Source: Gammaproteobacteria bacterium
Lineage (GTDB): Bacteria > Pseudomonadota > Gammaproteobacteria > UBA9214
NCBI GenBank assembly: GCA_029860045.1
Contig: JAOUBY010000007.1
Coordinates: 1-48,483 of the forward strand
Direction of reading: 5' to 3'
DNA length: 48,483 nt
The position numbers and the translations under genes were made by a program. The stretch's first letter is position 1. Every line of letters begins with the position of its first letter. This document shows positions 1 to 48,483 of this stretch, piece after piece. The notes beneath the pieces are model-generated. The model was given only the letters and a program-made list of their open reading frames with translations. It did not search any database and was not told the origin of the DNA.

Positions 1-322
1 GTACCAGCACGGCCAGTCCACCCACCAGCAGGGTGATCGCGAGCAGGCCTGACAGACGCGCGAGTGGCTTGTACGCAGTTTTCCCGAATACAGAGCTGAT
101 AGAGGCAACGTTCAGGGCGCCGGAGGCCGCGACAATCAGGAACACCGCAAACACGTGCGGGGTACCCCAGATGATCTGGTTGCTCATACCGGTGACCCAG
201 TGACCATTGTGTTCCATGTAATACGCGGCACCGAGTGCAGCGAGTACAAACACACCAATGGCCCCGACCAGCATGTAGAACGGCAGGCCGCCTTCGATTT
301 CCCTGTAGTCCAGTTGTTTCAT
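1..322 (-). CDS. dsrP: DsrP, NrfD-like integral membrane subunit of DsrMKJOP (5' part only)
   Basis: This is the N-terminal 107 codons of a polytopic membrane protein; the rest lies beyond the left edge. The frame begins with ATG at 322 and reads MKQLDYREIEGGLPFYMLVG, followed by hydrophobic stretches typical of NrfD/PsrC-family quinone-interacting subunits. Its ATG overlaps the dsrO stop codon, so the two are translationally coupled. In the DsrMKJOP complex DsrP is thought to exchange electrons with the quinone pool and pair with the periplasmic ferredoxin DsrO. The assignment rests on the order J-O-P and on the hydrophobic profile. The other end of the gene cannot be judged. Confidence 0.93.
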   Translation of the reverse strand, partial: MKQLDYREIEGGLPFYMLVGAIGVFVLAALGAAYYMEHNGHWVTGMSNQIIWGTPHVFAVFLIVAASGALNVASISSVFGKTAYKPLARLSGLLAITLLVGGLAVLV

Positions 323-1068
323 CAGATCCCCCGGTAGCGCACGCCGGTGTTGAGTTGCAGGTCGGCACGAATCTGGTGCGTGCTGTGCTGCTTGAGTCCC
401 TTGGAGATTTCACTTGACGGGTCGTTTAGATCACCAAATACCATTGCGTTATGGTTTTCAGCGCTGCAGGCCTCTACACAGGCCGGTGTCCCGTCGTTGT
501 CGACACGGTGGACACAGAAGGTGCAGGACTCGACGGTACCCTTGCCGCGTGGCGCGTGTGGCAACTGGTCTTGCAGGGTTTCGTGAATGAACGAGCGTGC
601 CTTGTAGGGGCAGGCCATCATGCAATAGCGGCAGCCAATGCAGATGTGCTTGTCGACCAGCACGATACCGTCATCACGCTTGAATGAAGCGCCGGTCGGG
701 CACACATCCACGCAGGGCGGATGTTCGCAATGCTGGCAAAGCAGTGGCAGGGTCTGGGTGTGACCGGTCTGCTTGTCCTTCAGTTTCACCTTGCGGATCC
801 ACTGTGCATCGGTCTCCGGGCGGTCATGGCCGGTCAGGCCGTGTTCGTCATTACAGGCCGTTACACAATCATTGCAGCCTTCGGCGCACTTGTTTGTGTC
901 GATCAGCATGCCCCAGCGCACTTCGCTGGTGACGGGGTCAGCGGCCGGCTTGGCATGCCCGATTTCATGCAGAAACACACCCGGTACTACGGCCATGCCG
1001 GCCGCAGCCGTTGCGCTGCCGCTGAGGAAGCGACGGCGGTAGACGTCGATACCTGACTCTTCACTCAT
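322..1068 (-). CDS. dsrO: DsrO, Tat-exported periplasmic iron-sulfur subunit
   Basis: A 248-residue ferredoxin-like protein. The chosen start (ATG at 1068, MSEESGIDVYRRRFLSG) gives a twin-arginine signal (RRRFLSG) followed by a hydrophobic alanine-rich segment, so folded export by Tat is expected. The open frame continues upstream, but that part is dsrJ coding sequence in another frame. Four cysteine groups are visible: CAEGCNDC, CQHCEHPPC-VDVCP, CIGCRYCMMACP and CTFC with a distal CVEAC. They fit four [4Fe-4S] clusters of the DmsB/NrfC type. It overlaps dsrJ by 8 bases and dsrP by 3. It should relay electrons between the cytochrome DsrJ and the membrane protein DsrP. Confidence 0.96.
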   Translation of the reverse strand: MSEESGIDVYRRRFLSGSATAAAGMAVVPGVFLHEIGHAKPAADPVTSEVRWGMLIDTNKCAEGCNDCVTACNDEHGLTGHDRPETDAQWIRKVKLKDKQTGHTQTLPLLCQHCEHPPCVDVCPTGASFKRDDGIVLVDKHICIGCRYCMMACPYKARSFIHETLQDQLPHAPRGKGTVESCTFCVHRVDNDGTPACVEACSAENHNAMVFGDLNDPSSEISKGLKQHSTHQIRADLQLNTGVRYRGI

Positions 1069-1534
1069 GAACAGTACCCTCGGTTTCCAGCGCATGCAGA
1101 CTGTCGATGATCTGAAGTGCCGGTTTACCAGTCGTTGAAAAGGACTGGTTATCTGATGTCTTGACCGGTCGGTCGGCATGACACTGGAAGCAGTCGACCT
1201 TGACGGCCGCGTAACTGTGACAGCTGTTGCAGAAATGTTCTTCGCTGCTGACGCGCGGTGCGTCTTCGGCGTCACTGACGTGACAGTTGATGCACTCGTT
1301 CAGACTGTATTGCCTGGTCCGGATGCCCTCATACATGGTCTCATCACGCTGGTGCAGGATGTAGTCCATGTGGTTTTTGCGCATCTCCGCGGTCGGTTCC
1401 ACGCATCCCTGGGCCTCGCTGAAGCGTGCCTGGGCCTCAGGAATTTCCGGCAGTAAGGAATCCCCGGCCTGGCCCTGCATTGCAAAGCCAGCGGTGAATG
1501 CCAGCAGCAGTAAGATGAAACTGTTTTTTAGCAT
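1061..1534 (-). CDS. dsrJ: DsrJ, periplasmic triheme cytochrome c
   Basis: A 157-residue protein starting at ATG 1534 (MLKNSFILLLLAFTAGFA), which gives a signal peptide or N-terminal anchor. The longer open frame to 1681 lies inside dsrL and is not used. Three CXXCH haem c motifs are present (CINCH, CNSCH, CFQCH). A single cysteine in the mature N-terminal part (GCVEPT) is a candidate for the unusual His/Cys haem ligation known for DsrJ. Its role in DsrMKJOP is periplasmic electron transfer, possibly sulfur-substrate chemistry. It lies 19 bases after dsrL and overlaps dsrO. Confidence 0.96.
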   Translation of the reverse strand: MLKNSFILLLLAFTAGFAMQGQAGDSLLPEIPEAQARFSEAQGCVEPTAEMRKNHMDYILHQRDETMYEGIRTRQYSLNECINCHVSDAEDAPRVSSEEHFCNSCHSYAAVKVDCFQCHADRPVKTSDNQSFSTTGKPALQIIDSLHALETEGTVHE

Positions 1535-1553
1535 GTCGTTTGTCGTGTCCGGA

Positions 1554-3521
1554 TTAGTGATCACCCATGGCCATATCGATATAGCCAGTGGGGCAGACGT
1601 CCGAGCAGATGTGGCAACCGATGCACTTGTCGTAGTCGGTGTCCACGTAACGCCCCATCGTCGCCTGGTCTTTCTTGACACGGAAGATGGCGTCCTGCGG
1701 GCAGTAGATCACGCAGTTGTCACACTCGAAGCACATGCCGCAACTCATGCAGCGCTCGGCCTCGTTTACAGCCTGTTCTGTCGCCAGGCCAATGCCGCGC
1801 TCCTCGAAGTGCCCCAGCACTTCCTCGGAAGAGGGGCCATGAGAGGAGCGTTTGTTGCGCGGTGTGAACGGGAAGTGGCCGAGGAACAGGCGGTCCGAGG
1901 CAATAATTTCGGCGCTGGAGCGGTCTTCAAAATTATGAACCGCAAAGTTGGCGCTATTGGTGCCGCGCATGTCACCGGCCTGTTCTGCATCAAATTTGTC
2001 CGGTGCGTGGTTTGTTTCACGCAGCTTGTTCAACAGTTCAAAGTGGTGCACATCGACCTTCGGACGCTTTTTCTGGTCTTCCTGTTTCAGGTAGTGGTCG
2101 ATACTTTCCGAGGCAATGGATGCCTGGCCGATTGCAGTGGTCAGCAGGTGTGGGCGGATGATATCGCCTGCGACGAAGTGACCCTCGCGCCCCGGCACCT
2201 GGTAGTAAGCGTCGGCGTCAATCAGGCCGCGGCCGTTATCGAGTGATTCCAGACCCTGTGACAGGTCGCCGCCCTGACCAATGGCGGACACGACCAGGTC
2301 GCATTCGATTTCGTATTCAGTGCCCTCGATCGCGTTGGGACGGCCGTCGACCATTTCACACTTGGCCATCTTCAGGGCGCGGGCCCGGCCACCATCATCA
2401 AGCACAACCTCGATCGGCATCACGCCGTTATCAATGCGTACACCTTCATGCAGTGCATCATGCACTTCGTGTTCGGTTGCCGTCATTTCTTCGCGTTCAA
2501 ACAGCGAGGTCAGGGTCACCTCGGCACCTTCCCGGGCGGCAGCAAACGCGGCGTCATGGGCGACATAGCCACCGATAACCTGTTCCGGGCGGTCATCCTT
2601 GTTGATCTTGTCAATCTTGCCCAGGCGGCGGGCAACGGAGACCACGTCGATGGAGGTATCACCACCACCTACACAGACGACCCTGTCGGCAGTGACTTTC
2701 AGCGTTCCCTTGTTAAAGGCTTCAAGGAAGGCGACACCGGAGACGCAGTTGGGTGCGTCGCTGTTGGGTACCGGCAGCTTGCGACCCGATTTGCAGCCCA
2801 TTGCCCACAGGATGGCGTCGTATTCTTTCTCGACTTCCTCGATGCTGATGTCCTTGCCAACACGGGTGTTCATGCGCAGTTCGATATTGCCCATGTCAAC
2901 GATGCGCTGACATTCGTGGTTCAGCACGTCGCGCGGGGTACGGTAGCCCGGGATGCCGTAGCGCATCATGCCACCGAGTTCTTCGTGCTCGTCGAAGATG
3001 GTGCTGGCGTGGCCAAGGCGGCGCAGCTGGTAGGCAGCAGCCATGCCGGCGGGACCACCACCGATGATGGCGATTTTCTTGCCGCTCAGCGGGGCTGAAT
3101 TGTCAAAGGAAAACTTCTGCTGGTAGGCGGAATCACCGATGAACTGTTCAACCGAGTTGATACCGACGAAATCCTCGACATTATTGCGGTTGCAACCGTC
3201 TTCGCACGGGGCCGGGCAGACACGCCCCATCATGGCCGGGAACGGGTTGGCGTCGGTGGAGCGACGGAAGGCATACTCTTCCATGCTCAGCTCGCCGGTC
3301 GGCTTCTCGATGCCGCGGACAATCTGCAGATAGCCACGGATGTCTTCGCCGGAAGGACAGCTGCCCTGGCAGGGTGGAGTGCGATGTACGTAGGTCGGGC
3401 ATTTATATGACTTGTCTTCGTTAAAGATGTCGTCACCCTTGCGTGCATAGGTGTGGTCGCCATCCTTAAAACGACGGAAAGACAGATTTTCGTTTTCCAT
3501 GTCTTCTTTTGAAGTTGCCAT
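1554..3521 (-). CDS. dsrL: DsrL, FAD/NAD(P) iron-sulfur oxidoreductase
   Basis: A 655-residue protein of the glutamate-synthase small-subunit type. From the N-terminus: a cysteine-rich Fe-S domain (CPTYVHRTPPCQGSC; VCPAPCEDGC), an FAD Rossmann motif near residue 150 (IIGGGPAGMAAAYQL), a second nucleotide motif (CVGGGDTSIDV) for NAD(P)H, and a C-terminal pair of ferredoxin clusters (CMSCGMCFECDNC; CIGCHICSDVCP). DsrL couples DsrAB-linked sulfur oxidation to NAD(P)+ reduction and is essential in purple sulfur bacteria. A good ribosome site (AGGAGA) precedes ATG 3521. Lying between dsrK and dsrJ is the usual place in sulfur oxidisers and supports the oxidative direction of this pathway. Confidence 0.97.
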   Translation of the reverse strand: MATSKEDMENENLSFRRFKDGDHTYARKGDDIFNEDKSYKCPTYVHRTPPCQGSCPSGEDIRGYLQIVRGIEKPTGELSMEEYAFRRSTDANPFPAMMGRVCPAPCEDGCNRNNVEDFVGINSVEQFIGDSAYQQKFSFDNSAPLSGKKIAIIGGGPAGMAAAYQLRRLGHASTIFDEHEELGGMMRYGIPGYRTPRDVLNHECQRIVDMGNIELRMNTRVGKDISIEEVEKEYDAILWAMGCKSGRKLPVPNSDAPNCVSGVAFLEAFNKGTLKVTADRVVCVGGGDTSIDVVSVARRLGKIDKINKDDRPEQVIGGYVAHDAAFAAAREGAEVTLTSLFEREEMTATEHEVHDALHEGVRIDNGVMPIEVVLDDGGRARALKMAKCEMVDGRPNAIEGTEYEIECDLVVSAIGQGGDLSQGLESLDNGRGLIDADAYYQVPGREGHFVAGDIIRPHLLTTAIGQASIASESIDHYLKQEDQKKRPKVDVHHFELLNKLRETNHAPDKFDAEQAGDMRGTNSANFAVHNFEDRSSAEIIASDRLFLGHFPFTPRNKRSSHGPSSEEVLGHFEERGIGLATEQAVNEAERCMSCGMCFECDNCVIYCPQDAIFRVKKDQATMGRYVDTDYDKCIGCHICSDVCPTGYIDMAMGDH

Positions 3522-3572
3522 GCCTGTTCTCCTGTTAATCTGACCAGGTATTACCTGAGCTATATCCGAAAA

Positions 3573-5063
3573 TTATTGTTTGTTCCCAAGCACAATCGCG
3601 TTGCTGACCAGCTGGTGCACGCTGACAATGCTATCCATCTGGAAGCCGTAATAAGGCATTACCTTCGCGAACTGGCTCTTGCAGATGGCACAAATGGCTG
3701 CCATGTGGGTCACACCATGTTCCTCGACGACATGCTTCAGTGCCTCCATGCGTGGCAGGGCACCCTTGACGCGCAGCTCCATCAGGTCGTCGGTGAGCAG
3801 GCCGCCGCCACCGCCGCAACAGTAGGTTGCCTCGTGGATGGTGTCCTGGGGCATATCGTAAAAATGGTTGCAGCTGGCCTTGATGACTTCGCGCGGCAGG
3901 ATGAACTGTCCGCCAGGCATCGGGCCCATGCGCGAGGCGCGTGCCACGTTGCAGGAGTCATGATAGGTCAGCACCATGTCGTCATTGGCAGACTTGTCCA
4001 GCGTGAGCGCATCGCGCTGGATCAGGTCATAGGTGAATTCCATGATGTGCTGCGGTACCGGGTATTTCGGATCGAGAAAATCGAACGGCCCGGCCAGTGT
4101 ATTCAGGAAGCTGTACGCGACACGCCAGGCGTGCCCGCATTCGCCGAAGATGATGCGCTTCACGCCGAGATCAAGGGCGGCCTCGCGGATACGCATGGAT
4201 ACCTTGCGCATGTTCTCGTAACTGCCGATGAACATGCCGAAGTTGGCGGCCTCGCTGGCGTGTGAACTCAGTGTCCAGCTGATGCCGGCCTCGTGGAATA
4301 CCTTGGCATAGCCCATCAGGCCATCGACATGTGGTTCGGCAAAGAAGTCGGCTGATGGTGTGACGACCAGTACATCGGCGCCTTTTTCATCCACTGGTAG
4401 CCGCACCTTGACGCCGGTCTCGTCTTCAATGTCCTCTTCCAGTCCTTCCAGCGTGTCAACCAGCGCCGGTTCCGGCAGGCCGAGGTTGTTGCCGATCTTG
4501 TAGACCTTGCCGATGATCTCGTTGCAGTACTTCTGGCCCACGCCGATGGAATCCATCACTTCGCGCGCGGCCATGGAGATTTCCGCGGTATCGATACCGT
4601 ACGGGCAATACACGGAACAGCGTCGGCACTGGGAGCACTGGTGAAAATAGCTGTACCAGTCGTCCAGCACCTCTTTCGTCAGGTCGACGGCGCCGACCAG
4701 CTTGGGGAAATACTTGCCGGCAAAGGTGAACTTGCGGCGATACACCTTGCGGTACAGGTCCTGGCGCGCGACAGGCATATTCTTGGGGTCGGTGGTGCCG
4801 AGGTAATAGTGGCACTTGTCCGTACAGGCGCCGCACTTGACGCAGGCATCGAGGAACACAGCCAGAGAACGGTATTTCCCGTTCAGTTCTTCCATCTTGT
4901 CGTAGGCGACCTGCTGCCAGTTGTCGACCAGTTCACCCGGGAAGCCAAGCTGTTCCTGGAACTCTTCCTTGGCGACGAACGGCTTGCTGTGCGCCATCAC
5001 CCCTTCATGTACCTTCGGGATGATTGGGATTTCTTTCATCTCCGGTATTTCGTAATCAGCCAC
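3573..5063 (-). CDS. dsrK: DsrK, cytoplasmic HdrD-like iron-sulfur subunit
   Basis: A 496-residue protein with two ferredoxin-type clusters (CVKCGACTDKC and CSQCRRCSVYCP) followed by CCG-type cysteine domains (HDSCNVARAS; TYCCGGGGGL). The CCG cysteines resemble the non-cubane cluster site of heterodisulfide reductase HdrB/HdrD. DsrK is the probable site where DsrMKJOP interacts with the persulfide or trisulfide form of DsrC. It follows dsrM by 14 bases, so the M-K pair is one membrane module (cytochrome b plus catalytic Fe-S subunit). The length and every motif are normal for the family. Confidence 0.97.
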   Translation of the reverse strand: MADYEIPEMKEIPIIPKVHEGVMAHSKPFVAKEEFQEQLGFPGELVDNWQQVAYDKMEELNGKYRSLAVFLDACVKCGACTDKCHYYLGTTDPKNMPVARQDLYRKVYRRKFTFAGKYFPKLVGAVDLTKEVLDDWYSYFHQCSQCRRCSVYCPYGIDTAEISMAAREVMDSIGVGQKYCNEIIGKVYKIGNNLGLPEPALVDTLEGLEEDIEDETGVKVRLPVDEKGADVLVVTPSADFFAEPHVDGLMGYAKVFHEAGISWTLSSHASEAANFGMFIGSYENMRKVSMRIREAALDLGVKRIIFGECGHAWRVAYSFLNTLAGPFDFLDPKYPVPQHIMEFTYDLIQRDALTLDKSANDDMVLTYHDSCNVARASRMGPMPGGQFILPREVIKASCNHFYDMPQDTIHEATYCCGGGGGLLTDDLMELRVKGALPRMEALKHVVEEHGVTHMAAICAICKSQFAKVMPYYGFQMDSIVSVHQLVSNAIVLGNKQ

Positions 5064-5077
5064 GCTCTGCTCCTGGA

Positions 5078-5806
5078 TTATTTCTCAAGTTCCGCAGCCC
5101 ACGGAGCCAGGTGACGCTGTTCGCGCGGGTTATCCACCTGGTTGCGGGTCGGGCTGAAGAACACACCCGGTGCGTGCAGCAACTTGCTGACAGGGAAAAT
5201 GATCATCAATGACGCTACCAGTGCCAGATGGATCAGCAGTAGCGGGTCTTCCGGAATCGGTTGCCAGTTGAAATACATCAGCCCGAGGAAAAATGCCTTC
5301 AGGGCGACGATGTCGGTATGCGTTATGTAGTCCATGGACAAGCCGGTCAGGGCAATGGCCATCAGTAGCGCCAGCATCAGGTGGTCGGAGAGGGCGGAGA
5401 TATAACGCACCCGGTCAACCAGTACACGGCGTGCCCACAGTCCGGCCAGTCCTGCCGCCATGGCGAAAGCGGCATACAGCCCGAATGGCTGTATCAGCTC
5501 CACCCAGGTCCACACCGGGTTGGTGAAATAGCGCATGTGTCGCGCCAGCACCAGGAACATGCCGAAGTGGAACAGGTAGCCGAAAATCCAGATCCACTTG
5601 TTGGAGCGGAACAGGCTTTCAAAGAATGCGACCTCGCGGAACATGCGCAGTACCACGCCCTGGCGTGTTACCGGTGCCGGTGTGGTTGGTATCTTTAACG
5701 GCGCGGGTGTTTTTGCATATTTCCTGATCTTGTATGCCAGGCCACCAACCAGCAGGGCCGTGGCGACATAGAACAGCAATGCATAAACAATTGTCCAGAA
5801 CGACAT
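5078..5806 (-). CDS. dsrM: DsrM, NarI-like membrane cytochrome b
   Basis: A 242-residue membrane protein with five or six hydrophobic segments. It begins MSFWTIVYALLFYVATALLV and contains histidines within helices (HFGMFLVLARHMRYF) suited to haem b ligation, as in the NarI/HdrE family. It should anchor DsrK to the cytoplasmic membrane and pass electrons to or from quinone. ATG 5806 has a GGAG-like site upstream. The gap of 73 bases to dsrC holds no obvious hairpin, so it reads as part of the same transcript. Known A. vinosum-type operons have the same C-M-K order. Confidence 0.95.
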   Translation of the reverse strand: MSFWTIVYALLFYVATALLVGGLAYKIRKYAKTPAPLKIPTTPAPVTRQGVVLRMFREVAFFESLFRSNKWIWIFGYLFHFGMFLVLARHMRYFTNPVWTWVELIQPFGLYAAFAMAAGLAGLWARRVLVDRVRYISALSDHLMLALLMAIALTGLSMDYITHTDIVALKAFFLGLMYFNWQPIPEDPLLLIHLALVASLMIIFPVSKLLHAPGVFFSPTRNQVDNPREQRHLAPWAAELEK

Positions 5807-5879
5807 GCTTTCCGGCTCCTGGTGAAATTAAAAACGGGATGACTGCAAAGGAGCGAGCCCCCCTGCAGTCACCTGGGCG

Positions 5880-6215
5880 TTAGACGCAGCCGGTCGGCTT
5901 CGGCAGGCCGGCGTACTTGCAGGCCTGTTTTGCAGGGCCGTACGGGAACAGCTCGTACAGGTACTTGCTGTTGCCCTTGTCCTTGCCCAGTTTTTTGCCA
6001 ATGGCCTTGGTGAGCACGCGGACTGCAGGAGCGATCTGGTATTCCTCGTAGTACTCACGCAGAAAGTTGATTACTTCCCAGTGACTGTCGGTCAGTTCGC
6101 AATCATCAATCTTGGCCATGACGTCAGCAACGTCTTTGTCCCAGGTGTTCAGGTCAGCCAGGTAACCTTCTTCGTCCGTTTCATATGTCTTTCCGTTTGC
6201 TTCGATACTACCCAT
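5880..6215 (-). CDS. dsrC: DsrC, sulfur-carrier protein with two C-terminal cysteines
   Basis: A 111-residue protein of the DsrC/TusE family. The flexible C-terminal arm carries both conserved cysteines: Cys99 in QACKYAGLP and the penultimate Cys110 in PTGCV. DsrC accepts sulfur from the DsrEFH complex as a persulfide and presents it to DsrAB; the two cysteines can form the DsrC-trisulfide that links to DsrK. Both cysteines are intact, so this is the functional sulfur carrier. The paralog near 12.6 kb lacks them. It sits between dsrH and dsrM in the canonical order. Confidence 0.97.
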   Translation of the reverse strand: MGSIEANGKTYETDEEGYLADLNTWDKDVADVMAKIDDCELTDSHWEVINFLREYYEEYQIAPAVRVLTKAIGKKLGKDKGNSKYLYELFPYGPAKQACKYAGLPKPTGCV

Positions 6216-6259
6216 GTCAGGTCTCCTCGTTGGATGACGCTAGTTAATTGAAAATTAAA

Positions 6260-6556
6260 TCAGAGCCAGGACTGTGTCTTGTCGTTGGCTTCAACCAGAT
6301 CGACAAAGCCGGCATAGTCGATGACATCAATGCCGTCGGCCAGTTTGTCTTGTGAAATTCCGCGTGCGGCCAGGTCCGGGCCCAGTACAGAAACCTTCAG
6401 GCCATTCAGAAGGCTTGCGGCCTTGCCATTTTTCATCGCGCCGTAGACGCCATCTTCGATCAGCAACAACCGGTCACCTTCCTTCATGATGCCGGACGCG
6501 GTGTTCAGGTTGCCGGTGTCGTAGGGCGACTTGTTTACCAGATGTAACATTGCCAT
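6260..6556 (-). CDS. dsrH: DsrH, TusB-like subunit of the DsrEFH sulfurtransferase
   Basis: A 98-residue protein of the DsrH/TusB family (MAMLHLVNKSPYDTGNL; LLIEDGVYGA). It forms the hexameric DsrE2F2H2 complex that hands sulfur to DsrC. No cysteine occurs anywhere in this protein. Where characterised DsrH/TusB proteins often have a cysteine near residue 20, the sequence here is LNTASG. Only DsrE Cys78 is therefore available as the sulfur-binding residue in this complex. It is 17 bases downstream of dsrF. The family call is firm; the functional effect of the missing cysteine is inference. Confidence 0.94.
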   Translation of the reverse strand: MAMLHLVNKSPYDTGNLNTASGIMKEGDRLLLIEDGVYGAMKNGKAASLLNGLKVSVLGPDLAARGISQDKLADGIDVIDYAGFVDLVEANDKTQSWL

Positions 6557-6573
6557 TGTCTCAGCTCCCGCAA

Positions 6574-6981
6574 CTAGAAATTAAACAGCACGTCTTGCCC
6601 GGCAAGCACATCTGCCAGTTCGGCACGGCTGACCAGCCGGATGGAATCCTTTTCTGCGTAGTCCTCGTCCTCGTCTTCCCAGACCAGGTGCTGCAGGTCG
6701 TCCAGTGACAGGCCGCGTTCCTCGAGGGATTCCTTCTCGACATAGATCTTGGTGACCTCGAAGTCACCCAGCGCAGAGTAGGTCGGCGAGAAGTTCTTCA
6801 TGCCAATTCCGGTAGTGTCCTGGCCCTTGGTCAGCTGGTACACACCATCGTCCATAAACGTTACGCTGACGTCCTGCTCGAAGGCAGCGCCGATCAGCAC
6901 AACTTCCAGTGATTCCCAGGCATAGATCGTCCCGTAGGGTGCCTTGCGGTTGATGTACATAAATTTCTTTGCATCAGACAT
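6574..6981 (-). CDS. dsrF: DsrF, TusC-like subunit of the DsrEFH sulfurtransferase
   Basis: A 135-residue DsrF/TusC-family protein (KKFMYINRKAPYGTIYAWES; TFMDDGVYQL). DsrF is a structural and interaction partner in the DsrE2F2H2 hexamer. It has no cysteine, which is normal for this subunit. It lies 14 bases after dsrE and 17 before dsrH, so all three should be made together in the stoichiometry of the complex. The length fits the family. Confidence 0.95.
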   Translation of the reverse strand: MSDAKKFMYINRKAPYGTIYAWESLEVVLIGAAFEQDVSVTFMDDGVYQLTKGQDTTGIGMKNFSPTYSALGDFEVTKIYVEKESLEERGLSLDDLQHLVWEDEDEDYAEKDSIRLVSRAELADVLAGQDVLFNF

Positions 6982-6995
6982 TATCGTTTCCCCGC

Positions 6996-7388
6996 TCAGT
7001 CGCCGAACACGATCAGGCGATCGCTCTCGATACCACCCTCGACCAGCTGACCCAGTCCGGAAATGCGGAAACCGGGTGCGATGTTGGTCGCGTCCTTGCC
7101 GTTGCGCTCGGCCTCACCGTCATCGACGATGCCGCGGCGCTGGGCAGCTGCCACGCACAGCACCATGTCGATGTTGTGTGCCTCGGCCAGTTCACTCCAG
7201 CGCCTGACGATGTTGCGATCGTCCTGCGGCGGGGTGGTCAGACGCGTGCCGTTGTTCACGCCGTCGTGGTAGAAAAAGATACGAAAGATCTCGTGTCCTT
7301 TCTCCAGGGCGGCCTTGGCGAAATGATAGGCCGTGTCAGCGGACTGGTGCTGATACGGGCCCTCGTTAACCTGAATAGTAAGCTTCAT
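6996..7388 (-). CDS. dsrE: DsrE, active-site subunit of the DsrEFH sulfurtransferase
   Basis: A 130-residue DsrE/TusD-family protein. The conserved sulfur-binding cysteine is Cys78 in DMVLCVAAAQRRGI, the same position as the persulfide-carrying cysteine of A. vinosum DsrE. DsrE takes sulfur from upstream carriers (rhodanese/TusA in known systems) and passes it to DsrC. Only 12 bases separate it from dsrB. The presence of dsrEFH is a marker for the sulfur-oxidising version of the Dsr pathway. Confidence 0.96.
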   Translation of the reverse strand: MKLTIQVNEGPYQHQSADTAYHFAKAALEKGHEIFRIFFYHDGVNNGTRLTTPPQDDRNIVRRWSELAEAHNIDMVLCVAAAQRRGIVDDGEAERNGKDATNIAPGFRISGLGQLVEGGIESDRLIVFGD

Positions 7389-7400
7389 TCAGAATCACCC

Positions 7401-8474
7401 CTAGAAACGGATATGGGTTGAAGCGTTCAGGCTGGCACGGGCACCGCGCCAGTTATCGATGTGGTACTTGGTGAACGGCAGCCCGGTCTTTTCAAAGAAA
7501 CGCGGCCAGCCGATACGCTCGATCCAGTCATTCATGCGTTCCCAGTCCTTGGCGTCGTCCTTGTAGGTCTTGAGAATCTTCTTGACCACGGCGGTGGCTT
7601 CCGGCCAGCGCGGAGGGTTGTTCGGGATGCCGGAGGCGACCAGCTTCTGGAAGGTCGGCTTGCTACGGGCATTGGAGTGGTTGCCGCCAACCCAGATGGC
7701 CAGCTTGGAGTGTTCAGCATCGTTGATCTGCATCGGCGGGCAAGGCGGGAAGCAGGCGCCGCAGCAAATGCATTTCTTTTCGTCGACTTCCAGCGACGGC
7801 TTGCCATTGACCAGTGCCGGGCGAATGGCTGCAACCGGGCAACGTGCCACGACCGATGGACGTTCGCAGACATTGGACACCAGGTCGTGGTTGATCTTCG
7901 GTGGCTTGGTGTGCTGTACGTTGATGGCGATGTCACCCTGGCCGCCGCAGTTGATCTGGCAGCAGGAGGTGGTCATGTGCACACGGTTCGGCATGTTCCA
8001 GCCCTTAAATTCACCAATCAGCTCATCCATCATGGATTTGACCACGCCGGAGGCATCGGTGCCGGGAATGTCGCAGTGCAGCCAGCCCTGGGTGTGGGAC
8101 AGCATGGCGACCGAGTTACGGGTGCCACCGACCACATAGCCGGCATCGGTCAGCGCCTTGATCAGCGGCTCGACCTTGGCCTCGTCAGCAACCTGGTATT
8201 CGATGTTGCTGCGAATGGTGAAATGGATGTAACCCTCACCGTGCTTGTCGCCGATGTCACACAACTCGCGCAGGGTGTACACGTCAAGGATACGCTGGGT
8301 GCCGGCGCGCACGGTCCAGATCTTGTCACCGTTGTTGGAGACGTGAAGCAGGACGCCCGGTTGCGGGTCTTCGTGGTAGGCCCACTGACCGTAGTTCTTC
8401 CGCATTACCGGATGCATGTACTGGAACCCGTCAGGACATCCGGATTCAATTGGCGAACGCATTTCTTGTGCCAT
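7401..8474 (-). CDS. dsrB: DsrB, dissimilatory sulfite reductase beta subunit (reverse type)
   Basis: A 357-residue siroheme/Fe-S protein. Visible features are the cluster/siroheme cysteine group (TTSCCQINCGGQGDI followed by a distal CERPSVVARC) and an inserted ferredoxin domain (CICCGACFPPCPPM). Together with DsrA it forms the alpha2beta2 siroheme enzyme that oxidises DsrC-bound sulfur to sulfite in the cytoplasm. ATG 8474 is preceded by a GGAGAG-type site. It lies 85 bases after dsrA. Its length is normal. Confidence 0.97.
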   Translation of the reverse strand: MAQEMRSPIESGCPDGFQYMHPVMRKNYGQWAYHEDPQPGVLLHVSNNGDKIWTVRAGTQRILDVYTLRELCDIGDKHGEGYIHFTIRSNIEYQVADEAKVEPLIKALTDAGYVVGGTRNSVAMLSHTQGWLHCDIPGTDASGVVKSMMDELIGEFKGWNMPNRVHMTTSCCQINCGGQGDIAINVQHTKPPKINHDLVSNVCERPSVVARCPVAAIRPALVNGKPSLEVDEKKCICCGACFPPCPPMQINDAEHSKLAIWVGGNHSNARSKPTFQKLVASGIPNNPPRWPEATAVVKKILKTYKDDAKDWERMNDWIERIGWPRFFEKTGLPFTKYHIDNWRGARASLNASTHIRF

Positions 8475-8559
8475 GTGACTCTCCTGAGAAACTTTTCAAG
8501 TTATTGAACAAGTCCCGGCGCATATGCGCCGGGACTTGTTGTATCTGGGTATCTGTTGG

Positions 8560-9822
8560 TTAGGCGGAAGCTGCCTGCTCTTCAGCCTTGCGGGCAAACC
8601 ATTTCTCGGCTTCTTCGTCCCAGCCATCCATGCGGATGTAGGAGCTCTGGCGCGGGCTGCCGACCATGTTCGGGTCAACCTCGACGCCGATGCCTTCCAG
8701 GAAGTTAACCAGGCCGATACGCTCGATCATCTCACCGCAGCGCTCGTGCTCCAGGCCGTTCTCTGCCCAGAAATCGATGATCTCTTCGGCCAGTTCCTGC
8801 ATGCTCTCGTAGTCTTCCTCGGTTTCCAGCTTCTTGAACGGGACCACTACGGTACCCATCAGGTCGCCGATCTTCAGCGTGCGCTTGCCGCCGATGAGGA
8901 TGGTCACACCCTTGTCATCACCGGGATGCAGGGCGCGCGGCATCACGTTCAGGCAATGCATGCAGCGTACGCAGTTGTGGTTGTCCACGCTGATGGTGTC
9001 GTCGTCGTTCAGGCTGATGGCCTGGGTCGGGCAACGGGTAATGACATTATCCATGAGGTACTGACGACCTTTCTTCTCCAGGTAGTACTTGACTTCGTCC
9101 TGGTTGATCTTCATGTCGTCACGCCAGGTACCGATAATGGCGAAGTCGGAACGCTCGATTGCATTCTGACAGTCATTCGGGCAACCGGAGACCTTGAACT
9201 TGAACTTGTAGGGCAGGGCCGGGCGATGCACGTCATCGGTGAAGTTGTTCACCATCAGACGGTGAATGCCGTGCTCGTTGCAGTTGGACATTTCGCAGCG
9301 GGCGCCACCGACACAGGACATGGCGGTACGCACACACGGGCCGGCGCCGCCGAGATCAAAGCCATACTCGTTGATCTCGTCAAAGAAGTGCTGGGTGCCA
9401 TCGGTGGTGGTGCCGATGAACATGATGTTGCCGGTCTGACCGTGGAAGGTCACCAGGCCCGAACCATGCTTCTCCCAGCTATCGCCGAGCTGGCGCAGCA
9501 TGTCGGTGGTGTAGAAGTTGCCGGCCGGCGGCTGTACACGGATGGTATGGAATTCTTTTGACTCCGGGAAGGCATCACCGACCTCGGAGAAACGCGGAAT
9601 GATGCCGCCACCATAACCGTACACACTGACGGTGCCGCCTTTCCAGTAACCCTTGCGGGTTTCATAGGAGTGTTCCAGCTGCCCCAGCAGGCCATTGGTG
9701 ACGGAGTTAATACGCTCGTCCGGATGATCGTCACGCAGGCGCTTGATGCCAGTGATGAAGCTGGGCCAGGGGCCGTGCTCCAGTTCGTCCAGCATGGGTG
9801 TTGGGTAGGTGTTCTTGGCCAT
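8560..9822 (-). CDS. dsrA: DsrA, dissimilatory sulfite reductase alpha subunit (reverse type)
   Basis: A 420-residue alpha subunit. Cluster and siroheme ligands are visible in AMSCVGGARCEMSNC and SGCPNDCQNA, and a ferredoxin insert in NHNCVRCMHC. The gene opens the dsr operon. An in-frame ATG also exists at 9831, but the AGGAG site directly abuts it. ATG 9822 (MAKNTYPTPM) is 9 bases from that site and is the better start. The last residues are alanine-rich (EEQAASA). Expression must start in the 9.83-10.3 kb intergenic region. Confidence 0.97.
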   Translation of the reverse strand: MAKNTYPTPMLDELEHGPWPSFITGIKRLRDDHPDERINSVTNGLLGQLEHSYETRKGYWKGGTVSVYGYGGGIIPRFSEVGDAFPESKEFHTIRVQPPAGNFYTTDMLRQLGDSWEKHGSGLVTFHGQTGNIMFIGTTTDGTQHFFDEINEYGFDLGGAGPCVRTAMSCVGGARCEMSNCNEHGIHRLMVNNFTDDVHRPALPYKFKFKVSGCPNDCQNAIERSDFAIIGTWRDDMKINQDEVKYYLEKKGRQYLMDNVITRCPTQAISLNDDDTISVDNHNCVRCMHCLNVMPRALHPGDDKGVTILIGGKRTLKIGDLMGTVVVPFKKLETEEDYESMQELAEEIIDFWAENGLEHERCGEMIERIGLVNFLEGIGVEVDPNMVGSPRQSSYIRMDGWDEEAEKWFARKAEEQAASA

Positions 9823-9925
9823 GGCATTCATCTCCTGGATTGTTTTCTCTTACACCAAATATTTATTTATTCACTGTTTCAGCGCGCTGCCGCCTGCTGC
9901 GGGCAACCTGTGAAAATCAGTGAGT

Positions 9926-9938
9926 TAATACAGTATTA
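9926..9938. promoter_or_regulatory. Perfect 13-base palindrome upstream of dsrA (possible operator)
   Basis: TAATACAGTATTA has two perfect 6-base arms around one central base. It lies about 104 bases upstream of the dsrA start. The arrangement would suit a dimeric repressor or activator, but no regulator is identified and a chance palindrome in AT-rich DNA cannot be excluded. Confidence 0.35.
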
Positions 9939-10190
9939 CTACAGTCCAACTCTCGATTAGCGCATTTTAGGGAGGCCGCACAAGTGAACATATCCTACCC
10001 TTGGGGTGGCGCGGATATAGGCCTGTATCCCGAACGGGGTATTGGTTTATTTATGATTTAATTTCCGTGAGTTAGTAATGGAACGCGACTAAATTAATAT
10101 GAGTAGAACTTTTTCTTATAGTCACGCGCACTTAATCAACATGTGCCGGAATCAGGTGAGCTTTGTTGCAGTAGATTCAGGCAATTAAAC

Positions 10191-10209
10191 GAGAATGACT
10201 CTCATTAGC
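10191..10209. promoter_or_regulatory. Fur-box-like operator
   Basis: GAGAATGACTCTCATTAGC matches the 19-base Fur consensus (GATAATGATAATCATTATC) at 14 of 19 positions. It keeps the GAGAATGA..CTCATT inverted repeat common in gammaproteobacterial Fur sites. It is about 97 bases upstream of the start of the TauD-like gene, so it could place the 10306-12143 operon, and possibly the divergent dsr operon, under iron control. The call comes from the motif match alone. Confidence 0.6.
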
Positions 10210-10305
10210 GGTTGGGCAACTGCTGTGCCCGTCAGCCGCACCTGTGGTGTATTAAAGCGTAGCGGGTCCGTAACATAACCGGTTGCCGTAAACAGGATAC
10301 CGTAC

Positions 10306-11253
10306 ATGACACTCGTACCCGCAGCCGTACCCGGCTTCCAGCCCTTCGACCTTACTGCACACCGGGACTACGCGGCCTGGCGCGAGTGGAAGCTGGCACA
10401 ATATCCTGCAGCCGTGGCTGACCTGCTGGTACAGGTACAGGATCCGGCGCAACTGACTGCTGCGGAACATGCAGCATTGCTTGCCCGTTGTCGCAAGGCC
10501 AACATGGCAATCTACAGTGTCAGCAGCGGGCAGCCAGTCGACAAGGTCGGCATTCGCGCGCTCGGCCGCCAGTTCGGGCTGGAGCGGCTGGATATGAATC
10601 TGCGAGCGGACGAGGACAGCATCACCTCTATCCGGGTGGTGCCGGCATCGGCACAGACACATTACATTCCCTATACCAACCGCCCGTTGAACTGGCATAC
10701 CGACGGGTATTACAACAGCCTGGACGAGCAGGTGCGCGGTGTCGTGATGCATTGCGCGGCCGCCTCGGCCAGTGGTGGCGACAACCTGTTTCTGGACCCC
10801 GAAATTGCCTATATTCTGCTGCGTGATAAAGACCCGGATTTTATTCGTGTGCTGATGCAGCCGGACGTAATGACTATCCCGGCCAATGTCGAGCAGGGTC
10901 GGGAAATCCGCGCGGCGCAGAGTGGACCGGTGTTCTCCCTTGAAAAAGGCAGTCATGCCCTCCATATGCGTTATACAGCACGCACCCGCAGCATCATCTG
11001 GAAGGATGAACGTGCAGTGCATAATGCCATCGGTTTTTTGAGTGAATTACTCGACAGTGATAACCACTGGATCTTTCGGCATCGTTTGCAGGCCGGGCAG
11101 GGCATTATCTGCAATAATGTATTGCATAAGCGCGAGGCCTTTGCCGATGACACCGACCACACGCGTTTGCTGTACCGCGCACGCTACCATGACAGGGTTC
11201 GGGATACTGTGGCCGGTCAGGATTGTTACGGAGAGAGAGCATGCTCTGGTTGA
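10306..11253 (+). CDS. TauD/TfdA-family Fe(II)-dependent dioxygenase
   Basis: A 315-residue protein of the taurine/gamma-butyrobetaine dioxygenase fold. The iron-binding facial triad is visible: His131 and Asp133 in NWHTDGYY and distal His274 in NNVLHKREAF. Arg287 or Arg291 (HTRLLYRAR) is placed to bind 2-oxoglutarate. An AGGA site precedes ATG 10306. Its stop overlaps the next small ORF by 13 bases, and the Cas6-like gene follows, so the three form an operon. Lying divergent to dsr suggests a link to sulfur metabolism, for example desulfonation of an organosulfur substrate, but the substrate cannot be read from the sequence. A Fur-like box upstream would fit an iron enzyme. Confidence 0.82.
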   Translation: MTLVPAAVPGFQPFDLTAHRDYAAWREWKLAQYPAAVADLLVQVQDPAQLTAAEHAALLARCRKANMAIYSVSSGQPVDKVGIRALGRQFGLERLDMNLRADEDSITSIRVVPASAQTHYIPYTNRPLNWHTDGYYNSLDEQVRGVVMHCAAASASGGDNLFLDPEIAYILLRDKDPDFIRVLMQPDVMTIPANVEQGREIRAAQSGPVFSLEKGSHALHMRYTARTRSIIWKDERAVHNAIGFLSELLDSDNHWIFRHRLQAGQGIICNNVLHKREAFADDTDHTRLLYRARYHDRVRDTVAGQDCYGERACSG

Positions 11254-11432
11254 GTGAAGTTCTGTTACAACAGCATGGCCTCGATTCCTTCGAGGCATTG
11301 AAGCAGGCTGTCAGTGAGCGTGCACAGGCAGGTGAAATGCATTTTCGTATGGATGTGCGGCCACCGTTTCCCGATACCCCGGAAGACTGGGAAGATCGCC
11401 TGGAGGCGGCCTTTTACGCCGTGCAGAAATAG
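11241..11432 (+). CDS. Small conserved-looking protein in the dioxygenase/Cas6-like operon
   Basis: A 63-residue acidic protein (MLWLSEVLLQQHGLDSFEAL, ending AAFYAVQK). ATG 11241 has a good GGAGAGAG site and overlaps the end of the upstream dioxygenase gene by 13 bases, pointing to translational coupling. The middle contains a proline/aspartate-rich stretch (RPPFPDTPEDWEDR). I do not recognise a family. The tight overlap and the 21-base gap to the next gene argue that it is real and acts with its neighbours. Confidence 0.65.
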   Translation: MLWLSEVLLQQHGLDSFEALKQAVSERAQAGEMHFRMDVRPPFPDTPEDWEDRLEAAFYAVQK

Positions 11433-11453
11433 CCTGCGACAAACGGGTGAAAT

Positions 11454-12143
11454 ATGTTCTGGAATGATGAAAAAGAGGAAAAGCCGGGGTTCGTGATTCC
11501 GGATGACGTGATCGACCTGGCGTTCAAGGTCGCTTGTCCGACCCTGCCGCTGGATCATGCGCATGCGCTGTCATCGCAATTGCTCAAGGTTCTGCCCTGG
11601 CTGGAGGACGAGGCATTTGCCGGTGTGCACCTGATCCACGGTGCTGCTTCCGGCAATGGCTGGTATCGCCCGGAAGACACCGCCAATGAAATACTGCATC
11701 TGTCCAGGCGCACCCGCATGCGGTTGCGTATTCCCCGGCACCGCCTCGAGGATGCGCAGGGCCTCACCGGTTATACGCTGGATGTCGATGGCCATGCGCT
11801 GGAAGTTGGCGCATCCGATGTCTTTTTGCTTAGCAGTCTGTCCACGTTATTTGCACGCTATGTCATTACCGCTGCCGACACGGATGAAAATATTTTTCTC
11901 AATGAGGCGGCACGAGACCTGAAAGAACTCGGGATTCCGTGCCGCAAGATGCTGGGCGGCATCAGCCATACCATGCAGTTCCCGGATGGACCGGTGCATA
12001 CACGCAGCCTGATGGTGGCGGAACTGGAGCCGGAGCAATCGGTACGCCTGCAACAGGTCGGGCTTGGCGAGGGGCGCAGCATCGGCTGTGGTCTGTTCCT
12101 GCCGCACAAGGGGATCAAGGCGGTCAACGATGAGAAGGAATAA
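11454..12143 (+). CDS. Cas6/Cmx6-like RAMP-fold protein (stand-alone)
   Basis: A 229-residue protein resembling the Cas6/Cmx6 subgroup described for type I-MYXAN CRISPR systems. The N-terminal half has VACPTLPLDHAHALS, LPWLEDE and GVHLIHGAASGNGW; the middle has LSRRTRMRLRIPRHRLEDA. The C-terminus carries a glycine-rich loop, GLGEGRSIGCGLFLPHKG (residues 203-220), the hallmark of RAMP RNA-binding endonucleases. Histidines 36, 59 and 62 are catalytic candidates. Cas6 proteins cut CRISPR precursor RNA, yet no repeat array and no other cas gene is in this window. The gene sits in an operon with a dioxygenase next to dsr. It may serve distant arrays or have a different RNA-processing role. The family call comes from remembered motif similarity. 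Confidence 0.78.
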   Translation: MFWNDEKEEKPGFVIPDDVIDLAFKVACPTLPLDHAHALSSQLLKVLPWLEDEAFAGVHLIHGAASGNGWYRPEDTANEILHLSRRTRMRLRIPRHRLEDAQGLTGYTLDVDGHALEVGASDVFLLSSLSTLFARYVITAADTDENIFLNEAARDLKELGIPCRKMLGGISHTMQFPDGPVHTRSLMVAELEPEQSVRLQQVGLGEGRSIGCGLFLPHKGIKAVNDEKE

Positions 12144-12281
12144 CCCTGTGCACACAAGGGCGGCCGTTGACCACCTCCCTGACTGCCCATATGGGATATG
12201 TTCGCCTCCCGGGGGAGTGGCTATAGTTTCGCCTAACTGATGAATTAACAGAAGAATTACCTATATTTCGGAGACCGCGTC

Positions 12282-12485
12282 ATGAGTGAAAAACAGGAAA
12301 TCATCAAGAAACTGCTGGAAATGCAGAAAAAATTCATCGACATTGAGCATGAAAGCGGTGTCGAGATGAAGGACTATTTTGCTGCCGAAGACGGTCATCC
12401 GCTGAAGGGCTTCCGCCAGGAATACATGGACATGGCCAACAAGCTGGTCGACATGGCACATGAGGAGAAGGGCTCGCATCGCTGA
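12282..12485 (+). CDS. Small acidic helical protein of unknown function
   Basis: A 67-residue protein with no cysteine and no membrane segment. It is mostly charged and predicted helical (KQEIIKKLLEMQKKFIDIEH; QEYMDMANKLVDMAHEEKG). A GGAG site precedes ATG 12282, and a strong rho-independent hairpin follows, so it looks like a single-gene transcript with its own promoter in the 138-base gap upstream. I do not recognise the family. Its position between the Cas6-like gene and a DsrC-family paralog suggests it belongs to the dsr-associated gene set, which is inference. Confidence 0.75.
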   Translation: MSEKQEIIKKLLEMQKKFIDIEHESGVEMKDYFAAEDGHPLKGFRQEYMDMANKLVDMAHEEKGSHR

Positions 12486-12506
12486 TCGCGACCCGGGTAA
12501 CAAATG

Positions 12507-12538
12507 TAAAAAAGCCGCGCATCTGCGCGGCTTTTTTT
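12507..12538 (+). terminator. Rho-independent terminator
   Basis: The hairpin AGCCGCGC-ATCT-GCGCGGCT is followed by seven T and preceded by an A run. It follows the 12282 gene by about 25 bases. The flanking A and T runs let it work in both directions, so it may also end the leftward DsrC-paralog transcript. Confidence 0.9.
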
Positions 12539-12581
12539 GTGTAGCTGATTTGGTCGCGGAAGCGAACTCGCAGACAGGTGT

Positions 12582-12920
12582 TTAATAACCGCCTTTACGC
12601 GCGACGTACGGTAATCCTGCAATCTTGTTGCCCTGCTTGCTGGGTGCGAGCGGAAACAGTACATAGAGATCTTTACTGGTGACTTTCCTGCCCCAGATCT
12701 TGGACATGCCTTTATTGATTGCCCGCTCCATCGGCTGCTCACCGCCATTTTCAAGGTATTCCGTGCGCAGATAATTCAGCACATCAAAGTGTTCCTGGGT
12801 CAGCTCGATGTTATCCTCGGCGGCCAGCGCCCTGGCGATATCCTCATCCCAGGTGCCCGGATCAGTGAGGTTGCCGTTAGCGTCGGTCTCAATGCTCTTG
12901 CCATTTACTTCCAGTGCCAT
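12582..12920 (-). CDS. DsrC/TusE-family paralog lacking both redox cysteines (RspA-like)
   Basis: A 112-residue DsrC-family protein. The fold signature is clear (GTWDEDIARALA; LTQEHFDVLNYLR; DLYVLFPLAPSKQGNKIAGLP). At the positions of the two sulfur-carrying cysteines it has Asn (QGNKIAGL) and, at the end, Gly-Tyr (ARKGGY), and the protein has no cysteine. It cannot carry sulfur by the known chemistry. Such cysteine-less forms have been proposed to be regulatory (RspA). ATG 12920 is 7 bases from AGGAG; the upstream in-frame ATG at 12926 is too close to that site. It is monocistronic, about 2.8 kb from dsrA. Confidence 0.88.
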   Translation of the reverse strand: MALEVNGKSIETDANGNLTDPGTWDEDIARALAAEDNIELTQEHFDVLNYLRTEYLENGGEQPMERAINKGMSKIWGRKVTSKDLYVLFPLAPSKQGNKIAGLPYVARKGGY

Positions 12921-13138
12921 TTCCATACTCCTGGTTCAAGTTTAGAAAAGAAATTTCGGTGTGGAATTGTATTGCAATGTAACCGCTATCGGAAGAGGTA
13001 CAGATGCCACCGGGTAACCAGCCGGAAATGGCCCTGCCTGGGAGTATTCCCTTATGCTGACATTCATGGCGCACAGGTTCAGGGATGGTCGGGTTGCAGG
13101 TAAAATATTGATTTTAGGTGTCTCCGGGACGGTAATAC

Positions 13139-13645
13139 GTGCTGTATCAAGAATTCACTTTAAATAGTTCGGATAAGCTCAATTCCAGCCTGTACACCCG
13201 GTTCATGGAATTGTCCGGTAGCGACCGTATCAGGGAGACACATCACTTTGGTGGTCGCTTCGAGAATATCTATGTAGAGCTGGATGACATTCCGGAAATT
13301 GCTACGCTTCTGGTCGTGGTGAAGCAGCAGGCCGGCCAGTTGCTGGGTATTGCAACAGAAAGATTAAAGGCCGGGTTCTGGTTTAATGCCATGGAGGCAG
13401 GGCATCGGACCGGGCCGCATCACCACGATGAGAATGACGAGTTACTGTCGGCGGTGTACTACATTCGCGTACCGGAGAGTTCGGGTGACCTGATTCTGCA
13501 CGACGATGGCAGGCAGGTCATTATTCATCCGCAGGAAGGCAAGCTGGTGATGTTTGCGCCGGCTGTATTGCATGAGGTGACAGCCAATCTCAGTTCGGAG
13601 ATGCGCTTGTCTGTCGCTTTCAATGTGGGGCCGGTGGAAGGTTAA
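13139..13645 (+). CDS. Putative 2OG-Fe(II) oxygenase-fold protein
   Basis: A 168-residue cupin-like double-stranded beta-helix protein. Candidate metal ligands are the HHHDEND cluster (His94-Asp97) and His145 in PAVLHEVTAN. Arg156 in EMRLSVAFNV is the likely 2-oxoglutarate contact. Motifs such as AVYYIRVPESSGDL resemble the 2OG-Fe(II) oxygenase family PF13759. The predicted start is GTG 13139 and the ribosome site is weak, so the true start may be slightly different. It is one of four non-haem iron oxygenase-fold genes within 6 kb. The substrate is unknown. Confidence 0.7.
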   Translation: MLYQEFTLNSSDKLNSSLYTRFMELSGSDRIRETHHFGGRFENIYVELDDIPEIATLLVVVKQQAGQLLGIATERLKAGFWFNAMEAGHRTGPHHHDENDELLSAVYYIRVPESSGDLILHDDGRQVIIHPQEGKLVMFAPAVLHEVTANLSSEMRLSVAFNVGPVEG

Positions 13646-13672
13646 ACCGGGTATCTGTGCGCAAGGCACTAT

Positions 13673-14344
13673 TTAAACATCCGACCACATGCGTACCAGG
13701 TTGATGTAGGCGTGATTGACCTGTTGTGTTTCGGGTGCGTCCGAACTTTTCTGTAATAATGCCTCGCGCGCCAGGTTGAGTTCGTGCAGCAGGGCGCGTT
13801 GCTCGGGGCTGCGTATCATGCTCTGGATCCAGCTAACGGCAACCAGCCGTTCGCCGCGGGTGACCTCGGCAACCCGGTGAATGCTCGATGAAGGATATAA
13901 TACGGCGTCGCCGGCCGGCAGCTTGACCTGCTGCTCGCCGAAGGCGGTCTGGATGCACAGTTCGCCGCCATCATAACTGTCCGGCTCACACAGGAAGACG
14001 GTGACCGACAGGTCGGAACGGTACAGTTCGCCCTGGCCCATGACCGGGTCGTCGACATGCGCACCGTAGGACATGCCGGCATTGTAGCGTGCGTAGTAGG
14101 GTGCCGCGGTCTTCAGCGGCATGGCGGCACTGCGAAATACCGGGTGTTTCACCAGGCTGCCCATGACGAGATTGTTTAGTTCGGAAAAACGCGCCGGGTC
14201 GAGTGACAGTTCCTCGTTGAGTTTGACGCGCCGTGCCGCCTTGCCTGCGGATTCCCGGCCATCAGCAAAGCGGCCCGTAGCAATCAGCGCAGTCACCTGC
14301 TGCAATTGTGCATCGTCGAGTACTTTTTCAATGTGGGTAAGCAT
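13673..14344 (-). CDS. PKHD-type Fe(II) dioxygenase, YbiX/PiuC family
   Basis: A 223-residue prolyl-4-hydroxylase-like protein. Iron ligands are His96 and Asp98 in YGAHVDDPVMG and His156 in SSIHRVAEVTRGER; Arg166 is the 2-oxoglutarate contact. Length and motifs match the Fe2+-dependent dioxygenase family that includes E. coli YbiX and Pseudomonas PiuC. Relatives are often next to TonB-dependent siderophore receptors and iron-regulated, but no receptor is near here. It converges on the 13139 gene with a 27-base gap. Confidence 0.85.
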   Translation of the reverse strand: MLTHIEKVLDDAQLQQVTALIATGRFADGRESAGKAARRVKLNEELSLDPARFSELNNLVMGSLVKHPVFRSAAMPLKTAAPYYARYNAGMSYGAHVDDPVMGQGELYRSDLSVTVFLCEPDSYDGGELCIQTAFGEQQVKLPAGDAVLYPSSSIHRVAEVTRGERLVAVSWIQSMIRSPEQRALLHELNLAREALLQKSSDAPETQQVNHAYINLVRMWSDV

Positions 14345-14427
14345 GCTCTCGTTTCCTGCAATGGCCGGCGGGTATGCGGTAATATAAACCTTCTATATTG
14401 AGTGTAACCAAATTCAGGGTATCAGGC

Positions 14428-14751
14428 ATGAAATTGAATGTCGTAGTGGAAGATCAGATCTATCCGGTAACGGTACCGGATGCGCTGATTAGCGAGGCGG
14501 CTGATTTTTTTGACAAGATGGATGCCGACATGGACAAGGGCTGGCAGATGAGTCGTGACTGGGTCGACAATCCGAACCTGGAGCAACGGTGTCAGATCAT
14601 CGGTGACAAAATGCTCACTGCCATGCATAACGACAACAAGAAGATGATGATGTTGCTGTCAGCCTATATCCTTGCGCGCGCTCCCGGGGTGACCGGCATC
14701 CGTATCGATACCAACGGAGAAATGCTGGAAACTGAACTGGAAACCAGCTGA
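14428..14751 (+). CDS. Conserved hypothetical protein
   Basis: A 107-residue soluble, acidic, methionine-rich protein (MKLNVVVEDQIYPVTVPDAL; DKMDADMDKGWQMSRDWV). The frame stays open 10 codons upstream, but ATG 14428 gives the more protein-like N-terminus. I recall uncharacterised relatives in other gammaproteobacteria but no function. It lies 29 bases before the next gene on the same strand, so the two may be co-transcribed. Confidence 0.75.
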   Translation: MKLNVVVEDQIYPVTVPDALISEAADFFDKMDADMDKGWQMSRDWVDNPNLEQRCQIIGDKMLTAMHNDNKKMMMLLSAYILARAPGVTGIRIDTNGEMLETELETS

Positions 14752-14780
14752 TCACGCCGTCAAGGCGGTAGTCTGTCCCC

Positions 14781-15131
14781 GTGGCTGATCTGTTTACCCT
14801 TACAGCGCCGTTGCTGATTCGTTTTCCCGATGGCCGTATCGAGGTCATGGTGGAGCGGTTCGTGCACCCGGACGGGCTGGTGTACTTCAGGGCGTTCTGG
14901 GACCAGTGTGAGCCGACAGACGGTATTCGCCGGGTCGAGGGCAAGCTGCGTGGTGAAGGGCCGTGGAAGATTGGTGCGGCTGTCATTACCGTGCTGGGCT
15001 GCCACGGTAGCAACCCGGAGCAAGCTGCCGAGTATGCCGACTGGCAGCTGCACCGGGAGCAGCTGGGCGATGCCTATCCAGACCGTGAAGCCTTGCGCGA
15101 ACTGGTGCGCCGCGTCGGCTACTTGCCCTGA
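14781..15131 (+). CDS. Conserved hypothetical protein
   Basis: A 116-residue soluble protein starting with GTG 14781 (MADLFTLTAPLLIRFPDG). It has no recognisable catalytic motif; GCHGSNPEQAAEYADWQLHR contains one cysteine. It follows the 14428 gene by 29 bases and its last 13 bases overlap the end of the convergent acetyltransferase gene. The function is unknown. Confidence 0.7.
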   Translation: MADLFTLTAPLLIRFPDGRIEVMVERFVHPDGLVYFRAFWDQCEPTDGIRRVEGKLRGEGPWKIGAAVITVLGCHGSNPEQAAEYADWQLHREQLGDAYPDREALRELVRRVGYLP

Positions 15132-15574
15132 GCACTCATTCCGCTGATTTGTTTCACCATGCGCACATGCGCAATGCGGTCAAACAACACATGTCCGTTG
15201 CCCTGCACTATGTAGCCATACTTGCGGTAGAATCCCAGTGCGGATTCACGGGCATCCAGTACGATGCTTGCCGCGCCCAGTGCCTGTGCCCTGTGTTCCA
15301 GCGCCTCCAGCAGGCGACTGCCAAGGCCGCTGCGCTGGTGCATGGCAGCGATTGCCATGTAACGAATCTGTGCCTCGCGAATGCTGTTGAAGTGCAGGCG
15401 GCCGACACCGGTTACCCTGTGCGTACTGTCGATCAGCATCAGGTGTGTGCTGTCTTCATCCAGCGGGTCGCGTTCGCTGCCGCGCGGTTGTTGCCAGGGC
15501 GCGCGCAGGATCTTCCAGCGTAATTCATAATACTGGCGGAAATCTTCCGCGCTGGCCGGCTCGACAATCAGCAT
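15119..15574 (-). CDS. GNAT-family N-acetyltransferase
   Basis: A 151-residue protein with the GCN5 acetyl-CoA signature: MAIAAMHQRSGLGSRLLEAL provides the Q/RxxGxG/A loop near residue 80. DARESALGFYRKYGYIVQG is motif B. The beginning (EDFRQYYELRWKILRAPW) resembles the ElaA/YjcF-like acyltransferase subgroup. The acceptor is unknown. It is 15 bases downstream of the 2OG oxygenase gene, and the three genes 17308-15119 form a leftward operon. Confidence 0.88.
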   Translation of the reverse strand: MLIVEPASAEDFRQYYELRWKILRAPWQQPRGSERDPLDEDSTHLMLIDSTHRVTGVGRLHFNSIREAQIRYMAIAAMHQRSGLGSRLLEALEHRAQALGAASIVLDARESALGFYRKYGYIVQGNGHVLFDRIAHVRMVKQISGMSAQGK

Positions 15575-15589
15575 GTGAAAGCCGGCGTT

Positions 15590-16201
15590 TCAGGCAAACA
15601 CGACCCAGGTCGTGGCAATGTATTTCACACCCTCTTGCAGGGTGGAGCCGCGATGCTCGTGCGTCCAGAATGGCGGGAACAGCAGCAGTTTGCCGGCTTC
15701 CGGGCGGACTTGCACATCCTGGTACGAGAAATCCGTGGTGCCGCCCGGACCGTCAACGCCGTTCAGATACCAGACTGCGACCAGCTGGCGCTGGCTGAAT
15801 TCATGGCTGCCACCGTCGATATGCCAGTGATAGAACTCGCCCGGGTTGGTGCGCTGGATAGCATAACCACTGTCCTTGAACGGCCCCTTGAAAAAGGGGT
15901 AGGCATCACGAAATTCCTGGATGGCGAGACCCAGCGAACGAAACAGTTCGCGATCGATGTCTTTCCAGTGTGCCTTGCCGCTGACGACCAGGTCAGTGGA
16001 GCGCTTGATGTTCTGCTCTTCCTGTATGGTCTGGCCTACACGCCCGGCATATTGTTCGTCTTCGCTGGCCTCGAAACGCCGGATCATCTCCTTGCAGATA
16101 TCCAGTGGCAAGGCGCGCTGTTTCTCGAAGATGAAACTGAGTGGTTTTACTTCCCGGATGCTGCGCAGTGGCGTGACCGGTGCGGGAGGTGTCTGTTTCA
16201 T
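15590..16201 (-). CDS. 2OG-Fe(II) oxygenase family protein
   Basis: A 203-residue prolyl-hydroxylase-like protein. The facial triad is visible as His127 and Asp129 in YHWHIDGGSH and His181 or His183 in FWTHEHRGS; Lys193 (EGVKYIATTW) may bind 2-oxoglutarate. It has no signal peptide, so it is expected in the cytoplasm. It is the middle gene of a three-gene leftward operon, between a Sfum_1244-like protein and an acetyltransferase. Modification of a peptide or small molecule is possible but cannot be deduced. Confidence 0.82.
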   Translation of the reverse strand: MKQTPPAPVTPLRSIREVKPLSFIFEKQRALPLDICKEMIRRFEASEDEQYAGRVGQTIQEEQNIKRSTDLVVSGKAHWKDIDRELFRSLGLAIQEFRDAYPFFKGPFKDSGYAIQRTNPGEFYHWHIDGGSHEFSQRQLVAVWYLNGVDGPGGTTDFSYQDVQVRPEAGKLLLFPPFWTHEHRGSTLQEGVKYIATTWVVFA

Positions 16202-16222
16202 GGTTGGCTGTGTTATATGGAA

Positions 16223-17308
16223 CTACAGTGTGTGTGTTTCGATCATTGCTACCAGTTGCGGTGCACAGTCCGGGCCCTCTGTTCTGAACAGTTCGAGCAG
16301 GCGTTCAGCCAGCATTTGCCAGTGTGTCGCAGATGTGTCGGCCAGTTGCATTAGCTCGTGCTTGTTAGCGGAGATCTTCCAGATTTCATAGGCGTACAGC
16401 AGGCGCGGGAAGAGTTCCTTGCGCATGTTGGACAGGCTGCCGAAATAGAAATGCAGTGCCGCGGGATTATCGTCAGCCAGCAGGCCGGGCAGGGTCGACA
16501 GGGTGTCAGCCAGGTGATCGCGGACCGCACGTAGCATGATTTCTGCCTTGCTGTGACCAAGCGAGGCCAGCAGCTCCTCCCATTGTGGCCCGAGTATCCG
16601 GCCGGCCTGCACCTCGCCGATCTCGTGCAGTGCCACGGTGCGCAGTTCATTGTCTGTCATTGCCTCCAGTGCGGCATCGGGTGCATTGTCGAAGTCATAA
16701 TATTCAATGGCGCACTTCAGCGCATTGTCAGGCCGGTTCCAGCGCCATTCCTCCAGGCGTTCCCAGAGCATGCGGCGTAATGACTCGCGACGGATAAAGA
16801 TGGTGCCATCGCGACTCATGGCAGGTGGCGCACTGAGATCGCGGGCGAGTTCCCTGCCGGATACCAGCAGGGAGTATCCTTCGCAGTCATCGCGTTGCTC
16901 CAGTGCCCCCATAAAGAACACCGGTTTCATGCCGCGACCATAGCCGCTGCTGTATACATAACCGAGCGGATTCAGTGCTGCGTTAATCGCTGCTGCATCA
17001 AACGGGTCGTAATGCTCACTGCCAACCGGGATGACGGAAAAGTCCTGTTGCTCCAGTTGTTCCCAGTGTGCCTCGCGCTGTGTCAGCCAGTCAGTGAGCT
17101 CGTCATGAGGCAGGGCGGCATCAAACGGCAGCTCATGCTCCCAGCGAAAGTATTCACGCATCTTTAACAGGTAAATGCACAGGGTGTAGTCGGCAGCGAA
17201 TTGTGCATCGGATATGTGGCAGTTGGTGCGCACGGCGCCCAGTGTTGGCGCCAGGCTGCCGATGTCGGCCCGGGTGTTCCTGATCGATGTCTTGCCAGTG
17301 CGTGTCAC
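16223..17308 (-). CDS. Sfum_1244-like conserved protein
   Basis: A 361-residue soluble protein with GTG start at 17308. Recognisable blocks are NCHISDAQFAADYTLCIYLL, KMREYFRWEHELPF, GRELARDLSAPPAM, FIRRESLRRMLWE and LHEIGEVQAGRILGPQWEEL. They match my memory of an uncharacterised family named after Sfum_1244, found mainly in sulfur- and sulfate-metabolising bacteria. The LHEIGE stretch (HEXXE) could bind a metal, but that is speculation. It leads a leftward operon with an oxygenase and an acetyltransferase and faces the 17404 gene across a 95-base divergent promoter region. Confidence 0.72.
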   Translation of the reverse strand: MTRTGKTSIRNTRADIGSLAPTLGAVRTNCHISDAQFAADYTLCIYLLKMREYFRWEHELPFDAALPHDELTDWLTQREAHWEQLEQQDFSVIPVGSEHYDPFDAAAINAALNPLGYVYSSGYGRGMKPVFFMGALEQRDDCEGYSLLVSGRELARDLSAPPAMSRDGTIFIRRESLRRMLWERLEEWRWNRPDNALKCAIEYYDFDNAPDAALEAMTDNELRTVALHEIGEVQAGRILGPQWEELLASLGHSKAEIMLRAVRDHLADTLSTLPGLLADDNPAALHFYFGSLSNMRKELFPRLLYAYEIWKISANKHELMQLADTSATHWQMLAERLLELFRTEGPDCAPQLVAMIETHTL

Positions 17309-17403
17309 GTTAACTGCCTCGCTGAAATCACTGATTTTTCTATGCTAGCATGTGCGTTTTGGAGCCGCCAGATTGTCGTGTAACAGCTGATGCGGGAGAC
17401 AGT

Positions 17404-17955
17404 GTGAGAGTCAAGAGCAAGTGGAGTAACAAGGGGCGCGAGCGCAGCCTGACCGAGATCGGTGGTGCGACTGCGTTCATCCTGTGGCGTATAGCGCAGC
17501 AGGGCACATTGAATCTCGAGAACGAGGGTTTCCAGACGGATACCAACGCACAGCGTCTTGATGTAATGACGGAATTTCTTGCCTTCCTGGTGCACCTGGT
17601 TGACCGCATGAAGGCCGAGCAGCTTGAACAGGAAGAACGCCAGGAGTTTATTACCTCGCTGGCACGACACCTGTCTGACCAGGTGCAGATCAATCGCACC
17701 GATGCACAGGGCAAGGGCGAATACCGCAAGGCCCTGATCGATTTACTGAATGAGCGGGCCGTCGATTATGCGGAATTTTCCGTGGTCGATAATGAGCCGG
17801 GCTACGCCATGAAGCGTTACTTTGGCGAACACGTACGTGCGGTCATGGGTGAAAAAGATAACCAGTGGATCACCGACCAGGTCATGGATGTCGAGGTGCC
17901 CGAGGTATTGAAGCCGCTGAACAAGGCACTACGCGAGCTGTTTGAAAAGGGTTAG
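17404..17955 (+). CDS. Conserved hypothetical protein
   Basis: A 183-residue soluble protein starting with GTG 17404 (VRVKSKWSNKGRERSLTEIG), 6 bases after a GGGAGA site. The open frame extends 18 codons upstream to 17350, but that extension looks unconserved. The rest is helical (AFLVHLVDRMKAEQLEQEER; ALIDLLNERAVDYAEFS). I recall similar uncharacterised proteins in beta- and gammaproteobacteria. The function is unknown. Confidence 0.75.
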   Translation: MRVKSKWSNKGRERSLTEIGGATAFILWRIAQQGTLNLENEGFQTDTNAQRLDVMTEFLAFLVHLVDRMKAEQLEQEERQEFITSLARHLSDQVQINRTDAQGKGEYRKALIDLLNERAVDYAEFSVVDNEPGYAMKRYFGEHVRAVMGEKDNQWITDQVMDVEVPEVLKPLNKALRELFEKG

Positions 17956-17998
17956 GCGTGATTGCGCAGGATTAAGAGATAGCTTCTGGTGATTGACG

Positions 17999-18048
17999 CG
18001 TCGCTACCGGCATCCATGCCTCTCGCGACGTACCTACATCCCTGTAGG
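17999..18048. repeat. REP-like intergenic hairpin element
   Basis: A nested stem (CGTCGC 17999-18004 with GCGACG 18025-18030) encloses GGCAT-CC-ATGCC (18009-18020). A second hairpin, CCTACA-TCCC-TGTAGG (18033-18048), follows. The wording resembles short intergenic repeats built on xCATCCxTGx seen in gammaproteobacteria. Only one copy is in this window, so repetition in the genome is unproven. Confidence 0.5.
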
Positions 18049-18049
18049 C

Positions 18050-18077
18050 AAAAAAAGGCGGGCTATGCCCGCCTTTT
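18050..18077. terminator. Bidirectional rho-independent terminator
   Basis: The hairpin GGCGGGC-TAT-GCCCGCC is flanked by seven A on the left and TTTT on the right. It lies between the end of the 17404 gene and the end of the leftward 18294 gene and can serve both. Confidence 0.88.
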
Positions 18078-18099
18078 CCGGATTGCTTCAGATTGCCGG

Positions 18100-18294
18100 T
18101 TACTTTTTCCAGTTACCGAAGTTGTCCGCGTTATGCGCCTTACCGTCTTCGTAGCCGGCAGAATAGGCGTCGGTCAGACGCTGTTCTTCACGTTCCGGGT
18201 TCAGCAGGTAGCCGCCCTGCCAGCCCTGCACGTATTCCGGGTCAACACCGGTTTCTTCCATCTTGGTTACTGCGTCATAGTATTCCTGGTTCAT
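18100..18294 (-). CDS. Small conserved protein with RMF-like wording
   Basis: A 64-residue cysteine-free protein (MNQEYYDAVTKMEETGVDPE; LTDAYSAGYEDGKAHNADNF). The repeated WQGGY and AYSAGYEDG elements recall the AYxxGYxxG and WLGGW signatures of ribosome modulation factor, but the order is different and the protein is acidic rather than basic. A true RMF role is therefore doubtful. It ends at a strong terminator. It is probably monocistronic, with its promoter in the gap to the right. Confidence 0.65.
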   Translation of the reverse strand: MNQEYYDAVTKMEETGVDPEYVQGWQGGYLLNPEREEQRLTDAYSAGYEDGKAHNADNFGNWKK

Positions 18295-18668
18295 TGTTCT
18301 ACCTCATACTCTGCGGGTTTTAGTCTGGGTTAAAAGTTATTGTAGCCGTGCTTCATGTCTCTGGGTGCTGCCGCGCGTCAACAGGGCGCTGTTGTCCGGG
18401 CCGGTCGCTCATGCCGTTATAGAGATCTCTAGCTCGTTGTTTCAATTGGGGTTACTGCTTTGCGCCAGAAGTATACAGGAGGGTATATGGACCCCGTATA
18501 TCCCGATGGAGAGAGTAATTGCGTGCGCTGATGTTGACCGTATCCATATGAAAACCGGGAACATTCTCTCTTTAGAGGTATTCGAACCCTGAGCGTGAAT
18601 AGCTAGGATACTGCGCATTGTCCAATCTGCCGTGTAGTTAACACACTAATCGATGCGCGAGGCGCCCC
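18295..18668. other. Intergenic region before the Sel1-dsrS-grx-cysG operon
   Basis: No convincing gene is present; a 75-codon open frame here has no recognisable family and no good ribosome site. It should contain the promoters of the leftward 18294 gene and of the rightward operon. A 12-base palindrome, TAGAGATCTCTA, lies at 18420-18431. Confidence 0.5.
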
Positions 18669-19103
18669 ATGTCTGACGAAGAGAATCATATGGATTACAG
18701 CAGCGGCGTGGCGGCATTCGAGGCCAAGAATTTTTCCCATGCCATGCGTTTGCTATCGCCACTGGCGGATGCCGGCAACGCGGATGCCCAGCATCGCGTC
18801 GCGATCATGTGTCAGAACGGACTGGGCGTGGTGCGTAACGAGTTGCGTGCCTACAAGATGATGAAGGCTGCTGCGGAGCAGGGCTATGCCATTGCCCAGC
18901 ATGGCCTTGGTTTCATGTACCTGGAAGGTGAGTGCGTGGAACAGAGCAGTGCGCAGGCGGCCGAGTGGTTCCGCAGGGCGGGTGAGCAGGGACTGGCCGG
19001 GTCACTGACCACGCTGGCGCTGATGTACCAGGAGGGTAACGGCGTGGATAAGGACCCGGAAGAGGCCAGGCGGCTGTATGCCGAGGCCGGTTTTGATATG
19101 TAG
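18669..19103 (+). CDS. Sel1-repeat (TPR-like) protein
   Basis: A 144-residue soluble protein consisting of Sel1-like helical repeats. The repeats are visible as AQHRVAIMCQNGLGVVRNEL, AQHGLGFMYLEGECVEQSSA and LTTLALMYQEGNGVDKDPEE, each ending in A-x-x-G. Such repeats mediate protein-protein contacts. No signal peptide is evident, so it is probably cytoplasmic. It is 32 bases upstream of the dsrS-like gene and looks like the first gene of the operon, hinting at a scaffolding role linked to sulfur metabolism. Confidence 0.85.
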   Translation: MSDEENHMDYSSGVAAFEAKNFSHAMRLLSPLADAGNADAQHRVAIMCQNGLGVVRNELRAYKMMKAAAEQGYAIAQHGLGFMYLEGECVEQSSAQAAEWFRRAGEQGLAGSLTTLALMYQEGNGVDKDPEEARRLYAEAGFDM

Positions 19104-19135
19104 TGGTTACAGGTTGTTGAGCTGACCGCCCTGTC

Positions 19136-20263
19136 ATGGATTTAACACCGGAAGATGCACTGCGGCTGAATGTTCTGCTCGCCAACCCGCTCAAGGCCGT
19201 TCGTATCGACGAGTCCAGGATGACCCTGCATGCGCTTTCCGAGAAAGGCGAGGCAAAGATTCAGCTTAACCCGAATTGCCGCGATGAATCCTACCTGCGT
19301 CGGGTGCGTGAAACACTGTCCAGTCATGCACTGGGTTCGCCCGGCGGTTACCCGGTTTACCTGAAGCGCTGGACGCGCATGGGGCAGGCGCGCGACGGTA
19401 TTCTTGAGTCACTACTGTTGCTGGGTGAGCCGGAGGCGGTGATTGCACTTGTCAATGCTGCCGGCATCACCGACGAGCTTGCCAGTCGTGCGTGGTGGGC
19501 TTCGCAGACATCGGAAAATGCGCGCTGCATGTTACGTCAGCAGTTGGTGCTGGAGGGGCGCATGGGGCCGGTACTGGCCGAATTCCTGGTCGAGTTCCTG
19601 CCATTTGAGGAAGAAGCACGCGACCAGATTAGGTCGGTGCGACTGGTGTTACAGGGTCAGCTGATTGACGGCGAGCAGCGCATGAAGCTGTGGGAGCGGG
19701 GCAGGCACAAGAATGCATTCTATGTCGGTTTCCTGCAGGCTGTGCCGGACGCGTTACCGGGTGAGTCGGGAGCCAATCCGGCATGGGAGAATACTTCTGA
19801 ACGGCTGGCTGATTTGCATGCCGCAGGCAACCCGTTTGCAGTACAGTTGTGCCGGTTGCTGAGTGCAACCGGGCAGAATTACCTGGCGGGTGTGGAGGCG
19901 GTACTGAAGAAGCCGGCCAACCAGGACGTGATGGTGGAGTTGATGCATGCTTTGGCCGGCCATGCGGAGGTCTTGCCGCTGGAGCGGCCAAGGCTCGAGA
20001 CCACGAGCGCAATTCACCGGCAGGTTGAAGGTCTGCTGGAGGCTGCCGGCGAAGAACAGGCGCCGGAACTGACTGCACTGTTGCAAGCGCTACCCGGGGC
20101 TGTGCATCATATTCGTGCAATGCTGTTCCTGGCCCTGCTCGACGAGCCGGTGCTGGATCCGGTGTTGTCACGTACAGACGCCATAGGCACAGTAATGCGC
20201 AAGAAGCTCATGACGGTAACGGTTCCTGTACAGGAACAGATTGATATTCTGAAAGACAAGTAA
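19136..20263 (+). CDS. dsrS: DsrS-like protein
   Basis: A 375-residue soluble, helix-rich protein that I recognise as similar to DsrS, the last gene of the A. vinosum dsr cluster. Matching blocks include MDLTPEDALRLNVLLAN, SPGGYPVYLKRWTRMGQ, LLLLGEPEAV and FLVEFLPFEEEARDQI. DsrS is cytoplasmic and needed for efficient sulfur oxidation, perhaps through regulation, but its biochemical activity is unknown. Here it is away from the main dsr operon, in an operon with a Sel1 protein, a glutaredoxin (19 bases downstream) and siroheme synthase. The call is by memory of the sequence and by context. Confidence 0.75.
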   Translation: MDLTPEDALRLNVLLANPLKAVRIDESRMTLHALSEKGEAKIQLNPNCRDESYLRRVRETLSSHALGSPGGYPVYLKRWTRMGQARDGILESLLLLGEPEAVIALVNAAGITDELASRAWWASQTSENARCMLRQQLVLEGRMGPVLAEFLVEFLPFEEEARDQIRSVRLVLQGQLIDGEQRMKLWERGRHKNAFYVGFLQAVPDALPGESGANPAWENTSERLADLHAAGNPFAVQLCRLLSATGQNYLAGVEAVLKKPANQDVMVELMHALAGHAEVLPLERPRLETTSAIHRQVEGLLEAAGEEQAPELTALLQALPGAVHHIRAMLFLALLDEPVLDPVLSRTDAIGTVMRKKLMTVTVPVQEQIDILKDK

Positions 20264-20282
20264 CAATCAGCAGGATACGGAT

Positions 20283-20543
20283 ATGATTGATGTTCAGATG
20301 TATTGCACGGCCTTTTGCCCTTACTGTGTGCGCGCGGAAATGTTGTTGCAGTCAAAAGGCGTCAAGTCGATTAACAAGATCTTTATCGACCGTATACCGG
20401 ACGGTTTCCAGAACCTGGTGAAGCTGACCGGGCGCCGGACAGTCCCGCAGATTTTCATTGGTGACCGGCATGTTGGTGGTTTTGATGACCTGGCGGCACT
20501 GGATTCGCGTGGTGGTCTCGAGCCGCTGCTAGACGCTGACTGA
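20283..20543 (+). CDS. grxC: Glutaredoxin (GrxC type, dithiol)
   Basis: An 86-residue glutaredoxin with the dithiol active site CPYC (TAFCPYCVRAEMLL). The TVPQIFIGDRHVGGFDDL block provides the cis-Pro and the glutathione-binding GGF. It reduces disulfides or glutathione mixed disulfides in the cytoplasm. Its placement between dsrS and cysG suggests a role in keeping sulfur-carrier thiols reduced, which is inference. The length is that of classic small glutaredoxins. Confidence 0.92.
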   Translation: MIDVQMYCTAFCPYCVRAEMLLQSKGVKSINKIFIDRIPDGFQNLVKLTGRRTVPQIFIGDRHVGGFDDLAALDSRGGLEPLLDAD

Positions 20544-20572
20544 GGCTGTAACGAGCACTGGAAACAATACTC

Positions 20573-21973
20573 ATGGATTATTTTCCTGTTTTCCTGAAAG
20601 TTAAAGGGCGTCCCTGCCTGGTAGTCGGTGGTGGCAAGGTGGCTGCGCGCAAGGTGCTGTCGCTGTTGCGCGCAGGCGGGCAGGTCGCGGTGGTGGCGCC
20701 ACAGGTGTGCGACGAACTGCAGGCACAGGCCGGAAGTGATGCAGTAACACTGGTTGGGAGGGAGTTCTCCGCTGCGGATATTGAGGGCAAGGTGCTGGCG
20801 ATTGCGGCAACGGATGATGCGGCAGTTAACCGCTCGGTCTATGAACTGGCCAGCCGTCAGGGTATCCCGGTCAATGTCGTGGATAATCCCGAACTGTGCA
20901 GTTTTATCGTGCCTTCGATTGTGGATCGTTCGCCGGTACAGGTGGCGGTTTCAACCGGTGGTGCCTCTCCGGTGCTGGCGCGGTTGCTGCGCGCCAGGCT
21001 GGAAAGTTTTATCCCCGCTGCCTACGGTCGGCTGGCGCAGCTGGTCGATGACTATCGTCAGAACGTCAAGCAGCATTTCTCTGATGTTGACCAGCGTCGT
21101 TATTTCTGGGAAAGCATATTGCAGGGGCGTGTCGCAGAGCTGTTGTTTGCCGGGCAGGAGGAACTGGCGCGCAATGCATTGCAGGAGGCGATCGATGACG
21201 CCGGCGAGAATTATGAAACCAGTGGTGAGGTTTACCTGGTTGGCGCCGGTCCGGGCGACCCTGACCTGATTACCTTTCGTGCCCTGCGCCTGATGCAGCA
21301 GGCGGACGTGGTAGTGTATGACCGACTGGTCTCGCAACCGATTCTCGACATGGTGCGACGCGATGCCGATATGATTTACGCTGGCAAGGCGCGCGACAAA
21401 CACACACTGAGCCAGGAAAGTATCAACCAGCTGCTGGTACGGTTGGCGAAAGAAGGTAGACGGGTGTTGCGGCTCAAGGGAGGTGACCCGTTTATTTTCG
21501 GACGTGGTGGCGAGGAGATCGAAACGCTGGCGCAGGAAGGGATTCCCTTTCAGGTCGTGCCGGGGATTACAGCGGCTTCCGGTTGCGCCTCGTATGCGGG
21601 CATACCGTTGACTCATCGTGACTATGCCCAATCGTGTACCTTCGTTACCGGCCACCTGAAAGACGGCAGTGTTGATCTTGACTGGGGCAAGCTGGCCAAG
21701 CCAGCGCAGACCATTGTGTTCTATATGGGTATGCACAGTATCCCGGTAATCAGCAAGCAGCTGATAGCGCATGGATTGTCGGCGGATACGCCGGTTGCCC
21801 TTGTGCAGCAGGGCACTACGCCGAACCAGCGTGTCTACATAGAAACGCTGGATTCGTTGCCAACCCTGGGTGACCGGCATGCAGTGAAACCCCCGACCAT
21901 TATCATTGTTGGCGAGGTGGTCAGCCTGCACAGCAAGCTCAGCTGGTTTGGCTTACCCGCAGCAGGAAAGTAA
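20573..21973 (+). CDS. cysG: Siroheme synthase CysG (trifunctional)
   Basis: A 466-residue trifunctional enzyme. The N-terminal half is the NAD-dependent precorrin-2 dehydrogenase/ferrochelatase ([25 protein letters not shown]). The C-terminal half is the SAM-dependent uroporphyrinogen-III methyltransferase ([41 protein letters not shown]). It makes siroheme from uroporphyrinogen III, the cofactor of DsrAB and assimilatory sulfite reductase. Being last in the Sel1-dsrS-grxC operon, it probably supplies DsrAB. All usual motifs are present. Confidence 0.97.
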
Positions 21974-22092
21974 CTCCGCCCCGGAGTAGGAAATATCTTA
22001 TTGTTTTGGCGATATTGCGGTGCTAGCCTCCGTAGGAAGGGGTGTGGCTGAAGCCGCAGGGATAGCTGAAAAACAGCAAGAATGGAGGAGTT

Positions 22093-22740
22093 ATGATCAA
22101 CGTGATGCTGGTAGATGATCATGGTCTGGTACGTAATGGTATCAAGCGTCTGCTCAACGATGTCGACGGAATCGCTGTTGTTGCGGAAGCTGAAACCGGT
22201 GAACAGGCCATCAAACAGGTAAGAAAACAACAGCCGGACGTTATCCTGATGGACATCAGTATGCCCGGCATTGGTGGCCTGGAGGCAACGCGCAAGATTT
22301 CCCGCTCACTTCCCGGTGTAAGAATCATTGCCGTGACAATACATGATGACGACCCTTTCCCTGCACGCCTGCTCGAGGCGGGGGCTGTAGGCTATCTGAC
22401 CAAGGGCTGTGAGGTGCGCGAAATCATCAAGGCCATCCGCTCGGTGCATTCCGGCAAACAGTACATTACCCCGGAAGTCGCTCATAAGCTTGCGCTAACC
22501 CTTGTCAACAAGGGCGAGAAATCCCCGATTGACCGACTCACCCAGCGTGAGACCCAGGTCATGCTGATGATCGTCAAGGGCAGTACCAACAAGGAAATAT
22601 CCAGCAAGCTGTGCCTTAGCCCCAAGACGACCAGTACTTACCGTTACCGCCTGTTCGACAAGCTGGGTGTGCTCAACGATGTCGAACTGACCCGCTTTGC
22701 AATTCGGCACGGACTGATCAAGGAAAACCTCTCGCACTGA
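22093..22740 (+). CDS. gacA: GacA/UvrY-type response regulator
   Basis: A 215-residue NarL/FixJ-family regulator. The receiver has DDH near residue 8, the phospho-acceptor Asp in VILMDISMPG and Lys in YLTKGCE. The C-terminal LuxR helix-turn-helix contains LTQRETQVMLMIVKGSTNKEI. GacA/UvrY with a BarA/GacS kinase controls small regulatory RNAs of the Csr/Rsm system. The usual gacA-uvrC-pgsA neighbourhood is preserved, but two genes (NHL protein and uracil glycosylase) are inserted before uvrC. A GGAGGAG site precedes ATG 22093. Confidence 0.92.
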   Translation: MINVMLVDDHGLVRNGIKRLLNDVDGIAVVAEAETGEQAIKQVRKQQPDVILMDISMPGIGGLEATRKISRSLPGVRIIAVTIHDDDPFPARLLEAGAVGYLTKGCEVREIIKAIRSVHSGKQYITPEVAHKLALTLVNKGEKSPIDRLTQRETQVMLMIVKGSTNKEISSKLCLSPKTTSTYRYRLFDKLGVLNDVELTRFAIRHGLIKENLSH

Positions 22741-22803
22741 GAGTCTTTGCGCGGGCCTGGCAGCAATGCAGGCCTGCTGTTTGTCGCTGGTGATGGACCG
22801 CCA

Positions 22804-22838
22804 GTCAGATAAATTGAGACATACGTCAGATAATTGAG
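22804..22838. repeat. Tandem direct repeat upstream of the NHL-repeat gene
   Basis: GTCAGATAAATTGAG (22804-22818) is repeated as GTCAGATAATTGAG (22825-22838). The repeats start 21 bases apart, about two helical turns, so they would face the same side of DNA. They lie 82 bases upstream of ATG 22920. They may be an operator, but the binding protein is unknown. Confidence 0.5.
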
Positions 22839-22919
22839 GGTTGTGGCTGGCAGACTGTGCTTGTCTGTGCTTTCCTGATTCGAGAGGGGGCAAGTCAGGG
22901 AAAGTGCAGGAGATTAGCC

Positions 22920-24368
22920 ATGACAAGGGCAAAGAGTCATGCGCCGGAATTCCCCGGCGGGCTCGAGTGGTTCAATGTCGATCAGCCGGTGGCGCTGTCT
23001 GCGCTGCGCGGCAGGGTTGTGCTGCTGGATATGGGTACCTTCAGTTCAGCCGGGTACCTGCGATCACTGGACGAGTTGAGGCAGCTTGGCAACCACTTCC
23101 GGGATGATCTGGTTATTCTGTGTGTGCATGTACCGGCTTTTCCTGCAGAAAAGCGGCGCGAGCATGCGCGCAAGGTAATCAACCGGTACGGCTTGAAATT
23201 TCCGGTGATACACGACCCGGGGCATGCGCTGTGTCGTTTGTATAACGTCAGCGCCAGGCCTTCACGGGTACTTATTGGCTGTGACGGTAACATTGTAGGG
23301 TCAATGTCGAGTACCGGTAACCTGTCTCGGTTCGAACAGGTTATCGCTCATCAACTGAGTCTGCGTGGCGACTCACATCCAGCGGATATGCAGCCTGTTA
23401 AGCTTAAGCCTGTTAGTGAACCAGCTACGGCACTGCGGTTCCCGGGGCGGCTTGTGGTTGCGCGCGACAGGATATACCTGTCCGATACGGGTCATCATCG
23501 TATCCTGGTTGCCTCCCTCGATGGTCATGTACTGCGCCAGTATGGCGGCGAGGGTGAGGGTTTTATTGATGGCGAGGGGGTGTCTGCTGCATTCAGCAAC
23601 CCGCAGGGGATGGCTATCAATGATGAGTTCCTGTTTGTTGCCGATACCGGGAATCACGCACTGCGACGCATCAACCTGCGTACTGATGAGGTAGTCACGC
23701 TGGCAGGTGACGGCAAGCCTGCAGAACATGACACCGGGCCCCGGGCGACGCCTGTGCAGACGTCATTGCATTCCCCTGCAGATGTCGCCTATCACGCGGG
23801 TCGCCTGTATATCTCAATGACCGGTTTGCACCAGGTCTGGTGCCTGTCGCTGATCGCTAATACGCTGGAAAGATTTTCCGGCTCGGGCCGGGAAGGGCTG
23901 GTGGATGGTCACCAGGGCAAGGCATGTTTCGCTCAGCCCGGCGGGATGACGGTGTGTGGCGGCCGCCTGTATGTGGTGGATGCGACGACATCGGCAGTAC
24001 GTTGTATCGACCTGGGCAGCGGCTCTGTCACGACCCTGGTTGGTGGTGGCCTGCATTCCAGCGGGGATCGGAATGGCAAGGATCAGGCGGTGCGCCTGCA
24101 GTATCCACTGGATATAAAGTCCGACAATGCGAAGAAAATGCTGTGGGTGGCGGATACCTACAATAACCGGATCCGGAGGATCGCAGTGCAGTCAGGTGTT
24201 GTGTCCAGCGTGACGCTGGCCCGCCGCCTCGATGAGCCGGGTGGGCTGGCGTTTGATGGCAATACGCTATACATTGCCAATACCAACGCGCATGAAATGC
24301 TGCGCGTGAACCCTGATAACGGCCACACCGAAGCCCTGAATGTCATCGAAGAGTACAGCGAAATTTAA
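22920..24368 (+). CDS. Thioredoxin-fold plus NHL-repeat protein
   Basis: A 482-residue protein. ATG 22920 is preceded by AGGAGA; an upstream in-frame start at 22857 lacks a site. Residues 1-160 resemble an AhpC/TlpA-type thioredoxin-like domain (LRGRVVLLDMG; VIHDPGHALCRLYNV), but the usual CXXC segment is replaced by GTFSSAGY, so it cannot do thiol-disulfide chemistry. Residues about 180-470 form NHL beta-propeller repeats (LYVVDATTSAVRCIDL; MLWVADTYNNRIRRI). The layout matches the NHLRC2 type, whose biochemical role is poorly known. No signal peptide is seen. Its last 29 bases overlap the uracil-DNA glycosylase gene. Confidence 0.85.
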   Translation: MTRAKSHAPEFPGGLEWFNVDQPVALSALRGRVVLLDMGTFSSAGYLRSLDELRQLGNHFRDDLVILCVHVPAFPAEKRREHARKVINRYGLKFPVIHDPGHALCRLYNVSARPSRVLIGCDGNIVGSMSSTGNLSRFEQVIAHQLSLRGDSHPADMQPVKLKPVSEPATALRFPGRLVVARDRIYLSDTGHHRILVASLDGHVLRQYGGEGEGFIDGEGVSAAFSNPQGMAINDEFLFVADTGNHALRRINLRTDEVVTLAGDGKPAEHDTGPRATPVQTSLHSPADVAYHAGRLYISMTGLHQVWCLSLIANTLERFSGSGREGLVDGHQGKACFAQPGGMTVCGGRLYVVDATTSAVRCIDLGSGSVTTLVGGGLHSSGDRNGKDQAVRLQYPLDIKSDNAKKMLWVADTYNNRIRRIAVQSGVVSSVTLARRLDEPGGLAFDGNTLYIANTNAHEMLRVNPDNGHTEALNVIEEYSEI

Positions 24369-25008
24369 TCCCGATTGCAGAGAGTGTTCTCGACTGGCCG
24401 GTTTTCTCGACCAGGTTTCCAGCAAGCATCCTGATTACCATGCCCGACCGGTGGCTGCCTTTGGCGATAACAAGGCGCGCCTGCTGATCATCGGACTGGC
24501 GCCGGGTATGCATGGTGCCAACGCCAGCGGACGTCCTTTTACCGGTGATTTTGCCGGAATTCTGCTCTACCAGACCCTGTTTGATTTCGGCCTCAGCAAC
24601 CTGCCGGAATCGGTTGCGCGCGATGATGCGCTAACTCTGCAGGGTTGCAGGATCACCAATGCCGTCAAGTGTCTGCCGCCTCAGAACAAGCCGCTGCTGG
24701 AAGAGGTCAGGAACTGCAACCGTTATCTGCAGGCAGAAATCGCCGGGCTGCCGCAGCCAGCGGTTGTCATGGCACTCGGCAAGCTGGCGCATGATGCCGT
24801 GCTGCGTGCCCTGAACCTGCGCCTGTCCGGCTATCCTTTCGGCCATGCGCGTATTCATGTGCTTCCTGATGGCTTGCAGCTCGTTGATTCCTATCACTGC
24901 AGTCGCTACAACACGCAGACACGCCGCCTGACGCCCGATATGTTTGCCGACGTGTTTCGTATCGCAGAAAAACTGCTCGACGAAACGGCGGCCCCGGTAC
25001 GCAACTGA
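24340..25008 (+). CDS. Family 5 uracil-DNA glycosylase (UDGb)
   Basis: A 222-residue DNA repair enzyme. The family-5 active-site block is IGLAPGMHGANASGRPFTGD followed by FAGILL, and the distal motif is DSYHCSRYNTQT. Cysteines in CRECSRLAGF, together with CRITNAVKC and others, fit the [4Fe-4S] cluster of this family. It removes uracil and other deaminated bases from DNA. It overlaps the NHL gene by 29 bases and ends 11 bases before uvrC, so repair genes are clustered. Family 5 enzymes are better known from thermophiles and actinobacteria. Confidence 0.88.
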   Translation: MSSKSTAKFNPDCRECSRLAGFLDQVSSKHPDYHARPVAAFGDNKARLLIIGLAPGMHGANASGRPFTGDFAGILLYQTLFDFGLSNLPESVARDDALTLQGCRITNAVKCLPPQNKPLLEEVRNCNRYLQAEIAGLPQPAVVMALGKLAHDAVLRALNLRLSGYPFGHARIHVLPDGLQLVDSYHCSRYNTQTRRLTPDMFADVFRIAEKLLDETAAPVRN

Positions 25009-25019
25009 GTCGCTCCTGC

Positions 25020-26846
25020 ATGCCGGCTACACAAATAGAGTTTGATGCGCGGGGCTTCCTGAAGACACTGTCCAGCCGGCCGGGTGTCTACCGCATGCTG
25101 GATGCAAACAATACGCTTCTCTATGTCGGCAAGGCAGGCAACCTGAAGAAACGTGTTGCCAGTTATTTCAGGTCCAGCGGGCTGAGTGTCAAGACGCGTG
25201 CACTGGTAGAGCAGATCGCTTCTATTGAGATCACCGTGACACACACCGAGGGCGAAGCGTTACTGCTGGAAAGCAATCTCATCAAGCAGCACCTGCCGCG
25301 CTACAACGTACTGTTGCGCGATGACAAGAGTTATCCCTGGATCTACCTTTCAAACAAGCAGGACTGGCCGCGTCTTGCCCTGCATCGTGGCGCACGCCGT
25401 GCTGCCGGTCGCTACTTTGGTCCTTATCCAAATGCCGGTTCCGTGCGCGAGAGCCTGCATCTGTTGCAGAAACTGTTCAGGGTGCGGCAGTGCGAGGACA
25501 CGTTTTTCAGCAATCGCAGCCGGCCCTGCCTGCAATACCAGATCAAGCGCTGTACCGCGCCCTGTGTAGAACAGATCAGTATTGATGATTATGCGCGCGA
25601 TGTGCAGCGCACTGTGCTGTTCCTGGAGGGCAAGAGTGGCGAGGTGATTGATGACCTCGTTGCGAGCATGCAGCAGGCAGCCGATCAGCAGGATTACGAG
25701 CAGGCTGCGACTTTCCGTGACCAGATTGCCAGCCTGCATCATATCCAGGAAAAACAGTACATCAGCCGGGAGCGTGGCGATATCGATATTCTTGCCTGCG
25801 CAACCGGCAAGGGCTGTGCCTGTGTGCAGGTGTTCTTCGTGCGCGCGGGGCGTAATCTTGGCAATGCGGTGTTTTTCCCCAGGCTGCCGATGGAGTCCGA
25901 TCCCGCCGAGGTGCTTTCTGCCTTTATCCCTCAATATTACCTGGGCAGGGATGTGCCGGCCGAGTTGTTGCTCAGCCACGAGCCGGCAGACCGGGAGGTC
26001 ATCGAGGAGGTGCTGGGGCGACATGCCGGTCATGGTGTGGCATTACGCGCACGGGTGCGCGGTGATCGTGCACGCTGGGTGAAGATGGCGCAGGAGAATG
26101 CCGGTCATGCACTGAATGCACAATTGAATACCCGCAAGGGTTTTGCGGCGCGTATGCAGGCGCTTGCCGAGTCGCTGGCGCTGGATGAAATGCCGGAACG
26201 CATCGAGTGTTTTGACATCAGTCATACGGGCGGTGAGTCAACCGTGGCCTCCTGCGTTGTATTTGGCCTTGAGGGGCCGTTAAAATCGGATTATCGTCGA
26301 TTCAATATTCAGGATATTCAACCCGGTGATGATTATGCAGCAATGGAACAGGCGCTGACGCGGCGCTATACCCGCTTGCAGAAGGGCGAGGGACGCATGC
26401 CGGACCTGCTGCTGGTTGATGGTGGCAAGGGCCAGGTGACGGCCGCCTGCAGGGCGCTGGAGGAGCTGCAGGTCACTGACGTGAGGGTGCTGGGTGTGGC
26501 CAAGGGCCCGGGTCGCAAGCCGGGCCTGGAAACATTGCATCTGCCGGATAGCAGGCATGCCATTGCATTACCCGCAGATTCACCCGCGTTGCATCTCATC
26601 CAGCAGATACGCGATGAGGCACACCGGTTTGCCATTACCGGCCACCGGCAGCGTCGTGCGCGTAGTCGCACCAGCTCACCGCTGGAAAACATCCCCGGTG
26701 TGGGTGCCAGGCGTCGTCAGCAACTGTTGCAGCAGCTGGGTGGTCTGCGCGAGGTTGCGCGTGCGGGGATTGAGGACCTGGCGAGGGTCAAGGGAATCAG
26801 TCAGACGCTGGCTCAACAGATATATGATGCCTTCCATGGAGACTAG
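25020..26846 (+). CDS. uvrC: UvrC, excinuclease ABC subunit C
   Basis: A 608-residue nucleotide-excision-repair nuclease. From the N-terminus: GIY-YIG domain (SSRPGVYRMLDANNTLLYVG), cysteine cluster (RPCLQYQIKRCTAPC), UVR motif (DYEQAATFRDQI), RNase H-like 5' nuclease domain (ECFDISHTGGE; LLLVDGGKGQ) and terminal helix-hairpin-helix (IPGVGARRRQQLL). It makes both incisions around lesions with UvrB. The length is normal. It is followed by pgsA with an 18-base gap, as in many gammaproteobacteria. Confidence 0.98.
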   Translation: MPATQIEFDARGFLKTLSSRPGVYRMLDANNTLLYVGKAGNLKKRVASYFRSSGLSVKTRALVEQIASIEITVTHTEGEALLLESNLIKQHLPRYNVLLRDDKSYPWIYLSNKQDWPRLALHRGARRAAGRYFGPYPNAGSVRESLHLLQKLFRVRQCEDTFFSNRSRPCLQYQIKRCTAPCVEQISIDDYARDVQRTVLFLEGKSGEVIDDLVASMQQAADQQDYEQAATFRDQIASLHHIQEKQYISRERGDIDILACATGKGCACVQVFFVRAGRNLGNAVFFPRLPMESDPAEVLSAFIPQYYLGRDVPAELLLSHEPADREVIEEVLGRHAGHGVALRARVRGDRARWVKMAQENAGHALNAQLNTRKGFAARMQALAESLALDEMPERIECFDISHTGGESTVASCVVFGLEGPLKSDYRRFNIQDIQPGDDYAAMEQALTRRYTRLQKGEGRMPDLLLVDGGKGQVTAACRALEELQVTDVRVLGVAKGPGRKPGLETLHLPDSRHAIALPADSPALHLIQQIRDEAHRFAITGHRQRRARSRTSSPLENIPGVGARRRQQLLQQLGGLREVARAGIEDLARVKGISQTLAQQIYDAFHGD

Positions 26847-26864
26847 GGTGCAGGGAACTACCGC

Positions 26865-27449
26865 ATGAAATGGACGCTGCCTAATATTCTGACCTTGCTG
26901 CGTATCGTGTTGATACCGGTGCTGGTGATCGTGTTCTATTTGCCAGTGCCATGGTCGTCACTGCTGAGTGCCGCTATTTTCGGGCTGGCGGCCATTACTG
27001 ACTGGCTGGACGGATTCCTGGCCCGGCGCCTCAGGCAGCAATCGGTGTTTGGCGCATTTCTTGACCCGGTGGCAGACAAACTGATGGTGACCGTGGTGCT
27101 GGTGTTGTTGGTCGAGGCTCACCATAATTTATTATTTACCATTCCTGTTGCCATTATCATCGGCCGCGAGATCGCCATTTCGGCGCTACGTGAGTGGATG
27201 TCCGAGGTCGGTGAACGTGCCACGGTGGCGGTATCGGTTATTGGCAAAATCAAGACCACGGCGCAGATGATCGCGATCCTGCTGCTGCTCTACAATACGC
27301 CTGTTGGCCATTTCCCCACCCACGAGGTGGGTGTGGTGCTGCTCTATGCCGCGGCTATTCTGACCCTGTGGTCAATGCTGATTTACCTGCGGGCGGCCTG
27401 GCCTGTGATGGTTGGCAATCAGGACGGCCCGGCAGGTCCAGACGCTTGA
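26865..27449 (+). CDS. pgsA: PgsA, CDP-diacylglycerol-glycerol-3-phosphate phosphatidyltransferase
   Basis: A 194-residue membrane enzyme with the CDP-alcohol phosphotransferase signature D-G-x2-A-R-x8-G-x3-D-x3-D (DWLDGFLARRLRQQ followed by GAFLDPVADK). It makes phosphatidylglycerol phosphate for phosphatidylglycerol synthesis in the inner membrane. Four or five hydrophobic helices are visible. The start MKWTLPNILTLLRI is typical. The promoter of the tRNA cluster overlaps its final codons. Confidence 0.97.
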   Translation: MKWTLPNILTLLRIVLIPVLVIVFYLPVPWSSLLSAAIFGLAAITDWLDGFLARRLRQQSVFGAFLDPVADKLMVTVVLVLLVEAHHNLLFTIPVAIIIGREIAISALREWMSEVGERATVAVSVIGKIKTTAQMIAILLLLYNTPVGHFPTHEVGVVLLYAAAILTLWSMLIYLRAAWPVMVGNQDGPAGPDA

Positions 27450-27473
27450 CACTATCCCGACAGTCTATAAAAT
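27446..27473 (+). promoter_or_regulatory. Sigma-70 promoter of the tRNA-Gly/Cys/Leu cluster
   Basis: A consensus TTGACA (27446-27451) is followed after 16 bases by TAAAAT (27468-27473). Transcription would start near 27480, just before tRNA-Gly. The -35 box overlaps the pgsA stop codon. Confidence 0.7.
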
Positions 27474-27488
27474 AGTGGGTTGCTGTAC

Positions 27489-27564
27489 GCGGGAATAGCT
27501 CAGTTGGTAGAGCACAACCTTGCCAAGGTTGGGGTCGCCAGTTCGAATCTGGTTTCCCGCTCCA
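27489..27564 (+). tRNA. tRNA-Gly(GCC)
   Basis: A 76-base cloverleaf. Acceptor arms GCGGGAA and TTCCCGC pair, the T-loop TTCGAAT is present, the anticodon stem CAACC/GGTTG encloses TTGCCAA with anticodon GCC at 27522-27524, and CCA is encoded. Confidence 0.97.
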
Positions 27565-27629
27565 AATTCTTCTATTGCGTGCCCCGGTACCCGGGGCTTT
27601 TGCTGTCAGGGCGTCAGACCCCGATCCAT

Positions 27630-27703
27630 GGCTGGGTGGCAGAGTGGTTATGCAGCGGCCTGCAAAGCCGTGTACGGCGGTTCGATTCCGCCCTCAGCCT
27701 CCA
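27630..27703 (+). tRNA. tRNA-Cys(GCA)
   Basis: A 74-base cloverleaf. The acceptor GGCTGGG pairs with CTCAGCC (one G-T), the loop CTGCAAA holds anticodon GCA at 27662-27664, the T-loop is TTCGATT, and CCA is encoded. It is 65 bases after tRNA-Gly. Confidence 0.97.
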
Positions 27704-27758
27704 TTTTACTCTCTACATCTCCTGCCGCTCTCTGTAGAATCGCACGGGCATTTATCTG

Positions 27759-27845
27759 GCCCGGGTGGCGAAATTGGTAGACGCAAGGGACTTAAAATCC
27801 CTCGGGGGCAACCCCGTGCCGGTTCGATTCCGGCCCCGGGCACCA
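27759..27845 (+). tRNA. tRNA-Leu(TAA)
   Basis: An 87-base tRNA with a long variable arm (CGGGGGCAACCCCGT). The acceptor GCCCGGG pairs with CCCGGGC, the loop CTTAAAA holds anticodon TAA at 27793-27795, and CCA is encoded. It is the last gene of the Gly-Cys-Leu cluster, an order common in gammaproteobacteria. Confidence 0.97.
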
Positions 27846-27855
27846 GTTTTCCGTG

Positions 27856-28266
27856 CTAGCCACTCATGATACGCGGCCAGCGATCATGCACGGCGTCGGC
27901 GAGTTCCGGCTCTATGGTGACGACGTAGACACGGCGTTCATGCCGGTGGCGTGCCACCAGTCCCTGGATCCACTGTCCCTGTGTCAGGTCATACCAGCGG
28001 CTGCGTCCCTCAAGATCTTTCTCCATAAAACTCTTCACCGGCAGTTTGACCGGAACCGGGAACCAGCGGTCCCAGCGCCCCGCGTAGATGCTGTCCAGTC
28101 GTGCCCATCCACCCAGCGGTAACTGACCTGCCTGTGCGTGGCGGCGGCCCCATGGCAGCAGGCAGATGTCGATACTGCGCGTTGCGACCGGTAGTTGCGC
28201 CTTCGGGTTGGGGAACCAGACCCGCACATCCTGGCCGCTTGCCGAGTAATAAACGCCGCCACACAT
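27856..28266 (-). CDS. Divergent SRAP (YedK/HMCES-like) SOS-associated protein
   Basis: A 136-residue protein if started at ATG 28266, giving MCGGVYY. This start is preferred because SRAP proteins need Cys2 exposed after Met removal, and it lies 5 bases after the polymerase stop codon. The frame is open farther upstream inside the polymerase gene. Further family residues are Glu82 (KSFMEKDLEG) and His127 (AVHDRWPRI, compare the HDRMP motif of YedK). SRAP proteins crosslink through Cys2 to abasic sites in single-stranded DNA and shield them. This is shorter than YedK (about 220 residues) and clearly divergent, so family membership is inferred from the three catalytic positions and the SOS context. 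It is co-transcribed with a Y-family polymerase. Confidence 0.72.
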   Translation of the reverse strand: MCGGVYYSASGQDVRVWFPNPKAQLPVATRSIDICLLPWGRRHAQAGQLPLGGWARLDSIYAGRWDRWFPVPVKLPVKSFMEKDLEGRSRWYDLTQGQWIQGLVARHRHERRVYVVTIEPELADAVHDRWPRIMSG

Positions 28267-28271
28267 AACGC

Positions 28272-29525
28272 CTAGATCGTCTGCCGGTGTCCGAACGGTT
28301 TCCATGCCGGTGCGATCACGTTCGGCATGCTGGAACGGTTGAGCAGGCGTGCCGGGGCCAGTACCAGTTCGCCATAGCGCCGGTTGACGGCATCCATCGC
28401 CGTGTTCACTTCACGTTGTGTCTCATCCAGGGTATCAAACAGCTGCAACTGACTGCCGGTGTCGACCAGGTCCAGCGCGGTCACCTGTACCTGGTGTATT
28501 CCTTCGCCACGCCACCTTTCGTCGATAACGCGGCGGCACAACACCATGATGTCATGACCATTGTCGGTCGGTAGCGCATTGCGCAGTTTTCCGCCTGTCC
28601 AGCCACTGCCAGTGCGTAGCCCGATATAGAAAGTCAGCGCCTGCAAGTGGTGACGGCGCAGGCGTGCGCCGACCTTTTCGCTCATGTGCAGCAGCCAGGT
28701 CAGCAGCAAGTCGCGGTCGCGGGTATTGGGTGGCACCACTTTGCCGTGGCCGATGGACCGGGGTGCCGGGACGTCCGCTTGCAGTGTTGCGGGGTCCTGC
28801 CCCTGGCACATATACCAGATGCGTCGCCCCGGGTTGCCGAAGCGTTGCGCCAGCACACTGATTGGCAGCTGTCTGACCTGACCACAGGTGTGTACGCCAT
28901 GCTCGGCCAGAAAACTGCCGATGCCCCTGGCAATGCCGCACAGTGCGGTTACCGGCACATCGTGCAGGCGTCGTGCTGCTTCCCGAGGCGGGATAACAGT
29001 AAGGCCGTCCGGCTTGTCCAGCTTGGCGGCAAACTTGGCGGTAGTCTTGTCGCCGCTGACACCAACCGAACACAGCACCCCGGAGGCCGCGAATACCTTG
29101 CGTTTGATCAGTCGGCCAATCTGTGACGGTGTGCCCAGCAGGCGCTGGCAGCGGGTGACATCGAGGAATGCCTCGTCGACGGAAAACACCTCGATATCCG
29201 GGGTGATGTTCTGTAATGCCGTCATGATGGCGGCGGAGGTGGCGGCATAGCGTTCCGGGTGGGCCGGACATTGGATCAGCTCCGGGCACAATCGGCGTGC
29301 GCGTTTCAGTCGCATGCCGGTGTGGATGCCATAGCTGCGCGCCTCGTAGGAGCAGGTGATAATGCAGGTGCCCTTCAGGCCGTTGGTGATCGCCAGCGGG
29401 CGCCCCCGCCATTCGGGCCTGTCGCGTTGCTCGATCGAGGCGAAAAAGGCATTCATGTCTGCCAGCACAATGACGCTGGGCCAGGCAATAGGGGGGTTTC
29501 CGACAGTTCTTGTAGGACGATTCAT
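28272..29525 (-). CDS. Y-family translesion DNA polymerase (DinB/ImpB/UmuC type)
   Basis: A 417-residue error-prone polymerase. Catalytic acidic residues are Asp23 (VLADMNAFFASIEQ) and Asp117-Glu118 (VFSVDEAFLD). The steric/fingers region reads CSYEARSYGI, and a little-finger domain follows (LHMSEKVGARLRRHHL). It copies past damaged bases. The N-terminal MNRPTRTVGNPPIAWPS precedes the usual DinB beginning. A near-perfect LexA box ends 4 bases before the ATG, so it should be SOS-induced. No ribosome site is visible, which fits a leaderless mRNA. The SRAP-like gene follows. It could equally be labelled DNA polymerase IV, but it lies apart from classic dinB. Confidence 0.93.
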   Translation of the reverse strand: MNRPTRTVGNPPIAWPSVIVLADMNAFFASIEQRDRPEWRGRPLAITNGLKGTCIITCSYEARSYGIHTGMRLKRARRLCPELIQCPAHPERYAATSAAIMTALQNITPDIEVFSVDEAFLDVTRCQRLLGTPSQIGRLIKRKVFAASGVLCSVGVSGDKTTAKFAAKLDKPDGLTVIPPREAARRLHDVPVTALCGIARGIGSFLAEHGVHTCGQVRQLPISVLAQRFGNPGRRIWYMCQGQDPATLQADVPAPRSIGHGKVVPPNTRDRDLLLTWLLHMSEKVGARLRRHHLQALTFYIGLRTGSGWTGGKLRNALPTDNGHDIMVLCRRVIDERWRGEGIHQVQVTALDLVDTGSQLQLFDTLDETQREVNTAMDAVNRRYGELVLAPARLLNRSSMPNVIAPAWKPFGHRQTI

Positions 29526-29528
29526 ATA

Positions 29529-29544
29529 CTGTGATTATATACAG
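29529..29544 (-). promoter_or_regulatory. LexA (SOS) box controlling the polymerase/SRAP operon
   Basis: CTGTGATTATATACAG fits CTG-N10-CAG and sits in TACTG...CAGTA, nearly identical to the E. coli SOS consensus. Read leftward, it contains a perfect TATAAT -10 hexamer, so LexA would sit directly on the promoter. The box ends 4 bases before the polymerase ATG. Confidence 0.92.
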
Positions 29545-29582
29545 TATTCTGATGGGTTTCTTTGATTGTGATTTCCTGCGCT

Positions 29583-31379
29583 ATGGTGTATATGGATTTA
29601 GTTAACAGGTTGTATGCAGGTTTCCCGGTTGTTCGACAGGTTAAAGGGAAGAGTAATGAAGCGCTTGGAGCAGTCTTTTTGAAGAAGGTCAGAAATCTGG
29701 AGTTGGAGCAGACGTTTATGCGTCTGCTGCTTGTGTGTAGTGGCGAGATTTATACGTTGTTTCTTGCGTATGCGGGGAAGCTAGAAGGGGGCTTCTACCA
29801 CCCGATAGTGATTATTGGGTTCATCTATATTTTATTTTCATTGGCGGTCATCCTCCAAGTGTATTTTTTCCCATCTGGTGCTAGATGGCGGCATACAGTG
29901 TATATGCTTCTTGATGTTTTATTGGTATGTGCGTTGCTTCTCCTCTTGGGAGAGTATGGTGTCCCATTTTTTGCCGTTTATCTGTGGTTGACTGTTGGTA
30001 ATGGTTTTAGATATGGCTATAAAGAACTTATTCTTTGTGCTGCTTTTTCGATATGTGGGTTTGTTGTTGTTAGTCAATTATCTGTGTTCTGGAAAGGCGA
30101 GTTATTTTTTACAATAGCAGGGATTATTTTACTTTCTGTAATACCCTTATACGTCGCAATTATGTTGAAAAGATTGCAAATGGAAAAAGAGCGCGCTGAG
30201 CAGGCCAGCCGGGAGAAGTCCCGATTCATAGCCAATGTCAGTCACGAGATCAGGACGCCGCTAAACGCCATCGTCGGGTTCAGCAGCATGATGAGCAAGG
30301 TGCATGATGCTGCCGAACGCAGCGAAATGATCGATCGCATCAAGGAAGCCTCGGACAGCCTGATGGACCTGGTCGAGGGTGTGCTGGATTTTTCCCGTAT
30401 TGAGTCAGGGCATGTCCGGATCAGAAGGAATGTGATTGATTTGCCTGCGTTGCTTGAACTGGTTGAGGGTATGTTTTCACTGCAGACCCTCAAGAAGGGC
30501 GTAAGTTATGTCACGCGTGTGGATGACGGGGTTCCGCAGTACATTGTCGGCGATGCGCAGCGTCTGCGACAGGTGCTGGTGAACCTGGTGGGTAATGCTG
30601 TGAAGTTTACCGATGCAGGCCATATCCATGTATCAGCGACAATCGTCGCCCGCATCGGGGATGATCGGTCGATCCGGTTTGAAGTTGCCGATACCGGCCA
30701 GGGTATCAGCGAGGAATTCCAGGCGCGTATCTTCGAGAGGTTCAGGCAGGCCGATGACTCGGCGCAGCGTCGCTATGCCGGGACCGGGCTTGGAACGGCG
30801 ATCGCCAGGAATCTGGTAGAGTTGATGGGCGGAGAGATCGGTCTCTACAGCCGCTACGGTGCAGGCAGTCGTTTCTGGTTCAAGATTCCACTGGTGCAGC
30901 CAAGTGCGGAACAGCTTGAAAAATTGCGTGCAGATACGGCAGCCGCGGAGGAGTCGAGACGTCATCCGGTTGCGGCGAGTGCTAACGTGCTGGTGGTGGA
31001 AGACAGCGATATCAATTGCTATGTCTATAACACCATGTTTCGTTTTCTCGGTGTAAACGTGGAATTTGCCGAGACCGGTGCGATTGCGCTGGAGAAGCTG
31101 CAGCATGGAAAATATGATCTGCTGGTGTTCGATATGCAGATGCCGGGCATGTCTGGTGCCGAGATTATCAGGCGCTATTACGATTTCACCGAGCCAGAAA
31201 ACCGCCCCCCGATTGCGGTGATCACCGGTGATGCGACAGCCGATATCGAGCACGAGTGCAGCCAGTTGGGTGTCAAGGCGTTCCTTGCCAAGCCGGTGTC
31301 ACTCGACAACATTCGTGATCTCACCAACCGTTTCGTGATCATCAATAACCCGATGCCGGCATCAGGCACGACTAGCTGA
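29583..31379 (+). CDS. Hybrid sensor histidine kinase with RpfC-like membrane sensor
   Basis: About 598 residues. Five or six membrane helices fill residues 35-200 and include FFAVYLWLTVGNGFRYGYKE, closely resembling the RpfC sensor of diffusible-signal-factor systems. Then come the H-box (FIANVSHEIRTPLNAIVGFS), ATPase boxes (GNAVKF; VADTGQGI; GTGLGTAIARNLVELMGG) and a C-terminal receiver (LLVFDMQMPGMSG; AFLAKPVS). RpfC's C-terminal HPt domain is absent. The start is uncertain: ATG 29583 and 29592 and an upstream TTG lack good ribosome sites. No rpfF or rpfG is nearby. The sensor half is AT-rich, while the kinase half matches the local GC-rich composition. Confidence 0.88.
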   Translation: MVYMDLVNRLYAGFPVVRQVKGKSNEALGAVFLKKVRNLELEQTFMRLLLVCSGEIYTLFLAYAGKLEGGFYHPIVIIGFIYILFSLAVILQVYFFPSGARWRHTVYMLLDVLLVCALLLLLGEYGVPFFAVYLWLTVGNGFRYGYKELILCAAFSICGFVVVSQLSVFWKGELFFTIAGIILLSVIPLYVAIMLKRLQMEKERAEQASREKSRFIANVSHEIRTPLNAIVGFSSMMSKVHDAAERSEMIDRIKEASDSLMDLVEGVLDFSRIESGHVRIRRNVIDLPALLELVEGMFSLQTLKKGVSYVTRVDDGVPQYIVGDAQRLRQVLVNLVGNAVKFTDAGHIHVSATIVARIGDDRSIRFEVADTGQGISEEFQARIFERFRQADDSAQRRYAGTGLGTAIARNLVELMGGEIGLYSRYGAGSRFWFKIPLVQPSAEQLEKLRADTAAAEESRRHPVAASANVLVVEDSDINCYVYNTMFRFLGVNVEFAETGAIALEKLQHGKYDLLVFDMQMPGMSGAEIIRRYYDFTEPENRPPIAVITGDATADIEHECSQLGVKAFLAKPVSLDNIRDLTNRFVIINNPMPASGTTS

Positions 31380-31448
31380 AGCACGCGCTGGAGGGCATAT
31401 GGGCCGGGCCGGTATTTTCTGCCCCTGTATCATGCCGGTATGTGCGTA

Positions 31449-31454
31449 TATAAT
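31449..31454 (+). promoter_or_regulatory. Possible -10 element upstream of gltX
   Basis: A perfect TATAAT lies 31 bases before the gltX ATG. The -35 partner (TGTATC at proper spacing) is poor, so this is only a candidate. Confidence 0.3.
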
Positions 31455-31485
31455 TCAGCGCTTTCTCTGCTACAGACTTCCATAA

Positions 31486-32895
31486 ATGACTGTAAAAACA
31501 CGATTTGCTCCCAGTCCCACGGGTTATCTGCATGTTGGTGGGGCACGCACGGCGTTGTTTTCCTGGCTGCATGCGCGCAAGCATGGCGGAAAATTCGTGC
31601 TGCGCATCGAGGACACCGACCTGGAGCGTTCCACCCAGGCGTCCATCAATGCCATCCTGGAGGGGATGACCTGGCTTGGGCTTGTCTATGATGAAGGCCC
31701 GTTTTACCAGACACACCGTTTTGACCGTTATGATGAGGTGATTGACGATCTGCTGGCCAGGGGGCTGGCGTACCGTTGTAACTGTACAAAGGAGCGCATC
31801 GAGACCTTGCGTGAGGAGCAGATGCAGCGCAAGGAAAAGCCGCGCTATGACGGGCACTGCAGGGGCGGGGCGGTTACGGCGGGTGAGCCGCATGTGATAC
31901 GTTTCAGGAATCCGCCGGATGGCAGTGTCATGGTCGATGATCTGGTGCGTGGCAGGGTGGTGTTCAGTAATGATGAACTGGATGACCTGATCATCCGGCG
32001 TACCGATGGCTCCCCGACCTATAATCTCACTGTGGTGGTCGATGATCTGGATATGGGAATCAATATTGTTATTCGCGGTGACGACCACCTGAACAACACG
32101 CCGCGTCAGATCAATATCCTTATGGCGCTTGGTGCCGAGCCACCACACTACGCCCATGTGCCGATGATTCTGGGTGATGACGGTTCGCGCCTGTCCAAGC
32201 GGCACGGTGCCGTTAGCGTGATGGAGTACCGTAACCAGGGCATTCTGCCGGAAGCGCTGCTTAATTACCTGGTGCGGCTGGGATGGTCGCACGGCGACCA
32301 GGAAATATTCAGCCTGGACGAGATGGTCGAGTTGTTCGATATCAGTAATGTCAACAAGGCGGCATCTGCTTTCAACAACGAAAAGCTGTTGTGGCTGAAC
32401 CAGCACTATATCAAGCAGGACGACCCGGCCAGGATTGCCCGCTTGCTCAGTCCGCACATGGGTGAGCTCGGAATTGATCCGGCTTCCGGACCTGACCTGG
32501 TTGCAGTTGTGGCCGCGCAGCAGGAACGGGCCAGGACGCTGGTCGAGATGGCTGCAATCAGTGCCTTCTTCTACCAGGATTACGACGATTTCGAACCGGC
32601 CGCCGCGAAAAAGAACCTCAAGGCGGCTGCCCGTGAGCCACTGGAGCATTTGCGCAGTGCGTTGGCTGGCATTCCGGAATGGGAGCCGGAAGGTCTGCAC
32701 CAACTGGTCAAGGATGTGGCGATGCAACTCGATCTGAAGCTGGGCAAGGTTGCGCAGCCGCTGCGGGTCGCAGTGGTCGGAAGGGCAGCATCACCCGGTA
32801 TCGATGTTACCCTGCACCTGGTCGGGCGCGAGGCCTGCCTGCGTCGTATCGACCGGGCGCTTGAGTATATTCAGGAACGCACGCAAGAGAGTTGA
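31486..32895 (+). CDS. gltX: Glutamyl-tRNA synthetase
   Basis: A 469-residue class I aminoacyl-tRNA synthetase. It has the HIGH-type motif [17 protein letters not shown] and the KMSKS-type motif [12 protein letters not shown]. It charges tRNA-Glu, one of which (TTC) is encoded 2 kb downstream. The zinc-type cysteines CNCTK and HC lie around residues 100-126. The length is normal. It is followed by glnS after 3 bases, so the two synthetases are co-transcribed. Confidence 0.97.
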
Positions 32896-32898
32896 TGC

Positions 32899-34596
32899 AT
32901 GAGTGATGACGATATTACAAGCCAGGGTAATTTCATCCGCCACATTGTTGAGGAGGATATTGCTGCCGGCAAGCACGGCGGGCGTGTCGCCACGCGTTTC
33001 CCGCCAGAGCCAAATGGCTACCTCCATATCGGTCATGCCAAGTCGATCTGCCTGAATTTCGGGATTGCGCTGGACTACCAGGGCAGCTGTAACCTGCGTT
33101 TCGACGATACCAATCCGCACAAGGAGAACATCGAGTATATCGAGGCAATCAAGGCCGACGTGTACTGGCTTGGGTTTGACTGGGAAGAGCGCCTGTTCTT
33201 TGCCTCAGATTACTTTGAACAGTTGTACGACTTTGCCGTTGAGCTGGTAAAGGCCGGTAAGGCCTATGTATGTGACCTGACTGCGGAGCAGACCCGCGAA
33301 TATCGGGGCACGCTCACTGAGCCGGGCAGGGAAAGCCCCTACCGCGGGCGTAGTGTCGAGGAAAACCTCGACCTGCTTGCGCGCATGCGGGCCGGCGAAT
33401 TCAGTGATGGAGAGCGCCTGCTGCGTGCAAAGATCGACATGGCGTCACCCAATATTAACCTGCGCGATCCGGCCCTGTACCGCATCCGTCACGGGGTGAT
33501 TCATCACCAGACCGGAGAGGCATGGTGTATCTACCCCATGTACGATTTCACGCACCCGGTATCCGATGCACTGGAAAATATAACGCATTCCATCTGTACG
33601 CTGGAGTTTGCAGACCATCGGCCTTTGTATGACTGGGTGCTGGACAATGTATCCGTTTCCTGCCATCCGCAGCAGATCGAGTTTTCACGGCTCAACCTTG
33701 AATACACGGTGATGAGCAAGCGGAAACTGACCGAGCTGGTCGATAACGGCCATGTCGAGGGCTGGGATGATCCGCGCATGCCGACCATTGCCGGTATGCG
33801 CAGAAGAGGTTTTACTTCGTCCTCTGTCCGTGATTTCTGTGCACGTATCGGTGTTAGTAAATCCGAAAATACCGTCGAGATGGGCGTGCTGGAAAACTGT
33901 ATTCGTGAGGACCTGAATACCAACGCGGCGCGGCGCATGGCCGTGTTGCACCCGCTCAAGGTGGTCATCACCAGTTACCCGGATGATTCAACCGAGGAGC
34001 TGGAAGTCGCTAATCATCCCCAGGATGAATCCATGGGTACACGCAGCCTGGTATTTACCAATGAGCTTTATATCGATCGCAACGATTTCATGGAAGAGCC
34101 GGTCAAGGGGTTCAAGCGACTGGTTGGCGGGGGCGAGGTGCGCCTGCGTAACGCCTATGTGGTTCGTTGTGATGAAATCATCAAGGATGCGCATGGCGAG
34201 GTTATCGAGCTGCATTGCAGTCACGACCCGGCAACCCTCGGCGCGAAACCGGAAGGACGCAAGGTGAAAGGCGTAATCCACTGGGTCTCTGCACACAACG
34301 CAGTGACCGCGGAAGTGCGCCTCTATGACCGCCTGTTCAGTCACCCGGCACCCGACAGCGCGGGTGAGGGCAAGGATTTCAAGGATTACCTGAATCCTGA
34401 TTCACTGAAAACCCTGACAGATTGCTGCCTGGAGCCGGAGCTCGCGAAACTTGCTGCCGGTGAGTGCGTTCAGTTCGAACGCGAGGGATACTTCTGCCTG
34501 GATGGTAAACGGTCAACGCCTGATGCTCCGGTCTTTAACCGAACCGTGACCCTGCGCGATTCCTGGGCCAGGATCGAGCGCCAGCTCAAGGGCTGA
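32899..34596 (+). CDS. glnS: Glutaminyl-tRNA synthetase
   Basis: A 565-residue class I synthetase. It has [18 protein letters not shown] (HIGH motif), [13 protein letters not shown] (KMSKS motif) and the GlnRS-specific C-terminal beta-barrels. It charges tRNA-Gln directly, so this organism need not make Gln-tRNA by amidation. It lies immediately after gltX, from which the GlnRS family is thought to derive. The gene ends 69 bases before the promoter of the tRNA-Ala/tRNA-Glu unit. Confidence 0.98.
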
Positions 34597-34665
34597 TTAT
34601 AGTAGATCTCTCGCCTGGCCAAGGGGTTAGCCGATGAGGCGGGGAGGAGAATTCGGCGGCCGAGC

Positions 34666-34694
34666 TTGACAGGAAAGGGCGCCTCACGTAAATT
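34666..34694 (+). promoter_or_regulatory. Sigma-70 promoter of the tRNA-Ala/tRNA-Glu unit
   Basis: A consensus TTGACA (34666-34671), a 17-base spacer and TAAATT (34689-34694). A GC-rich discriminator (GCGCGC) follows, a pattern linked to stringent control of stable RNA genes. Confidence 0.78.
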
Positions 34695-34710
34695 GCGCGC
34701 TTCGTTTTAC

Positions 34711-34786
<76 letters not shown>

Positions 34787-34828
34787 ACAAGGCAGCAGAC
34801 AGACCAGACTGTCCATGCCATGTCTCAG

Positions 34829-34905
<77 letters not shown>

Positions 34906-34907
34906 AA

Positions 34908-34938
34908 TAAAAAAAGCCCGCTTTTGCGGGCTTTTTTT
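34908..34938. terminator. Bidirectional rho-independent terminator
   Basis: The hairpin AGCCCGC-TTTT-GCGGGCT is flanked by an A run and a seven-T run. It ends the tRNA-Ala/Glu transcript and, in the other direction, the PilZ-SPOR gene. Confidence 0.92.
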
Positions 34939-34961
34939 ATTTGTGGTGTTCAAGGGCTTGG

Positions 34962-36101
34962 CTATTTCTTTTTGAGAATCCAGACATTCTGTATGCCCAG
35001 GGCCTGCTTGACTGGCTCTGCATGGGCTTTCGCATCTGCAGCGCTGTGAAAGCCGGGAATCTGCAGGCGCCAGTAGTGCCTGCCCCTGACATCGGCCTCG
35101 CTGACCACGACATTGATATCCTGTGCACGCGCGCGTGCAGCAAATTGCTCAACGTAGACCCGATCAGGCGATGACAGCAGATTGATGGTCCAGGGAGCAA
35201 CAGTGCCGGGTAACGCTGCGCTGCTTTCTGCCAGTTCGCTGCTAGTGGGTCCGCTATGTGCTGGCGCTGAAGTTGCGGGAGTTGCGCCTGGTTCATTTGT
35301 CAGCGTAGCAGCGGCCTCGATGCGTGCCGCGGGTGAGGCCCCGGTATCTTCGGTCGTCTTCGCTGACACGTCAGATCTTTGAATAAGCAGGGTGGGCTCG
35401 TCTTTCTGGCGGGTGACGGTATCACCCGGAGCAGTCATGGGCGTGTTGAGAGAACTGTGACGGCCTTCCGGCAGGCTGATTCCGAGTGTGTGGTTTTTCA
35501 GTTCTGACAGCTCGCTGGATTGTTGTTCGGCGCGCGTTTCCAGTGTGCTGATGCGGCCGTCGATACTGGCCGTGTAGATATAGCCACCGGTAATGATGCA
35601 GGTTGCAAGAATCAGTGTCAGCAGGCCCGGATAAAAAGGTTTGTGACTGCCGGCCAGTTCGCTGGTTTGTGTCGTTTCCTGTTGTGTGCCGGGCGCACTG
35701 TCGTCGGATGAGTCCGCAATTGGCGTAATCTTTCCGGTTGTAGCAGTATCCGAGCCAAGTAATGCCTCCAGCTTGTACTGGTCGCTGATGCGGTAGGATT
35801 CAATCAGGTCCATCAGTATGGCATCGGGGTGTTGAAACTCGACATCGATACTGTTTTCGGCAACATGCCTGACATGAGACGGGATGGTGAGTTTTTTCTG
35901 TTCCCCGGCATGTTGTACGGTCAGGTGGATATCGACGCTGTCGCCCGCGCTCAGGCTGGAAAGCCGGTTGTCGGTATCGCAATACAGCATCATGCCATGC
36001 TGACTGACATTGATAACGCGAAAGCCCCTCGGAAGCGTCTTTTCACCGATCAACAGGGCATTGATGTCGACCGGGGTCCTGGCGTGACGTCGGCGTTCCA
36101 T
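34962..36101 (-). CDS. PilZ-transmembrane-SPOR fusion protein
   Basis: A 379-residue protein combining three parts. Residues 1-100 are a PilZ c-di-GMP-binding domain: RRRHARTPVD contains the RxxxR motif and NVSQHG the [D/N]xSxxG motif. Residues 157-177 are one membrane helix (FYPGLLTLILATCIITGGYI), followed by a short coiled coil (ISTLETRAEQQSSELSELKN) and a long Thr/Ala/Pro-rich linker. Residues about 305-379 are a SPOR domain (WTINLLSSPDRVYVEQF; YWRLQIPGFHSAADAKAHAE), which binds septal denuded peptidoglycan. The topology would put PilZ in the cytoplasm and SPOR in the periplasm, linking c-di-GMP to the cell wall. It is close to the Lap genes but transcribed alone. Confidence 0.88.
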   Translation of the reverse strand: MERRRHARTPVDINALLIGEKTLPRGFRVINVSQHGMMLYCDTDNRLSSLSAGDSVDIHLTVQHAGEQKKLTIPSHVRHVAENSIDVEFQHPDAILMDLIESYRISDQYKLEALLGSDTATTGKITPIADSSDDSAPGTQQETTQTSELAGSHKPFYPGLLTLILATCIITGGYIYTASIDGRISTLETRAEQQSSELSELKNHTLGISLPEGRHSSLNTPMTAPGDTVTRQKDEPTLLIQRSDVSAKTTEDTGASPAARIEAAATLTNEPGATPATSAPAHSGPTSSELAESSAALPGTVAPWTINLLSSPDRVYVEQFAARARAQDINVVVSEADVRGRHYWRLQIPGFHSAADAKAHAEPVKQALGIQNVWILKKK

Positions 36102-36213
36102 GGAGTTTGACAGTGTCCTGTTGCATGCACGCGCCCGATGGCGCTGCCTGAAAGAACTATACGATTATTGCCTGGTGTCGTCCATGTCCGGCTGGTTTAT
36201 GCCGGCACAGGCA

Positions 36214-37383
36214 TCAGTCTTTTCTGAGACGTGCGTTGACAGCGATGGGTGTCGGGTAGTTCAGCATGATCAGGTAGGACGAAGCAATGAAAGTGATGAG
36301 TGTGGTCGCCTGGATCAGGTAAGAGGCCCGTGAACCGATGGCGCCGGCATTGAGTGCCAGCACCGCGATCATCAGTGAAAACTCGCTAACCTGGCCAAGG
36401 CGTACCCCTGCTTCCCTCGACAGGCTGGTCGCTTCGCCGGACATCCTGAGCAGTTTCGAGAAGGCCAGCGGTTTTGCCGCCAGCATGATCGCGGCCAGGA
36501 TCACGGCGGGCAGGAGTACTTCCGGCAGGATGCTGATGTTGAAGCTGGCACCGAGTGAAAAGAAAAACATGATCAGGAAGAAGTCACGCAGCGGTTTAAA
36601 ACTTTCTGCAATGAACTGCGATATCGGGTTGGCAGCCAGTGCCACGCCGGCAATGAAGGCACCGGTTTCATAGGACAGTCCGACGGCATCCGCCAGCTGG
36701 GCCATGCCCAGGCACCAGCCAATGCTGGTCAGGAAAACATACTCCTGTATGGTGTCGAAGCGCCGTATCAGTGGCTGCAGGATGTAGCGCTCAAACAGAA
36801 ATGCGGTCAGCACCAGCAGCGGGACTGCAACACCCAGCTTGCCGATCTGCTGCCATTCAATCATTGATTGTGAGACTCCTTCCAGGAATAGCAACATCAC
36901 GATGGCGAGAATATCCTGCAGCAGCAGAATGCTGATTATTACCTGGCCGACATGGCGGTGATGCAGTGCTGTGGTGGGGAGCAGTTTCAGGCCGATGATG
37001 GTGCTGGAGAACATCATCACGGAACCGATTATCAGGCTTTCAAAAAAATTGAATCCAAATAGCCAGCCGACCAGGAAGCCAAGTGCGCAGAATGCGAGCG
37101 AACTGGCCACGGTCACCAGTATGGCCTCCCGGAACATGTGTATCAGCTGGGTCGGTCTCAGGTTCAGGCCGAGCAGGAACAGCAGGAAGATGATGCCGAT
37201 GTGTCCGATTTGCTGGATGACCGAGGCATCGTTCACCAGCCCCATGCCCCAGGGACCAACCAGTCCGCCCAGCAGGATGTAGGCTACCAGCAGGGACTGG
37301 CGTGCAAACAACGCGATAGCTGCCAGTATGGCTGCCCCGGTGAAGATCAGGAAGATGGAGAAGATGATCGAGTGATCCGGCAT
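36214..37383 (-). CDS. CPA2-family (Kef-type) cation:proton antiporter
   Basis: A 389-residue membrane protein of about 12 helices with the Na+/H+ exchanger fold (LLVAYILLGGLVGPWGMGLV; GIIFLLFLLGLNLRPTQL; AFIAGVALAANPIS). It is the membrane domain only; the C-terminal RCK/TrkA-N domain of KefB/KefC is absent, so it is not glutathione-gated in the KefC way. It exchanges K+ or Na+ for protons in the inner membrane. It is transcribed leftward, 112 bases before the PilZ-SPOR gene. Confidence 0.9.
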   Translation of the reverse strand: MPDHSIIFSIFLIFTGAAILAAIALFARQSLLVAYILLGGLVGPWGMGLVNDASVIQQIGHIGIIFLLFLLGLNLRPTQLIHMFREAILVTVASSLAFCALGFLVGWLFGFNFFESLIIGSVMMFSSTIIGLKLLPTTALHHRHVGQVIISILLLQDILAIVMLLFLEGVSQSMIEWQQIGKLGVAVPLLVLTAFLFERYILQPLIRRFDTIQEYVFLTSIGWCLGMAQLADAVGLSYETGAFIAGVALAANPISQFIAESFKPLRDFFLIMFFFSLGASFNISILPEVLLPAVILAAIMLAAKPLAFSKLLRMSGEATSLSREAGVRLGQVSEFSLMIAVLALNAGAIGSRASYLIQATTLITFIASSYLIMLNYPTPIAVNARLRKD

Positions 37384-37454
37384 TCAACCTATCCTAAAGC
37401 GGCGGGTAGCCAAAATAAAGGCATGCGGGATCAATGCATGGGAATTGGCACAAT

Positions 37455-37489
37455 AAAAAGGCCGGGCTGCCAACAATGGCAACCCGGCC
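37455..37489 (-). terminator. Rho-independent terminator of the Lap secretion operon
   Basis: On the minus strand a long hairpin (stem GGCCGGGTTGCCA pairing with TGGCAGCCCGGCC, one mismatch) is followed by five T. It lies 24 bases past the TolC-like gene. Confidence 0.88.
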
Positions 37490-37512
37490 CCTGTATCTGC
37501 GTATAGCTGTTG

Positions 37513-38832
37513 CTACTGGATGGTGTTGGCCTGTTCCGGTAGCGGGACGTCCAGCGCCCAGAGCAGTTTTCCGGTGCCGGCAAGCACCCGGTAACCTGAG
37601 AACATCACGTCAGTAAGACCGTTCAGGTAGTTGATATTTGCCTGGAATACCTCGTTCTCCTGGTCAAGCAGGTCGAGCAGTGTGCGCTGACCGATATTGA
37701 ACTGTTTGCGATAGGCTGTCTGTGCCTGTTCGCTTGCCTCGACATGTACCTTGAAGTATTCCAGCTGCTGTTTCGCGGTCTGGTAGGCGTTCCAGGACAG
37801 CTCGATGCTTTCGATGACCTGTCGCCGGGTGCGGTCGCGGATCTCGCGCGCCTGTTGCAGTTCGATGACGGTTTCCTTGCGGCGCGCAATATCCTTGCCG
37901 CCGGTAAAGTTGTACCGACCCCGGACCATGATTTCAGCGTCATCGTTGGAGCCGGGTATGCCATCAAGGTTGTCGTTGTCCGAGCCCTTTATTTCCAGGT
38001 GAACGCGTGGAGAGAACAGGGCGCGCGCCGCATTGTGCTGCTCGCGTGCGGCGTCGATGTCGGCGTCAGCGGATTTCAGGCGCGGATTATTATCCAGCGC
38101 AATACGGGTGGCTTCTTCCAGGCTACCTGGAAGTAAATGAGTGTGTACGGACGGTTCCTCGATCCCTTCTGGCGCATGCCCAACCACGTTGGAGAAAGAG
38201 GATATGGCGTCCTGCAGTCGGCTCTGTTCGGCCATCAGGTTGGTGCGGGCCAGAGCCAGTCGCCCCAGCGCCTGTTGCACGTCGGCCTTGCTGCCTACGC
38301 CACGCTTGCCACGTTTGACGATGCGCTCATGGATGGCCTCGTGGCTGGCCAGGTTGTCCCTGGCAAGCTGAAGCAGTTTTTGTTCCTTGATTACATTCAG
38401 ATAGGCCTCGACCGATTTCAAGCCGGTAACCTCTGCAGTGCTGAAGGTGTCATAGGCGCGTGAGTTGGTGCGTGCGCGCTGGCGTTCGAACTCACTCTGT
38501 GTGCCATCACCATCGTAGAGCAGCTGTCTGATCAGGATGGAGGCCTCATCTCGATTGAAGTTCCTGGCTCCATCGCCGGCTGCGCGCGTAGTCGGGTTAT
38601 CGCTGGTCTCCCAGCCGCTGCCAACGGTAATTTCGGCCTGCGGAAAGTAGCCGCTCCTGGCCTGTTCCATCTGCTGCTCTACGGAGTCGCGCTCGCTCCC
38701 GGCAATCAGTATGTCCGGGTTGGAGGAGACGGTTTCCCTGACGGTGTCCTCCAGCGTGACCGCCGCTGCCTGGGTCGTTAACAGCAGCCCAAATAGTGAG
38801 GCAAGCAGGATATTGAACATGGAAGGGTGCAT
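37513..38832 (-). CDS. lapE: LapE/TolC-family outer-membrane channel
   Basis: A 439-residue TolC-like protein. ATG 38832 has GGAG eight bases upstream and gives a signal peptide (MHPSMFNILLASLFGLLLTT then QAAA). The mature part has the paired helical repeats of outer-membrane efflux proteins (VTLEDTVRETVSSNPDILIA; TRIALDNNPRLKSADADIDA; FNIGQRTLLDLLDQENEVFQ). It forms the outer-membrane tunnel of the type I secretion system with LapB and LapC and exports the LapA-like adhesin. A terminator follows it. Confidence 0.92.
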   Translation of the reverse strand: MHPSMFNILLASLFGLLLTTQAAAVTLEDTVRETVSSNPDILIAGSERDSVEQQMEQARSGYFPQAEITVGSGWETSDNPTTRAAGDGARNFNRDEASILIRQLLYDGDGTQSEFERQRARTNSRAYDTFSTAEVTGLKSVEAYLNVIKEQKLLQLARDNLASHEAIHERIVKRGKRGVGSKADVQQALGRLALARTNLMAEQSRLQDAISSFSNVVGHAPEGIEEPSVHTHLLPGSLEEATRIALDNNPRLKSADADIDAAREQHNAARALFSPRVHLEIKGSDNDNLDGIPGSNDDAEIMVRGRYNFTGGKDIARRKETVIELQQAREIRDRTRRQVIESIELSWNAYQTAKQQLEYFKVHVEASEQAQTAYRKQFNIGQRTLLDLLDQENEVFQANINYLNGLTDVMFSGYRVLAGTGKLLWALDVPLPEQANTIQ

Positions 38833-38921
38833 TGGATATTCTCCGTTTTTCAATGCCATATGAGGTAAAAGTGCCTTGTATAAAAAAGTCCGCGTTTGGC
38901 GTATGTGAGATCAGCAGAATC

Positions 38922-39590
38922 TCAGGTGATCTCGCTGAAATAGAGAGCCAGGTTGAGCCGGTTCTTGATGTCGAGTTTCCTGAATATTGCGCTCAGGTGG
39001 GCCTTCACCGTGCGCTCTGATATATCCAGTTCGCGTGCAATTATCTTGTTATTGCCACCCATGTGTACCATGCGGGCGACTTGCAATTCGCGTGGCGTGA
39101 GCGTGTCAACCAGTGAATTGTCGAAGTTGCTGCGGGCCGGCATATCACGCTGTTCGCTGGCAATTTCATCGATTACCTGTGTGATAAGCTTTCTCTGCAC
39201 CCAGTAATCACCATCCAGTACCAGCTGTACGGCCTTGCCAAGCAAGGCGTCCGGAATGTTGTCCATGCAGAACCCGTGTGCGCCGGCCTTGAACAGGGCG
39301 TTCTGCTCAATCACGCGGTCGGTCTGGTTCTCGATGACAATGACATGTGTGTCCGGCATGTCACGAATAATGGTGGAAATGTGGTCGGTTGCGGTTTCCG
39401 GGTAGAGCAGTGGGTCTACAACAAGCAAGGCCGGTTCATGCCGGCTCAGAAATTCCGTCATTTCGCTGCATGTAGCGGCAACTATGATGGTGTACCCGGA
39501 TTCCAGTATCCGCTGATAATGAGCAGCCACAGATTGGTCGCCGCTGGCAATCAGAATGACGTGTTGTTCGTTTGTGTTGCTTGTTGCCAT
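38922..39590 (-). CDS. LuxR-family regulator with degenerate receiver in the lap operon
   Basis: A 222-residue protein. The C-terminus has a complete LuxR DNA-binding domain (LTPRELQVARMVHMGGNNKI; ISERTVKAHLSAIFRKL). The N-terminus is receiver-like: the phospho-acceptor position is held by VVDPLLYP, but the conserved Lys is replaced (GFCMDNIPD) and the acidic pair near the start is missing, so phosphorylation is doubtful. It is encoded between lapC and lapE, 19 bases after lapC, making it a candidate operon regulator. It resembles the orphan receiver protein at 46.7 kb in its N-terminal part. Confidence 0.85.
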   Translation of the reverse strand: MATSNTNEQHVILIASGDQSVAAHYQRILESGYTIIVAATCSEMTEFLSRHEPALLVVDPLLYPETATDHISTIIRDMPDTHVIVIENQTDRVIEQNALFKAGAHGFCMDNIPDALLGKAVQLVLDGDYWVQRKLITQVIDEIASEQRDMPARSNFDNSLVDTLTPRELQVARMVHMGGNNKIIARELDISERTVKAHLSAIFRKLDIKNRLNLALYFSEIT

Positions 39591-39609
39591 TGACCGGTCC
39601 TGTGTTGTG

Positions 39610-40992
39610 CTAACGCTCTTTGAGCGCGCGTTCCCTGGCGCGCAGGACCGGTTTCAGCAGGTAATCCAGGACGGTTTTCTCACCAGTGAGGATGTCTACC
39701 ATGGCGGTCATGCCCGGCATGATCTTCAATGGCGCTGCCTCAGTGCCCAGATAGCTGCGTTCGGTCCTGACCCGAATCAGGAAGAAACTCTCGCCGCTCT
39801 CATCAGGGATAGTATCGGCACTGATATGTTCGAGTTTAGCGGGCAGTCCGCCATAGATAGCGTAGTCATAGGCGGTTAGCTTGACCTGTGCATCCTGTTC
39901 AGGGCGCAGGAAGGCAATATCAGCGGGGCGCACATGGGCCTCAACCAGCAGACTGCCCTCGGCCGGGACAATTTCTACCAGGTCCATGCCGGGCTGGATG
40001 ACGCCGCCGACCGTGGTCACCATGATCTGCTTGACGGTGCCCCTGACCGGTGAGCGGACCAATGTGCGGCTGACCCGGTCCTGCTGCCCGCGCAGGGTTT
40101 CTTCCACGCTGGACAGTTCACCCTCTACGGCACTGAGGTCGCTGCGCGCCTCGGTGCGGAATGCGATACCGATCTCCGCGATCTTGCTCTTCATTTCCTC
40201 GTTGGCAGCGCGCAGGCGCGGGATGGCCAGTGTGCTGGCCTCCAGCTCACCACGCATGTCGTTGACGCTGCGCTTCAATCGCAGGATCTCCACCTCCGAT
40301 ATCGCTCCCTCGGCCGCCAGTGGTTCAGACATCTCCAGTTCCTGTTTAAGCAGGGCATGGCTGCGCGCCAGCTGGTTCTTCCTGGCCTCCAGTTCCGCCA
40401 TTTCCTGCCGGGTCTGGCTTTCCTGTTGCCCCAGGATGTTCTGCTTTGACACAAGTTCCTCTGCGCGTGAACGGTGCAACGCAAGTTCACTGGCAGCCAG
40501 TTGCGGATCTTCCTTGTTTACAACGTCCGGGATACTGACCGGCTGGTTGTTCGCCTCGGCCGTGAGGCGTGCAGCGCGTGCCAGCAACTCGAAATATTTG
40601 GCGCGGGTTTCACGGTAGCTGGAGGAGAACCGGATATCATCGAGCCGCAATAACGGCTGGTCCTTGTCAACGAGCTGTCCTTCGCTGACCAGTATTTCAG
40701 TCAGGATGCCACCCTCCAGGTTCTGGATGACCTGGATCTTGCTGGAAGGAATGACCTTGCCTTCGCCGCGGGTGACTTCATCGATCTCGGCAAAAGCGGC
40801 CCACGTCAGTGCGCTGACGAAGAAAGCCACTGTCGCGAAGAGGATCAGGTGGCTGGTGCGACTGGCGCCCATGACCACTGCGGCATTGGTGTCGCTCATG
40901 AAGGCATCGTCGCCGGCATGCAGTTGCGCCACGTCACGGGAATCCAGTGAGCAGGTGCGCGGTTGCAGCAGGCTTCTCAACCTCTGCATCAT
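39610..40992 (-). CDS. lapC: LapC, HlyD-family type I secretion adaptor
   Basis: A 460-residue membrane-fusion protein. One N-terminal membrane helix (LILFATVAFFVSALTWAAFA) follows a cytoplasmic leader; then come the lipoyl/beta-barrel halves (GKVIPSSKIQVIQNLEGGIL; VRSPVRGTVKQIMVTTVGGV) around a long coiled coil (ELEARKNQLARSHALLKQEL). The C-terminal domain is typical (LKIMPGMTAMVDILTGEKTV). It connects the ABC transporter LapB to the TolC-like channel. Its start overlaps the lapB stop by 4 bases, so the two are coupled. Confidence 0.94.
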   Translation of the reverse strand: MMQRLRSLLQPRTCSLDSRDVAQLHAGDDAFMSDTNAAVVMGASRTSHLILFATVAFFVSALTWAAFAEIDEVTRGEGKVIPSSKIQVIQNLEGGILTEILVSEGQLVDKDQPLLRLDDIRFSSSYRETRAKYFELLARAARLTAEANNQPVSIPDVVNKEDPQLAASELALHRSRAEELVSKQNILGQQESQTRQEMAELEARKNQLARSHALLKQELEMSEPLAAEGAISEVEILRLKRSVNDMRGELEASTLAIPRLRAANEEMKSKIAEIGIAFRTEARSDLSAVEGELSSVEETLRGQQDRVSRTLVRSPVRGTVKQIMVTTVGGVIQPGMDLVEIVPAEGSLLVEAHVRPADIAFLRPEQDAQVKLTAYDYAIYGGLPAKLEHISADTIPDESGESFFLIRVRTERSYLGTEAAPLKIMPGMTAMVDILTGEKTVLDYLLKPVLRARERALKER

Positions 40993-43163
40993 GACGTCGG
41001 TACCTTGATGTGGCCCTGGCGCAGTGCATCGAGTACCCGTTCCTTGGGGCCATCCGCGATGATACGACCGCTATCCATTACGATGACCCTGTCTACCAGG
41101 CTCAACAGCGAGGCACGATGTGTGACCAGGATGAATGTCTTGTCAGCGGACCATTTTTCCAGTCGCTGCTTGAATTGCTCTTCCGTGGTGTTGTCCATGG
41201 CATTGCTGGGTTCATCCATGATCAGGATCGGCGGGTCGCGCAACAGGGCGCGTGCCACGGCAACACTCTGGCGTTGTCCGCCTGACAGGCGTTCGCCGCG
41301 CTCACCGACCTGCATATCGAAGCCGGACGGATGTCGGTCGACAAAATCAGTGACGCCCGAAATGGTTGCGGCGTTCAGTACGGCACGATCATCCGCATGC
41401 GGCATGCCAGTCATGATGTTGTCGCGCACTGATCCGTAGAACAGGAAACCGTCCTGTGGCACATAGCCGATGTTATGGCGCAGATCGACCGGATCGAGCT
41501 GGCGACTGTCGGTACCGTCCACCAGGATGGCACCTGCTTCCGGTTCGTACAGGCCGAGGATGAGGCGTTCTATGGTGCTCTTTCCGGAACCGATTCGGCC
41601 TATGATTGCGACGTGTTCGCCTGAATTGACCCGGAACGAGATATTATCCAGGGCAGCCATGTCCTGTTCCGGGTAGCGAAAACTGACATTCCTGAATTCA
41701 ATGTTGCCCTCGATCAGCGGGCGGTCAAGAAATACCTTGTCTGCAGGGCGCTCGATCGGCGTATGCATGATGGCGTCGGTGGAGGCATAGGCGGAGCGTG
41801 CCTGGTTGTAGCGGGTAAGCGTGCCGGCCACCTGTCCCAGCGGCGCGAGTGCGCGGCCGGTCAGTATGGTTGCCGCAATCAGGCCACCCATGCTGAGCTC
41901 TCCGTCGGCAATCAGGTAGACGCCGCAGATAACAACCGCAACGGACGCCATCTGTTGCAGGAAAACGGTAATGTTGATGGCGCTGGAGGAGAGAAAGCGT
42001 GTTTTCAGACCGAGTTGGGCAATAGTGCCGGTAAGCTGTTCCCAGCGCCGCTGGGTGGTACCTTCAGCGCCGAGGCTCTTGACTGTTTCTATACCCGTCA
42101 GGGTCTCGATCAGGGTGGCATGCTTCTGGGCGGAATGGCGCAGCAGTTCCGCGACATTGCCGGCGAGGCGACGCTGGATCAGCAGGGCAGCACACAGTGA
42201 CAGTGGCAGGACCGCCAGTGGCACCAGGGCCAGTGGGCCGCCGATCAACCAGATAGTGAGGATAAACAGGAACACAAAGGGCAGATCGATCAGCGCTGTC
42301 AGTGTGACCGAGGTAAAAAAATCGCGAAATGCATCGAACTCGTGCAGGTTGTTGGCATATGCACCGACCGACGGCGGTCGTGCCGACATGCGGGCACCAA
42401 GCACCCGTTCAAACACGCTCGCTGACAGCACAATGTCGGCGCGCTTTCCCGCGACATCAAGGAAATAGCCGCGCAGACTGCGCATCATCAGGTCGAACAG
42501 GTAAACGACGGTTACACCAACACCCAGCACCCAGAGTGTCTCGATGGCGTGATTTGGAACTACCCTGTCATACACGTTCATAATGAACAGTGGTGATGCG
42601 AGTGCGAACAGGTTGATGAGTAATGCGGCCAGTGCTACTTCACTGTATATCGGCCAGGCCTCTGTCATCGTGTCACGAAACCAGTGTTGCGGCCGTGACA
42701 GCGAGGCATCCGCTGTGCGTTCATCAAAACGATATTGCTTTTGTACAAAGATCGCATAGCCGCTGTAGTTTTCTGCAAGGGCGCTGAGCGGTAACTCCCT
42801 GGTGCCGTTATCGGATTCCGGCAGGACAATTCTTGCCACACCGTCTGTGCTGACCCGGTCGAGGACGCAGGCGCGACCGCCCTTCAGTAACAACACGGCT
42901 GGCAGTACCAGGTTCGACACCTCATCCAGCGGACGGCGTACGACCTTGGCCGCAAGCCCGATGCGCTTTGCCGCGCGGATGAACAACGCCGGTGTCAGTC
43001 GGTTGTCGACCAGCGGTAGCCCGGCTGTCAGCGAGTCCGCCGTGCAGTGCAGTTGCTTGATCCTGCCCAGCGTCAGCAAACAGCCCAGCAGCGTGTCATC
43101 ACGCGCGGAACCGTCTGCGGGGACCTTCCAGTCCGGAGATGCTGCTGAACTCGCCTGTGCCAT
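40989..43163 (-). CDS. lapB: LapB, type I secretion ABC transporter with degenerate C39 domain
   Basis: About 724 residues from ATG 43163 (MAQASSAASPDWK); an in-frame ATG at 43241 is less likely. The N-terminal 150 residues are a C39-peptidase-like domain without the catalytic Cys or His (LLGCLLTLGRIKQ; GRACVLDRV), suited to binding but not cutting substrate. Six membrane helices follow (PLFIMNVYDRVVPNHAIETL). The ATPase domain has Walker A GRIGSGKST, signature LSGGQRQ and Walker B LIMDEPSNAMD. It powers export of the LapA-like adhesin. It is divergent from the small 43383 gene. Confidence 0.94.
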   Translation of the reverse strand: MAQASSAASPDWKVPADGSARDDTLLGCLLTLGRIKQLHCTADSLTAGLPLVDNRLTPALFIRAAKRIGLAAKVVRRPLDEVSNLVLPAVLLLKGGRACVLDRVSTDGVARIVLPESDNGTRELPLSALAENYSGYAIFVQKQYRFDERTADASLSRPQHWFRDTMTEAWPIYSEVALAALLINLFALASPLFIMNVYDRVVPNHAIETLWVLGVGVTVVYLFDLMMRSLRGYFLDVAGKRADIVLSASVFERVLGARMSARPPSVGAYANNLHEFDAFRDFFTSVTLTALIDLPFVFLFILTIWLIGGPLALVPLAVLPLSLCAALLIQRRLAGNVAELLRHSAQKHATLIETLTGIETVKSLGAEGTTQRRWEQLTGTIAQLGLKTRFLSSSAINITVFLQQMASVAVVICGVYLIADGELSMGGLIAATILTGRALAPLGQVAGTLTRYNQARSAYASTDAIMHTPIERPADKVFLDRPLIEGNIEFRNVSFRYPEQDMAALDNISFRVNSGEHVAIIGRIGSGKSTIERLILGLYEPEAGAILVDGTDSRQLDPVDLRHNIGYVPQDGFLFYGSVRDNIMTGMPHADDRAVLNAATISGVTDFVDRHPSGFDMQVGERGERLSGGQRQSVAVARALLRDPPILIMDEPSNAMDNTTEEQFKQRLEKWSADKTFILVTHRASLLSLVDRVIVMDSGRIIADGPKERVLDALRQGHIKVPTS

Positions 43164-43382
43164 AGTCTGTTGGTATTTATGGGTAGAGTAAGTAAAAACA
43201 ATAACTTGAAGATCACTTGAAGAATGTTCATCAAGAGTCATCAGCTATCTTTTCAACTGCTCCTTCTGCATCGGCATTTAGCGGGTACACATTTAGCGCC
43301 CCCGTGACAGAATCAGTTGATTTGCAGCAACTTGGCGGTGGCGTTAAAGGCGCTTGTCCGGCTTGCCGATGGAACTGCTGTT

Positions 43383-43703
43383 ATGCCCTATGTGCAACGC
43401 AATACCGAAGGCAGGGTCGTCAGTATCTCCGACGAATGTGACGAGGCCTGCAATGAAGAACTGGAGCTGGCGCATCCGGACGTACAGGCGTTTCTCGATG
43501 CGGCCAAGCAGGCCCTGACGTCCTCGGATAGCGAAACGATCCGGGTGATAGAGGATCTCATCGACGTGCTGATCCAGAAGAAGCTGATTTTACTGACCGA
43601 CCTGCCACACGCGGCGCAGCAGAAACTCAGTGCGCGTCAGCGCATGCGTAACGAGCTCAACGTGCTGGATAACCTGATGGTTGGTGAAGACGATATTCTT
43701 TAG
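43383..43703 (+). CDS. Conserved small protein next to the Lap genes
   Basis: A 106-residue acidic protein from ATG 43383 (MPYVQRNTEGRVVSISDE). The frame is open upstream to a TTG at 43317. The core IEDLIDVLIQKKLILLTDLP and KLSARQRMRNEL are what I recall of an uncharacterised family sometimes mislabelled tryptophan synthase beta-like. There is no catalytic motif or membrane segment. It lies between lapD and lapB, transcribed opposite to both. Confidence 0.75.
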   Translation: MPYVQRNTEGRVVSISDECDEACNEELELAHPDVQAFLDAAKQALTSSDSETIRVIEDLIDVLIQKKLILLTDLPHAAQQKLSARQRMRNELNVLDNLMVGEDDIL

Positions 43704-43769
43704 ACAGGCTGCCTGCCTTCAGGTCGACTGAGTAGCTAATCTGCTGCCGGTAACATTCTTCCCGGTGCG

Positions 43770-45761
43770 TTATTCCTGGCACAGATTCTCCGCATGGCTG
43801 AGTTGCAGCATTTCCGGCCTGCCGCTCAGATAGCCCTGGATGCCATCAATGCCAAGTTCCTCGAGGGTGCTTCTCTCCGCGCGTGTTTCGACAGCCTGTG
43901 CGAATACTGCGATATCAATGCTATGCATGGTGTCGACCAGGGACTGTATAAAGAACTGATTGTCGCGTTCAGTGTCTATATTGCGCACATGGCTGCCGTC
44001 TATTTTCAGGTAATTGGGCTGCAGGCTGCGCAGGTAGCCGAACGACGAAAAACCCTTGCCAAAATGATCAATGCCACATCCGCAACCCAGGTCCTGCAGT
44101 ATTTTTATCAGGTTGCGGGTGGTTTGCAGGTCTGCGGTAGCTGCGTATTCCGGAAATTCGATGAGAACTCGCCTGGCGCCCGCCTTGAACTGTGCCAGTG
44201 AACCGCACAGCCACTGCATGAAGACCGCATCATGCAGGGAAGTCGACGACAGGTTGAGTGCGAATGTGGATGCACCCCCGTTTTCAGACCTGAGGTGGTT
44301 GAGCAGCGCGGTGACTGTCAGCTTGTCGAGCTGGCTCGCCAGACCCAGACGCTCCGCTACCGGTATGCAGATGCCTGCCGGGATGCCCGATCCGCTGCTA
44401 TCCGGAATGCGCATCAGCACCTCGTAGTGCAGGATATTGCTGGCCTGGCTGCCTGTGCCGTACACCGGTTGGCTGGCAAGCATCACATCACCCCTGTCGA
44501 TAACATCATGAAGATGCCTGTGCCACTCACCAAGGCCGTAGATCTCTGCCTGGTTGGCGACAGTTCTTTCATGGTGTTGCCAGGTATTCTGGCCGCTGGA
44601 TTGCGCAGCGCGCAGTGCCATGTCAGCCTCGGACAGCAAGTCGCTGTAGCTGCCGTTCTGCTGCCATATGGCCACGCCGACATGTCCGATGTCGTTTGAG
44701 TCCACCAGTCCCTCGGCACGTAACTGGAACAGGTCGTGGCATAGTGAAGCAGCAAATGCGCCCGCGCTGTCTTGAGGCAGGCCGGCCACAATGATGCCAA
44801 AGCTGGCCCCCGAGATACGTGCGGCATAGCAATTCTCCATGCACTCGAGCTGTGCCTGGACAAGTTCGCCGGTACGCTTCAGCAGGGCATCACCGGCTGC
44901 ATATCCGGCGGTCTCGTTTATCCGCTTGAAATCCTGCAGTTCCAGTATCAACAGCGCACCATGGCTTACCATTTCCTGTGTCTCTACCAGGGCCGTGGCA
45001 ATGCGGTCGAAATATCGCCGGTTACCGATTCCAGTAACCGGGTCCATGTATACCTGCTCGCGCAGATCCTCGGTCAGTGCCGACTGTTCATTGAAGATTT
45101 CGTTGACCTTGGCAGACAACCGGTTCATGGCGACCACCATGCTGCGCAGCTCAAGCGTGCGCGGCAGCTTTTTCTGCACGGTATAGGAGCGTTTGCATAT
45201 GGCGTCTGCCTGTCGCTGTATTCGCTGTAGCGGGCGCAACAGGATGCTTACTGCAATCATTCCGAGTAGCAAAATAATGATGCTGGCGGCCAGGTACAGT
45301 TTCAGTGTGTCCAGTGTGCTTTCCCATAGCCTGTTGTAAGCAGGCCCCGGGTTGCCGGTTACACGTAGCGTGCCTGCCTGGTTCCAGCCCGACATCACCA
45401 GTGTCTCCGCTATTGGAGTATCCAGGGAGACGGCCCCGATAAACCATCCCGGGACCTGCCCGGTGTCAACCGGAGCCGATTTCTCTGCGAGCACATTCCC
45501 GTCTATTGATAGCAGTGATATGCTCTGGAAATCACCACGATCGAATACCGCGCTGATCATGCTTTCCAGTATTGCCATATCCATGGTTTGTATGTACGGA
45601 GACAGTGACAGCCCGAGTGAAGTGGCGGTGTCCTGGGCATGTGATGCAAGTTGAGTGTCATGCAGGCTGCGCAGGTTCACGGTGCTGATATATACCGTGC
45701 TGGTAAACCCGAGCATAAGTAACAGCAGCAGGCTGAAGGATATTTGCCTGTAGAGTGTCAT
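43770..45761 (-). CDS. lapD: LapD, inner-membrane c-di-GMP receptor (degenerate GGDEF-EAL)
   Basis: A 663-residue protein. It has an N-terminal membrane helix (ISFSLLLLLMLGFTSTVYIS), a periplasmic LapD/MoxY-type domain (residues about 30-155), a second helix (LYLAASIIILLLGMIAVSIL), a HAMP segment, a GGDEF domain and an EAL domain. Both catalytic signatures are lost: GASFG replaces GGDEF and EVL replaces EAL, as in Pseudomonas LapD, which binds c-di-GMP but neither makes nor degrades it. In the known system c-di-GMP-bound LapD sequesters the protease LapG, so the adhesin stays at the surface. LapG is encoded 50 bases upstream. Confidence 0.95.
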   Translation of the reverse strand: MTLYRQISFSLLLLLMLGFTSTVYISTVNLRSLHDTQLASHAQDTATSLGLSLSPYIQTMDMAILESMISAVFDRGDFQSISLLSIDGNVLAEKSAPVDTGQVPGWFIGAVSLDTPIAETLVMSGWNQAGTLRVTGNPGPAYNRLWESTLDTLKLYLAASIIILLLGMIAVSILLRPLQRIQRQADAICKRSYTVQKKLPRTLELRSMVVAMNRLSAKVNEIFNEQSALTEDLREQVYMDPVTGIGNRRYFDRIATALVETQEMVSHGALLILELQDFKRINETAGYAAGDALLKRTGELVQAQLECMENCYAARISGASFGIIVAGLPQDSAGAFAASLCHDLFQLRAEGLVDSNDIGHVGVAIWQQNGSYSDLLSEADMALRAAQSSGQNTWQHHERTVANQAEIYGLGEWHRHLHDVIDRGDVMLASQPVYGTGSQASNILHYEVLMRIPDSSGSGIPAGICIPVAERLGLASQLDKLTVTALLNHLRSENGGASTFALNLSSTSLHDAVFMQWLCGSLAQFKAGARRVLIEFPEYAATADLQTTRNLIKILQDLGCGCGIDHFGKGFSSFGYLRSLQPNYLKIDGSHVRNIDTERDNQFFIQSLVDTMHSIDIAVFAQAVETRAERSTLEELGIDGIQGYLSGRPEMLQLSHAENLCQE

Positions 45762-45811
45762 TGGCGATGAACTTCCTGCGAACCTGTGCTGGTTGTCAGA
45801 TGCCGCACGGG

Positions 45812-46510
45812 TCAGCGTAACGCGGCCAGCTGCTCGTTATTGATCCTCGCGGTGACCGAGTTCCACTGACTGAGTCGTTTCGGGCTTCCCACGCGCTGTT
45901 CCGCGCCGGCTGATTTGCTCAGCCACAGACCCTCAGCGTTGAAGCTGTAAACCGGCAGCAGATCGCTGCGTTGTGATGCCGGTTCAATGTCTGCTTTCAG
46001 ATTATCCAGCACCAGTGGGTCAGAGCCGGGCGTCTCGAAATAGGTCAGCACCATGTGTGCCTGGTTCAGCTCCAGTGCCTTTACATAGGTCAGGCGCATG
46101 CGCTCGGCCGGTACACCCATCTGCAGCAGTGTGAAATATTTTGCTATCGAGAAGTCCTCGCAGTCGCCGCCGTTGGATGCCAGCGTCTGTAACGGCGTGG
46201 CCCAATAGTCTTCTTTGCCCCAGTGATCAATGTCGTTGACAAACTTCATCTCATTGAAGAAGCCATTCACCATGACAAGTTTTTCGTGCTCGGAAAGCCG
46301 GGTCCCTGAATTGATAATGAATTGCCAGTGGTCAATTCGTCGCAGGGCATACTCGCCATGCGCCTTGACGATGCTCGCAAGGACTTTCGACATAACGGGA
46401 AATTCTGCTCCTGCTGCCGGTGTGCTGCACAACAGGTAGACGAGTCCTGCTGCGAGCAGGGTGCGCAACGGGTAACAGTATTGTACGAACCGGGGTGGAG
46501 ACTGGGACAT
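45812..46510 (-). CDS. lapG: LapG, periplasmic transglutaminase-like cysteine protease
   Basis: A 232-residue BTLCP-family protease. An N-terminal signal (LRTLLAAGLVYLLCSTPAAG) directs export. The catalytic triad is visible: Cys117 (NGGDCEDFSI), His152 (QAHMVLTYF) and Asp169 (LVLDNL). LapG cuts LapA-type adhesins after a di-alanine in the N-terminal retention module and releases the biofilm; LapD restrains it when c-di-GMP is high. The known calcium-binding acidic residues probably lie in FVNDIDHWGKEDYW. It is the first gene of the lapG-lapD pair. Confidence 0.96.
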   Translation of the reverse strand: MSQSPPRFVQYCYPLRTLLAAGLVYLLCSTPAAGAEFPVMSKVLASIVKAHGEYALRRIDHWQFIINSGTRLSEHEKLVMVNGFFNEMKFVNDIDHWGKEDYWATPLQTLASNGGDCEDFSIAKYFTLLQMGVPAERMRLTYVKALELNQAHMVLTYFETPGSDPLVLDNLKADIEPASQRSDLLPVYSFNAEGLWLSKSAGAEQRVGSPKRLSQWNSVTARINNEQLAALR

Positions 46511-46704
46511 CAGGATCCCGCTTTGTTAGGGGTACCTGACGGTTATCGGCATCTGCCGGTAAATACTTTGGTCAATTCAGCCGCTTTTCACCGTCATTTT
46601 TTGTCTCGTGGCGGGCGCGTGCCGGTTTTGCTTGGTACCTATGTCCAATTGAACCGTGTATTGCGTCCCTATAGACTGCACAAGTCACATAAAAACAAAA
46701 AGTT

Positions 46705-47193
46705 ATGAAGAAAATAAACATTACAATCGTTATCGCAGGCAAGGAGGACTACCCCGGGTGTGCAGACATCCTGGCCACTTGCCCGGAATTCCGTGTTGTC
46801 GCGTGTCCGACGGGCCTGTACGAAGCAGCTGCCTGGACTGCCATTTCACAGAGCGATGTTGTGCTACTCGATGAAGCCGTCCTGGAGCGGGACGGAGTGG
46901 AAACCGTGCGCAGGATTTGCGACAGCTATCCGCTGCTCAAACTGCTGCTGCTCATGGAGCGTGAAAGCGAGGCTCGAACACTCGAGGCCCTTTCACTGGG
47001 CGTCTCCGGTGTAATGGAGCGTGCCTCCATGGTGTCGATGTTGCGCAAGGCAATCCCGGTGCTGTATTCAGGTGAGACCTGGGTGTCGCGAGAGCTGGTC
47101 CATTCACTCCGCAACTATCTGAATGAATTGGAGGAAAACAGCTATCTGGCGGCTGTCGGCGGCATGCGGCCAGGGCAGGGGAAGCTTAACTAA
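46705..47193 (+). CDS. Orphan receiver-like protein without output domain
   Basis: A 162-residue protein resembling a NarL-type receiver: Asp56 in VVLLDEAVLERDG fits the phospho-acceptor, but the conserved Lys is replaced (GVMERASM). The linker residues (YSGETWVSRELVHSL) look like those before a LuxR HTH, yet the HTH is missing and the protein ends ELEENSYLAAVGGM plus a short tail. It may be a truncated LuxR regulator or a protein-interaction module. It lies between lapG and the adhesin gene on the adhesin strand. Confidence 0.8.
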   Translation: MKKINITIVIAGKEDYPGCADILATCPEFRVVACPTGLYEAAAWTAISQSDVVLLDEAVLERDGVETVRRICDSYPLLKLLLLMERESEARTLEALSLGVSGVMERASMVSMLRKAIPVLYSGETWVSRELVHSLRNYLNELEENSYLAAVGGMRPGQGKLN

Positions 47194-47328
47194 ACGGTAG
47201 TACCTAAGTTCCATAGACTGGATTTTGAAGCTATGTGATATTGCCTTTAGACGGGGCCATTCCCTGCCGATGTCGTTTTACCCTGAAACCACACGCACTG
47301 CAGACGGGCAATAGAAAAGGAATGCAAC

Positions 47329-48483
47329 ATGGCAAATATCCTGGTCGGCAATCTCGATTCTCTTGATGGACGGGTAACCGTCGAGCACCCGAACGGCACA
47401 TCCGAAGTCCTCAAGCCGGATGCGCTCCTGTACCTGCATGATGTGATTTCTGCTGATGAGCAGTCGCAAGCCCGCATTCGCCTGATCGATGGTTCGGCGC
47501 TCGATATTCAGGCCGGCCAGACGCTGGTACTGGACACCAATATAATTGCTCCCGGTGGTACTGACACGCTTGCCGTTGATACCGACGCTGCGGTGGCGGT
47601 GTCTGCCACTGGTGTGGCCTCGCGCGTGGATGGCGATGTCCAGGTGACACGCGACGGCAAGGTGATCAAGCTTGAAGTCGGTGACTTTCTTTATGCCGGT
47701 GATGTGCTGAAAACGGCCACCAATGGTGCTGCGACGATCACGATGCTGGACGGATCCAGCATGGACTTTGGCCCGGGTTTCCAGGCTACCCTCAACGACG
47801 ACCTGTTTGCCTCGAATTATGCCGACTTCCTGGACGCCGGACTGGTTGATCCAGCCGCAATCCAGGCCGCGATCCTTGCTGGCCGCGACCCGGGCCGGGA
47901 TGCACCGGCGCCGGCTGCCGGTGAGCAGAGTACCGGCAATGAAGGCCATACCTATATTCAGATTGACTCATCTGACCGGGCGGTTACCCCCGAGAGCGGG
48001 CATGATACCCATGGCCAGACATTGCCGTTTCAGCGCACCGATGAGGAATTGCTTCATCTCAACTATCCCGAGGTCTCGATCAGTGACGGCGTACCGGCCC
48101 CGGCGGTTGAGGGCAGTGACGGGACCATCACGTTCACGGTGAGTCTGACGAACGCCTCAAGCGTGCCGGTGACGGTTGACTACACGACGCTGGACGGGAC
48201 GGCGGTTGCGGGCACGGATTACACGGCGCTGGCGGGCACGCTGACGTTTGCGGCGGGCGAGACGAGCAAGACGGTGACGGTAACGGTACTGGACGACACG
48301 GTGTTCGAGGACCCGGAGGCGTTCCAGGTGGTGATCAGCAATGCGGATGCCTCGGGCATGGCGCTGGTGATCAGTGATGACAGCGGCACGGGCAATATTA
48401 TTGATGATGACCAGCCGACGGTGTCGATTGGTGACGGTGCACCGGACCCGGCGACCGAGGGTACGGATGGCACGATCACGTTC
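47329..48483 (+). CDS. lapA: LapA-like giant adhesin (5' end only)
   Basis: The frame begins at ATG 47329 (AAGG site upstream) and stays open to the right edge, giving 385 residues. Residues 1-85 and 97-160 look like two copies of the retention module (second: RVDGDVQVTRDGKVIKLEVG, then DFLYAGDVLKTATNGAATIT). They are followed by VDPAAIQAAILAGRDPGRD and PAAG at 195-198, a likely LapG cut between Ala196 and Ala197. From about residue 249, Calx-beta repeats begin (VSISDG; TVDYTTLDGTAVAGTDYTAL; VLDDTVFEDPEAF). In the LapA model the N-terminal module plugs the TolC channel and holds the protein at the surface for biofilm formation. The export signal at the far C-terminus is outside the window. 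Confidence 0.93.
   Translation, partial: MANILVGNLDSLDGRVTVEHPNGTSEVLKPDALLYLHDVISADEQSQARIRLIDGSALDIQAGQTLVLDTNIIAPGGTDTLAVDTDAAVAVSATGVASRVDGDVQVTRDGKVIKLEVGDFLYAGDVLKTATNGAATITMLDGSSMDFGPGFQATLNDDLFASNYADFLDAGLVDPAAIQAAILAGRDPGRDAPAPAAGEQSTGNEGHTYIQIDSSDRAVTPESGHDTHGQTLPFQRTDEELLHLNYPEVSISDGVPAPAVEGSDGTITFTVSLTNASSVPVTVDYTTLDGTAVAGTDYTALAGTLTFAAGETSKTVTVTVLDDTVFEDPEAFQVVISNADASGMALVISDDSGTGNIIDDDQPTVSIGDGAPDPATEGTDGTITF
48073..48483 (+). repeat. 348-base tandem Calx-beta repeat (start of array)
   Basis: The repeat unit beginning GTCTCGATCAGTGACGGC at 48073 recurs at 48421 with high nucleotide similarity, a period of exactly 348 bases (116 codons). Only one full unit and the beginning of the second are in the window. 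The array probably continues to the right inside the adhesin gene. Confidence 0.88.

Follow-up and report, generated by a model that had tools for sequence, protein, structure and literature searches.

A single-copy Cas6 homologue accompanies the reverse-Dsr genes of Gammaproteobacteria

A single-copy Cas6 homologue is a companion of the reverse-Dsr (rDsr) system across Gammaproteobacteria, mostly without CRISPR genes. We lean, by a modest degree, toward the interpretation that it is a domesticated RAMP-fold Cas6, separated from CRISPR immunity, which has become a permanent accessory to sulfur oxidation by reverse Dsr in this class. The tie of Cas6 to rDsr stands on comparative evidence, and an action on RNA is inferred from the fold and the retention of residues.

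The locus and its Cas6 homologue

The window (the whole stretch of DNA that was analysed, 48,483 nucleotides) contains the following features.

3573-8474, minus strand: dsrB, dsrE, dsrF, dsrH, dsrC (with two C-terminal cysteines), dsrM, and a dsrK-type Fe-S protein
8560-9831, minus strand: dsrA, oxidative-type sulfite reductase alpha (TIGR02064, 641 bits)
10306-11253, plus strand: TauD-family Fe(II)/2-oxoglutarate oxygenase (profile and residue conservation), 315 residues, very likely dsrQ
11241-11432, plus strand: ORF63, 63 residues, conserved
11454-12143, plus strand: dsr-associated Cas6 homologue, 229 residues (PF09559, TIGR02807, PDB 8fcj_B)
12186-12203, plus strand: CCCATATGGGATATGTTC element upstream of ORF67, resembling a conserved ACCCCATGGGTAGGATATGTTC block upstream of dsrA
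12282-12485, plus strand: ORF67, small conserved protein downstream of cas6
12582-12926, minus strand: DsrC homologue lacking both C-terminal cysteines and ending in KGGY (PF04358, 1.3e-29), referred to as dsrC2

The dsr operon extends below position 3573 in the window. The end of the tauD gene and the start of ORF63 overlap by 13 nt, the gap between ORF63 and cas6 is 21 nt, and about 474 nt lie between the starts of dsrA and tauD. With the start of dsrA at 9831 and its reading direction on the minus strand, the tauD-ORF63-cas6 operon is divergent from dsr. The original prediction had placed these three reading frames correctly, and the tight co-directional arrangement that it described, divergent from dsr, agrees with these distances. 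The observation was real, yet understated: throughout the class, the gene has been conserved next to dsr or together with it.

Four different Fe(II)/2-oxoglutarate oxygenase-type genes are located within about 6 kb beside dsr (10306-11253, 13139-13645, 13673-14344, and 15590-16201), and several of them hold their position in other genera. At the element upstream of ORF67 there is a CCCAT(A)TGGG palindrome with GGATATGTTC after it, and a similar form is upstream of dsrA (approximately 9985-10010, minus strand). The CCCATATGGGATATGTTC element has one exact match in the window and is conserved in the family alignments. Both palindrome elements are family-conserved and may represent the site of a shared regulator.

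The 229-residue protein is, as judged from its sequence, a genuine Cas6 homologue. It matched the Pfam profile PF09559 (Cas6) with an E value of 2.9e-63 (213.8 bits; cut-off 26.7) and the NCBIfam model TIGR02807 (cas6_cmx6) with 141.3 bits (cut-off 98.85). Both full-length matches are above the curated cut-offs, which confirms the Cas6/Cmx6-like assignment made earlier, and a PADLOC search likewise supports it. The closest solved structure by sequence is chain B of 8fcj, the Cas6 of a type I-B CRISPR-associated transposon, to which phmmer aligned residues 16-219 (204 residues; E = 3.8e-12). This Cas6 was deposited as type I-B CRISPR-associated, in other words as part of a CRISPR effector system. 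No phage or viral relatives were found.

The C-terminal glycine-rich RAMP loop, GLGxxRxxGCGxF, is present in the dsr-type Cas6. In the alignment, G203, G205, and G213 are found in nearly all of the 81 core dsr rows and in all eight CRISPR rows. H35 of the "DH" motif, by sequence a catalytic-type histidine, is kept in 83 of the 85 dsr-type rows and in seven of the eight CRISPR rows; the corresponding position in 8fcj chain B is occupied by Asn. Comparison with CRISPR Cas6 thus suggests that the putative catalytic residue is retained. H35 is replaced in two dsr-type members, by Tyr in L117 and by Asn in L137; therefore, cleavage may not be universal. H59 is missing from seven of the 85 sequences. 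H35, R92, R135, Q200, and the G-loop are common to the dsr-type and CRISPR proteins, and W3, the G69-W70-x-R-P insert, H59 (mostly), R86, E145, K165, G169, and the PHK tail are specific to the dsr group. It should be mentioned that the AlphaFold model, built from two sequences, had a pLDDT of 44.6 and was too poor to view the active site or to judge the two-ferredoxin fold.

Co-occurrence with dsrA and the conserved module

The distribution was analysed in 369 genomes drawn evenly from Gammaproteobacteria. PF09559 was found in 118 of them, about a third and in effect one copy each, and dsrA in 119, a count that takes in matches above the cut-off plus fragments. Both were present in 111 genomes, Cas6 alone in seven, dsrA alone in eight, and neither in 243 (Fisher p = 7e-75, a value that ignores phylogeny). 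The respective numbers for Cas6 and Cas1 were 50, 68, 85, and 166, which gives no association (p = 0.13, likewise ignoring phylogeny). In view of this property of the p values, the loci themselves were inspected. In the host family, 17 of 23 genomes have PF09559, in single copy and together with dsr. The cas6 of one genome (G021) consists of two overlapping pieces (L062:4094-4731), owing to a frameshift or an assembly error.

All seven of the Cas6-only genomes (L094 and L108-L113) carry the module genes tauD, ORF63, dsrC2, or ORF67 beside cas6, and in most cases the contig is short or the locus lies at its end. Six loci of the eight dsrA-only genomes were inspected (L118-L123): most of the contigs break off where cas6 would be expected or close to that point, and one of these ends right after ORF63. 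The other two genomes, G101 and G259, have dsrA fragments only. The exceptions among the inspected loci are, in other words, mostly contig breaks at the cas6 locus. The gene is present even in reduced genomes of about 1 Mb. A phylum-wide draw, from which the sampling of non-gammaproteobacterial rDsr genomes is not evident, brought in four further members that are divergent and linked to dsr. Even in the four members that differ most (33-37% identity), cas6 faces dsrA.

In the usual layout, the dsr operon is divergent from tauD(dsrQ)-ORF63-cas6, which is often followed by the cysteine-less DsrC homologue and ORF67. Of 58 loci, 48 have ORF63 and 46 have tauD in the same direction as cas6, with a divergent dsr operon in 42-47. 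When the class loci were viewed with 8 kb on either side, dsrA was nearby in 34 of 40; two of the others run off the contig and four have moved. Comparison of neighbourhoods across dsr genomes thus shows that the tauD-ORF63-cas6 order is widely conserved.

The TauD-family protein is not a TauD equivalog, and its H131-x-D133...H274...R287 residues are invariant in 59 homologues. A TauD-like gene located upstream of and opposite to dsr, as here, is the dsrQ of Lenk et al. 2012, according to PMC7596348, which cites that work; the present tauD gene is very likely dsrQ. ORF63, which belongs to no Pfam or NCBIfam family and for which the c-di-GMP-binding domain of PilF was the only PDB match, a weak one (E about 0.1), occurs in 106 of the 369 genomes. 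Of these, 105 are among the 118 Cas6-positive genomes, and the remaining one, G145, has dsrA on a contig that ends there. ORF67, also without a Pfam or NCBIfam family, lies downstream of cas6 in about 40 loci. In most other genera dsrC2 directly follows cas6 on the same strand. In 56 of 58 places its final 14 residues are free of cysteine, unlike those of the DsrC of the dsr operon, which has both C-terminal cysteines. About 18 loci have a further gene between ORF63 and cas6, whose product of about 237 residues has no Pfam match (e.g., L066:8689-9399, minus strand).

About eight lineages, scattered across the Cas6 tree, have cas6 at a distance from dsr (L073/L136, L097, L139, L100/L102/L144, L135, L137/L138, L140, L141/L142/L146/L147, and L148). 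All genomes with a moved cas6 remain dsrA-positive. In G131, G345, and G247, whose genomes are 1.4-1.6 Mb, each of dsrA, ORF63, and cas6 has a location apart from the other two, and none has been lost. This retention of cas6 and ORF63 after separation from dsr speaks for a shared function rather than mere hitch-hiking. The neighbours of the moved cas6 in L097, L100, L102, L073, and L135 include dusA, rnc-era, rlmB, and an obg-like gene, the last named from sequence only; such RNA- or ribosome-related neighbours could be due to chance. Other moved copies adjoin galU, a glycosyltransferase gene, or a sulfur transporter gene, as in G064, in which the neighbour encodes a Sulf_transp (YeeE/YedE-type) transporter (L148:7733-8998, plus strand).

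The dsr-type cas6 genes are under purifying selection, with dN/dS values of 0.12-0.28 among close pairs. Without phylogenetic correction, the pairwise divergence of Cas6 tracks that of TauD (Spearman rho 0.79) and ORF63 (0.70), and that of dsrA less closely (0.31).

Relation to CRISPR systems

The host assembly (2.4 Mb in 156 contigs, 90.6% complete) has one Cas6 copy by profile search, that of the window, and gave no match to Cas1 or DevR/Cas7. Two Cas10-palm matches in the host genome are GGDEF cyclases, not Cas10. Cas1 was found in none of the 23 genomes of the host family. As had been predicted, there is no array in the window, in which a repeat scan detected only tRNA ends and one 23-nt direct-repeat pair. 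The cas3, cas8/cmx, cas7, and cas1 genes expected near the cas6 of a type I-MYXAN system are missing from the neighbourhoods of the dsr-linked loci.

In a quick tree, the 85 dsr-type sequences occupy one side of a branch (SH-aLRT 99) and eight CRISPR Cas6 the other, namely seven I-MYXAN-annotated cyanobacterial proteins and that of 8fcj. The natural reading of this tree is an origin of the family in CRISPR systems with recruitment afterwards; this is not proven, because rooting on the CRISPR rows was a choice. The cyanobacterial type I-MYXAN Cas6/Cmx6 proteins belong to the same family over the full length at 23-30% identity and have the DH histidine, R92, and the G-loop in common with the dsr type. 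They mostly adjoin cas3, cas8a1/cmx8, and others, whereas the dsr-type genes adjoin rDsr. The G-W insert (69-73), W3, R86, and the PHK tail further distinguish the dsr type.

The original prediction had left room for a crRNA nuclease acting on a distant array. A working crRNA-maturation nuclease that serves arrays in trans, its dsr location being incidental, would account for the similarity to Cas6 over the full length and for the preserved DH histidine and G-loop, and the NCBI model does name the protein I-MYXAN Cas6. However, Cas1 is missing from the host genome, from its family, and from 68 of the 118 Cas6-positive genomes, and the co-occurrence is with dsrA instead. The dsr-type branch is also separate from CRISPR Cas6, and the window lacks CRISPR-like repeats. 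This explanation is largely refuted, and we regard it as highly improbable. Since Cas1 is unassociated and dsrA associated, the NCBI label "type I-MYXAN Cas6/Cmx6" is misleading for the 229-residue protein.

Possible roles in sulfur oxidation

The original prediction of a domesticated RNA-processing endonuclease tied to sulfur oxidation stands in part. The sulfur tie is strongly supported by the near-perfect dsrA co-occurrence and the conserved neighbourhood; the RNA-processing half is still inferred, with the DH histidine and G-loop kept and no substrate found. In the proposed mechanism, the dsr-type Cas6 would bind, and probably cleave, a specific RNA, and would thereby control how much of a transcript or another RNA required during Dsr sulfur oxidation is present, or how it matures. 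DsrQ and ORF63 might be its partners, perhaps with an oxygen/2-oxoglutarate input, and the cysteine-less DsrC is a possible sulfur-status input. A bolder form of this model, which we put forward only tentatively, is that core energy metabolism took over a CRISPR crRNA endonuclease in a single recruitment event and that the DsrQ-ORF63-Cas6 module processes a specific non-CRISPR RNA and thereby controls Dsr sulfur oxidation across Gammaproteobacteria, with DsrQ sensing oxygen/2-oxoglutarate.

Strong hairpins are found in the dsrA-dsrB spacer (8475-8559, minus strand) and the dsrC-dsrM spacer (5807-5879, minus strand). They occur in most loci, and their structure, not their sequence, is conserved over many genera. 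As Cas6 substrates they were rejected: they are missing in reduced genomes in which cas6 persists (L091, L093, L098, and L099) and present in dsr loci in which no cas6 was found (e.g., L118-L119). An Rfam search of the window gave tRNAs only.

That these candidate hairpins do not track cas6, leaving no RNA substrate found, weighs against the domesticated accessory that we favour, as does a possible history of co-transfer shared by cas6 and dsr; the rho values are not phylogeny-corrected. The protein might instead be a catalytically dead regulator that, rather than cutting its target, binds to it (dsr mRNA or a small RNA) and so determines translation or stability, a possibility to which we give perhaps one chance in a few. 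The loss of H59 and, in the two members above, of H35, while the fold landmarks stay, is consistent with it, and the lineage-specific W3, G69-W70 insert, R86, and PHK tail may reflect a changed binding surface; yet the 98% conservation of H35 otherwise is above what would be expected for a general loss of cleavage.

Two further explanations appear unlikely to about the same degree. Cas6 may act on tRNA or rRNA, for example in 2-thiouridine metabolism, rather than on dsr mRNA. DsrEFH/DsrC are homologous to the tRNA-thiolation relay TusBCD/TusE (PMC3397948), and dusA, rlmB, and rnc-era are among the neighbours of moved cas6; however, this neighbour pattern is post hoc and comes from few relocations, and the copies beside galU, a glycosyltransferase, or a sulfur transporter do not conform to it. 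The fold could also have taken on a role that does not involve RNA, for instance as a protein partner of DsrQ or DsrC. The fact that no RNA substrate was found and the strongest divergence covariation, which is with TauD and ORF63, would suit such a role, but H35, R92, R135, and the G-loop, common with CRISPR Cas6, are among the residues kept.

No paper joining Cas6 with dsr was found in the searchable literature, the scope of which leaves out most subscription papers, including Lenk 2012; PMC7596348 has 0 occurrences of Cas6. The family membership is already known, and the CRISPR-free, pathway-bound role appears undescribed in searchable papers.

rDsr is a main sulfur oxidation route in marine, sediment, and symbiotic Gammaproteobacteria. 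The present findings would correct the "type I-MYXAN Cas6/Cmx6" annotation, which would make many sulfur oxidisers seem to be CRISPR carriers. If the favoured interpretation is true, the dsr-type Cas6 would add a new example of CRISPR-type proteins with work to do beyond immunity, and a layer of control, likely at the RNA level, would be added to the regulation of Dsr.

Follow-up and report, generated by a model that had tools for sequence, protein, structure and literature searches.

A DsrC paralogue without the two C-terminal cysteines is linked to dsr genes and to an orphan Cas6-family gene in Gammaproteobacteria

Introduction

Many Gammaproteobacteria from the sea, from sediments and from symbioses oxidise sulfur by means of the oxidative Dsr pathway, for which dsrABEFHCMKLJOPNRS is the set of genes commonly listed. 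DsrC of A. vinosum reportedly binds DNA. Venceslau et al. reportedly used the name RspA in 2014 for DsrC homologues without both C-terminal cysteines; to our knowledge, a dsr/Cas6 linkage was not part of that work on RspA.

Further members of the DsrC family are on record. Four extra genes are listed for A. vinosum in the available part of PMC3368242, their role not being established there, and for the Solemya velum symbiont the accessible text of PMC4287430 mentions homologues that lack both cysteines and then sets them aside. On phages, five dsrC-like genes lacking both motifs are described in the sections available of PMC8190135. Here we describe a DsrC paralogue encoded near the dsr cluster of a gammaproteobacterium and compare it with its relatives. 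The window referred to below is the whole stretch of DNA analysed (48,483 nucleotides).

Results

The dsr cluster of the window is located on the minus strand and runs from dsrA down to dsrC and further, with the paralogue gene upstream of dsrA (Table 1). The corresponding minus-strand ORF spans 12582 to 12926 including the stop codon and has in-frame ATGs at 12926 and 12920, of which the latter is the start position shared with relatives. The coordinates 12582-12920 given in a preliminary description of this DNA are correct; the strand, absent from it, is added here.

Table 1. Features in and around the paralogue locus
Feature	Coordinates	Strand	Basis
Canonical dsrC, both cysteines	5880..6215	-	ORF, Pfam, alignment
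dsrA	8560..9831	-	Named by sequence and gene order
Intergenic region separating the divergent dsrA and TauD-like genes, candidate for regulation (from the preliminary description)	9832..10305		Gene ends
TauD-like 2-oxoglutarate/Fe(II) oxygenase, the divergent gene closest to dsrA	10306..11253	+	Pfam, gene order; recurs in relatives
Orphan Cas6-family protein; in other genomes usual upstream neighbour of the paralogue	11454..12143	+	Pfam, TIGR02807, solved-fold alignment
67-aa ORF 3' of the Cas6-like gene, converging on the paralogue	12282..12485	+	ORF listing and sequence
Intrinsic-terminator-like hairpin between convergent genes	12508..12537		One found vs 1.0 expected from shuffles
Cysteine-free DsrC paralogue (RspA-like, RKGGY clade), 112 aa	12582..12920, stop included	-	ORF, profile matches, tree
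Shine-Dalgarno-like AGGAG	12928..12932	-	Sequence; 7 nt 5' of ATG 12920

The encoded protein matches the Pfam family DsrC (PF04358) with an E-value of 1.2e-29 over residues 4-104, its match to TIGR03342 exceeds the cut-off (85.8 vs 53.5 bits), and it is 47% identical to the canonical DsrC of the window over 104 columns. Its AlphaFold model (pLDDT 88.3) has the DsrC fold with a floppy tail, and the best eight matches in a fold comparison with the PDB all belong to the DsrC family (1yx3 with TM 0.87 and E 1.5e-7). The preliminary description regarded both functional cysteines as replaced and the canonical DsrC at 5.9-6.2 kb as intact, and we confirmed this. The CysB position, some ten residues ahead of CysA in canonical DsrC, is occupied by Asn98 (KQGNKIAGLP vs KQACKYAGLP in DsrC) and the CysA position by Gly111, followed by the terminal Tyr112, with the C-terminal arm two residues longer than that of DsrC; in the canonical protein, CysA and CysB are both present. 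Judged from its sequence, sulfur carriage via CysA/CysB is excluded for the paralogue. The protein is acidic, with a pI of 4.97 and a mean net charge of -3.2 across 83 relatives, and the fold comparison with the PDB returned winged-helix regulators only at E >1 and no significant DNA- or RNA-binding fold.

Positions that are conserved to at least 90% and identical in 91 paralogues and 56 DsrC proteins include R52, R66, K70, K83, Y86, P93, K95, Q96 and the LFP and GLP motifs; the residues fixed in paralogue and DsrC alike fall on the protein body and the arm base. By contrast, the fixed differences (Q62, G97, the inserted R108-K109, G111, Y112 and one gap at DsrC K78) concentrate at the arm tip. 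The genome to which the window belongs encodes five DsrC-family members, among them the canonical protein with both cysteines, a member on contig C108 with CysA and without CysB, and the paralogue. Very divergent members (L004 and L005) are encoded on contigs C77 and C145 of the same genome, that on C77 having a CysB-like cysteine only and that on C145 neither.

RKGGY forms the C-terminus of every full-length relative in the first set compared. The same end is found in 82 of 83 further loci, the last one being cut by a contig end; these loci comprise three viral ones and 80 from named genome records, which are the best 80 of 510 confirmed stretches and hence biased to near relatives. The named loci (L064-L143) partly overlap with the genomes sampled below, and counts were kept separate. 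RKGGY also ends 20 additional orthologues and four from outside Gammaproteobacteria. Cysteine is entirely absent in 75 of the 83 loci, and the other eight have one or two cysteines, located between positions 14 and 58 and never at CysA/CysB. The residue at the CysA position is glycine in all complete relatives. At the CysB position of 91 paralogues, Asn (46), Thr (28), Gly (12), Leu (4) or Ser (1) is present and never Cys; as read from the alignment, this position is variable and without tight constraint. Five short forms (L153-L157, all five read) have a cysteine at position 103 (GGCP) and none at CysA/CysB, and the term 'cysteine-free' is therefore not absolute.

A single branch separates the RKGGY group from all other sequences in a tree of 62 rows (support 99/95). 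A tree of 42 rows rebuilt without the arm still has the group as one clade (100/98), and we thus rejected the clade being an artefact of the arm motif. No mention of such a clade is made in the available parts of PMC10504309 or PMC13293266. Compared with seven orthologues, the window copy has dN/dS values of 0.06 to 0.20, with two of the seven (L007 and L064) giving identical values and looking like one record, and the paralogue is retained in the three genomes of ~1.0-1.1 Mb that were read (L150-L152). The observation goes beyond chance, given these dN/dS values and the invariant C-terminus in distant relatives.

The distribution of the paralogue was determined in 370 gammaproteobacterial genomes, each at least 90% complete. 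By a rule that we set ourselves, the profile match of an orthologue had to reach position 112; matches ending at 105 represent canonical DsrC and were dropped. The paralogue was found in 117 genomes, dsrA in 124 and both in 112 (one contig-edge fragment, G119, is included in these counts), and 241 genomes had neither gene; Fisher's p of about 1e-73 for this co-occurrence is overstated since the genomes are related. Five carriers of the paralogue gave no dsrA hit. An orthologue was not detectable in 12 of the 124 dsrA genomes, some of whose assemblies are fragmented, and the paralogue is therefore not strictly required. In 82 of the 112 genomes, the two genes share a contig and are no more than 25 kb apart, the actual distance being 1.6-5.3 kb; in the remaining 30 the paralogue is on another contig or far from dsrA. 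In linked genomes, it lies upstream of dsrA in 81 of 82 and divergent from it in 78 of 82. The orientation differs in the window and two relatives (G000, G004 and G016), where the paralogue is inverted, and in G183, where it is placed inside the operon in the order dsrABEFHCMK, paralogue, dsrL, dsrJ, dsrO on a single strand (L158). In G054 (L054), it directly precedes dsrL. Among 397 genomes drawn across the phylum, six carry the paralogue; four of these are from outside Gammaproteobacteria, and one of the four (G541) has homologues of dsrK, L, J and O within the stretch read.

On the basis of the 370 genomes, we rejected chance linkage of the paralogue to dsr. The close linkage noted in the preliminary description is borne out beyond the window, and with 112 of 117 carriers having dsrA and 82 of 112 being linked, the paralogue probably functions in or on the Dsr system. 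Records titled Halobacteria or Rhodobacteraceae/Amylibacter also carry the paralogue locus (L065, L130 and L135); the dsr genes of L065 are 70-96% identical to those of the window, and the title of this record looks wrong.

The usual gene order is dsrA, a divergent TauD-like oxygenase gene, often a gene for a protein of ~239 amino acids, the gene for a Cas6-family protein, and the DsrC paralogue. In 46 of 91 loci (e.g. L079 and L117), the gene for the ~239-aa protein separates the TauD-like gene from the Cas6-like one, about 1.6 kb before the paralogue, and two examples scanned had no Pfam family at significance. The Cas6-like neighbour in the window matches PF09559 (E 2.9e-63) and TIGR02807 (141 bits vs a cut-off of 98.85), and its predicted model has a pLDDT of 86.1; an alignment of the family matches the solved Cas6 8fcj with an E-value of 3.2e-22. 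Compared with solved Cas6, the dsr-linked family has an additional conserved SQNGWERP-like stretch. Of the 370 genomes, 128 have PF09559, among them 121 of the 124 dsrA genomes and 115 of the 117 carriers of the paralogue. Paralogue and Cas6-like gene are at most 3 kb apart in 101 pairs, 96 of which have the same strand and order, with the Cas6-like gene just 5' and a median gap of 134 bp. No Cas1 was found in the genome of the window, and it was absent from 14 of 20 further genomes searched.

Unlike those 96 pairs, the two genes converge in the window. The hairpin at 12508-12537, with an A run on one side and a T run on the other, could serve as a terminator on both strands. Pfam assigns three 2-oxoglutarate/Fe(II) oxygenases near the paralogue, namely the TauD-like protein and the products of 13139-13645 and 13673-14344 (minus strand), and a fourth ORF (15590-16201, minus strand) has an oxygenase-like look by eye; all four lie within 6 kb around the paralogue. 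Of the 41 named loci that have flanks of 6 kb or more on both sides, 12 have neither dsrA nor a Cas6-like gene in the vicinity; these include three Allochromatium species. A cysteine-desulfurase-like gene, so identified by reading its sequence, adjoins the paralogue in three such loci (L121, L129 and L131). Clustering of neighbours yielded one large mixed cluster (77 loci, 334 members) made up mostly of antisense shadow ORFs, which was set aside, and no E1-like or JAB-type gene was prominent among the recurring neighbours listed.

Strong hairpins (z below -3 vs shuffles) were present in 11 of 33 dsrA-dsrB gaps and 13 of 34 dsrC-dsrM gaps, and in none of three control gaps (H-C, 0/19; M-K, 0/15; K-L, 0/33). 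Three gaps with few sequences of sufficient length gave 2/7 (B-E), 0/2 (E-F) and 0/3 (F-H). The hairpin gaps of the window are 8475-8559 (dsrA-dsrB) and 5807-5879 (dsrC-dsrM); many sulfur oxidizers have hairpins in these two gaps, with differing sequences. A common Cas6 recognition hairpin in the dsr operon was rejected, as the two hairpins of the window differ in sequence and no shared site was found. According to the available part of PMC3397948, transcripts of dsrEFH and dsrC exceed those of dsrA in A. vinosum. Such unequal levels could be explained by segment-wise RNA control.

Three viral contigs hold orthologues (L145, L146 and the only putatively viral L144/L036). On L145, a contig of 219,676 bases, a two-cysteine dsrC ends 10 nt before the paralogue, the tandem occupying positions 9652-10342; four of five other proteins tested match phage families (GroES, endonucleases, unknown), which is a weaker proof of phage origin. 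L146 is a phage contig with baseplate and tail genes and has the paralogue at 9971-10312, with no dsrC seen within the stretch listed. An additional viral scan with an alignment of the small-genome forms returned one contig, which had already been found.

Discussion

The paralogue is very probably a genuine part of the oxidative Dsr system. Evidence for such a role comes from its predicted fold, its tail, the membership of a single clade, the co-occurrence with and position relative to dsrA, the pairing with Cas6, and, in single cases, the place within the dsr operon or next to a viral-contig dsrC.

With regard to its mode of action, we tentatively prefer, at somewhat less than an even chance, a model in which the thiol-free paralogue docks where DsrC docks, carries no sulfur and thereby gates or regulates the system. 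Because body and arm base keep residues that DsrC also keeps, the protein may dock on one or more partners of DsrC, i.e. DsrAB, DsrEFH, DsrMK or DsrL. Since RKGGY replaces the thiol at the tip, sulfur would be neither taken up nor handed on at the partner, and the paralogue, as a gatekeeper or competitor, might control the passage of sulfur or electrons through DsrC. It is the combination of shared residues on body and arm base with fixed differences at the tip that makes docking without sulfur transfer our first choice. However, this model leaves an RNA-binding family as regular neighbour unexplained, and the dsrA genomes without an orthologue (12/124), the loci with neither dsrA nor a Cas6-like gene nearby (12/41), Cys103 in the five short forms and the variable CysB position also speak against it.

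The regular neighbour would find a place if the paralogue, together with the Cas6-family protein, bound or processed dsr mRNA depending on the state of the Dsr machinery, which we regard as possible but doubtful. The conserved order of the pairs and the near-constant presence of the Cas6 family in dsrA genomes point in this direction, as do the absence of Cas1 from the window's own genome and most others searched, the strong hairpins in two dsr gaps with none in the three control gaps, and the transcript levels in A. vinosum. Yet Cas6 enzymes usually recognise specific repeats, whereas the two hairpins of the window have no sequence in common. Moreover, the paralogue is acidic and has no significant match to a DNA- or RNA-binding fold, conserved pairing is no proof of a complex, and the two genes converge in the window. 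A wider model of two-protein dsr control, in which the thiol-free DsrC would read Dsr occupancy via its RKGGY arm, a Cas6-family protein freed from CRISPR would process or stabilise segments of dsr mRNA (at the hairpins after dsrA and dsrC), and phages of sulfur oxidizers would carry the thiol-free DsrC to bias this control, appears unlikely as a whole.

The preliminary description had suggested that the paralogue senses or modulates Dsr activity or binds the dsr promoter. A function tied to the Dsr system is likely from co-occurrence and linkage with dsrA, so that this reading is partly supported; that it is a transcription factor binding the dsr promoter is decidedly improbable. The divergent position upstream of dsrA in most linked genomes, the reported DNA binding of A. 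vinosum DsrC and weak winged-helix matches (6ez1 RosR, probability 0.54, E 1.8) would be compatible with it, but these matches are not significant, the protein is negatively charged, and the copy beside dsrC on a viral contig and the copy inside an operon fit a role at the protein level better. ThiS, MoaD and CysO are carriers with a C-terminal thiocarboxylate, and purely by analogy, removal of the last tyrosine would leave the invariant Gly-Gly as an end that could be converted to a thiocarboxylate. This is very unlikely: the fold is that of DsrC and not beta-grasp, E1-like or JAB-type genes are not prominent among the recurring neighbours listed, and a tail of this kind would give the conserved RK and Y no evident role. 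Least of the remaining functional roles to be expected is that of a TusE-like protein in tRNA thiolation, which shares the family. Identity with TusE was rejected since CysA is missing (TusE needs its penultimate cysteine according to the part available of PMC3397948); furthermore, the presence of the paralogue tracks dsrA, and the genome has another member with CysA, on contig C108. A decaying, functionless duplicate, to which the loss of catalytic residues might point, is practically negligible as an explanation. It was rejected, and the paralogue taken not to be a degenerate copy, on account of the low dN/dS, a tail invariant over 100 loci and retention in reduced genomes.

Should Dsr be accompanied almost everywhere by a thiol-free DsrC and a Cas6-family protein, two parts are missing from the accepted gene list, and control of flux through DsrC becomes directly testable. 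A tie of a CRISPR RNA-processing family to sulfur metabolism would be surprising in itself. In the literature searched, most subscription journals being outside its scope, we found neither RspA in the DsrC sense nor anything on point for a Cas6-dsr link or DNA binding by DsrC. The family, and in outline the type lacking the cysteines, are known; the almost constant association with dsr and with an orphan Cas6 appears to be new.

Compared with known systems, the paralogue has fold, length, arm base and dsr linkage in common with DsrC (TIGR03342/PF04358; e.g. 1yx3, A. vinosum). It differs in the absence of CysA and CysB, an arm that is two residues longer, the invariant RKGGY and a separate clade. 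Family and fold are also common to TusE, but the paralogue is devoid of the CysA that TusE uses, and its presence tracks dsrA. RspA-type homologues are said to lack CysA and CysB and to occur in sulfur oxidizers, as does the paralogue, and their identity with the RKGGY clade is putative. Finally, dsrC-like genes of SUP05 and other phages, some without one or both cysteines, place the DsrC family on phages as observed here; the RKGGY clade is not described in the available parts of PMC4164917 and PMC8190135, whereas the viral contigs analysed here carry the RKGGY form.
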